Part shown: positions 1 through 33,079 of the stretch, piece by piece
How the letters are laid out: each line of letters opens with the position of its first letter
Numbering within the stretch: the stretch's first letter is position 1
Source of the DNA: a virus
IMG/VR virus record: IMGVR_UViG_3300028025_000783
Coordinates: 1-33,079 of that record
Length of the DNA stretch: 33,079 bases
Strand: one strand, 5' to 3'
Notes under the pieces: generated by a model
What the model saw: the letters and a program-made list of their open reading frames with translations, nothing else
Databases searched by the model: none
Told to the model about the DNA's origin: nothing
Program-made: the position numbers and the translations under genes

Positions 1-867
1 TAAAGTCCATGTTCCCATTGCTTGTAGAAAACCGCCTGATCGGGCTATTGATCCTAGTGGGAAGTCTAATGCCGCACCACCGATAGATTCTACGGGTAGA
101 TACCAAAAGGTCATTGTGTCTTTTTGTACAAAAAACAACCTGTTTTGGCACATATTGACATTGACAAATACATTGCTGTTTACGCCAGTAATACCTAAAA
201 CGGTGTAACTTCCAACTACCGTAGCATTAGCCGCTGGTGCGGTAGCCATTGTGTAGGTAAAGGCACTAGCACCCGTTACAGTAACAACATAAGTGCCGTT
301 GTAATTTGATTCTGTAGCACCGCTAATAACAACCCGATTACCTGTTACAAGTCCATGCGGTGCGGCAGTTGTTAGGGTAGCGGTTAGATTACCTGTACCA
401 CCCCGTGTGATAGTTGAGATAGTCTGTGCGGTACTTGTAGTTGCCATCCTAGCCCAGCGTGTACCGTCATAAATCATAGCGGAATCTTGACCGTTTACGG
501 CAATAATAAAATTACCACCATCGGTGCTAATCATGCAATGCTGAAACTTGCTGTTAGCTAATCCTGTAAATGCAACAGTAGCAACAGAAGTTGATGCGTT
601 ATAAATTACCCCGTTAGCTACGGCAAAAAGCGTGTTTACGCCATCAAATCCAGCGTAATTCATTAGGGTTTGTACTTCCCCCGTGATTCCTGTAGATGCT
701 TGCGAATACCCTTTTCTGAGGGTTACATCGGTAGGAGTAGGAAAGAAATTGACTAATTGCACCGCATCTAACGGTTGCATTTCAGCTAACGAATCCCTAG
801 CGTTCCACCCACCAATAGGGGAAGCTAAAGAAGTAGTCTTAGCGGTGAACTTTTTAGGAACTGGCAT
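1..867 (-). CDS. P22 gp10-like tail/packaged-DNA stabilisation protein, 3' end cut by window edge
   Basis: The first 289 residues of a longer protein are visible; the frame is open to base 1. The pattern fits the P22 gp10 family (Phage_stabilise), which plugs the portal-tail channel: an N-terminal GGWNARDSLAEM segment leading to VNFFPTPTDVTLRKGYS, then repeated beta-propeller-like strands, then CQNRLFFVQKDTMTFWYL followed by a GTW motif. Residues about 150-220 look like an inserted all-beta domain (HGLVTGNRVVISGA, then YNGTYVVTV) of the type common as decoration in aquatic phage structural proteins. The ATG at 867 overlaps the stop of the HNH gene by one base (TAATG). It sits downstream of the gp4-like gene, as expected for neck genes. 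Family assignment is by eye and fairly secure. Confidence 0.75.
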   Translation of the reverse strand, partial: MPVPKKFTAKTTSLASPIGGWNARDSLAEMQPLDAVQLVNFFPTPTDVTLRKGYSQASTGITGEVQTLMNYAGFDGVNTLFAVANGVIYNASTSVATVAFTGLANSKFQHCMISTDGGNFIIAVNGQDSAMIYDGTRWARMATTSTAQTISTITRGGTGNLTATLTTAAPHGLVTGNRVVISGATESNYNGTYVVTVTGASAFTYTMATAPAANATVVGSYTVLGITGVNSNVFVNVNMCQNRLFFVQKDTMTFWYLPVESIGGAALDFPLGSIARSGGFLQAMGTWTL

Positions 868-1436
868 TATGCTTCTACCTTAATATGCGACCACCTTGTG
901 CCATTTTTTATGTGCCTAATGGCGGCTTTACTACAATCAAATTCAGAAGCAAGTTTTAATGTCATTTTTGACGATCCGTCTAGTAAAAGCATTTGTTTAA
1001 TGTATTTTACTTGTTCGTCTAAAAATATTGATTTTCCATGAGAAGAACCAGTATTTATTGATTTTCCTTTTGAATTTGTATTGCCAAACAATCTAACGCC
1101 ACGATTTTTAGCCCACATATCACGCACATTGTCTAATTGCGTACCAACTTGTAAATGGTCTATGTTTATGCAAGCTGGGTTATCGCATTTGTGCATAATG
1201 ACAAATCCTGTAAGAATTTCTCCAAAATGCTTTTCCCACATTGCACGGTGCAATCGAGTTAATTTGCCATCTTTATTAATTCTTCCATATCCGCAATCAT
1301 CTTTGCTTCCAGTAAATATATGGCATCCGTCATCTTTTATATCTAACTGAGCATTGACCCTATCCCAAAAAGGTAAAGATCTAAATGCTTTTGACATTGT
1401 TAAGCTGGTTGTTTTTCTAACATAATTTCTTGGCAT
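867..1436 (-). CDS. Free-standing HNH homing-type endonuclease
   Basis: A 189-residue HNH_3-type nuclease. The core reads RLHRAMWEKHFG, then VIMHKCDNPACINIDHL, then GTQLDNVRDMW: the His-Asn-His metal finger of phage homing endonucleases. The C-terminal third (FDCSKAAIRHIKNGTRWSHI) looks like a helix-turn-helix/NUMOD-type DNA-binding tail. The frame is open to 1487, but the ATG at 1436 has a good ribosome-binding site (TTAGGGA, 7 bases upstream) and gives the usual MPRNYV start. It is wedged between two virion-neck genes with which it has no functional link, so it looks like a mobile insertion. It may be able to mobilise the capsid introns about 2 kb away, but its target cannot be read from the sequence. 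Confidence 0.88.
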   Translation of the reverse strand: MPRNYVRKTTSLTMSKAFRSLPFWDRVNAQLDIKDDGCHIFTGSKDDCGYGRINKDGKLTRLHRAMWEKHFGEILTGFVIMHKCDNPACINIDHLQVGTQLDNVRDMWAKNRGVRLFGNTNSKGKSINTGSSHGKSIFLDEQVKYIKQMLLLDGSSKMTLKLASEFDCSKAAIRHIKNGTRWSHIKVEA

Positions 1437-1493
1437 AACTATCCCTAAATTAAACATTGGAATAGTTAGTGTATCACAAAGAACCATATATAA

Positions 1494-2399
1494 TCAACTG
1501 CCGTAACCTGTGTCTGGTATATTAGCCCAGCCAATCAATACAGCACTTGGAGCAGGTGCAAAAGATAAGGTAGCAGAACCCTTATCGTTAGCTTTAGCTA
1601 TTGATAGGTAACGGCTGTAATCTTGTTGCAATGCAGTAGTGTCAAATGACTTAATTTGGAAGTATTTAAGTTTAGTCAGCAATACAATAATTGCGTCATC
1701 TAGTACGGATGTATCGGTATCGACTGTAAAGCTGTTTTTAACAGCATCAGCCGCACTTCTTACCCAGCCCTTAGAACGGTACTCAAATCCTAAATATTCT
1801 TGGGTGTTGTATGGTGGCCATATTTCAAACTTATTGCCTAAGATTCTCCAACGCACCCGTGGGCCTGTTGAAATATATCCTGATTTAAGCCATTGCCATT
1901 GCTGTGCATCAACTGGGCCAAGCATTTGCCAATGTTTAGTTTTGTCCCAATGCGTGTTATCTGTAATGGTTTCGTAGTCGGCAGGTAGGGGGTAAATAGT
2001 CCTACTAAATGTGACTGTACCGCCAACGGATGTTGCTGAAGATAACTGGGTGGTATTTAAGCTAGTTGAAGTAAGAACTGTATCAACATAGGTATCTTGT
2101 GGAACATTTGTACCAACAATAGAGTAGTTGCTGTCCAAACCTGTGGTACTTGGAATGTTATTTAATAGATAAGTACCATCCGTAGTATCACAGGTAGTGG
2201 TTATTGCATTTGTATAGAAACGATATTCCAACTCCAATGCTTGCCAATCGTGTTCCTTAATCAAGTCATACCCTGCACGGTTCATTAACGCAAGAATCTG
2301 TTGCACATCTTGGCTAGTGTTTCCTGCTACATAGGTTGGTACGGCTAAGTTAAGTTCGCTGGTTACTTGTTGTACCAACTCAAGCATTGTTGATGACAT
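1494..2399 (-). CDS. Putative gp4-like head-to-tail adaptor protein
   Basis: A 301-residue protein. The N-terminus MLELVQQVTSELNL with a following ILALMNRAGYDLIKEHDWQ helix is the arrangement seen in portal-proximal adaptor/head-completion proteins of podoviruses (P22 gp4 and T7 gp11-like). Residues about 62-130 are rich in Thr/Ser/Asn and look like an inserted beta domain. The C-terminal part (DDAIIVLLTKLKYFQIKSFD, then a DYSRYLSIAKANDKG helix) matches the helical end of the same family. It is placed directly after the capsid-side genes and before gp10-like, which supports a neck role. Start and stop are one base from the neighbouring gene. The family is inferred from layout and motif style, not from a search. 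Confidence 0.6.
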   Translation of the reverse strand: MSSTMLELVQQVTSELNLAVPTYVAGNTSQDVQQILALMNRAGYDLIKEHDWQALELEYRFYTNAITTTCDTTDGTYLLNNIPSTTGLDSNYSIVGTNVPQDTYVDTVLTSTSLNTTQLSSATSVGGTVTFSRTIYPLPADYETITDNTHWDKTKHWQMLGPVDAQQWQWLKSGYISTGPRVRWRILGNKFEIWPPYNTQEYLGFEYRSKGWVRSAADAVKNSFTVDTDTSVLDDAIIVLLTKLKYFQIKSFDTTALQQDYSRYLSIAKANDKGSATLSFAPAPSAVLIGWANIPDTGYGS

Positions 2400-2400
2400 A

Positions 2401-3048
2401 TTAGGCTTCCTCTGTGGCTACCGCTTTCTTACGGGGTTTTTTCTCACCAACAGCCGCAAGTATAGAAGCCATTTGCTCTTGCATTAAGGCTATCTTCGCA
2501 TCTGTATCTTGCTTTATTTTAGCAGTTTCTAGATCCTTTTTGGCAAGTTCTTCTTTCAAAGCGTTAATTTCTTGCTCACGCTTATCTGTTTCTGCCGCAT
2601 TGGTAGCTAGATTTAAAAATGCCTTTGCTTTATCACGGAACGCAAAAGGGGACATTCCTGCCGCCATTCCCATACGCTGTAATTGCTGATCTGAAGCATT
2701 TGCAATAGATTCAACGGTTTGGAACTTCATTGCTCGTAGTTCTTCAGCTTGGCTTTTTGATACTAAAGGCCATTCTGTTACAGGTGTTCCTACCACTTCC
2801 TGATCGTTTGCCCCTTGTCTATTCATGTAATTAGCCCATTGAATAGGAAAACGGGTTCTATGACTTGCTAGGGCATAAGTGTCGATTTCGGTTAGTGAAT
2901 CACCAGCTACGCAAATTTGGACAAAATCAAAATCTTTAAAGATTGGTCTGCCAGCATCCATTGATTCTTGTTCTTGATGTACTGATCGCTTGTAAAAGCG
3001 TACTTGTAATCGTGAATCTGCATTGTTTTGATCTGAAGGTAAAGCCAT
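2401..3048 (-). CDS. Conserved phage virion-region protein with C-terminal coiled coil
   Basis: A 215-residue protein of a type often found next to the capsid gene of aquatic podoviruses. Residues 1-110 include KDFDFVQICVAGDSLTEID and a GTPVTEWPLVSKSQAEELRA segment; residues 110-150 hold a small helical motif (QTVESIANASDQQLQRMG) resembling helix-hairpin-helix repeats. From about 155 the chain is a charged coiled coil (EQEINALKEELAKKDLETAK) ending in a basic KKPRKKA tail. RBS AGGAG lies 6 bases before the ATG. A rho-independent terminator just upstream separates it from the capsid genes, so it may need its own promoter or read-through. Function unknown; a virion or assembly role is inferred from position only. 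Confidence 0.7.
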   Translation of the reverse strand: MALPSDQNNADSRLQVRFYKRSVHQEQESMDAGRPIFKDFDFVQICVAGDSLTEIDTYALASHRTRFPIQWANYMNRQGANDQEVVGTPVTEWPLVSKSQAEELRAMKFQTVESIANASDQQLQRMGMAAGMSPFAFRDKAKAFLNLATNAAETDKREQEINALKEELAKKDLETAKIKQDTDAKIALMQEQMASILAAVGEKKPRKKAVATEEA

Positions 3049-3083
3049 TTTTAATTCTCCTAAGGTATTAGGTTGTTAAAGGT

Positions 3084-3114
3084 AAAAAGGGGCTACCCGT
3101 TAAGGTAACCCCTC
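3084..3114 (-). terminator. Rho-independent terminator after the capsid genes
   Basis: On the minus strand a 9-bp stem (GGGGTTACC pairing with GGTAGCCCC, one U-G wobble) is followed by TTTTT. It lies 30 bases past the stop of the small capsid-associated gene. The other strand shows the stem followed by CGTTTTT, so it may work in both directions. It would give high-level capsid mRNA a defined end. Confidence 0.82.
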
Positions 3115-3145
3115 GTTTTTACTACATTTTAGCGTTTTAAGCTAA

Positions 3146-3439
3146 TCAAACAGAAGCCTTGCTAAACCAGCCATAATCGCCTGATGCCATTGAAGCACCT
3201 GACAAGTAAGTACCAGCAGAAGGTGTTGCTTGAAAAGTTGATGCGTTAATTGTGCAAGTTGCTGTCGATGCACCAATTGCCGCACCTGCTTGGGCGAAAA
3301 CATAACGGAAACCTGTATTTCCAAATGTTTCAGCACCAAGTGGGCCAAAGGTTGAGATTGCTGTGCCAGCAGAGTTTGTATTTGTGTTAGCCACATTATT
3401 CAAATCTACGCCAGCGATAGGGAGAACGGTATATGCCAT
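3146..3439 (-). CDS. Small virion protein, probable capsid decoration/head protein
   Basis: A 97-residue, Ala/Thr/Ser/Gly-rich protein with almost no charge, beginning MAYTVLPIAGVDLNN. A central FRYVFAQAGAAIGA segment resembles small beta-rich capsid-associated proteins encoded immediately after the major capsid gene in many podoviruses and siphoviruses. RBS AAGGAA lies 9 bases upstream of the ATG. It starts 27 bases after the capsid stop and ends just before a terminator, so it is co-transcribed with the capsid and probably made in large amounts. The decoration role is inferred from position and composition. Confidence 0.65.
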   Translation of the reverse strand: MAYTVLPIAGVDLNNVANTNTNSAGTAISTFGPLGAETFGNTGFRYVFAQAGAAIGASTATCTINASTFQATPSAGTYLSGASMASGDYGWFSKASV

Positions 3440-3466
3440 GATAATTTTCCTTTTCTATGGATGTGA

Positions 3467-3540
3467 TTAAGTACCTGTCAAGATGCCCTGTAAGGAGCAA
3501 TTTGAGCAAGTTAAATTTCCAGCCCAACCATACAACTTCA
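3467..3540 (-). CDS. Major capsid protein, exon 3 (C-terminus)
   Basis: The last exon of the split capsid gene, too short to be called as a gene by itself. It encodes about 24 residues ending LYGWAGNLTCSNCSLQGILT-GT and stop. This is the characteristic C-terminal strand of this capsid family (a WAGN..SN.SLQG pattern after a QDA motif). No start codon or ribosome-binding site serves it; it makes sense only after removal of the 3541-3771 intron. Joining T3772 to the TG at 3540-3539 keeps the frame and leaves an intron ending in G. The junction could be off by a few bases. Confidence 0.8.
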
Positions 3541-3771
3541 CAATCTTTCTGTTACTTCGGCTTTCGCCTACTGACCACTTTCGTGGCGGAGCAACTTCTT
3601 CGAATCGCTCTCTAGGACTTCAAACTACAAGTTATATCCTAGTTCAGACTATCGCTTACCTTTTCAGGCCCATCTCACTTAGTCGTTCACGGTGGCTTTC
3701 GCCTTCCGCCCTGTCATCCCCTTCGGGATTTCCAAGTCAATCAGAGTTGGTTTATAGACACCATTAATGCA
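3541..3771 (-). ncRNA. Group I intron 2 in the major capsid gene
   Basis: About 231 nt, no ORF on the sense strand. P1: exon end ACAT pairs with GTGT at 3754-3757, with a U-G pair at the splice site. P3: CCAACTC with GAGATGG (one mismatch). P5: ATCCC-GAAG-GGGAT. P6: a GGC-GAAA-GCC hairpin. P7: GACTA (3680-3684) with TAGTC (3647-3651), inside the conserved R-like CGACTAAG and S-like GATAGTC boxes. P8: CCT-GAAA-AGG. P9: CTAGGA with TCCTAG. The 3' tail adds GNRA hairpins CCAC-GAAA-GTGG and GGC-GAAA-GCC. The last intron base is G, as required. Boundaries were set by capsid reading frame plus P1 and may shift slightly. Confidence 0.9.
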
Positions 3772-4522
3772 ATGTAGGTTTAGCGTCTTGGTTTATGGAC
3801 TGTCTTTCTCCACCGATAGGAACGAAATTACGCTCTTTGTGTGGACGGAAGAAGATGTAATTAGTATTCAAGAGATACATATATGTAGCTGTTTCTTGAG
3901 CACCAATACCACCACCTAATACCACATCAGCAGACATACCACCACCGTAGAACTTGAGTGAAGCAAAACCTGCCGCACCTTCTTCTACACCAGCAATACG
4001 CTGAATCGCTTGCAAAGAACCTACATAACGCTGATACAAAGTGTTACCAGCAACAATAAGGTCAACCTTATCAGTACCACGAACAGATTTGATAGCGGCA
4101 GAAGTCATTGCGGCGGCAATTAAAGCGGCAGAATCAGCACCAGTAGACGATTGGTTTTGCCAAAACGCCCAGTTAGCACGGTTAATTCCACCGTATGTGC
4201 CAGTTGTATTAGAAACTGGAACTGCGGCCGCCAAACCTGTAATGTTCTTACCACCGTTACCAGTACCGTCACCATAGATGTCAGTAGAGATACGGTTTAG
4301 CAAACGGGCTTCAGAAACTTGCATACGACCATCTAACAGGTCAATGATTGCTTCTTTAGAACTGTTTTGCAACATTTCTAGACCACTCATTGTCACAGAA
4401 TCAGCATACTGAGTAATGCTGTACTGAGCCGCTGAGATAGGGCTATCAGGGGTGATATCCAATACTTCATAGCCACTATAAGAGTTGGCATTATTAGTGT
4501 TTGGATCATTATACATGATCTC
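3772..4522 (-). CDS. Major capsid protein, exon 2 (central body)
   Basis: The main capsid exon, about 250 residues from EIMYNDPNTN to NQDAKPT. It shows the HK97-like capsid sequence seen in aquatic podoviruses: SYSGYEVLDITP, AAQYSITQYADSV, SGLEMLQNSSKEAIIDLL, a STDIYGDGTG loop, IVAGNTLYQRYVGSLQ, then NFVPIGGERQ. An in-frame ATG at 4516 makes it look like an independent gene, but that Met is internal (EIMYN). Joined to exon 1 (4762-4920) and exon 3 (3467-3540) it gives one protein of about 327 residues, normal for the family. Unspliced, the frame would end six bases into the downstream intron with a spurious Leu-His tail. The protein forms the icosahedral shell around the scaffold encoded just upstream. 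Confidence 0.92.
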
Positions 4523-4761
4523 CTCGCCTGTTGTTAATGGTCACTAACTTAACCATGCTTGGTCATTTCTGCCAAACTCTTGGACTTGATTTACTTCAAG
4601 TTATATCCAAGTGCAGACTATCGCTTCACCTTTGCAGGTGTTCTCTCGCTTAGTCGTTCAGGCTGTATTTAAACTTGCCCCTTGTTGTCCCCTTCGGGAG
4701 TTCCAAGTCAATCAGAGAGAATTCTCACATCTGAGTTTTAATTCAGAGTGACCCCAACATT
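4523..4761 (-). ncRNA. Group I intron 1 in the major capsid gene
   Basis: About 239 nt, no ORF on the sense strand. P1: exon end CCTT pairs with GGGG at 4752-4755, U-G at the splice site. P2: possible CTC/GAG hairpin. P3: TTCTCTC with GAGAGAA, 7 bp. P5: TCCC-GAAG-GGGA. P6: GGC with GCC. P7: GACTA (4651-4655) with TAGTC (4616-4620). P8: CACCT-GCAA-AGGTG, a GNRA loop. P9: CTTGGA with TCCAAG, continuing as ACTTGA with TCAAGT. The intron ends in G. Its core is clearly a sister of intron 2 (shared GATTGACTTGGA, GAACGACTAAG and GGATATAACTTG). The 3' end is set by protein frame (VIL then EIMYN). Confidence 0.9.
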
Positions 4762-4920
4762 AAGGATTACATTACCACCTGAGAAGGGCCGTACATTCCC
4801 TTTACTATTTAAACGCTGAAGAATTGCATTGTTTTGTGTCAAGTTATCAGCCAACACTCCGCTACGACTTTGAATAGTAGTGGCGATAATATCGGTGATT
4901 GCACTATTTGCGAATGCCAT
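4762..4920 (-). CDS. Major capsid protein, exon 1 (N-terminus)
   Basis: Encodes 53 residues, MAFANSAITDIIATTIQSRS to FSGGNVIL. This is the start of the capsid family: an N-terminal helix, a GVLADNLTQNNAILQRL segment and a G.V.PFSGG.VI turn that in intact homologues runs straight into the QELEY/EIMYN-type segment beginning exon 2. Unspliced, the frame reads seven codons into the intron (NVGVTLN) and stops at 4738. RBS AAAGGAAATATC lies before the ATG at 4920. Scaffold lies 23 bases upstream. The exon ends in U, as group I splicing requires. Confidence 0.88.
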
Positions 4921-4943
4921 GATATTTCCTTTATTAAATTAAG

Positions 4944-6032
4944 TTAAACCCGACCACCCTCGGCATCGGCTAAAGAAGCCAATAATAAGGATCGTCTATC
5001 CTTTGCATCTGATTTAGACACTTGACCGCTAGGAGTAACGGATCGTGGACTAACAGCAGTTGCTTTAGCTTTAGCTACTTGCTGTGCCTTTGACGCTTGG
5101 GTACTTGCTGATCTCAGGAGTTTTTCCTGTTCCAGTTTGTACGCTTCGTCATTCATACGCACCGCTTTGGCATAAGCCGTTTCTAGGTTTGGGGCTAAAC
5201 CTCGCTCAAGTAATTGAGCCATATCTTCCCTTACCATCTCAAAGTGCGGAAACCGCTCCTTGTCACTACTAACCCGACTGATTTCATTACTCAATCGAAC
5301 ATTTTCCTCTTGCTCCCGTATTGCCGACAGTTGCTGAACTTGTTGCTGGGTAGCTTGAAGTTGTTGCATTAACTGTTGCTGATACGGATCTACATACGCC
5401 TGTTCAGGCATCTGAAGTGCATCTTGATTTAATTGTATTCCATAATCTTGTGCAAGTCTATTAAAGGCATTTAGCTTTTGTTCGTAAGATCCGTTGGCTA
5501 AAGTGTAATGTGCTCTGCCCAAATTATTGATCCACGCAGATGGTGAAATACCATGCTTTTGAAGTTCAGGAATAAACGGGTTAATAGCATCGGTTATTTG
5601 CTTGGCATGGTCAGCTTCCGCTTTGTAGGCAGATACGCCACGCTTGTATTCAGCTTCACGCTGGTTGGCATATTCAGCAAACTTAGCAAATTCCGCTTTA
5701 TCTAGTGGCTTGCCTTCCTGCATTTTGTCCCAAACATCCCTATATTCCTTTTTCCAAGTAGTAGGGCGTTTTATTTCTTCTTCATCAGCGTCAGTAGATT
5801 CTGCAACCAGTTCGTGCTCTTGATCGTCTGTGCTACTGGCTTCTTCGGACTTACCCTTGAAACGACCTTTTTCGTCACGGTTGCTACTTTCTTCGCTACC
5901 TTCTTCGCTGGTGTTTTCGGTTTGGATTGGATCGTCATTTACTTCTATCTCCTTTTCTACAGGGGCTTCTAAAGTGCCTTCTTCGGCTTGATCTAATGCG
6001 GCTTCTAGTGCTTCTCTGCGATCTTCTGACAT
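4944..6032 (-). CDS. Scaffolding protein
   Basis: A 362-residue, very acidic and Gln-rich protein directly upstream of the capsid gene. Residues 1-90 are Glu/Asp/Ser-rich and probably disordered, with a NRDEKGRFKGK motif typical of phage scaffolds. Residues 90-200 (PTTWKKEYRDVWDKMQ, KRGVSAYKAEADHAKQ, INPFIPELQKHGISP) are helical. Residues 215-260 form a Gln-rich coiled coil. The C-terminus is basic (STQASKAQQVAKAKA), as expected for the capsid-binding helix-turn-helix of scaffolds. Such proteins guide procapsid assembly and then leave the head. Position between portal-side genes and capsid supports the call. Confidence 0.85.
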   Translation of the reverse strand: MSEDRREALEAALDQAEEGTLEAPVEKEIEVNDDPIQTENTSEEGSEESSNRDEKGRFKGKSEEASSTDDQEHELVAESTDADEEEIKRPTTWKKEYRDVWDKMQEGKPLDKAEFAKFAEYANQREAEYKRGVSAYKAEADHAKQITDAINPFIPELQKHGISPSAWINNLGRAHYTLANGSYEQKLNAFNRLAQDYGIQLNQDALQMPEQAYVDPYQQQLMQQLQATQQQVQQLSAIREQEENVRLSNEISRVSSDKERFPHFEMVREDMAQLLERGLAPNLETAYAKAVRMNDEAYKLEQEKLLRSASTQASKAQQVAKAKATAVSPRSVTPSGQVSKSDAKDRRSLLLASLADAEGGRV

Positions 6033-6040
6033 AGTTAATC

Positions 6041-6439
6041 CTATCTGTAGTTAAGTTTGGAGTATGCAATCTCAGCTATTTGCCGTTTGCGTTCTTGCTG
6101 TTCTTTTCTTGAAAATTCATGCACTTTTTGCTGGGTTGGCACATCATTACCTAATTCAATACAATTGTTGCGTTTAAGGTTTTCCCTATGTTTTGAACGG
6201 CTAGAAACCCAACTACCATCAGCCATGCTTATATGGCCTTCAATATCAGGCATAACCATCGGGGCTTCTTTTGGGGTCATGTTTAACTTAGCTTGCCACG
6301 CTTCTTCAGCTTCAGGGCTTTCAAACGGAATATTCCAATAAGCAAGGTACTTTTCTTTGTCATCATATTGCGTTGCATCATATTCTTCATGGTCAACCTT
6401 GCAATGTGGGCATTTAACTGTGACTTTGACTAAAGCCAT
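6041..6439 (-). CDS. Zinc-ribbon-containing conserved phage protein
   Basis: A 132-residue protein beginning ALVKVTVKCPHCKVDHEEY; the CPHC pair at the N-terminus suggests half of a zinc ribbon, but a second Cys pair is not clear, so metal binding is uncertain. A central MADGSWVSSRSKHRENLKRN motif and a basic helical C-terminus (FSRKEQQERKRQIAEIAYSK) are shared by small phage proteins encoded near portal and scaffold genes. The ATG overlaps the stop of the upstream glycosyltransferase. Function unknown; assembly role is inferred from location. Confidence 0.6.
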   Translation of the reverse strand: MALVKVTVKCPHCKVDHEEYDATQYDDKEKYLAYWNIPFESPEAEEAWQAKLNMTPKEAPMVMPDIEGHISMADGSWVSSRSKHRENLKRNNCIELGNDVPTQQKVHEFSRKEQQERKRQIAEIAYSKLNYR

Positions 6440-7347
6440 TACATTCTCCTTATGATGTCAGGTAATTGGTCATATTCATTTGGTCTAAGTAGGCAAATAC
6501 TGTCGTACCAACGGGCATTTTTCCACCGCCAGCATACAAATTCCTCTTTAGGAAGCAAAACTACACATTTAACACCCAAAGCACCCGCCAAATGTGCAGT
6601 TCCCGTATCTACAGTAACAATTCCCTTCATTGCCTTCATGTGGGATGCGGTTTGTACCCAGTTTTTCTTCCAACCATCATCAGGAAGTGGGTGAAATAGC
6701 CCATCAGAATTAGGATTTAGCGAATATGCGTCATCCCCGACCAATTCTGCCATGTGTTCATGGGCAATAGACTTAATGTAGTACAAAGTTTGCTTAGATG
6801 CTTCCCAATTTACCCCGATTTTAGGTGGAATATTGCTAGGAATGGCGTGTAAATAGCCTTCTGATCCTACAATTTTCTTGCGTGTTACAGGAAACATTGA
6901 CTTTACGATGGGATGCTGTAACGAAATGTAATACGGTAGCGACATTGAGCCAATCCAATAATCAGATTCTTGTGCAGTACCGTTTCCTAAATCGTTGCTA
7001 AATACATCTACAGCGTGGATTTGACCTAACAAGTGATGAAGGGTGCTTTCTTGCAAAACAACAACCCTAGATGCCCCTAAAGCCTTTAAAGCTGGTAGAA
7101 ATCGGGCAAACATAATAATGTCACCAAAGCCTTGTTCCATCTGTACTGTTATGGTTTTCCCTAATAATGGTTCACCTCTCCATATAGGCATTTTTAAAGC
7201 AGGTGCGTAGGGAACGGCTTGTTTGGCAATAATGTCAGGATGCCAACGGTATTCAAATCCCCTAAAGCCAGCTTCATACCTGCCAGCGTGTAGGTGTTCG
7301 TAAGCTAATTTGTATTGACTGTCAGCGTTTAATGTAGAAGTAGTAAT
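6439..7347 (-). CDS. TPR-glycosyltransferase (GT9-like) with no standard start codon
   Basis: Contains a TPR-like start (ADSQYKLAYEHLHAGRYEAG, then FRGFEYRWHPD) running into a glycosyltransferase fold: WRGEPLLGKTITVQMEQGFG, DIIMFARFLPALKALGASRV and, near the C-terminus, TVDTGTAHLAGALGVKCVVL, the sugar-nucleotide-binding pattern of the heptosyltransferase-like GT9/GT-B class. The first ATG (7191) would remove the whole TPR part. Upstream in this frame there is no ATG, GTG or TTG before a stop. The best candidate is an ATT at 7347 with GAGG about 8 bases upstream, giving 302 residues and an 19-base overlap with the preceding gene. A frameshift from that gene or an assembly error are alternatives. 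Probable role: modifying virion or host surface glycans. Confidence 0.72.
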   Translation of the reverse strand: MTTSTLNADSQYKLAYEHLHAGRYEAGFRGFEYRWHPDIIAKQAVPYAPALKMPIWRGEPLLGKTITVQMEQGFGDIIMFARFLPALKALGASRVVVLQESTLHHLLGQIHAVDVFSNDLGNGTAQESDYWIGSMSLPYYISLQHPIVKSMFPVTRKKIVGSEGYLHAIPSNIPPKIGVNWEASKQTLYYIKSIAHEHMAELVGDDAYSLNPNSDGLFHPLPDDGWKKNWVQTASHMKAMKGIVTVDTGTAHLAGALGVKCVVLLPKEEFVCWRWKNARWYDSICLLRPNEYDQLPDIIRRM

Positions 7348-7793
7348 AGTGCAACCTCATCGTCTAGTTCCTCTAGGCGTTTGGCTTCCATATATATCAA
7401 CTGCTCTTGTATGAGCCTTTGTTGGTTTCTGTAAGCTACTGCCGCAAGGATGTTTTCCCGTTGTCTTTCAAGGTAGCTTATAGACCGCTGTAATTCTTGT
7501 GTATCGACTGACGGTATATCAGCTTTAACCTCTTGTTTTGATTGTACTTTAGATTGCTTAACTTTTGCAACAGGATCAATTAAGTCCTTAAATGCTTGTT
7601 TGCGAGAAGCGTTAGCATCTTTGGTAGCCTGCTCTAACCTGCGTTGGCGATCAGCGATCTTCTGCTGTAGCTTTTGAACCCTACGCAGTTCTTCAGGTGT
7701 CCAATGCCCACCATCATCCCCACCTGCGGGTTCAACATTGATCTGAAATGCGTTATTTTGAAACGCATTAGGTTGAAACGCAGTTTGAAACAT
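7329..7793 (-). CDS. Phage coiled-coil protein with MFQ.AFQ N-terminal repeats
   Basis: A 154-residue protein. The ATG at 7793 gives the characteristic start MFQTAFQPNAFQNNAFQI, a short NAFQ repeat found on many aquatic phage proteins; the frame is open further to 7832 but that part lies inside the previous gene. A Gly/Asp linker (PAGGDDGGHWTPEEL) leads to a long charged coiled coil (RRVQKLQQKIADRQRRLEQA and onward). The end LDDEVALLLLLH overlaps the start region of the glycosyltransferase gene. Lying behind the beta-propeller/fibre gene, it may be an accessory or trimerising virion protein. No function is assignable. Confidence 0.62.
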   Translation of the reverse strand: MFQTAFQPNAFQNNAFQINVEPAGGDDGGHWTPEELRRVQKLQQKIADRQRRLEQATKDANASRKQAFKDLIDPVAKVKQSKVQSKQEVKADIPSVDTQELQRSISYLERQRENILAAVAYRNQQRLIQEQLIYMEAKRLEELDDEVALLLLLH

Positions 7794-7797
7794 TATT

Positions 7798-9453
7798 TTA
7801 GAATGTGTACCATTGAGTAGCAGTAGTAGCAACTAACTCAGTTGTTAATCCAGCAACCAATGTAGATGCAGTATTAGTTCCTAAAGCATTGATTTGACCG
7901 CCTGTGGCTGGATAAATGCTTAACACATCAGCACTATCTGAGTTTCTTATTAGGATACGCATACCCGCTACCGCAGTTGGTAGTCTTACTCCAGCCGCAC
8001 CAACCGCTACAACTGTCACATTATTGATATTAGAAACTAATCCAGTAGCCGTTGCTTGTGTTGCACCAGCCGCACTTACTGCCGCAGTAATACTATCAAC
8101 TACTAAACCACTTAAAGTAGTTGTGCTAGTTGCTCCTGATACCGCAGAACCAATGTTAATAGCAGTAGTAGAACCTGATACACCAGTTGTACCAATGTTT
8201 AAAGTTTTAAGGCTACCTGAAGTTGTTGCTCCAGCACCTAATGATACTGTTTGCGCTCCAGTTGAAGTAGCAAGAGTTGTTGTACTAGAACTTGTCAGCG
8301 TTCCGCTAACAGTCGTTGTTCCAACTGTCAAGTTTCCAGCATTAATATTTCCTTGAACACTTAAAGCAACATCTATATTTGCACTACCCTGTACTGCCAA
8401 GTTACCTTGTACTCTAGCGTTGCTAGTTGTATTAAATACATCGGTTACTGCACTTATAGAGTTAGTTGCTGTGTTGTATTGATAAATTGCATCATTAGTT
8501 GGGCCAACTACATAAACACGATTGTCAGCAGTAGAATCAATAAATAAACCTGATGGGGCAATATCTTGAAAGCCAACATAAAAGTTATTTACAAAAGTTG
8601 CGGTGCTGACATTCCATGCAGTTCCTAAATTGTATTCATTAATATCATCACCAGTTTGACCAGTAATCCACATTTTTAAACCATCAGCACTTAAATTTAC
8701 TTGCGTTGGATTTGCTTCTTGAGAAACAACAAAAGAAATACTTGCGTAGGATGCCGTAGATACATCCCAAGGTGTTGCTAAATTATATTGAAATACAGTA
8801 TCAGCAGATGTTCCAATAACATACATTACTGTGCCGTCAGGCTTAAACCATAAACCAGTTGGTGTTCCTTCTTGCGAGGTTACGCTAAACGATTTAGATG
8901 CGTAAGATGCTGTAGATATGTCCCAAGCAGAAGATAATGTGTATTGATAAACAGTATCGTTAGAGCCACCCATAATATACATCGATAAACCATCAGGTTT
9001 AAAGAAAATATCTGCTGGTCCAGCATCTTGTGCTGAAGTAGAAAATACTCTGACATAAGTAGCTGTTGATACATTCCATGCAGTTGATAGCGTATATTGG
9101 TTTACATCGTCACCAGTAGAGCCATTGACATACATATTCAAGCCATCAGGGCTAAGAAATATCCCAGTAGCAGCAGATTCTTCTCCAGCAACAGATTTAC
9201 TTAAACCTGAGTAATCCCACCCAGTAATGCCTGTGTTTGGGGCTATTTCTGCATCAGTTCCGCTAGTAATAATGTCTAATGAAGCAAGCGTTGCAGTACC
9301 ACCAGTAATAGCTACTGCGTTGGCATTTTGCTCTGCCATTGTCCCTAAACCAACTAGGGTATGGTCAGCGTTCCAATCTGATGGGCGAACTAAACTGGTA
9401 TCCGCATCATCAGGAATGGTGCTAACTTTACTGTGCTTGACTAATATGGTCAT
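7798..9453 (-). CDS. Virion-associated protein with five beta-propeller-type repeats and fibre-like C-terminus
   Basis: A 551-residue protein, nearly all Thr/Ser/Gly/Ala/Val. Residues 1-40 (VKHSKVSTIP then LVRPSDWNADHT) are the short attachment-like N-terminus seen in phage fibres. Residues about 91-340 hold five repeats of roughly 51 residues with the pattern G.F..PDGL.MY..G...D.V.QY.L..AWDVSTA.Y, a blade-like repeat related to NHL/YVTN-type propellers. From 340 on it is a repetitive beta fibre (VQGNLAVQGSANID, TLTSSSTTTLATSTGAQTVS) closing with VRLPTAVAGMRILIRNSDSA, a trimeric-tip motif. A receptor-binding or host-attachment role is inferred. Its location beside the portal rather than with the tail fibre gene is unusual. 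Confidence 0.7.
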   Translation of the reverse strand: MTILVKHSKVSTIPDDADTSLVRPSDWNADHTLVGLGTMAEQNANAVAITGGTATLASLDIITSGTDAEIAPNTGITGWDYSGLSKSVAGEESAATGIFLSPDGLNMYVNGSTGDDVNQYTLSTAWNVSTATYVRVFSTSAQDAGPADIFFKPDGLSMYIMGGSNDTVYQYTLSSAWDISTASYASKSFSVTSQEGTPTGLWFKPDGTVMYVIGTSADTVFQYNLATPWDVSTASYASISFVVSQEANPTQVNLSADGLKMWITGQTGDDINEYNLGTAWNVSTATFVNNFYVGFQDIAPSGLFIDSTADNRVYVVGPTNDAIYQYNTATNSISAVTDVFNTTSNARVQGNLAVQGSANIDVALSVQGNINAGNLTVGTTTVSGTLTSSSTTTLATSTGAQTVSLGAGATTSGSLKTLNIGTTGVSGSTTAINIGSAVSGATSTTTLSGLVVDSITAAVSAAGATQATATGLVSNINNVTVVAVGAAGVRLPTAVAGMRILIRNSDSADVLSIYPATGGQINALGTNTASTLVAGLTTELVATTATQWYTF

Positions 9454-11729
9454 TGAACACCTACAATTTTACCGTCTTGACCCCTAATTACTGTTTTGGG
9501 TTGGTTTAGCTTATTCATCATTTCGCCAAGCATCATAGCCATTTGGTTACTGTTGTTGTTAATTGCATTGGCAACGGTTTCCATTGGGTTTTGCATAGCT
9601 TGTGCCATATCCTGCTCGTTAGCGTAGGCCATAGCACCGTCTGAATCATCTGAGCCAATCCTTGCAACTTCAATCTTTGCCCCGTTATTGATGTGTGCCA
9701 ATAAGACTTGAGTATTACGCTCGGTCATCATCTTCATCTGTGCAACTTTAACTTCCATTTCCCGATCCATCATATTGCGTTGTTCTTCTAGTTGGAATTT
9801 AAGCTGGTTCTCTTGGGCTTGATACTCTTGTTTAGCCTTTTCAAGTTCCATCTGCATCTGCATCTTTTGTTGTTCCATCTGCATCTGTGCTTGCATTTCA
9901 GCTTGTTTAGCCTGTGATTGGGCTTGCATCTTAGCCTGATCCATCTGCATTTCTAATTGCATCTTCTGCATTTCAGGTGATGGCGGCTTTGGCTGACCTT
10001 CAGCTTGGGCGGCTTGTTGACGGAACTTATCGGCAGTTTCGTCTATCAAACCTTCTAAACCTTTACCAGCTTTAAACGCTGTTACGCCAAACTTGAGCAT
10101 TTCAATCAGCATAGGAGTAAGTTCAGGTGTAGCTTGTGCGGCAGGAATAGCTTGTTGTAAGAATCCACCCATAGCCTGTAAGAACTCCATGCGATCTTGC
10201 TTTTCCTGTTGCTCATCCTGATAAATCATGGAATCAGTAGTCACTTCGATACGGAAGTTCTTAGCTGGTTCGTTCTTTAAAAGTGCAAGGGCTTGCGGTA
10301 TAAGTTGTTGATCTTGCTGGGATAATTGCATTGCACCGCTAATCTTAACGATAGTATCGTCAGTAAAGTGCTGGCAAATAATCTGTGCTTTGATCTGCAA
10401 TAGGGCGGTAGCAAAGTTCACTACATCGTGTTGCATTGTCTTTAAACGCCCTGAAGCGTTGTTTGACTTAATAATCTGAGCACCAAGAGTTTCGTTAGGG
10501 TCTGTCTGACCACGCTGAATATCAGCAATACCCATGATCTCGTAGATCTGACCTTTAACCTGTTCCATAGCTTGATAAGCCATGTTCAAACCTTCGGCAA
10601 TTGGCTTGATGTCTACAAGGTTAATAGCCCCTACAAGTCCACCTTTTTCGCTAAATGCACCGTAATTCTTAACTGGTAGCAAGGAGTTGTTCTCGCCCTC
10701 TGTAAACAAACGGGCAAGGGATGGTTCAGAAGCGTCATATACGCCCCTAACTTTCAAGGCTTGGATGAATCCATCAATACGATCTGCAAGCGTGTCTAGC
10801 TGTCTTGCTTGGTCTTGGTACAGAACAAAGTCAGGTACAGGAATTAAGCTGTCTGTTGTCAAAGTTGAAAACATCGGCTTTGGGCAAGGCCAAAAGTTTT
10901 CAAGTTTTAGCGGATCAGCACGGGTATCAAGGATCTTACCCAATGACTTATTGAGCCAAATCACTTCACCGCTTGTTTTATCCCAAATCTCATAAACAAC
11001 GGCTTCAGATGAACCTTCGCCCATCTTTTCGTTAAATGTCTTAGAAGTTTCAGGCTTGGTATCTAGCGGAATCTTACCGCCTAATTCTTCACCAAAGCGT
11101 TCAACTAGGGCAGGTCTACCCATGTAAACCTTACGCCATACTGCTGTTACTTCTTCCCATGTACGGGCAACGGTTAAACCAAAATCACGCCAATGTACAT
11201 AATCTACAGGAGCACACTCGTACTCAATGCGTTCTTGATCTTCTTTATGTATGCCACCTTCGGTTTCTGCTTCGTCAATATCTTCTGTAACCTGAAAGCC
11301 ATCTTCGGGAGCACCGTCAGCTTCACCGCCTTCTTCACCGACAATATGCGGTTCATAACGAACCCAAGCTGTACCACGCCCACCAAGTAAACGATCTTGA
11401 ACTGACTGTTTCATGGCACTAGCGTAGTCACCATAATGCTCAATCTCGTACTCTAATGCTCGTTCTAACATCATTGACGCTACACGACCAATTGGGTCAT
11501 TGTCCCTAAATCTGCGGCTTACATCAGGTCTTGGCAACCTTGCAAATACAGCAGGGGTAATGGTTTGGACATTAGACCAAAGGATATTGAACTTGGCGTT
11601 AGGATTGTTGCGACTGCGTTGGTCATCACGATAACGCTTAACAATCTTATCGGCTCGCCCTTCCCATTCCTTAAATGTACGCTCATACTGGGCGATGCAG
11701 TTGTACCAATCGGTGTATGTGTGTTCCAT
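9450..11729 (-). CDS. Portal protein (P22 gp1-like)
   Basis: A 759-residue portal of the P22 type. It opens YERTFKEWEGRADKIVKRYR with ILWSNVQTITPAVFARLPRP, continues with MLERALEYEIEHYGDYASAM and GGRGTAWVRYEP, and includes the acidic insertion (DGAPEDGFQVTEDIDEAE). FVLYQDQARQLDTLADRIDG and IMGIADIQRGQTDPNETLGA are hallmark portal segments. After residue about 560 the chain becomes a Met/Gln-rich coiled coil (MQKMQLEMQMDQAKMQAQSQ and similar), the barrel that projects into the head in P22-like phages. It forms the dodecameric DNA entry ring that docks terminase. The start overlaps nothing upstream; the stop overlaps the next gene by 4 bases. Confidence 0.95.
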   Translation of the reverse strand: MEHTYTDWYNCIAQYERTFKEWEGRADKIVKRYRDDQRSRNNPNAKFNILWSNVQTITPAVFARLPRPDVSRRFRDNDPIGRVASMMLERALEYEIEHYGDYASAMKQSVQDRLLGGRGTAWVRYEPHIVGEEGGEADGAPEDGFQVTEDIDEAETEGGIHKEDQERIEYECAPVDYVHWRDFGLTVARTWEEVTAVWRKVYMGRPALVERFGEELGGKIPLDTKPETSKTFNEKMGEGSSEAVVYEIWDKTSGEVIWLNKSLGKILDTRADPLKLENFWPCPKPMFSTLTTDSLIPVPDFVLYQDQARQLDTLADRIDGFIQALKVRGVYDASEPSLARLFTEGENNSLLPVKNYGAFSEKGGLVGAINLVDIKPIAEGLNMAYQAMEQVKGQIYEIMGIADIQRGQTDPNETLGAQIIKSNNASGRLKTMQHDVVNFATALLQIKAQIICQHFTDDTIVKISGAMQLSQQDQQLIPQALALLKNEPAKNFRIEVTTDSMIYQDEQQEKQDRMEFLQAMGGFLQQAIPAAQATPELTPMLIEMLKFGVTAFKAGKGLEGLIDETADKFRQQAAQAEGQPKPPSPEMQKMQLEMQMDQAKMQAQSQAKQAEMQAQMQMEQQKMQMQMELEKAKQEYQAQENQLKFQLEEQRNMMDREMEVKVAQMKMMTERNTQVLLAHINNGAKIEVARIGSDDSDGAMAYANEQDMAQAMQNPMETVANAINNNSNQMAMMLGEMMNKLNQPKTVIRGQDGKIVGVQ

Positions 11730-11737
11730 CTTTATTC

Positions 11738-12040
11738 CTAAGTAAAGTTACCCATTGCTACTACTTCTGCACCAGCACCCGTTGTTACTTTCCAAGCACC
11801 AATTTTAGAAAAAGTGTTCATTTCAATGGAATAAACACCGATTGCAGTATTGGCGGCTACTAATACATGGGCTGTTGTATTGTCTAACAGGCTTACAGTA
11901 GAAGTAGCTGTAGCGGATACTGTAATAACTAAACGGTGTAAATAATCGCCAATTGCGCCAGTTGTGCCTAATACTTGGGCTGTTTGTGAAGCTGGTACGT
12001 GTTCGTAGGGTAGTGCGTAGGTTGCGGCTGCTGTTGTCAT
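11738..12040 (-). CDS. Small beta-rich virion protein, possible head decoration
   Basis: A 100-residue, Thr/Ala/Val-rich protein with few charges (YALPYEHVPASQTAQVLGTT, then DYLHRLVITVSATATSTVSL). Small proteins of this composition between terminase and portal genes are frequent in aquatic phages and are usually virion components. The run of alternating hydrophobic residues suggests a single beta-sandwich. It starts right behind the TerL stop and ends 8 bases before the portal start. No specific family recognised; decoration is a guess. Confidence 0.55.
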   Translation of the reverse strand: MTTAAATYALPYEHVPASQTAQVLGTTGAIGDYLHRLVITVSATATSTVSLLDNTTAHVLVAANTAIGVYSIEMNTFSKIGAWKVTTGAGAEVVAMGNFT

Positions 12041-13390
12041 TTAAATTCTCCTGTTAATTACTTTGGGGGTTTGATTCCATAATTCTTGCAGAGTTACTTC
12101 TGTTTGACCGACATGAAGTCCTTTAATCCTTGTATCTTTGAGGATAGGGCTGTCCTCATCCTTCCATACAATGCTGAGATACCGCATAGCGTCTGCTGAA
12201 TGACTGGTGAAATCGTGTTTCGGGCGATCTCTAAAACATTTTTTATCATCATCCCACTCCCTTTGATATTGTCTTAAACATTCGATACCTTCTTCACATC
12301 TATTATCAAACCAAGTGCGAGTTAATGCAAGTCGTGTTGCTTGTATTCCATCCTGAATTGACAGGTTTGGAACAATTTTTAGATGTTTTATGTCAATTTT
12401 TGCAGAAATTTGCTCAATTATGCTCTTACCACCACTAGCTAGTGTTTTGGCTCTAGCGTCATGCGGCAGGTAATGAAAGCCATATTTGTACCCAAATTCA
12501 TTTTCTTTTTGGTCTAGCAACATAGTGTAAAACGGTATGGATTGACCATTGCTAGAGTGGTGATCCAATACCCGTATCTCACCGTATACCACCTGAAACC
12601 ACCAAATAGCCGTACTGTCATTGAAACCAAGATCCCAAACGGTATGGCAGGGAAACATCGGGTCATAGTCAACCGTAGTAATACGATCAAGATCGGTGAT
12701 CCTACGCATTTCCTGACCGTAATACGCCCCAAGGATAGCGGCTTCAAATGAGCATAAGAATTCCTGCTCGTACTGGTTGGTAGACATGGTTGCTTGAGCA
12801 TCTTCCAATTCAGCTATTGGTAGTAACCCTGATTTATCTGCTTTTAATGTTTTAACATACCAGTTGTCGTTCTTTTGGGCTTCGTTGTATATGTCATAGA
12901 ACGCATTGTGTCCCTTTGGCGTACCAATAAAGGTAGCCCAACCTTGACGGTCTGTAAGTAAAGGTCTAACAATCTCACCCCATAATCTAGGCTTCATGTC
13001 TGCATACTCATCAAGAACTACCCCATCTAGGTATAAACCCCGTAATGCGTCAGGGTTGTCAGCACCAAATAAGCGTATCTTTGAGCCATTGACTAACTCT
13101 ACCCATAATTCAGATTGATTGGCTTTAACTATGGCTGGCTCTGCAAACTTTAGTAGATAGTCCCAAGCAATGTTCTTAGCCTGTGCGTAGTACGGTGCAA
13201 TGTAAGCGTATCTGCCGTCAGGTTTCTTTTCCATGACTGCCCTGCGGATCGTGTCGCATATAGTAGCAACCGTTTTCCCTGCTCTCCTATGACATACTAA
13301 AACTGCCCAGCGTTGATCTCGTCTATGAAAGTCTAGGAACGCATCCCTTGCCTTGTAAGGGTATTCGTACCTCTTAACTAATTCTTTCAA
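12041..13390 (-). CDS. terL: Terminase large subunit
   Basis: A 449-residue packaging motor. The ATPase half has a Walker A-like VCHRRAGKT at about residue 33 and a Walker B-like GLYLDGVVLDEYADM near 125, with a coupling-motif FIGTPKGHNAFYDIYN. The nuclease half starts at VWDLGFNDSTAIWWFQ (first catalytic Asp), with YLPHDARAKTLASGGKS and HDFTSHSADAMRYL supplying later acidic residues. Length and order are standard for Terminase_6/Terminase_6C proteins. It overlaps the small subunit gene by 4 bases. It acts at the portal vertex, translocating DNA with ATP and cutting concatemers. Confidence 0.95.
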   Translation of the reverse strand: MKELVKRYEYPYKARDAFLDFHRRDQRWAVLVCHRRAGKTVATICDTIRRAVMEKKPDGRYAYIAPYYAQAKNIAWDYLLKFAEPAIVKANQSELWVELVNGSKIRLFGADNPDALRGLYLDGVVLDEYADMKPRLWGEIVRPLLTDRQGWATFIGTPKGHNAFYDIYNEAQKNDNWYVKTLKADKSGLLPIAELEDAQATMSTNQYEQEFLCSFEAAILGAYYGQEMRRITDLDRITTVDYDPMFPCHTVWDLGFNDSTAIWWFQVVYGEIRVLDHHSSNGQSIPFYTMLLDQKENEFGYKYGFHYLPHDARAKTLASGGKSIIEQISAKIDIKHLKIVPNLSIQDGIQATRLALTRTWFDNRCEEGIECLRQYQREWDDDKKCFRDRPKHDFTSHSADAMRYLSIVWKDEDSPILKDTRIKGLHVGQTEVTLQELWNQTPKVINRRI

Positions 13391-13710
13391 TCTAAGAACT
13401 TGTGTTCGTGAATGATCTTGACAGGTTGATCTTCATCACCTGAGTGTTCAGTACGGGCTAATTTAGGCAAGTGATATTCCATGACGCTCTGCAACATACC
13501 AAAAGCCTTTTCAGGATTAGGTAATACTATAAATTTATCGTCATCGTTTTTAACGCCAACAGCGACCTGTTCTAGCCATTCTTGCATCTTGTAGGCGTTA
13601 CCCTCTACGAACTGTGCTATCGCTTCCCTAGCCATTGCTGTGGACTTATTAGGAGTACCTACAGAGCGACCGCCTGTCTTTTTTCTAGTTTGTTCTACTT
13701 TAGAATCCAT
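13387..13710 (-). CDS. terS: Terminase small subunit
   Basis: A 107-residue basic protein immediately before and overlapping terL. The N-terminus RKKTGGRSVGTPNKSTAMAR, followed by EAIAQFVEGNAYKMQEWLEQ, matches the DNA-binding arm and helix of a common phage TerS/DUF5681-like family; the middle KAFGMLQSVMEYHLPKLART is the oligomerisation helix pair. It recognises packaging sites and delivers DNA to TerL. A degenerate operator-like 14-mer lies in the 40-base gap upstream. Confidence 0.8.
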   Translation of the reverse strand: MDSKVEQTRKKTGGRSVGTPNKSTAMAREAIAQFVEGNAYKMQEWLEQVAVGVKNDDDKFIVLPNPEKAFGMLQSVMEYHLPKLARTEHSGDEDQPVKIIHEHKFLD

Positions 13711-13750
13711 ACCTTATCCAAGTGGTTGATTAAGATAAGTTAATTCTACT

Positions 13751-15196
13751 CTATTTCTGTTTTTTAAACAATTTCTCTAGCGTTGCCTTACGGGTATCTT
13801 CATCCACCATAGGAACAGCTAATGCTCCAGCAAGTAAATCAGGTTTGTTTACATCGGCTGGATTAAATGCCGCATATTTAGAACGAACTTGAGCAGGATC
13901 AAAAGGAATAACTACTTGATGCCCCGTAGAACCACCTTTACCACCTGTATCAATAATGCCGTTATAACCTAGCTTTTTAAGTTCAGCGGTTACTTTGTCA
14001 GGAATAGATGTCCATACATAGGAATTGTTACCTTCTTCAAGGTCTTTAGCTAATGTAGATACCCATTCTTTAGGGCTATATCTGACATCTTTAGACCATT
14101 GGTCAGCACCATAGGCTTTTGTTCTAGTGCGGTCATTTTTAAATGCTTCTTGCAATGCTGGCAAAACAGTAGATTTTAATTCATCGGCATTTTCAGTTAC
14201 CAAGGGATTAGTTATTCGAGCTTTACCCAACATAACCCCTTTAGCAGAACTCCACGGAGCATTTGCTTGGCTAATTTCATAAGGGTAACCAGCTAATTTG
14301 TATATGTCAGACAATTCTTTTGGGGCATAAGCGTCTAACATTCCGCTTTCAGCGTATAACTGGCGTAAAGCTGTTAAAGGATTGCCTTTAGCTTCCCGTT
14401 GCAAAGTGTAATCAAAATGTTGTTGGCTAAATGGGGCGTTTTCAGCAGATTCATGGACTACAAATTTACCAGTAGCTTCATCAGGAACTTCATATCCAAT
14501 GCGTCTAGCTTTATCTAGTATTTCAGCTTTCTTTTCTGGGTCTAAATGATACCAAGTTTGTTCTACGGTATAAGGCGTTTTCTGCCGTGTGTAACCTAAG
14601 TCTTTAGGCGAAACTTGAAAATAGTTAGCAAAATCTCCCACATCATTAGCTACACGGCTAGTGTCTTGCTTGCCAATAGAATAATTTGAAGCAACATTAG
14701 GATTGTCCGTTCCAAATGGCATAGGCCCTGAAGTAGCCCGTTTAGGGTTTAATGTTTTACCTTCAAGCAACCTATCAAGGCGTTCAGTACCGTGGTAATA
14801 ATCAATGTAACCTTGTGCGGCCGCTCGTTCTGCTGGTGTGTTGCCTTTAGTTAAACCTAATCCACCCTCTGCTATTGGCAATGTGGCTTGTTTTTCAGCA
14901 GAAAGTAATGCTTTTGCAGTTTTTACAGCGTTAGTAGTACCCATCAAATTAGGTACAAAGTTGGCAAACTCTGAAAAGGTTGGCCCTGTATCAAACTTAC
15001 CTGTTTGTGGGTTGTACGGCATGGCGTTTTGCACCATGTAATTCATGTCAATAGCGTTTTGAGCCGTTTTTGCTGGTAACTGTTTAAAGTAATCACCTGC
15101 CATTGTTGACAGATTAGGTTGTGTGGGGGCAGGGGCTTGTAACTGACCGTCTTTAGCGTAACCAGTTTGCCGTAACATTTCTGCCAGCGTAGCCAT
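13751..15196 (-). CDS. ADP-ribosyltransferase-like phage protein
   Basis: A 481-residue protein. After an N-terminal Pro/Gln-rich linker it has YIDYYHGTERLDRLLEGKTL with ATSGPMPFGTDNPNVASNYS, resembling the His-Gly-Thr NAD-binding strand and following loop of ART/PARP-fold domains. Near the end LGYNGIIDTGG leads to VVIPFDPAQVRSKYAAFNP, a signature of ART domains in phage polyvalent and virion-injected proteins. The intervening region is long and helical. Catalytic residues cannot be fixed without a structure. It lies just upstream of terS. It may be injected with DNA to modify host proteins, or be a virion-associated effector; both are inference. Confidence 0.62.
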   Translation of the reverse strand: MATLAEMLRQTGYAKDGQLQAPAPTQPNLSTMAGDYFKQLPAKTAQNAIDMNYMVQNAMPYNPQTGKFDTGPTFSEFANFVPNLMGTTNAVKTAKALLSAEKQATLPIAEGGLGLTKGNTPAERAAAQGYIDYYHGTERLDRLLEGKTLNPKRATSGPMPFGTDNPNVASNYSIGKQDTSRVANDVGDFANYFQVSPKDLGYTRQKTPYTVEQTWYHLDPEKKAEILDKARRIGYEVPDEATGKFVVHESAENAPFSQQHFDYTLQREAKGNPLTALRQLYAESGMLDAYAPKELSDIYKLAGYPYEISQANAPWSSAKGVMLGKARITNPLVTENADELKSTVLPALQEAFKNDRTRTKAYGADQWSKDVRYSPKEWVSTLAKDLEEGNNSYVWTSIPDKVTAELKKLGYNGIIDTGGKGGSTGHQVVIPFDPAQVRSKYAAFNPADVNKPDLLAGALAVPMVDEDTRKATLEKLFKKQK

Positions 15197-15345
15197 TACT
15201 TAACTTCTTTATCCAAGTCTTTGAGTTTATTGGCAATTAGCTTTCTACGGGCAATGCGGTCAGCTTGTTGCTTCTCTAGTGTAGATGTATGCTCTTTGCG
15301 TAACAGGGCATCTTCTTTCTTGTACTTGCGGCTCATGTGTTCCAT
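15196..15345 (-). CDS. Small basic hypothetical protein, 49 residues
   Basis: A short gene: MEHMSRKYKKEDALLRKEHT, then a Lys/Arg/Glu-rich helix to LKDLDKEVK. Start (15345) overlaps the previous stop by one base (TAATG) and its stop overlaps the next start the same way, so it is almost certainly translated as part of the row. An in-frame Met at residue 4 is an alternative start. Highly charged single helix; function unknown. Confidence 0.68.
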   Translation of the reverse strand: MEHMSRKYKKEDALLRKEHTSTLEKQQADRIARRKLIANKLKDLDKEVK

Positions 15346-15530
15346 TACATATCCTTCATCTTTAAAGCAATTGTTTCTCTGCGTGTAGGCTTGGCAGTTT
15401 TGGCAGATTCTTTAAAATCTTTGGCAGTTGGGGCATTTTTGCTACCAACCTTGTTCATTTTTTCACCCGAACCGTTTGCGATCCGTTCCTGCTTTTGATG
15501 AATGTTATAGTACAAACCCTTATTAGCCAC
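15345..15530 (-). CDS. Conserved small basic phage protein (GTG start)
   Basis: About 61 residues, VANKGLYYNIHQKQERI then GSGEKMNKVGSKNAPTAKDF and KESAKTAKP. This KGLY.NIH.K..RI..GSGEKM pattern is a very common short protein of unknown function near terminase genes of Gram-negative phages. The frame is open to 15614, but the GTG at 15530 has a strong RBS (GAGGTGG) and gives the usual family start, with an 8-base overlap of the gene before it. Confidence 0.75.
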   Translation of the reverse strand: MANKGLYYNIHQKQERIANGSGEKMNKVGSKNAPTAKDFKESAKTAKPTRRETIALKMKDM

Positions 15531-15792
15531 AATGCCACCTCGCTCTAGCCGCTTTTCCTCTTTCCCCATTCCATCCTGCTGACCTTGCACAGAAACTATC
15601 GTGTCTTGGCCCACTAGATTGGGGTGCTTTTAAATTACTATCATTCTTTGCGTTGTACGCTTTACGACCAGCTTCGGTCATTCCTGCACCTTCTTCTACT
15701 GACTGATAATGCCGACCCTTACCCTTAGTGGTCTTAGCTATCGGCTTATCGTGCTTTTCTACTGCGGCACGAATGTCATCTTGACGGCTCAT
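15523..15792 (-). CDS. Small basic phage protein with SFCARSAGW...RARW C-terminus (DUF6321-like)
   Basis: An 89-residue protein. The middle reads EGAGMTEAGRKAYNAKND; the C-terminus RHDSFCARSAGWNGERGKAA then RARWHCG is the hallmark end of a widespread short phage family found around terminase genes. Two Cys and one His near the end could bind metal. Overlaps neighbours at both ends (4 and 8 bases). Function unknown; similar proteins are abundant in virion-adjacent cassettes. Confidence 0.75.
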   Translation of the reverse strand: MSRQDDIRAAVEKHDKPIAKTTKGKGRHYQSVEEGAGMTEAGRKAYNAKNDSNLKAPQSSGPRHDSFCARSAGWNGERGKAARARWHCG

Positions 15793-15971
15793 TTTTCTTC
15801 AATGTACTTACCGTAGGCTTCTTCTAACTTGGCTTTGCGAGCACCTTTGGCGTTTTCACGCTCAACATTGAGGGCAATAGCAAGTGCCTGTTTTTTAGGC
15901 TTACCAGCTTTGACTTCTGCTTTAATATTCTTGCCGACAGATTCGGCTGATCCTGATTTGTCTAATGGCAT
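15789..15971 (-). CDS. Small basic phage protein (DUF6496-like)
   Basis: A 60-residue protein, MPLDKSGSAESVGKNIKAEV then AGKPKKQALAIALNVEREN. The GS..SVGKNI..E...GKP.KQA.AIAL pattern is typical of DUF6496-type phage proteins, thought to be small nucleic-acid-associated or virion proteins, without a proven role. The ATG lies two bases after the stop of the ferritin-like gene, and the stop overlaps the next start by 4 bases. Confidence 0.75.
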   Translation of the reverse strand: MPLDKSGSAESVGKNIKAEVKAGKPKKQALAIALNVERENAKGARKAKLEEAYGKYIEEK

Positions 15972-15973
15972 GA

Positions 15974-16333
15974 TTAAGCCTTAAATTTAAGTAGGTAGAT
16001 GGTTGTATCGATCTCTTGGGCGATATTGTCAATAAGCTGGCAGATTTCAGGATCTTGTGGCAGGTCTGACCGTGCTTCTTTTACAAACCGTTGTAAGGAT
16101 TGCAGGTATGCCAACGGTTCTTTTGGCTGGTGGTAGGTAGCAGGGAATTCAGTAATCTGACCGTAAACACCAAAGTAGGTTTCTGCCAATGTATCGGTAA
16201 GACCAATAATATTCTCGTAAAAGTGTCCTAATGCCTTGTGCTTGGCGTAAGACTTGGTAGCCCAATGGAAAAAATGGGTATTAGTCCCCGAATGTAGCAA
16301 TGTTGCTAGGAATAATGCCATTGACTTTTCCAT
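15974..16333 (-). CDS. Ferritin/Dps-like helical protein (DUF5856-like)
   Basis: A 119-residue all-helical protein. FLATLLHSGTNTHFFHWATK, then SYAKHKALGHFYENIIGLTD and ICQLIDNIAQEIDTTIYLLK, give the His/Glu/Asp spacing of ferritin-like/Dps-type four-helix bundles seen in the phage family DUF5856. RBS AGGAG is 8 bases upstream of the chosen ATG. An in-frame Met at residue 5 is a less likely start. It sits at the head of the virion-side minus operon behind the VRR-NUC gene. Role (metal storage, DNA protection, or structural) is unknown. Confidence 0.7.
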   Translation of the reverse strand: MEKSMALFLATLLHSGTNTHFFHWATKSYAKHKALGHFYENIIGLTDTLAETYFGVYGQITEFPATYHQPKEPLAYLQSLQRFVKEARSDLPQDPEICQLIDNIAQEIDTTIYLLKFKA

Positions 16334-16355
16334 AAAACGCTCCTTTTAATCTATT

Positions 16356-16640
16356 TTATAACACTTTTCTAGTAATACCTAGTGCTCTAATTGCGGCATC
16401 TACGCTATCTACACGGCTAATTGCACCACCTTTCCACTTGCCCATAAAGTCTAATTGGTCAGAGGTGAACTTGGCTTTTGAATCTCGCTTGATTTCCATA
16501 AGCAATGTTTCGCCAGCGTAGCCCACAAGTAAATCAGGACAGCCGTGCTTCATTTCGGCAAGTGACACCACAGTAGCACCAGCTTCTCGTAATGCTTTGA
16601 CTATCTCTTTGTGGTTTGTATCAATTCGTGCGTATGTCAT
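16356..16640 (-). CDS. VRR-NUC-type nuclease / Holliday-junction-resolvase-like protein
   Basis: A 94-residue protein of the PD-(D/E)XK fold. The ARIDTNHKEIVKALREAG start and MKHGCPDLLVGYAGETLLME with the following IKRDSK supply the PD and E-x-K catalytic residues; SDQLDFMGKWKGGAI is the usual helix after them. Length and order match small VRR-NUC nucleases of phages, which cut branched DNA during recombination or packaging. It starts a divergent pair with the metallophosphoesterase; the 57-base gap holds a promoter-like sequence. Confidence 0.85.
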   Translation of the reverse strand: MTYARIDTNHKEIVKALREAGATVVSLAEMKHGCPDLLVGYAGETLLMEIKRDSKAKFTSDQLDFMGKWKGGAISRVDSVDAAIRALGITRKVL

Positions 16641-16660
16641 TGATTTTCAATTAAAATAGA

Positions 16661-16689
16661 TTAGTATTAGCTAACTTTACCATTATAAA
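16661..16689 (+). promoter_or_regulatory. Candidate promoter with degenerate operator
   Basis: TTAGTA (-35, 16661-16666), 17-base spacer, TATAAA (-10, 16684-16689). Within the spacer ATTAGCTAACTTTA (16666-16679) matches 11 of 14 bases of the TTAAGCTAACTTAA operator. It would drive the metallophosphoesterase gene, whose ATG is at 16698, implying a very short leader. The -35 is weak; called from layout as much as sequence. Confidence 0.42.
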
Positions 16690-16697
16690 GGTGTGGT

Positions 16698-17663
16698 ATG
16701 ACCAAGCCAGCGTGTAGTGAGCAAGAGTTTATCGCATTGTATAAAGAACATCGATCTCCTACAACAGTAGCTAGGATATTAGGTATTGATCCTAGAAGTG
16801 TAATGTTAAGAAGAAAAAACATAGAAAAAAAACACGATATTGTGCTTGAATCTAATAATAATCGGGGTATTCCAAGATTTACTATCCCCGAAAATAAAAT
16901 ACGCTGTGAATACGAATTAAAAAATGGCGTGGTTATGGTGGGGTCAGATTGCCATTACAACCCTAAATATATATCTACTGCCCACCGTGCTTTTGTATAT
17001 TTTACGAAACAATTAAAGCCGAACATGGTCATCCTCAATGGGGATTTGTTTGATTTTGCGGTAATAAGCCAGCACAACAGGATAGGTTATCAAGACCACC
17101 CTACAGTCCAGCAAGAATTAGAAGAAGTCCAAGCAAGGTTAGGTGATATTGAAGCTGTACGCCCTGCTGGTTGTATATTGCACCGCACCATAGGTAATCA
17201 CGATTTACGCTTTGATGGCAAGTTGTCCAATGTCTTACCCCAGTATGAAGGCGTTAAGGGTATGTGCCTAGCAGATCACTTATACGGCTGGTCGTATAGC
17301 TGGTCTGTAATGATTAATAACAATACGATGGTCAAGCACCGTTGGCATAATGGTATTCATGCGGTATACAACAATGTCCTTAAAGGTGGCAAATCAATGG
17401 TTACGGGGCATCTACATTCCCTTAAAGTAACCCCGTGGACTAACTATACTGGTGACCTGTACGGTGTTGATACTGGAATGATGGCGGCAGTTAAGGATGA
17501 ACAGTTCCTATACCATGAAGATTCAAGCGTCAACTGGAGAGCAGGATTTGCAGTTCTTACCTATGTCAACGGTCATTTAATGCCACCTGAATTAGTACAG
17601 GTTATTAATGAAGATGAGGGGCTTGTGTTCTTTAGGGGTGAACTATATGAGATTAAATCCTGA
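16698..17663 (+). CDS. Metallophosphoesterase with N-terminal helix-turn-helix
   Basis: A 321-residue protein. Residues 1-45 (YKEHRSPTTVARILGIDPRS) look like a small helix-turn-helix. The catalytic domain has the calcineurin-like metal motifs in order: MVGSDCHYN (D-x-H), VILNGDLFDF (GDxxD), RTIGNHDLRFD (GNHD), VKHRWHNGIH and MVTGHLHS (GHxH). These bind two metal ions and hydrolyse phosphodiesters. Similar phage proteins are widespread and may act on DNA ends or nucleotides; substrate unknown. It opens a short plus-strand operon with the SprT-like protein. Confidence 0.88.
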   Translation: MTKPACSEQEFIALYKEHRSPTTVARILGIDPRSVMLRRKNIEKKHDIVLESNNNRGIPRFTIPENKIRCEYELKNGVVMVGSDCHYNPKYISTAHRAFVYFTKQLKPNMVILNGDLFDFAVISQHNRIGYQDHPTVQQELEEVQARLGDIEAVRPAGCILHRTIGNHDLRFDGKLSNVLPQYEGVKGMCLADHLYGWSYSWSVMINNNTMVKHRWHNGIHAVYNNVLKGGKSMVTGHLHSLKVTPWTNYTGDLYGVDTGMMAAVKDEQFLYHEDSSVNWRAGFAVLTYVNGHLMPPELVQVINEDEGLVFFRGELYEIKS

Positions 17664-18000
17664 AGTATTAAAAAACCTGTATGCAAGCCTGTATTGCTGT
17701 TATCCGTTTACTAAATGGCCTATGCCATTGCCTGAAGAAATAGAGTTTGTTGTTACGGCTGATCCTGAAGTAATGGGTACATACCTGCTAGATACGGGCG
17801 AGGATTACAGTCATACCATTACTATCTCATCGGGGCGTTGTAGCCACTTCTACACCGTTTTAACCACCCTTGCCCATGAGTGTGTACACATGAGTTTTCA
17901 CAAGCAAAAAGGTGAAAAGTGGATGCAACATGGAAAACCGTTTAGAACCCGTTGCAAAATGGTAGCCAGCGAACTAGGGTTTGATCCGCTAGAACTTTAA
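17647..18000 (+). CDS. SprT-like zinc metalloprotease
   Basis: A 117-residue protein with LTTLAHECVHMSFH, the HExxH zinc-protease helix, followed by GKPFRTRCKMVASELGFDP, where later ligand and core helices lie. SprT/Spartan-like domains bind DNA and degrade DNA-crosslinked proteins in cells; small versions are frequent in phages. The frame opens at 17608, but the ATG at 17647 has GGTGA six bases upstream and gives a natural start, overlapping the metallophosphoesterase gene by 17 bases. Confidence 0.85.
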   Translation: MRLNPEVLKNLYASLYCCYPFTKWPMPLPEEIEFVVTADPEVMGTYLLDTGEDYSHTITISSGRCSHFYTVLTTLAHECVHMSFHKQKGEKWMQHGKPFRTRCKMVASELGFDPLEL

Positions 18001-18108
18001 AATATATATTTTGTATATATTGATTGCGTATACATATTAATATCTATATGTATAAAAAACTAAGAAAAGTGTACATATCAACTTGCATATTGTGCAATAT
18101 GTTACACA
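18001..18108. other. AT-rich gap with two inverted repeats between convergent operons
   Basis: Contains TATACATAT (18029-18037) paired with ATATGTATA (18046-18054), followed by A6C, and CATATTG (18086-18092) paired with CAATATG (18095-18101). No gene was seen. The position between two converging transcripts suits a bidirectional terminator; an AT-rich replication-related site is also possible. Confidence 0.5.
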
Positions 18109-18252
18109 TTACTTAGCCATGTAATACAAACCAATGTTGGCGGTTGCGTAAGACATATAAGTCACGCCCATAGGTACATTGCCTTTAAAGACTTGTTCTA
18201 ACCCTATGTAAGCGTAAATCAGACCAGTAACAATGATTAACCAGCTACTCAT
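18109..18252 (-). CDS. Small membrane protein, 47 residues
   Basis: A short gene: MSSWLIIVTGLIYAYIGLEQ, then VFKGNVPMGVTYMSYATANI and GLYYMAK. Two hydrophobic stretches separated by a polar turn (LEQVFKGNVP) suggest a hairpin membrane protein. The ATG lies within the last codons of the Ref-like gene (8-base overlap), so it is translationally coupled. The L.Y.Y.G.EQ..KGN...GV.Y..YA.AN.GL pattern recurs in phage genomes as a conserved hypothetical. Function unknown. Confidence 0.75.
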   Translation of the reverse strand: MSSWLIIVTGLIYAYIGLEQVFKGNVPMGVTYMSYATANIGLYYMAK

Positions 18253-18523
18253 TTAAAAGGCTTTCCGTTTTCTCCAACAACTGTTCTTCCGAGATAGCGT
18301 ACTCCCTTTCAAAGCGTTTTCTACCCATGCCGTGAATACTGGTATTTGATCCGCGATGGTGATAGGGGCAGAGCGGAATGACGGGTGCTTGAGAGCGAGG
18401 GATATTACCTCGTCTAATGTGATGCAATTCTGCTGGAGTTCCCTCGTTGCCTTGATGCCTACATAATGAGCATCCCAATTCAGCGATTTTTCTGTACTTT
18501 TCTTTCTCATTTTTGGTGGCCAT
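18245..18523 (-). CDS. Ref-like RecA-dependent HNH nuclease
   Basis: A 92-residue protein with a Cys pair (LGCSLCRHQG), then ELHHIRRGNIPRSQ, then VIPLCPYHHRGSN with SIHGMGRKRFEREYAISEEQ. This is the zinc-bound HNH arrangement of phage P1 Ref-type proteins, which nick DNA guided by RecA filaments. The same fold occurs in many lytic phages near replication genes. It overlaps the gene before it by 17 bases and the small membrane gene after it by 8. Confidence 0.85.
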   Translation of the reverse strand: MATKNEKEKYRKIAELGCSLCRHQGNEGTPAELHHIRRGNIPRSQAPVIPLCPYHHRGSNTSIHGMGRKRFEREYAISEEQLLEKTESLLNE

Positions 18524-18686
18524 TGATATGATCCACGGTCATTTGTTCCAGCTTTTCGCCTGATTCTGCAATGTCAACGCTTAATTCCAGCATTTGTGTG
18601 TAGTCCTTACGGTTTAAAGCATCCTCATACATTTTGCAAAATAATTTAAGAATTAAAAATTCTTCGGTTAATTTTAATGGTGTCAT
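18507..18686 (-). CDS. Hypothetical protein, 59 residues
   Basis: A short gene: MTPLKLTEEFLILKLFCKMY, then EDALNRKDYTQMLELSVDIA and a Gln/Lys-rich tail. Predicted as two or three helices. Its ATG overlaps the stop of the upstream gene by 4 bases (ATGA) and it runs 17 bases into the Ref-like gene, which places it firmly in the operon. No family recognised. Confidence 0.65.
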   Translation of the reverse strand: MTPLKLTEEFLILKLFCKMYEDALNRKDYTQMLELSVDIAESGEKLEQMTVDHINGHQK

Positions 18687-19012
18687 TTTAATATCCGATC
18701 TTGTGTACGGTTAGATACTTCAAGGGTTTGCCATGTAGCGTGTCTTAGTCGGGCGGCTTCAAGTTCCCACTTTAGCTTTTCAGCGTTTTCTGTAGCCGTA
18801 CCAATAGAGTTGCATAGGTCTTGGTATTCTTGGCTGGCGTAGGCTTCACGCTCTTGTGCTCCAATAGCTTGCTCACCTGACTTCTTCATCATAATAGATT
18901 TTAATGAACTTTTAAAAGTTTCTAGCTGGGCTAATTCACCTTTAGCTTGTGCGTACTTACCTGCGTTTTCAAGAATAAAGTCTATACACTTATTGGGGTC
19001 TATCTCTCTCAT
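18683..19012 (-). CDS. Conserved phage helical protein
   Basis: A 109-residue, mostly alpha-helical protein. KYAQAKGELAQLETFKSSLK leads to SGEQAIGAQEREAYASQEYQ and then a WELEAARLRHATWQTLEVSN helix ending in R. This SG...IGAQER.AY...EY..L pattern is a very frequent short replication-region protein in phages of Gram-negative hosts; the two long helices probably form a coiled coil. Its role is not known to me. It overlaps the preceding gene by 4 bases. Confidence 0.7.
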   Translation of the reverse strand: MREIDPNKCIDFILENAGKYAQAKGELAQLETFKSSLKSIMMKKSGEQAIGAQEREAYASQEYQDLCNSIGTATENAEKLKWELEAARLRHATWQTLEVSNRTQDRILK

Positions 19013-19212
19013 TTTCCTAATCTCTTTTTAATTAACATTTTTATTTCCGCTTCGGTTTCGGGGTATTGTTGTATTAACTTAACCACCGCATCCCAGCCAC
19101 GCTTCTTTGCTACACCGATATACCAATCTACAAGATACATTTGTTTTACTGCTTTAGGTCTGTGTATGATCCCGTGGATCATTCCTGCAAATGGGTCAGG
19201 TTTGTTCTTCAA
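19009..19212 (-). CDS. Hypothetical small basic protein
   Basis: A 67-residue protein: DPFAGMIHGIIHRPKAVKQM, YLVDWYIGVAKKRGWDAVVK, and a Lys/Arg-rich C-terminus. Basic and helical. Overlaps the upstream helicase-loader-like gene by 17 bases and the next gene by 4. Encoded inside a replication cassette, so a replication accessory role is plausible, but nothing in the sequence fixes it. Confidence 0.6.
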   Translation of the reverse strand: MKNKPDPFAGMIHGIIHRPKAVKQMYLVDWYIGVAKKRGWDAVVKLIQQYPETEAEIKMLIKKRLGK

Positions 19213-19573
19213 GTTGCTTTATCTTCTGACTAATCCGTGCTCGCCATTGTTGCCAACCCTCACCAGCGTAAGCAGGGCAATTAACTTCTTGGGCTTTTTT
19301 AGCAGTAAGTTCTTCGCTGGAATACCAAGGCAACTCAGGTTTCTTTAAAGGTTCAATATCCAGTTCGTCATCATAACGCCCAGCCCGTAACCAACTGGCA
19401 GGGTATGGAATAAAGTCTTTGGCGGTTTCCTTAATCTTCCAATATTTAAGATGCTGTGGCAGGGCTTCTAAGGCTTTTTCCTGCTCATCGGTAGTCATAG
19501 ACCGCCAAGCCTTTTCAGCGTCTTTACGAGCCATTTTACGGGGATACAGGGCATAGAACACGGCAAAGGTCAT
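19196..19573 (-). CDS. Replication/helicase-loader-like protein (YPRK domain)
   Basis: A 125-residue protein starting MTFAVFYALYPRKMARKDAE, followed by KAWRSMTTDEQEKALEALPQ, WKIKETAKDFIPYPASWLRA and GRYDDE. The F...YPRK...K..A.KAW and FIP.P..WL..G.Y.DE pattern matches the C-terminal domain of phage replication/helicase-loading proteins, here as a stand-alone protein lacking an N-terminal HTH. The frame extends to a TTG at 19603, but the ATG at 19573 sits 8 bases after a GAGAT sequence and just behind the stop of the gene before it. No helicase is visible in the window, so the partner may be from the host. Confidence 0.65.
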   Translation of the reverse strand: MTFAVFYALYPRKMARKDAEKAWRSMTTDEQEKALEALPQHLKYWKIKETAKDFIPYPASWLRAGRYDDELDIEPLKKPELPWYSSEELTAKKAQEVNCPAYAGEGWQQWRARISQKIKQLEEQT

Positions 19574-19583
19574 TTGTCTATCT

Positions 19584-19826
19584 CTACAAAGTTGCCGCTT
19601 CAATCAGTTTTTTGTCTTTTTCAATAAAATCTTTGATGATGTCTTTTGCTCGTTGAATAAGTGCTTCATCACCTTCGGGTTTAACTTTGTGAACATCAAG
19701 TCCTTGGGTAATAAGACTGATAAGTCCGTGCTGAACAAGGCACTCAAGTCCTTCTTTGTCAAAATCAACTTCAGCATTGGCAGAGCCATCAGCGTTTTCT
19801 TTAATGATCTTTACTTGTATTTTCAT
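19584..19826 (-). CDS. Hypothetical phage protein
   Basis: An 80-residue acidic protein: MKIQVKIIKENADGSANAEV, then DFDKEGLECLVQHGLISLIT and a Lys-rich C-terminal helix. A beta-hairpin followed by a helix is likely. The frame begins at a TTG at 19835, but the ATG at 19826 is the better start; it lies inside the end of the upstream gene. Members of this short family are common in podovirus replication cassettes. Function unknown. Confidence 0.62.
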   Translation of the reverse strand: MKIQVKIIKENADGSANAEVDFDKEGLECLVQHGLISLITQGLDVHKVKPEGDEALIQRAKDIIKDFIEKDKKLIEAATL

Positions 19827-20028
19827 TGTCTGCAAACTTTAAAATAGGTTTATCCAAAGCAAGTTTAGCTAGTTCTATGTAACGGTCTACTTCTAGCCTG
19901 TCCTCGCCACCAATAGCCGCATTGCTGTGTCCAATCGGCTTTCCCATGTTGTCGTAATACACTTCACGAATTTCAAAGTAATCCTCGTATGAATTACTCA
20001 TGTTTACCAAGCGTAAGTTCCAAGTCAT
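19801..20028 (-). CDS. Conserved small phage protein (MTWNLRLVN family)
   Basis: A 75-residue protein starting MTWNLRLVNMSNSYEDYFEI with REVYYDNMGKPIGHSNAAIG and ELAKLALDKPILKFADNE. This is a frequently seen small early phage protein, predicted as a beta-sheet plus helix. The frame opens at a TTG (20040), but the ATG at 20028 has GGTGA a few bases upstream and overlaps the previous stop by one base. Function unknown. Confidence 0.75.
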   Translation of the reverse strand: MTWNLRLVNMSNSYEDYFEIREVYYDNMGKPIGHSNAAIGGEDRLEVDRYIELAKLALDKPILKFADNENTSKDH

Positions 20029-20126
20029 TATTTCACCCAATAAAAGATTAAAGCCATAAAGAGCATTGCCACGCCTAATATGGCAAAGATTCCAACAGAA
20101 AAAATTAATATCAAATTTTCAATCAT
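20028..20126 (-). CDS. Single-pass membrane micropeptide, 32 residues
   Basis: MIENLILIFSVGIFAILGVA followed by MLFMALIFYWVK: almost entirely hydrophobic, with an acid residue at the start and Lys at the end. Its stop overlaps the next start by one base (TAATG), supporting translation. It is the first gene after a promoter whose -10 box ends 7 bases before the ATG, so the mRNA may be leaderless. Role unknown. Confidence 0.72.
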   Translation of the reverse strand: MIENLILIFSVGIFAILGVAMLFMALIFYWVK

Positions 20127-20132
20127 GTTGAA

Positions 20133-20163
20133 AGTATATGTTAAGTAAACTTAATGATGTCTA
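20133..20163 (-). promoter_or_regulatory. Early promoter with TTAAG-N4-CTTAA operator between its boxes
   Basis: Minus-strand reading: TAGACA (-35, 20163-20158), TCA, operator TTAAGTTTACTTAA (20154-20141), CA, TATACT (-10, 20138-20133); spacer 19. The spacing of box, operator and box is the same as at 23778-23807. It would start the replication cassette (20126 to 18109). Predicted start point falls at or near the first codon of the 32-residue membrane protein. Confidence 0.62.
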
Positions 20164-20439
20164 TTTATTTATAGGTGTTTTCCCTAATGTGTTGCTTTTT
20201 TGCCATAGGTTACCCAAAGGTGATAAGCCTTCATCCATTCAGGATGTGTCCCGAACTAATGCTCCCAAAGGTAGTGTTCATTCGATTACAAGGTTGTCTA
20301 TCACCATTGTCCTTGTATCTTGTGTAGTCGCCACTCAACGCTACGGGGCTTGCTGTCAGGTGTAAACCAGCCCATGTTCTATTCCACGCCACCCATTTAG
20401 GTGCTTAATAACGCTTGGAGTACGAATGGGAATGAACAA
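20164..20439. other. Non-coding region rich in stem-loops, candidate structured RNA
   Basis: No convincing gene on either strand. Perfect or near-perfect stems: CATCC/GGATG (20232-20246), GAAC/GTTC (20253-20279), GATTACAAGG/CCTTGTATC with one bulge (20284-20319, 17-nt loop), GGGCT/AGCCC (20346-20373, 18-nt loop enclosing GGT-GTAA-ACC) and CACC/GGTG (20390-20403). GGTGATA (20219-20225) can also pair with TATCACC in the 17-nt loop, a possible pseudoknot. GNRA loops appear on the plus strand. Confidence 0.45.
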
Positions 20440-20534
20440 TAAAAAAGGGCTTTAAAAGTGGCTTTATGCTGAAACGGCTTAAGAAATACCTCTTATCTTA
20501 TTTCCTAAACCCACAAAGTCACTTCTAAAACCCT
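20440..20534 (-). terminator. Long-hairpin terminator after the glycosyltransferase gene
   Basis: A 20-base arm at 20515-20534 pairs with one at 20446-20465. Three positions differ; on the minus strand two become G-U wobbles. An inner stem (TATTTCCT with AAGAAATA) extends it. The minus-strand arm is followed by TTTTTT (20445-20440). It lies 33 bases past the stop at 20567, so it should end the repressor/glycosyltransferase transcript. Confidence 0.7.
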
Positions 20535-20566
20535 ATCTTATCGAGTGTTTCAGTCCTCAATGTTGA

Positions 20567-21121
20567 TTAGTATAACCCAAGTCTTTCAAAATTAAAATCC
20601 CCGTGAAAACCGAATGTTTTGATATTAGACAGTTCACGCTCAAAACTAAAATAACGGGCTATTTCTACAGGGGCAAACTTAATACCTTGATTTTCTAGAT
20701 ACACCCTGTTTAAATGGCAAATTTGGTCATCTTCATTGTCATCAGAATAAACAAAGTTAGGGCTGGCTGTTAGCTGGCAAAGCACTTTTGAGCGTAGGCT
20801 AAAGCCACCATTGCCCACTTGTCTACCCATTGGATGCCAAGGCCATACCGCCCCAATGTAGTCATATTCTAAAAATTGATCGTTCCAAGCGTCAGGATTA
20901 ATAATGTACCCATCCCATTGCACAATCAAAACAAAGTCCGTGTAGATGTGTTTATGCAGTTCCTGAAGGATAAATTTGCTGTACGCTTGGCGGCTATTGA
21001 TTTGGGGGTCAGTTATAAAGATTTCACCGCCAAAATTAAAGTATTCCTTGCACCTGTCCATTGCCTTTTTAGCCTTGTCAGGCTGTACCGAATCAATACA
21101 GCAAAGGGTAATGTTATTCAA
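20567..21121 (-). CDS. DUF5672 family glycosyltransferase-like protein
   Basis: A 184-residue protein with the GT-A-like pattern of DUF5672: CCIDSVQPDKAKKAMDRCKE, TDFVLIVQWDGYIINPDAWN, DQFLEYDYIGAVWPWHP, then VGNGGFSLRSKVL and SDDNEDDQICHLNR. The WDG and DD-type acidic residues are likely metal/sugar-nucleotide contacts. Such proteins are predicted to add sugars, but no substrate is known. It overlaps the repressor gene by 8 bases and is followed by a strong terminator, so the two form a compact unit: unusual company for a regulator. Confidence 0.8.
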   Translation of the reverse strand: MNNITLCCIDSVQPDKAKKAMDRCKEYFNFGGEIFITDPQINSRQAYSKFILQELHKHIYTDFVLIVQWDGYIINPDAWNDQFLEYDYIGAVWPWHPMGRQVGNGGFSLRSKVLCQLTASPNFVYSDDNEDDQICHLNRVYLENQGIKFAPVEIARYFSFERELSNIKTFGFHGDFNFERLGLY

Positions 21122-21344
21122 GTTCAGGCCAAATTAGCTTGTAATTCTTAGGAAACAAGTTTTTACGGGTAATTAGCCCATGTGATTCTTTTTCTAGGGT
21201 GGCGGCTAGAATCACCAGCTTATCGTAAGGAATGTCCCCGTTTTGCCACATAGATACGGCTGGTACTGACACATTGACCAATTTTGATACCCTTGTTGGC
21301 CCACCTAAAAGACGAATCATTGCTGTTGCGGTAATTTTATCCAT
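21114..21344 (-). CDS. Cro/YdaS-like helix-turn-helix repressor
   Basis: A 76-residue DNA-binding protein. MIRLLGGPTRVSKLVNVSVP then AVSMWQNGDIPYDKLVILAA contains the helix-turn-helix (VSKLVNVSVPAVSMWQ) of the YdaS/Cro class, followed by HGLITRKNLFPKNYKLIWPE, the characteristic C-terminal tail (ITR..LFP..Y...WPEL). Such proteins dimerise on palindromic operators. A 14-bp palindrome overlaps its own start codon, and further copies lie in three or four other early promoters, so autoregulation and control of the early regions are likely. No CI-type partner gene was seen. Confidence 0.82.
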   Translation of the reverse strand: MDKITATAMIRLLGGPTRVSKLVNVSVPAVSMWQNGDIPYDKLVILAATLEKESHGLITRKNLFPKNYKLIWPELE

Positions 21345-21377
21345 AAGCTATCTTAACATTTTTACAACTATTTGCAA
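21343..21377 (-). promoter_or_regulatory. Repressor-gene promoter with overlapping operator
   Basis: Minus strand: TTGCAA (-35, 21377-21372), 16-base spacer, TAAGAT (-10, 21355-21350). The operator copy ATAAGCTATCTTAA (21343-21356) covers the -10 and the ATG at 21344. The predicted start point is at the first codon, i.e. a leaderless message, the arrangement known for lambda cI transcribed from PRM. Confidence 0.55.
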
Positions 21378-21385
21378 ATAAAGTA

Positions 21386-21414
21386 TTGCTTTATGTTTTA
21401 AGTTAGCTTAATAT
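21386..21414 (+). promoter_or_regulatory. Early promoter for the SSB/exonuclease operon, with operator
   Basis: TTGCTT (-35, 21386-21391), 17-base spacer, TAATAT (-10, 21409-21414). Operator TTAAGTTAGCTTAA (21398-21411) lies in the spacer and runs into the -10. A second dyad, ACGG-TATATG-CCGT (21421-21434), sits at the expected transcript start. RBS TTAGGAG precedes the ATG at 21455. Confidence 0.6.
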
Positions 21415-21454
21415 CTAAATACGGTATATGCCGTGTTAATTAGGAGAAACTCTT

Positions 21455-21658
21455 ATGAGTGAGCAAGATCAAGACTTTTACAGCTTCCAACAACATTTGG
21501 AACGCATCTTTAAAGACCTCGAGGATGGGGTATTTATTACAGCAGATGAGATAGGTGACCTACGCTATGCGTGTGGCCTGCCATCCCCAGTAAGAAAAAA
21601 CCCTGTATTACAAGCAGTCTTTAATGACTATTTCAACATTTTTAGGAGCAAGCAATGA
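21455..21658 (+). CDS. Hypothetical early protein
   Basis: A 67-residue acidic, mostly helical protein: DFYSFQQHLERIFKDLEDGV, FITADEIGDLRYACGLPSPV and VFNDYFNIFRSKQ. RBS AGGAG lies 9 bases before the ATG, and it is the first gene after the 21386 promoter. It overlaps the SSB-like gene by 4 bases. No family recognised. As first gene of the operon it may be a small host-takeover protein; that is inference only. Confidence 0.65.
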   Translation: MSEQDQDFYSFQQHLERIFKDLEDGVFITADEIGDLRYACGLPSPVRKNPVLQAVFNDYFNIFRSKQ

Positions 21659-22269
21659 TTATTAGCGATAACAGTAAAGAATTTAAAATAGCCCCAGCAG
21701 GGTTACACATGGCTCGGTTGTACTCGGTCATTGACCTAGGGCATCAAGCTACCGAATGGGCTGGAGAAACCAAAATTATGCACAAAGTAGTGCTTACTTG
21801 GGAATTGCATGGTAATGACGATAGCGACCAGCCATTACAAACTGACGATAAAAAGCCATTGATTGTGTCTAAGCGTTATACCGTCAGCCTTGGTGACCAA
21901 GCTAGATTGCGTCAAGATCTAGAAGCATGGTCTAACAAAAAGATGACCGCAGAAGATCGCAAGAACTTTGACTTGCGTAATTTATTAGGTAAGTTCTGCA
22001 TGGTCAACATTACCCATTCAGAAGATGGCAAGTACGCCAACATTAGCGGTATTAGCCCCGTACCGTCTGCCTTGCGTAACGCCCAGCCTGAAGGTGTCAA
22101 CCCTACCCTGCATTTTTGGTTGGCTGAATTTGACCAAGTTAAATACGATGCCCTGCCAAAGTATTACAAGGAGAAGATTACCGAATCAAGCGAATGGCGT
22201 GGGCAGAAACAGCGTGAAGCTGATGCCCCTAAGATTGAAAATACCAACCTTGACGATATTCCGTTCTGA
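21655..22269 (+). CDS. Phage single-stranded-DNA-binding-like protein
   Basis: A 204-residue protein: FKIAPAGLHMARLYSVIDLG, KIMHKVVLTWELHG, SKRYTVSLGDQARLRQDLEA and FDLRNLLGKFCMVNITHSED fit an OB-fold-like core of a phage replication protein family with an SSB role. The chain ends NTNLDDIPF: the acidic tip with a terminal Ile-Pro-Phe that bacterial SSBs use to recruit partner proteins, which is strong support. It coats single-stranded DNA during replication and recombination. Directly upstream of a methyltransferase and an exonuclease. Confidence 0.72.
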   Translation: MIISDNSKEFKIAPAGLHMARLYSVIDLGHQATEWAGETKIMHKVVLTWELHGNDDSDQPLQTDDKKPLIVSKRYTVSLGDQARLRQDLEAWSNKKMTAEDRKNFDLRNLLGKFCMVNITHSEDGKYANISGISPVPSALRNAQPEGVNPTLHFWLAEFDQVKYDALPKYYKEKITESSEWRGQKQREADAPKIENTNLDDIPF

Positions 22270-22784
22270 TGAGCCATCCTAATCAAATGTTCTTTGTGCA
22301 ATCTGTTAGGGGTTTTTTCCCTGACAGCTTTGCCAACAAAAAAGTCCTAGAAATAGGGTCATTAAACATTAACGGGTCTGTAAGGGAGTTTTTTACAGGA
22401 TGCGACTATTTAGGGGTAGACATTGGAGAAGGTAGGGATGTAGACCTTGTTTGCAAGGGGCATGAATTAACTTTTCCTAACCTGTCTTTTGATACCGTCA
22501 TTTCTTGTGAATGTTTAGAACACGATGTGCATTGGGATAAAACTTTTCAAAAGATGTGCGAACTGTCTAAAGACTTGGTAGTAATGACTTGTGCTACTAC
22601 TGGCAGACCCAAGCACGGCACTTCAGACACTAATGCAGATGTATCACCGTTTACAAACGACTATTACAGAAACTTAGCAATACATGATTTTGTGGACAAT
22701 TTTGACTTCCACAACATTTTTAAGCATTTTGGCTTTGCTGTTAATTCTGACAGTCAAGATTTGTATTTTTGGGGAAAAAAATGA
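22269..22784 (+). CDS. SAM-dependent methyltransferase
   Basis: A 171-residue class I methyltransferase. KKVLEIGSLNINGSVREFFT holds the E-x-G-S variant of motif I, CDYLGVDIGEGRDVDLVCKG carries the acidic residue after strand beta-2, and FDTVISCECLEHD gives motif IV of Methyltransf_11-type enzymes. It lacks a DNA-methylase (D/N)PPY motif, so the target is more likely a small molecule, sugar or protein than DNA. It overlaps the SSB-like gene by 1 base and the exonuclease by 4 bases (ATGA). Confidence 0.8.
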   Translation: MSHPNQMFFVQSVRGFFPDSFANKKVLEIGSLNINGSVREFFTGCDYLGVDIGEGRDVDLVCKGHELTFPNLSFDTVISCECLEHDVHWDKTFQKMCELSKDLVVMTCATTGRPKHGTSDTNADVSPFTNDYYRNLAIHDFVDNFDFHNIFKHFGFAVNSDSQDLYFWGKK

Positions 22785-23551
22785 TAGTTAAAGAAAAGGA
22801 AGAAAAAAGTGGTCACTTCTATACTAAAGACGGCAGTCCAGCCTATACAGTCATTGGATCGTCTACGGGCAAGGAACGGGCAACAAATGTATCTGATGCA
22901 CGAAAACTCGGTTTACTGCCCTCAGTTACTACAATCATCGGTGTTGCCAGCAAAGGTGAAGGATTGCTCCGATGGATGCAAGAACAAGCTATCCTTGCCG
23001 CGCTTACATTACCTCGCCTAGAAGGGGAAGAAGAAGGGGTTTGGCTATCTAGGGTAATGAAGGATAGTAAGGCTACTGGTAGGGAAGCGGCAGAGCGCGG
23101 TACGGCTATTCATAACATCATTGAAGGTTACTTTGAGCAAGTGTATATGCCTGAAAAACCAGCTTACCTTGATGCAATTGATAGTACGCTTAAAGGTGCG
23201 TTTGGAAGCCAGCCGTGGCTAAGTGAACGCTCATTTGGTCACCCCTTGGGCTTTGGGGGAAAGTGCGACCTTATGGCTAAACCAATCAACGGTCAAGGTA
23301 CGGGGTTCATAGTAGATTTTAAGACTAAGACTACCGATCTTGATAAAATTGATGTATGGTTTGAGCATGAACTACAGTTAGCGGCATATCGTGAAGGGCT
23401 AAACTTGCCCAACGCTCGGTGTGCCATCGTATTTGTCAACGGCACAACTAACCAAGTAAAATTAGTAGAAGTAGAAGAACCCCAGCTTCAAAAGGGCTGG
23501 GAGTGCTTTCAACACTTATTACGCTTTTATCAGGTAAAAAACAATCTTTAA
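22781..23551 (+). CDS. PD-(D/E)XK exonuclease (RecB/Cas4-like)
   Basis: A 256-residue nuclease. Conserved blocks: GREAAERGTAIHNIIEGYFE (motif I His), SFGHPLGFGGKCDLMAKP (catalytic Asp), GTGFIVDFKTKTTD (Asp-x-Lys) and WFEHELQLAAYREGLN (Gln-x-x-x-Tyr), the order found in phage RecB-like exonucleases such as lambda-Exo relatives. The frame extends 12 bases upstream to a TTG, but the ATG at 22781 overlapping the methyltransferase stop (ATGA) is the natural start. It would resect DNA ends for recombination with the SSB-like protein. No separate annealase was identified. Confidence 0.88.
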   Translation: MIVKEKEEKSGHFYTKDGSPAYTVIGSSTGKERATNVSDARKLGLLPSVTTIIGVASKGEGLLRWMQEQAILAALTLPRLEGEEEGVWLSRVMKDSKATGREAAERGTAIHNIIEGYFEQVYMPEKPAYLDAIDSTLKGAFGSQPWLSERSFGHPLGFGGKCDLMAKPINGQGTGFIVDFKTKTTDLDKIDVWFEHELQLAAYREGLNLPNARCAIVFVNGTTNQVKLVEVEEPQLQKGWECFQHLLRFYQVKNNL

Positions 23552-23777
23552 TTCCTTCACGGGAACGGGGGAAACGAAAGGAGTACCCCAACTTATTTAA
23601 GGTCTGTGCATTTTCAGCCAGTTAAAGGTTTGCAAACCGCCTATTTTTAGGGCGTTAAGCCGCCATAGTAGGATGCAGTAAGTTAGGGTTTTTGCGGCTT
23701 TCCACCTAACAGCTAGTAACTGCCAAATACTGCCCTGTATCTTTTTTACAACTAAGGGTTTTCCTTAGATAAATATG
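23552..23777. other. Non-coding gap with multiple stem-loops, candidate structured RNA
   Basis: No gene seen on either strand. Stems on the plus strand: GGGG/CCCC (23567-23589), the perfect palindrome GGTTTGCAAACC (23627-23638), CGCC/GGCG (23638-23654), CAGTA/TACTG (23676-23732) enclosing GTTAGG/CCTAAC with a 17-nt loop (23682-23710), and CTAAGG-GTTTT-CCTTAG (23752-23768). The last could be a weak terminator. It sits between the exonuclease gene and the next promoter. Confidence 0.42.
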
Positions 23778-23807
23778 TTGACAGGGTTAAGCTAACTTAA
23801 CTAAACT
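23778..23807 (+). promoter_or_regulatory. Promoter with operator between the -35 and -10
   Basis: TTGACA (-35, 23778-23783), GGG, operator TTAAGCTAACTTAA (23787-23800), C, TAAACT (-10, 23802-23807); spacer 18. This is the best promoter in the window: a consensus -35 with the palindrome filling the spacer. A leader hairpin TTACTCG/CGAGTGA (23812-23830) and RBS AAGGAG follow before the ATG at 23850. Confidence 0.78.
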
Positions 23808-23849
23808 GGTGTTACTCGATTGGCGAGTGAAATAGAAAAGGAGCATTAA

Positions 23850-24074
23850 ATGAGAACAAACGACCAACTTCTAGCAGATTTAAAAGCAAGCAAAGAATTA
23901 GGTTTGCCTTTTGAATTGACTGTTGAAGAAAGGGCTAGGGCATTTGGTGATGCAGAATGGCCTAACCGCGATACAACAGCTAGAATTAAAGAAATGTGCT
24001 TAAGATACAAAGCAGGCTTGGCTTTATCTAAAAGCGACATCAAAGAAGTAAAAAAACATTTAAAGGGGAAATAA
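23850..24074 (+). CDS. Hypothetical early protein
   Basis: A 74-residue basic, helical protein: MRTNDQLLADLKASKELGLP, then FELTVEERARAFGDAEWPNR and IKEMCLRYKAGLALSKSDIK. Excellent RBS (AAGGAG, 7 bases upstream) and a leader hairpin. First gene behind the operator-bearing promoter at 23778, so probably strongly expressed and tightly controlled. No family recognised; a DNA- or host-directed early function is speculation. Confidence 0.68.
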   Translation: MRTNDQLLADLKASKELGLPFELTVEERARAFGDAEWPNRDTTARIKEMCLRYKAGLALSKSDIKEVKKHLKGK

Positions 24075-24302
24075 ATGAGTAATAACTATTTATTTTCGAT
24101 GTACTGCGGTAACACATACCTAGATGTTTATGGGTATATAGATAAAGACGAACCTAGCGTTGGTCATGTAGGCGGCATAGAAATTGAAGATGTCTGCACC
24201 TGCGACACTAAAACAAGCGTATGGGAAATGATCCACGCACTCAATTTTGATAAATTTAACGAGCAGGCTCAAATGGCTTGGTCAGAACGGAACGACAAAT
24301 GA
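24075..24302 (+). CDS. Hypothetical acidic protein
   Basis: A 75-residue acidic protein: YLFSMYCGNTYLDVYGYIDK, then VGHVGGIEIEDVCTCDTKTS and FDKFNEQAQMAWSERNDK. Predicted as a beta-sheet followed by a helix; Cys residues at CTC could bind metal but no partner pair is obvious. It starts immediately after the preceding stop and overlaps the lipoprotein gene by 4 bases. Unknown function. Confidence 0.65.
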   Translation: MSNNYLFSMYCGNTYLDVYGYIDKDEPSVGHVGGIEIEDVCTCDTKTSVWEMIHALNFDKFNEQAQMAWSERNDK

Positions 24303-24550
24303 AATACTTACTACTACTCACCCCATTAGCCTTAGCCGCTTGTAGTTCTTTTGAGCCACCCAATGTCAATCTAGAAACGGATAAACAGGCTTTTCACATG
24401 AGCCGTGCTCAAGTCATACTGGGTATCACAGAGTGTGAAGATGCTGGTACACGCCCTGTAGTCATTACGGCAAAGCGTAGAATCAACGGTGTTATGAGTG
24501 ATGTACCTGTAGAAGTTACCTGTAACCCACGCTACAAAATATTTCATTAG
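24299..24550 (+). CDS. Small lipoprotein
   Basis: An 83-residue protein starting MKYLLLLTPLALAACSSFEP: a short signal peptide with a textbook lipobox (L-A-A-C, Cys at residue 15), so it should be exported, lipidated and anchored in a membrane. The mature part (about 68 residues) includes AQVILGITECEDAGTRPVVI and VEVTCNPRYKIFH, with two more Cys that might form a disulfide. The ATGA overlap with the previous gene fixes the start. It is not in the lysis cassette and lacks the Pro-rich look of an Rz1 outer-membrane spanin. Superinfection exclusion is one option, unproven. Confidence 0.75.
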   Translation: MKYLLLLTPLALAACSSFEPPNVNLETDKQAFHMSRAQVILGITECEDAGTRPVVITAKRRINGVMSDVPVEVTCNPRYKIFH

Positions 24551-24559
24551 GAGATAAAC

Positions 24560-24652
24560 ATGAAAGAGTTTATTCAGGGCGGTTTAGTAGCTATTTTGAT
24601 CTGCGTCATTATTTTTGGTACTAATTACTTAATGCACGGGTATGTAATATGA
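24560..24652 (+). CDS. Single-pass membrane micropeptide, 30 residues
   Basis: MKEFIQGGLVAILICVIIFG then TNYLMHGYVI: one transmembrane helix. RBS TTAGGAG is 7 bases before the ATG, and the stop overlaps the next start (ATGA), so translation is well supported despite the size. Lies directly behind the lipoprotein gene. Function unknown. Confidence 0.72.
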   Translation: MKEFIQGGLVAILICVIIFGTNYLMHGYVI

Positions 24653-24885
24653 AACCAGTAGCTTATGCCATGTTTAGGGATGGAGAATATTACGATGCTA
24701 TTCACCCTGACGAATACATTAAAACGGCAGGGGAGTACGATACGCCCCTTTACACCTACACTCAACCAAAAGATTTAACAGATCAAGAAATAGATAGTTT
24801 AATTGCGGATGTTGCTGAAAAGCCTACGGATGAAGATTTGTACGATTTTGCTAAAGCAATACTAAGAAAGGCACAAGAGAAATGA
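24649..24885 (+). CDS. Small phage protein with LTDQEI motif
   Basis: A 78-residue acidic protein: MKPVAYAMFRDGEYYDAIHP, TPLYTYTQPKDLTDQEIDSL and AKAILRKAQEK. The N-terminal beta part (KPVA....PLYT) and LTD.EI helix are typical of a common phage accessory family of unknown role. The 3' end of the gene is nearly identical in DNA to that of the next gene, indicating duplication or recombination between them. Confidence 0.7.
   Translation: MKPVAYAMFRDGEYYDAIHPDEYIKTAGEYDTPLYTYTQPKDLTDQEIDSLIADVAEKPTDEDLYDFAKAILRKAQEK
24847..24878 (+). repeat. Direct repeat, copy 1 (paired with 25101-25132)
   Basis: Thirty-two bases matching 25101-25132 with one difference (A/G at the eighth base). It encodes the shared FA[K/R]AILRKAQE ends of two adjacent genes, and each copy lies at a gene's 3' end just before the following start codon. 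Confidence 0.9.
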
Positions 24886-25136
24886 CATCAGAACAATTAA
24901 AACAATGGAGTGCTGATATTTTGTATTTGCAAGACATAAATAGGAAGCAACAAGCTGAAATAGAAACATTGAAATATGAAAAATCTAGCGGTGTTTATGG
25001 CTTGGCAAATACCCTAACAGATGAGGAAATAAACGAACTGTATGCGGATTATCAAAACCCTGACTATTACAGTAGAGAAGTTATTTTTGACCAATTAGGG
25101 TTTGCTAGAGCAATACTAAGAAAGGCACAAGAATGA
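24882..25136 (+). CDS. Small phage protein with LTDEEI motif, partial paralogue of the previous gene
   Basis: An 84-residue protein: LKQWSADILYLQDINRKQQA (coiled coil), NTLTDEEINELYADYQ, and FARAILRKAQE. The N-terminus differs from its neighbour but the LTD.EI segment and last 11 residues match, so the two share a C-terminal module with different N-termini. Overlaps the gene before and the gene after by 4 bases each. Function unknown. Confidence 0.7.
   Translation: MTSEQLKQWSADILYLQDINRKQQAEIETLKYEKSSGVYGLANTLTDEEINELYADYQNPDYYSREVIFDQLGFARAILRKAQE
25101..25132 (+). repeat. Direct repeat, copy 2 (paired with 24847-24878)
   Basis: Second copy of the 32-base repeat; see 24847-24878. The two copies are 254 bases apart, almost exactly one gene length, as expected after a tandem duplication whose 5' part has since diverged or been replaced. 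Confidence 0.9.
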
Positions 25137-25435
25137 ACAATAAATGGACAAAAGAGAATTTTGAAATTTATGATGCCCAGCATCCTGATATATGGGAAAT
25201 GTTTAAAAAATTCTCATTACAAGTTGCGGCAAGAAGGCAATACTTTTCAGCTAAGTGCGTATTTCATCGGGTACGCTGGGAAACGGCCATTGGTAATACT
25301 GGGGACTTTAAAATTGATGACGGTTGGATTAGTCATTACGCTAGAAAATTTGCCAAGGAATACCCTGAACATGAGGAGTTATTTCAGTTCAGAGTTCGTA
25401 AAGCAAGCTATCACAACCAATACGCCCCGTTTTAG
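25133..25435 (+). CDS. Conserved phage protein (IRWET family)
   Basis: A 100-residue protein: HPDIWEMFKKFSLQVAARRQ, AKCVFHRVRWETAIGN, GDFKIDDGWISHYARKFAKE and LFQFRVRKASYHN. The pattern W..F...A......SA..V..R.RWET......KI.......YAR.F....P....F..R is a widespread small phage family of unknown function. Last gene of the plus-strand early operon; its stop overlaps the stop of the convergent endolysin gene by 4 bases. Confidence 0.72.
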   Translation: MNNKWTKENFEIYDAQHPDIWEMFKKFSLQVAARRQYFSAKCVFHRVRWETAIGNTGDFKIDDGWISHYARKFAKEYPEHEELFQFRVRKASYHNQYAPF

Positions 25436-25851
25436 GCGATCTGCTTGCCTTCTTTAAGGTCTGTGAGGGTTAGCCCACCCGTGTACTGGAAATGGGCTAA
25501 TTCCTTGAATGAACGCCATCTACCAGCCCATTCCAAACCTGCTTGTTCTCCTAGTTCTCCGATTTTAGCCCATACAGGGTCAGAACCATCCCAATTAGGC
25601 TTGCCATTGACCAAAGGTACGACATCAACAGCACAACGCCAGTTATGCCAAGAATCACCAGCTTTAGCATTGGTAACCACCTTTCCTGCCGTAGTCCTAC
25701 CTTGTTCGTATAAAGCCTGTTGGGATTCATTGTCACGGTATGTTGATGTAACTAGCAAGTCTATACCCTCATCCTTGCAAAGACTAAGAAAGTGCTCTAC
25801 ACGCTCTTTAGCTGGGGGTATCAGGTCATTAAGGCTTCGGCTGTTTAACAT
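25432..25851 (-). CDS. Endolysin: M15-type L-alanyl-D-glutamate peptidase
   Basis: A 139-residue cell-wall hydrolase. LLVTSTYRDNESQQALYEQG, then AKAGDSWHNWRCAVDVVPLV (His and Asp zinc ligands in a SxHxxxxAxD layout) and SFKELAHFQYTGG (third His) define the VanY/M15 fold used by phage T5-type endolysins to cut peptidoglycan cross-bridge peptides. No signal peptide or SAR helix, so it depends on the holin encoded next to it. It overlaps the holin gene by 23 bases and ends against a convergent gene. Confidence 0.92.
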   Translation of the reverse strand: MLNSRSLNDLIPPAKERVEHFLSLCKDEGIDLLVTSTYRDNESQQALYEQGRTTAGKVVTNAKAGDSWHNWRCAVDVVPLVNGKPNWDGSDPVWAKIGELGEQAGLEWAGRWRSFKELAHFQYTGGLTLTDLKEGKQIA

Positions 25852-26239
25852 TTTTCATGTCCATAATTTTTTCAAGGGTGCGACCACCAAAGTAAAACGA
25901 CATTATTAACATACCCCATTGGCCTAACAACTCTACATAATTGTTGTTTACCTCAATATCCCAAGCGGACATCATTGCAAAGGTAGAGTAAACAATAAGA
26001 ATAAAAACAAGGGTAGCTGGTCTAATGTTCTTGGATAGCGTAGAGTCAGAAGCCATGTCAGCTTGTTGTCTTTTAGTAAGCTCTTGCTGTTCTGCGGTAT
26101 CTGCGGCAATTTGAGCCAACTCGCCATTTTGTTGCATTTCAAGTAATTTGAGTTTTGCTTGCTCTGCCTGTGCTGGGTCAGGAAAGACTTTATCTAGAAT
26201 CTTACCGCCAATATTTAATAGTGCGTCTAGTGGAAACAT
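25829..26239 (-). CDS. Holin (3TM superfamily, GTA holin-like)
   Basis: A 136-residue protein. The N-terminus is an amphipathic FPLDALLNIGGKILDKVFPD segment and a Gln-rich helix; then IRPATLVFILIVYSTFAMMS and VELLGQWGMLIMSFYFGGRT make two clear membrane segments, with a FYFGGRTLEKIM end that is diagnostic of the 3TM holin family also used by gene transfer agents. It opens the inner membrane to let the endolysin out. Confidence 0.85.
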   Translation of the reverse strand: MFPLDALLNIGGKILDKVFPDPAQAEQAKLKLLEMQQNGELAQIAADTAEQQELTKRQQADMASDSTLSKNIRPATLVFILIVYSTFAMMSAWDIEVNNNYVELLGQWGMLIMSFYFGGRTLEKIMDMKNVKQPKP

Positions 26240-26505
26240 TATTTTTTCCCCTTTTCTCGTTCTTCAAGTAATTGCACCTTAACTTGTAATTGGTGAATAT
26301 CTTTGTAAATTTCTTCTTTCATTGCATGGCGTTTTTCGGCTGAAAGCGGTGAATCAGTTGGTACATTTTCTTTGGTAATTAAAGCTGGCATCTGCCCTTC
26401 AATTTTAGTAAGTCGTGTAGAAAAGTCTGATACTTGACCTAATAACCAAGCTAAACACGCTACAACAATTGGCAATACAGCTTTTAAAATGTCTTGAATA
26501 TTCAT
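26239..26505 (-). CDS. Membrane-anchored coiled-coil protein, possible inner-membrane spanin
   Basis: An 88-residue protein: IQDILKAVLPIVVACLAWLL gives one N-terminal membrane segment, followed by a charged periplasmic coiled coil (KEEIYKDIHQLQVKVQLLEE). N-in/C-out topology with a coiled coil is the layout of i-spanins, and it sits in the lysis cassette. No embedded outer-membrane lipoprotein frame was identified, so the spanin call is tentative. Confidence 0.6.
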   Translation of the reverse strand: MNIQDILKAVLPIVVACLAWLLGQVSDFSTRLTKIEGQMPALITKENVPTDSPLSAEKRHAMKEEIYKDIHQLQVKVQLLEEREKGKK

Positions 26506-26507
26506 AT

Positions 26508-26588
26508 TTACTCTAAATAACTATAAATGGTATATAAAATTATGACTATGGATGCTACCCATGTCCACATTAGCAAATCATCTTTCAT
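26508..26588 (-). CDS. Membrane micropeptide in lysis cassette, 26 residues
   Basis: MKDDLLMWTWVASIVIILYT then IYSYLE: a single hydrophobic helix with acidic ends. The ATG overlaps the stop of the preceding gene by 4 bases (ATGA), and its stop is two bases from the next start, which supports translation. Could be an antiholin or holin partner; unproven. Confidence 0.65.
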   Translation of the reverse strand: MKDDLLMWTWVASIVIILYTIYSYLE

Positions 26589-27031
26589 CGCCACATACCC
26601 CAAGTAAGTTCATAAGAAACCCAAGCGGCAAATAAATAACATAACAACATAACACTTTTCATTACCCGTCTGTCGTGTTGTTCTAGATACTTATCACGCT
26701 TATCTTCCCATTGCTTTCTAGCTTTAATACCTTGTATTTCTTCCCAAGCATTACTGCCGTATTTCTTGGTTATTTGTTCTTTTATCCGTGATTCTGACTG
26801 CCTAGCTATTAAAAGCCTTTGCCACTCATCTACAGCTTCAATAATCGTTGTTGTATCAAAGTTAACTTGCCTAGCTTTTTTTCTTGCATTTGCCCTGTCT
26901 TTTGCCGCTTTATCTGCTACTTCCAGTACCCCGTCTATTGCTTTAGATAGTTCTTGACTAGCCTTTACAGATTCATTAATGCTACTAGTGACTTGCTTGA
27001 CACCATTTGTAATTCCGAATGGGTCTGACAC
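26585..27031 (-). CDS. Lysis-region protein with coiled coil and C-terminal membrane helix
   Basis: A 148-residue protein. Residues 10-55 form a Ser/Lys/Ala helix (SSINESVKASQELSKAIDGV), residues 60-115 a basic helical region (IIEAVDEWQRLLIARQSESR), and the C-terminus SVMLLCYLFAAWVSYELTWG is a transmembrane segment. It lies between two small membrane proteins in the lysis/fibre operon. Possible roles are lysis regulation or virion membrane contact; no family identified. Confidence 0.65.
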   Translation of the reverse strand: MSDPFGITNGVKQVTSSINESVKASQELSKAIDGVLEVADKAAKDRANARKKARQVNFDTTTIIEAVDEWQRLLIARQSESRIKEQITKKYGSNAWEEIQGIKARKQWEDKRDKYLEQHDRRVMKSVMLLCYLFAAWVSYELTWGMWR

Positions 27032-27032
27032 A

Positions 27033-27242
27033 TTATTTGCCTGTCACCCAATGTGAAATAAACCCAATAAAGGTAGATATGGCAGATACAACCATCATTC
27101 CTACCCAAAATCCACCTCGACCTTTATTGGCTAAAGCAAGCAATTCTTCCATGCCTTCTTCTAGCTTATCTACTTTGGCGGTAAGTTGGTCAACCTTTTC
27201 CCAAAGTTGGCCGTATTTCACAGGGTCAATTTCAAATGACAT
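27033..27242 (-). CDS. Holin-like / XhlA-like small membrane protein
   Basis: A 69-residue protein: an N-terminal coiled coil (GQLWEKVDQLTAKVDKLEEG) then a membrane segment (FWVGMMVVSAISTFIGFISH) with a short basic tail. The coiled coil plus single C-terminal helix layout is that of XhlA/haemolysin-type phage lysis accessory proteins. Starts 2 bases after the stop of the tail-fibre-associated gene. Function inferred from layout. Confidence 0.62.
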   Translation of the reverse strand: MSFEIDPVKYGQLWEKVDQLTAKVDKLEEGMEELLALANKGRGGFWVGMMVVSAISTFIGFISHWVTGK

Positions 27243-27243
27243 A

Positions 27244-27564
27244 TTAGCCTAATGCTTTAATTTCATCTTCGGTTAGACCAAGTGCGGTTAATTTAGCTAG
27301 TGCTGATGCTTTAGCATTTATTGTGTCTTGAATTGCATCAATAATGGCTTGTTTTTTAGTTTGATTAACAACTACTTGACCATTTACTAATTCCCAAGCA
27401 TCAAAATAATTAGCATCTTCACCTTGTGGCAATATGCTGTTATCAACAATAATTGCACCTGCTGGACAGTCTTTTGCCAATACTTCTTCAATAGGAAGTT
27501 CGCCTGTAGGAATACAAACAGATACACCATTATTGAAATTTGTATAAATAATTACTTGTGCCAT
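27244..27564 (-). CDS. Tail-fibre-associated protein
   Basis: A 106-residue protein: MAQVIIYTNFNNGVSVCIPT with LPIEEVLAKDCPAGAIIVDN and YFDAWELVNGQVVVNQTKKQ, finishing in a helical ALAKLTALGLTEDEIKALG tail. This sequence type typically follows tail fibre genes in aquatic phages and is probably a fibre chaperone or a fibre subunit cap. Directly downstream of the 290-residue fibre gene, 3 bases apart. Confidence 0.7.
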   Translation of the reverse strand: MAQVIIYTNFNNGVSVCIPTGELPIEEVLAKDCPAGAIIVDNSILPQGEDANYFDAWELVNGQVVVNQTKKQAIIDAIQDTINAKASALAKLTALGLTEDEIKALG

Positions 27565-27567
27565 GAT

Positions 27568-28440
27568 TTATGCCCCAAAAATTGCAACATTAATATCAAA
27601 TTGATTTAAAAGTGCAAGATTATTTCCAGCTAATATCCAAATATCACAAGCTGAAGTTGTTTTATTATTGTATGCAGTAGTGCTTGACAGTCCAGTTCCA
27701 GCAAAGCCTGTTGTTGTTGTACTACCAGTATTTCCTGACGATGTTACAGGAACATAATTTGCGTTTGCAAAAGATGTTGTAAAGTTTAAAGTTACTTTTC
27801 CTGTTGAATTATATGTTATAGAACTGATATTAAAACTTTGATTAATAACGCTTGCACCGCTACTAATATTAAAATTTACCCATGCTTTTGCAGTACCAGA
27901 TGAAACAGTAGGTGCGGAAGAAACCCAAGTAGTTCCATTAGAAGTTAAAATATTTCCTAATGTGCTTGGAGCCACAAATTGTGGTGCAGAAGTGCCATTA
28001 CCAAGCAAAACATTATTTGCAGTTAGTGTAGCCGCACCTATACCACCCTGTGCTACCGTTAAAGGTGTAGTTAGACCAGTAATAGAAGTAATGTCGCTGT
28101 TGGCACCTGATTTAGCGGCAACTAAATTAGTGCGTGATGTAGTAGCATTAGCAACATCTGACAAATTTGATGCTTTTAACAAAAATAAAGCACCGCTAGG
28201 AATTTGATTAACTGTGGCGGCATCGGTTGATGCTATTCCATCAGCTAACCCTGTAATACGATTAGCCCCCATTTTAAGGTTGCCAGTAGCGGTAGTTTGT
28301 CCGTCAGACGCTAGAGATCCTGTAAGGGCAGTAGCAATATCTGTAAGGGTGTTATTAGCCCATGTGCTAGATATAGTTGTTCCTGTAACTACTGGATTAC
28401 CAGCAGGTAGGGTATATGTACCCGATCCGTTTCTACTCAT
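27568..28440 (-). CDS. Tail fibre protein
   Basis: A 290-residue, Thr/Ser/Asn/Gly-rich fibre. It begins MSRNGSGTYTLPAGNPVVTG with TISSTWANNTLTDIATALTG, a common N-terminal attachment sequence of podovirus fibres, continues with NLKMGANRITGLADGIASTD (collagen-like turn repeat) and LTVAQGGIGAATLTANNVLL, and ends in a beta-rich tip (SACDIWILAGNNLALLNQFD). Receptor binding is the likely role. The C-terminal tip is the variable host-range part in relatives. Confidence 0.82.
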   Translation of the reverse strand: MSRNGSGTYTLPAGNPVVTGTTISSTWANNTLTDIATALTGSLASDGQTTATGNLKMGANRITGLADGIASTDAATVNQIPSGALFLLKASNLSDVANATTSRTNLVAAKSGANSDITSITGLTTPLTVAQGGIGAATLTANNVLLGNGTSAPQFVAPSTLGNILTSNGTTWVSSAPTVSSGTAKAWVNFNISSGASVINQSFNISSITYNSTGKVTLNFTTSFANANYVPVTSSGNTGSTTTTGFAGTGLSSTTAYNNKTTSACDIWILAGNNLALLNQFDINVAIFGA

Positions 28441-30386
28441 TTTGTTTTCCTCAATGCGTCTGCCATACCTTCAGGCGTATAGTTTACTGATTCTTTAACT
28501 TGCTTTTTGATACCCATTTCTTTAACTTTTTCTAATCCTTGTTTTACGCCAATTACACGGGCAACAGGAAGTAAAGCAACACCATCTAAAGCCTTCATTA
28601 AAGCACTAGAAGTATTGGAGTAATTGACAGCACCTTTAAGCGGAGCATTTACATTAAGGGTAGTTTCGTACAAGTTTCTAATTTCGTTAGCACCTGCTTT
28701 ACCAAAAATGTAGTCCAGTTTGCCGTCTTGATCTATTTCGTTAAGAACTGACTTAAATTTAGCAGGGGAAACAACGGGATTGCCAAAAGAATCGACATCA
28801 ATAGACGATGTAACCTTGTCTTTAATGTGCTGAATTGTTTGACCTTGTAGTTCTTTCCACGCTTGTTGACCTTGTTGACCACCTTTTTTAAGGGTTAGAC
28901 CAAGAGTGGCAACATCATCCCTAGAACCATCCAAAATAGAATGTTTAAAGACATCTTCAAACGCTACGGCACGGTCTGTAGTGCCTTTTTTGGTACGCAA
29001 TAGCTTGTCAATTGCACCCACATCTTCAAACTGCCTAGAATATTTAGTGCGTAAGGCTCTAGCTGTTTGATAAAGTTCACCGCCTTTGTTTTCGGTAGCG
29101 GCATTAATTAATTTTTTCATTTCTCCAGCGTGCATCATGCCTACCGCATCGCTTGGATCGTAGTTTTTATTAATAAACTGGAATATATCTTCCATTGAAT
29201 TAATAGGAATAGTTTTAGTGCCTGTTGGATCATTTACTTTTAATTGCTCATCAACCGCATCCAAAATAGGGGCTAATTTAGCCCTAACAGTAGGGGTTTG
29301 TTTGGCAATATAGGCTTCTAAAGGTGCATAATTAACAGGTTCTTGCATTTCACCTGATGCCCTAGCTTTTGTGTAGGCTTCATTTATTAATTTTTTAGCA
29401 TCTTTGGATTGCTGTACTAATGCAGAATCAACAACCTTACCTGTTTCACGCAGACCAAAGGTTTCTTTACCTGTAGCGTCTACATAAGCATCAAAGTTTT
29501 GCAAAATAGCGTCATTGGCTTGTGCTTTGCCTACAATTAAAGGTTTGCCAATAGTGTCAGGATATAACTTGGCTGTTTCAGCTTCAAACTGCTGGGTAGC
29601 TAAATCACGCTCTGCCATGCCTTTAGTTAGGGGAACTTTTACACGCAAGTTTTGAGCAGTTTCAAAACGGGTTCTAGCTTCAGGTACTTCTGCCGCACCT
29701 ACGCCAGCCATCGTTGGTTCTCTACGCAAAGCACTTGCAATTCTTGATGTAACGGGTTCAACTGCACCAGCTATTGTGCTTGTAACAGGTTGCACGGCTT
29801 CTTGAATCATCTGACCTTCATTGCGTAATGCTCCAGCCATTCTTCTACCAGCAGGAATCACGGATTCTTGAATCATTGGGCGTATTGCACCTGCCGCTTG
29901 CATAGCAGATGGAATCTTGCCAATTACAGGGGTAAAAGCAGGAATCTTAGCCGCAGTCAACGCTTCACCAACAGCACCCAAAGCCTCTTGAGATACAGGG
30001 GAAGTAGGTTGGTATTGCATTGCTTGGCTTGCTTGTTTGTAATACTTGTTAGCTAATTCAGGGGCGTTTTGACCCGTGCTAATAGCTTCAGGAATACTTC
30101 TAGCAACGCCATAAGCCATAGATAATGGCTCAGTAACCATTGCTCCAGCAATAGCCGTAGGGACTTCGTACAAGGCTTTTACTCGATCCATCATTGTTAC
30201 TGGTCTAGCTTGTGGTTGCGGATTGACTGCATTAGGGCGTGAACCTACAACGGTAGGAACATCAGTATTAATGACATTCCCAGCATTAGGAGATTGCGAT
30301 AGTTGATACCTAGCCAACAAATCTGCCTGAGTTACATTATCAGGCACATTTTTGACTAAAACGCCATCGGGCATCCTTACATCCAT
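28437..30386 (-). CDS. Internal virion/ejection protein
   Basis: A 649-residue protein with an N-terminal MDVRMPDGVLVKNVPDNVTQ then ADLLARYQLSQ, a short domain shared by podovirus internal virion proteins, a Pro-rich linker, an Ala/Gly/Met-rich stretch (VPTAIAGAMVTEPLSMAYGV) that could contact membranes, and a long helical body (EMKKLINAATENKGGELYQT). Such proteins are packaged in the head and ejected to form a DNA conduit. It overlaps the fibre gene by 4 bases. Role inferred from location and composition. Confidence 0.72.
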   Translation of the reverse strand: MDVRMPDGVLVKNVPDNVTQADLLARYQLSQSPNAGNVINTDVPTVVGSRPNAVNPQPQARPVTMMDRVKALYEVPTAIAGAMVTEPLSMAYGVARSIPEAISTGQNAPELANKYYKQASQAMQYQPTSPVSQEALGAVGEALTAAKIPAFTPVIGKIPSAMQAAGAIRPMIQESVIPAGRRMAGALRNEGQMIQEAVQPVTSTIAGAVEPVTSRIASALRREPTMAGVGAAEVPEARTRFETAQNLRVKVPLTKGMAERDLATQQFEAETAKLYPDTIGKPLIVGKAQANDAILQNFDAYVDATGKETFGLRETGKVVDSALVQQSKDAKKLINEAYTKARASGEMQEPVNYAPLEAYIAKQTPTVRAKLAPILDAVDEQLKVNDPTGTKTIPINSMEDIFQFINKNYDPSDAVGMMHAGEMKKLINAATENKGGELYQTARALRTKYSRQFEDVGAIDKLLRTKKGTTDRAVAFEDVFKHSILDGSRDDVATLGLTLKKGGQQGQQAWKELQGQTIQHIKDKVTSSIDVDSFGNPVVSPAKFKSVLNEIDQDGKLDYIFGKAGANEIRNLYETTLNVNAPLKGAVNYSNTSSALMKALDGVALLPVARVIGVKQGLEKVKEMGIKKQVKESVNYTPEGMADALRKTK

Positions 30387-30388
30387 GC

Positions 30389-31609
30389 TTATCTTCTTCC
30401 TGTAGGTAAGCTATTGAAATCAACTTCTTTTTTAGGGCCTAATGAAACTTTACCTGTGTCTTTAAGTTGAGTATCAATGGTATCCCAATCACCATTAGGG
30501 TAATATTTTTTCTGTAAATTAACCATTTGCTTCATAGTTGCAAGGCGAGATTCATTAGGAATGTTTGTGTTTCCTAGATCACCAGCTAATTTTTGATACA
30601 AAATAACATCAAGAACACCTTGTGGGCCTTCAAATCTTGGTTGCTTCATGGTCAAAGCACCTGAAAGCATTTTTAATTGTGCATCTGCTTCTGATTCTTG
30701 TTTTCTAGCACCAAAAGGCAAATTAAATGCTTCACCAGTAGTTGTAACTACATTAGATAAAAATCCTGAACTTGGTGCGTTAGAAGCCAAAATCTTTCCT
30801 GCTTCTTTCATTAACTCAAAACTGTCTTTAGCATTAACAACATTACCTTGTTGTTTTTTGCTAAATTCAAGTGCTAGTTCTCTATTTTGTTTAGGACTTA
30901 GCATTGGGTCAGGTTGGTATGCTGGGATTGTGCTTGGAGCAAAAGCTGGTTGACCTTGAGGTTGACCCATAGGTACACCTGTGCGAACCATAGGCTGACC
31001 ACCGCCACCATAACCAGTAATTCCTTCATCAGCCAATCTAGCGGCATCAGCAGGGCTCATAGATTTAGGAATTCTTTGCAATACTACAATTGGATTGTTT
31101 GGATCACGCAATTCAATGGCTGTACCAGTATCAATTTGCAATGGAGCACGGGGTTTACCTGCCCCAGTAAATACAGGTTTCATAGTAATTGGATCAATTA
31201 AAGTATCTTCTACACCTACTTTTATTGGGCCTTCATTCATCTTGCCAAAAGCAAATTGTCTTTGTGCCGCAGATGCTTTTGGATTTGCATAAAGATTTGC
31301 ATAATCAACTTTTCCAGCTTCTTTTCGTTGGTTAAAATCAGCCATAGCAGAAATTTCATCTGCTCTTAACTGCTTTGCTAAATTAATTTGGGCATCTTCG
31401 GCTTCTTTAATACCTTTTTGACCAACATAAGTATTAGCTAAACCAGCTAGATTTTGAAATATGCTAGGGGCAACATAGCGACCACTAACCATCTGACCTT
31501 GTGGCTGTTGCATACCCTGTTGCATCAACATTTCAGCCATTTTTTGTTGGCGTAATATTTTTTGTTGCTCCAACATCTGTTCGGGGTTTAGTGTTCCAAT
31601 ATCAGCCAT
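30389..31609 (-). CDS. Internal virion protein, Gln/Met-rich
   Basis: A 406-residue protein. The N-terminus is a Gln/Met-rich helix (LNPEQMLEQQKILRQQKMAE), then a helical SIFQNLAGLANTYVGQKGIK, a central Pro/Gly/Gln-rich linker (MGQPQGQPAFAPSTIPAYQP) and a C-terminal helical domain (ELALEFSKKQQGNVVNAKDS to YPNGDWDTIDTQLKDTGKVS). This is the middle member of a three-gene set of internal/ejection proteins. No enzymatic motif seen. Ends 3 bases from the next gene. Confidence 0.7.
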   Translation of the reverse strand: MADIGTLNPEQMLEQQKILRQQKMAEMLMQQGMQQPQGQMVSGRYVAPSIFQNLAGLANTYVGQKGIKEAEDAQINLAKQLRADEISAMADFNQRKEAGKVDYANLYANPKASAAQRQFAFGKMNEGPIKVGVEDTLIDPITMKPVFTGAGKPRAPLQIDTGTAIELRDPNNPIVVLQRIPKSMSPADAARLADEGITGYGGGGQPMVRTGVPMGQPQGQPAFAPSTIPAYQPDPMLSPKQNRELALEFSKKQQGNVVNAKDSFELMKEAGKILASNAPSSGFLSNVVTTTGEAFNLPFGARKQESEADAQLKMLSGALTMKQPRFEGPQGVLDVILYQKLAGDLGNTNIPNESRLATMKQMVNLQKKYYPNGDWDTIDTQLKDTGKVSLGPKKEVDFNSLPTGRR

Positions 31610-31611
31610 TG

Positions 31612-31941
31612 TTAATTCTCTCCTGTGCTGGTTGTCGGTACTTGACCTCGACCAAATCCACCGTACACATTTTCAGCACCGTATTGCATCATTTGGGGAA
31701 TAGAACTAGCGTAATTACCTAGTTTGTTTGCTAAACTTTGTGGATCTTTATTACGCAACGCTTGGGCTAAAGCCATAGGGTTCATACCACCGCCCTGAGA
31801 TTGACCAGCTTGGTTCATTAACTGGTTTTGCTGTGCAAGTGCGGCTTGTTGATTGGCTTGTTGCTGACCAAAGTTTTGAAACACGGGTTGCAATCCACTA
31901 ACATCTTGCATTGGTTGTTGGGGTAGGATGTAAGGATTCAT
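31612..31941 (-). CDS. Small Gln-rich virion-associated protein
   Basis: A 109-residue, Gln/Asn/Met/Gly-rich, low-complexity protein: NPYILPQQPMQDVSGLQPVF, NFGQQQANQQAALAQQNQLM, and a short helical AQALRNKDPQSLANKLGNY. Composition matches the flanking internal virion proteins. It overlaps the S74 gene by 4 bases. Probably an ejection or assembly partner; no family recognised. Confidence 0.62.
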   Translation of the reverse strand: MNPYILPQQPMQDVSGLQPVFQNFGQQQANQQAALAQQNQLMNQAGQSQGGGMNPMALAQALRNKDPQSLANKLGNYASSIPQMMQYGAENVYGGFGRGQVPTTSTGEN

Positions 31942-32963
31942 AGTAGTCCGTAATCTACGACTTTATAGCCGTCATTTAGGGTTTTAACTGCGTAAGGATA
32001 TACCTGCTCTACTTCTTGAGCCATGTAACCATAATGAACGCCTGATCCAGCTAATTCATGGTCTTTAAACTCAGGTTTATATTCATACTTATATATTGTC
32101 AAGCCGTTGTTGGCTATACCAATAGGCTCAATGTTTTCTTTAGTACGAATATCTGACATTAATGCCGCACCACCAAGACTAAACAAACCTTGTGTCATTG
32201 CATTATTAGCGGCATTTTGAGCATTAGCCGCACCCATTTGGGCGTTGTAACCCATCTGAGTAGCACCTAAAATATCAGCACCAGCCGTATTAGCTTGCAT
32301 TGCAGGGTTTACAAAGGTAGGACTTTGTACTTGAGCACCTGAACGCACCGCATTTAGCGTGTTAATAGGTTCGTTACGCTGATATGCTAATTCATTAAAC
32401 CCTTGTTGACGGGCTTGTTGACCAACGCCAAATCCTTGAGTTGTAGCACCCAAAAGAAGATCGTTTTCACGCTGGGATTGAGCCATCATTGCTCGGTTGT
32501 ACGCTTCAGAACCTACAGGAATACCTGAATTAGCTAGTTTTACATCTAATGCTTCACGCCCTTGTGCAATCTGTGGCTGAAGTCTTTGCATATAAGCATC
32601 TTGGTACGACTGACTAGGGTTAAAACCTGTAGAAACTAATTTGCTGGTATCAAAAGGCTGGCTAATCATGTTTTCTACATAACCAAGACCTTTTTGACCT
32701 AATTGACCAGTACCAATACTTAACTGGTTTTGAATATCTAATAATTGTTTCTGCTCAGGAGCAAGGGATTGTGTAGCTGTCCAAGTAGGATTGCCGTATG
32801 GGTCTTGACCACTAATATTGTAATTAAGCGACCCATAAGGGGTAACTTGATTTACACGGTTTGCCGCAGTAGCGGCTCTTGCCGCATCTAAATTACCTGC
32901 CGCAGTTGCTTGTGCCGCCGCTGTATAGTCGGGTGCTGGTGGAGCACTAGCTGACTTTCCCAT
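31938..32963 (-). CDS. Virion protein with C-terminal S74 intramolecular chaperone domain
   Basis: A 341-residue protein. Residues 1-270 are Ala/Gln/Asn-rich helical virion sequence (YTAAAQATAAGNLDAARAAT and similar). The C-terminal 75 residues begin MSDIRTKENIEPIG and include IYKYEYKPEFKDHE then GYMAQEVEQVYPYAV: the Peptidase_S74/endosialidase-chaperone domain, whose Ser-Asp site is cut after trimer folding. Usually this domain ends tail fibres or spikes, but here it caps a helical, ejection-protein-like chain. RBS AGGAGAAAG is close to the ATG. Its first bases overlap the stop of the acetyltransferase gene. Confidence 0.85.
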   Translation of the reverse strand: MGKSASAPPAPDYTAAAQATAAGNLDAARAATAANRVNQVTPYGSLNYNISGQDPYGNPTWTATQSLAPEQKQLLDIQNQLSIGTGQLGQKGLGYVENMISQPFDTSKLVSTGFNPSQSYQDAYMQRLQPQIAQGREALDVKLANSGIPVGSEAYNRAMMAQSQRENDLLLGATTQGFGVGQQARQQGFNELAYQRNEPINTLNAVRSGAQVQSPTFVNPAMQANTAGADILGATQMGYNAQMGAANAQNAANNAMTQGLFSLGGAALMSDIRTKENIEPIGIANNGLTIYKYEYKPEFKDHELAGSGVHYGYMAQEVEQVYPYAVKTLNDGYKVVDYGLL

Positions 32964-33079
32964 ATCTTTCTCCTAAAAATCTACATTTGTCTTTTGACAT
33001 TACAAAAAACAACAAATCTCCAGTAGGAAAAACATCAAGTAATCGTGCTTGTTCCTCAAACCCCAATTTCTTGACAAAC
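32947..33079 (-). CDS. GNAT-like acetyltransferase, 5' part cut by window edge
   Basis: The last 43 codons of an open frame that enters from the right edge: FVKKLGFEEQARLLDVFPTG then DLLFFVMSKDKCRFLGERYG and stop. A K-L-G-F-E-E..ARL segment, followed by G-D and a hydrophobic strand, is how many phage GNAT N-acetyltransferases end. The call rests on a short tail only. The stop lies 17 bases inside the S74 gene, so the two are coupled. Confidence 0.6.
   Translation of the reverse strand, partial: FVKKLGFEEQARLLDVFPTGDLLFFVMSKDKCRFLGERYGKVS

Follow-up and report, generated by a model that had tools for sequence, protein, structure and literature searches.

Two putative ORF-less group I introns in a phage major capsid gene, with relatives in other virion structural genes

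The split capsid gene and its predicted product

The window analysed here is a stretch of 33,079 bases that makes up the entire IMG/VR virus record IMGVR_UViG_3300028025_000783, and the carrier of its capsid gene is a freshwater-type phage. Between positions 3467 and 4920 on the minus strand, a capsid reading frame is interrupted at two places by segments without an ORF, which leave a last piece that has no start codon, much as the first-pass annotation had described. The capsid pieces match the major head protein family PHROG 9953 (E=1.3e-69), and are 52% identical to the major head protein of Myxococcus phage Mx8 over 99% of the length. A portal gene (PHROG 12082) lies upstream of the capsid gene at 9450-11729, marking a structural module. 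By homology and by its position in this module, the split gene is assigned as encoding a phage major capsid protein. Elsewhere on the minus strand, an ORF of the late module (6439-7191) resembles by eye a glycosyltransferase or TPR-type protein, and another (25432-25851) resembles a peptidase M15-type endolysin, also by eye. The features of the capsid gene are listed below in the direction of transcription, with the basis of placement in brackets.

4763..4920, minus strand: exon 1, codons 1-53, ending ...GTA ATC CT (intronless relatives, U(-1), P1)
4751..4767, minus strand: P1 of intron 1, exon ATCCT 4767-4763 with guide GGGGT 4755-4751, 5 bp, U.G at the splice site
4527..4762, minus strand: intron 1, 236 nt, no ORF, starting TAATGTT and ending ...AACAACAGG (intronless relatives; model R1; RF00028 at 20.7 bits)
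4738..4740, minus strand: in-frame TAA stop within intron 1, ahead of the ribozyme core, ending the unspliced frame
4616..4655, minus strand: P7 of intron 1, GACTA 4655-4651 with TAGTC 4620-4616, enclosing P3′ and a GCAA-capped P8
3782..4526, minus strand: exon 2, starting C GAG GAG ATC and ending GAC GCT (intronless relatives; PHROG 9953)
3756..3788, minus strand: P1 of intron 2, exon AGACGCT 3788-3782 with guide GGTGTCT 3762-3756, 7 bp, U.G at the splice site
3545..3781, minus strand: intron 2, 237 nt, no ORF, starting AAACCTACATTGC and ending ...GTAACAGAAAG (intronless relatives; model R1)
3764..3766, minus strand: in-frame TAA stop within intron 2, ahead of the ribozyme core, ending the unspliced frame
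3647..3684, minus strand: P7 of intron 2, GACTA 3684-3680 with TAGTC 3651-3647, enclosing P3′ and a GAAA-capped P8
3467..3544, minus strand: exon 3, ATT GTG AAG ... ACT TAA, 25 codons and stop (intronless relatives)

A scan of viral contigs returned more than 590 relatives of exon 2, the best 80 of which were kept as capsid-relative loci; in most of these best 80 the capsid gene is uninterrupted. At the two sites, the codons of the intronless relatives encode NVIL-(E/Q)E-IMYND and DA-IV-KLYGW, and because these codons define them, both exon–intron junctions are fixed, with intron 1 inserted at codon 53 (CCT^C) and intron 2 after codon 301 (GCT^ATT). Splicing of exons 4920-4763, 4526-3782 and 3544-3467 is predicted to join GTAATCCT to CGAGGAGATC and CAAGACGCT to ATTGTGAAG, giving a protein of 326 aa with the junctions VIL-EEIMYN and QDA-IVKLYGW. 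This product aligns without gaps to 62 of 62 full-length, single-HSP intronless relatives within the best 80 of more than 590 (91-98% identical), so that intron removal restores the gene precisely. In-silico removal of the three introns of L214 (4896-6401; codons 53, 71 and 302), or of the two introns each of L158, L064 and L211, likewise yields an ungapped capsid of 326 aa.

The first-pass annotation had placed the junctions at 4762/4522 and 3772/3540, with a 327-residue product and the junction peptides VIL-EIMYN and KPT-LKLYGW. Alignment to intron-free capsids, which it had proposed as a check, restored the split gene but refuted both of these junctions, since the relatives read VIL-EE-IMYN (or QE) and DA-IV-KLYGW. 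It could be argued that the earlier junctions are nonetheless the ones in use, as they too keep the frame open and have U(-1) and a terminal G. However, joining there loses one Glu at site 1 and replaces Ile-Val with Lys-Pro-Thr-Leu at site 2, and neither E for EE nor KPTL for IV occurs in any of the 62 full-length intronless relatives; the P1 pairings would also be shorter. We consider use of these junctions very unlikely. The corrected ends lie upstream by 1 nt (5′ end) and 4 nt (3′ end) at site 1 and by 10 nt (5′ end) and 4 nt (3′ end) at site 2, keeping U(-1) and the terminal G while lengthening P1.

Group I features and early stop codons

Both window introns, at their corrected junctions, and every examined R1-type capsid intron, at five sites, are preceded by U(-1) and end in G, which the first-pass annotation had noted for the two window introns at its own junctions. 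P1 was checked base by base at three capsid sites. The same P1 pairing is found in every codon-53 intron with a scored guide (five exon/intron combinations), and a T-to-C change in the guide of L150, L204 and L215 preserves the pair. For intron 2, inspection suggests a candidate P10 between ATTG of the 3′ exon and TAAT beside the guide, while the sequence of intron 1 offers no obvious P10 pairing. On the strand of the gene, neither intron contains an ORF of 60 aa or more, apart from capsid frames running in.

Relatives were found with a DNA search pattern covering the P7-P3′-P8-P7′ region, with P3, P5, P6 and most of P8 outside the pattern. In a core alignment of 58 relatives, 98.3% of base-pair cells across 28 core pairs are paired, and 19 of the 28 pairs show double-sided changes. 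The covariation score is 0.495, as against 0.162 for shuffled and at most 0.104 for slid partners. Among these 58 cores, double changes occur in most pairs of P3, P5, P6 and P8 and in a single pair of P4. The P7 GACTA/TAGTC and GNRA-capped P8 reported in the first-pass annotation are both present in the two introns (GCAA in intron 1, GAAA in intron 2), and this P7 occurs in all 58 cores; as it was part of the search pattern, its invariance there carries no evidential weight.

A covariance model built from this alignment (R1), the training set of which included the window's own two introns, matches intron 1 with 123.2 bits (E=4e-28, 4614-4727) and intron 2 with 122.1 bits (E=8e-28, 3645-3756). 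Among the 80 capsid-relative loci (best 80 of more than 590), it matches solely those bearing an insertion. The first-pass annotation had looked to the Rfam group I model, RF00028 (Intron_gpI), for confirmation; an Rfam scan gave no hit at its gathering cut-off of 50 bits, which is a curated cut-off and no defining feature of the group I class. Below that cut-off, intron 1 scores 20.7 bits (E=0.015) with its P3-P8 core in register, and intron 2 is unreported by RF00028 even at E<=10. Capsid introns of a different subtype in relatives do exceed it (L208, 72.2 bits; L207, 63.3 bits; L101, 53.3 bits). Taken together, the intronless relatives, the core-helix covariation and the covariance model strongly support the assignment of both insertions as ORF-less group I introns, and on these grounds the first-pass claim of a major capsid gene split by two such introns holds.

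Phage group II introns exist (PMC12350094), and a group II or other self-splicing class might be considered. This appears exceedingly unlikely given that R1-type introns measure 231-245 nt at codons 53 and 302, that they show a P3-P8 group I topology with a predicted P7 pseudoknot, and that they end in G; moreover, intron 1 resembles RF00028, sister capsid introns of another subtype pass its cut-off, and the Rfam scan gave no group II match.

Each intron also interrupts the capsid frame early. In unique introns at six capsid sites, an in-frame stop lies within the first 32 nt, before the core, and codon-53 alleles differ in whether it is TAA or TGA. We read the conserved early stops as probable selection against ribosome entry into the ribozyme, which agrees with the picture for T4 introns.

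These observations bear on two further readings of the locus. As the contig is metagenomic and each insertion breaks the capsid frame, the gene could be a broken or mis-assembled copy, its segments being neutral insertions or assembly chimeras. Yet the same insertions occur at identical positions in many independent contigs, their ribozyme helices and in-frame stops are conserved, their removal restores an ungapped 326-aa capsid, and covariation is kept, unlike in a dead gene; a broken copy is therefore highly improbable. It might also be supposed that the segments are bypassed in translation, as in T4 gene 60, or that the fragments are made separately and co-assemble; exon 2 indeed has an internal ATG at 4516 from which it could be translated alone. 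We give this very little credence, since exon 3 lacks a start codon and bypassing would need neither a covarying group I core, nor U(-1) and a terminal G, nor guide pairing; the intron family also interrupts unrelated genes.

Our preferred reading, which we hold with high confidence from comparative sequence evidence, is that of a 326-aa major capsid gene (PHROG 9953) carrying ORF-less, self-splicing group I introns at codon 53 and after codon 301 that are mobile between alleles. At each 5′ site the transcript would be cleaved behind the U, the site being held by P1 pairing to the intron's guide, with a guanosine bound in P7 probably starting the reaction; the exons would then be joined and the introns would leave with their terminal G. 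In unspliced RNA, the early in-frame stops would end translation before the ribozyme core. The introns would be mobile parasites spreading between capsid alleles, and one lineage would have spread to new sites in the same gene as well.

Intron positions and spread among capsid alleles

In the capsid genes of relatives, insertions occupy about ten positions, with up to three per gene, near codons 28 (L229), 49 (L208), 53, 61, 71, 83 (L207), 146 (L101), 157, 273 and 302. The combination of codons 53, 71 and 302 seen in L214 is also present in IMGVR_UViG_3300032116_001679 (L221 7650-end together with L183 1-1450). RF00028 gives 38.7 bits for the insertion at codon 71 and 23.7 bits for that at codon 28; both are below the cut-off, and their assignment therefore draws on context and these lower values. 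In L229, an ORF for a GIY-YIG endonuclease lies within the codon-28 intron.

Occurrence of the introns is patchy. On an exon tree from which the insertion regions were excluded, built from a sample enriched for intron carriers, the codon-53 intron requires 13 state changes and the codon-302 intron 12. Ten diverged alleles with the codon-302 intron carry exactly ATTGTGAAGTTGTATGGTTGGGC after the site, and their flanking exon is the same over about 23 nt. Over codons 302-308, third-position divergence among intron-bearing alleles is 0.000 versus 0.359 in random sets (0/5000 as low), whereas over codons 121-285 it is normal (0.338 versus 0.348). Identical flanking exon in otherwise diverged alleles indicates horizontal spread of the codon-302 intron, and the pattern is the one that homing with short co-conversion would be expected to leave. 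Around the codon-53 intron, the co-conversion footprint was not significant (511/5000).

A free-standing HNH endonuclease gene (Pfam HNH_3, PHROG 1872) lies among the structural genes of the window at 867-1487 on the minus strand. A role as the homing partner finds no support: a tblastn search of the fetched loci gave three weak matches only, and no close copy was found in relatives with or without introns. Because of this lack of a close copy in the fetched relatives, it is probably a separate mobile gene.

The introns at codons 53, 157 and 273 have a 5′ part in common, which in most of them is TAATGTT-GGGGTCACTC, and group as a single clade (98/96, or 100/99.9 without one partial row). At all three positions the insertion splits a leucine codon as CCT^C, in agreement with the guide. 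In L234 (5991-7016) the same intron type is present at codons 53 and 273 of one gene, the second copy being cut by the contig end. The presence of one intron clade at three capsid sites shows ectopic spread of a single lineage within the gene. An AU test of a single codon-53 clade, which concerns the direction from codon 53 to 157/273, gave p=0.264. The two window introns themselves were considered as a recent mutual duplication, an idea we discarded: they fall in separate clades, and a codon-53 plus codon-302 grouping that leaves out all other introns is disfavoured (AU p=0.017). Counts of CCTC targets on genomic unspliced codons were also set aside as uninformative for intron-bearing alleles, because the first base of the intron is there read as part of the codon.

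Host genes of the family and comparison with known introns

The P7-P3′-P8-P7′ pattern was found in at least 120 viral stretches among the matches listed and, across 84,980 prokaryote species represented by one genome each, in two only. These two are in Paenibacillus barcinonensis (L240, near 3121) and a Lachnospiraceae MAG (L239, near 2377). The L239 match sits in a tape-measure-like gene by PHROG match, and the frame flanking the L240 match is similar by eye; both presumably lie in prophages.

Outside this capsid family, exon fragments of the pattern-derived loci match the major head families PHROG 1357, 283 and 267, the portal family PHROG 156 and tape-measure families. PHROG 1357 is matched by 14 of 39 downstream fragments among the matches listed, and the 25 most frequent families of downstream fragments, again among the matches listed, include no DNA-metabolism family; such host-gene proportions are rough, being based on pattern-derived loci among the matches listed. 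The exceptions to the structural-gene bias include an isolate, Roseobacter phage CRP-118 (OR420741.1, L241), where an intron relative lies between two ribonucleotide-reductase fragments (2472-2873); this phage could serve for laboratory work. Some intron-adjacent ORFs are HNH endonucleases (L169). A core-based tree with other host genes had too few columns for most forks. At least three model-R1 matches cluster in one region in L106 (5994-7640), L082, L096, L126 and L177, and in L106 three matches interrupt a P22-like coat gene.

The introns belong to a widespread phage lineage that has repeatedly invaded capsid and tail genes. What is unusual is the combination of a small, ORF-less lineage below the Rfam cut-off, a bias towards virion structural genes, and repeated ectopic occupation of one capsid gene. 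The consequence for annotation is practical: gene callers would report a truncated capsid and an orphan second piece and would miss the third exon. The first-pass warning that reading frames alone give a broken capsid is borne out by a deposited genome, MW202674.1 (L242), whose P22-like coat gene appears in the annotation as two coding sequences, with a related intron between them (2185-3700). As the intron family falls below the Rfam cut-off, other phage capsids are probably mis-annotated likewise.

The first-pass annotation had called two introns in one phage capsid gene uncommon. This has to be qualified, as introns in capsid genes, and even more than one per gene, are on record (PMC3706429, PMC7886860) and such genes recur in many contigs of the present phage group. 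Mycobacteriophage LittleE has a major capsid intron of ~819 bp with an endonuclease ORF, and mycobacteriophages BAKA and Optimus have a tail-gene intron, which in BAKA lacks an endonuclease gene; splicing was demonstrated there by RT-PCR together with the size and N-terminal sequence of the capsid (PMC3706429). A capsid intron of lactococcal phage Tuc2009 is mentioned there by way of citation. As in LittleE, a group I-type intron with U before it and G at its end interrupts a major capsid gene here, whereas LittleE and BAKA/Optimus have one intron per gene in a different phage lineage and the present gene has two. In crAss-like phages of the Zeta group, the capsid gene is in several fragments owing to group I introns (PMC7886860). 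Those were found through intron-encoded endonuclease domains, in large genomes with altered codes; the present introns, at ~237 nt and ORF-less, escape a search of that kind.

Phage genes with two or three group I introns are also known from Bastillevirinae and from Twort, whose tail-tube gene orf142 has three (PMC11878797). Bastillevirinae introns average 802 nt and reside in DNA-metabolism and terminase genes, and the same paper asks why introns colonise only such DNA-metabolism genes (PMC11878797). The present family is found mainly in capsid, portal and tape-measure genes, a host-gene preference opposite to that bias.

The closest parallel for ectopic spread is in ribosomal DNA, where ectopic group I introns have been explained by reverse splicing (PMC1299323, PMC3984707) into short targets, with complementarity to P1 over four to six bases (PMC3984707). 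As in that system, one gene here holds related introns at several positions, and the targets of the guide are short; unlike it, the gene is a phage protein gene and its three sites share CCT^C. Reverse splicing and relaxed endonuclease targeting are both possible as the ectopic route. One tentative hypothesis, which we think somewhat doubtful, is that a phage-restricted, ORF-less group I lineage has come to specialise in genes for virion structure (major head, portal, tape measure) and transposes by P1-guided, RNA-level reverse splicing, hence the three CCT^C sites. If true, few natural cases of transposition by P1-guided reverse splicing in a protein gene would precede it. Set against the published capsid introns, the interest of the present family lies in its bias towards structural genes and its ectopic spread.
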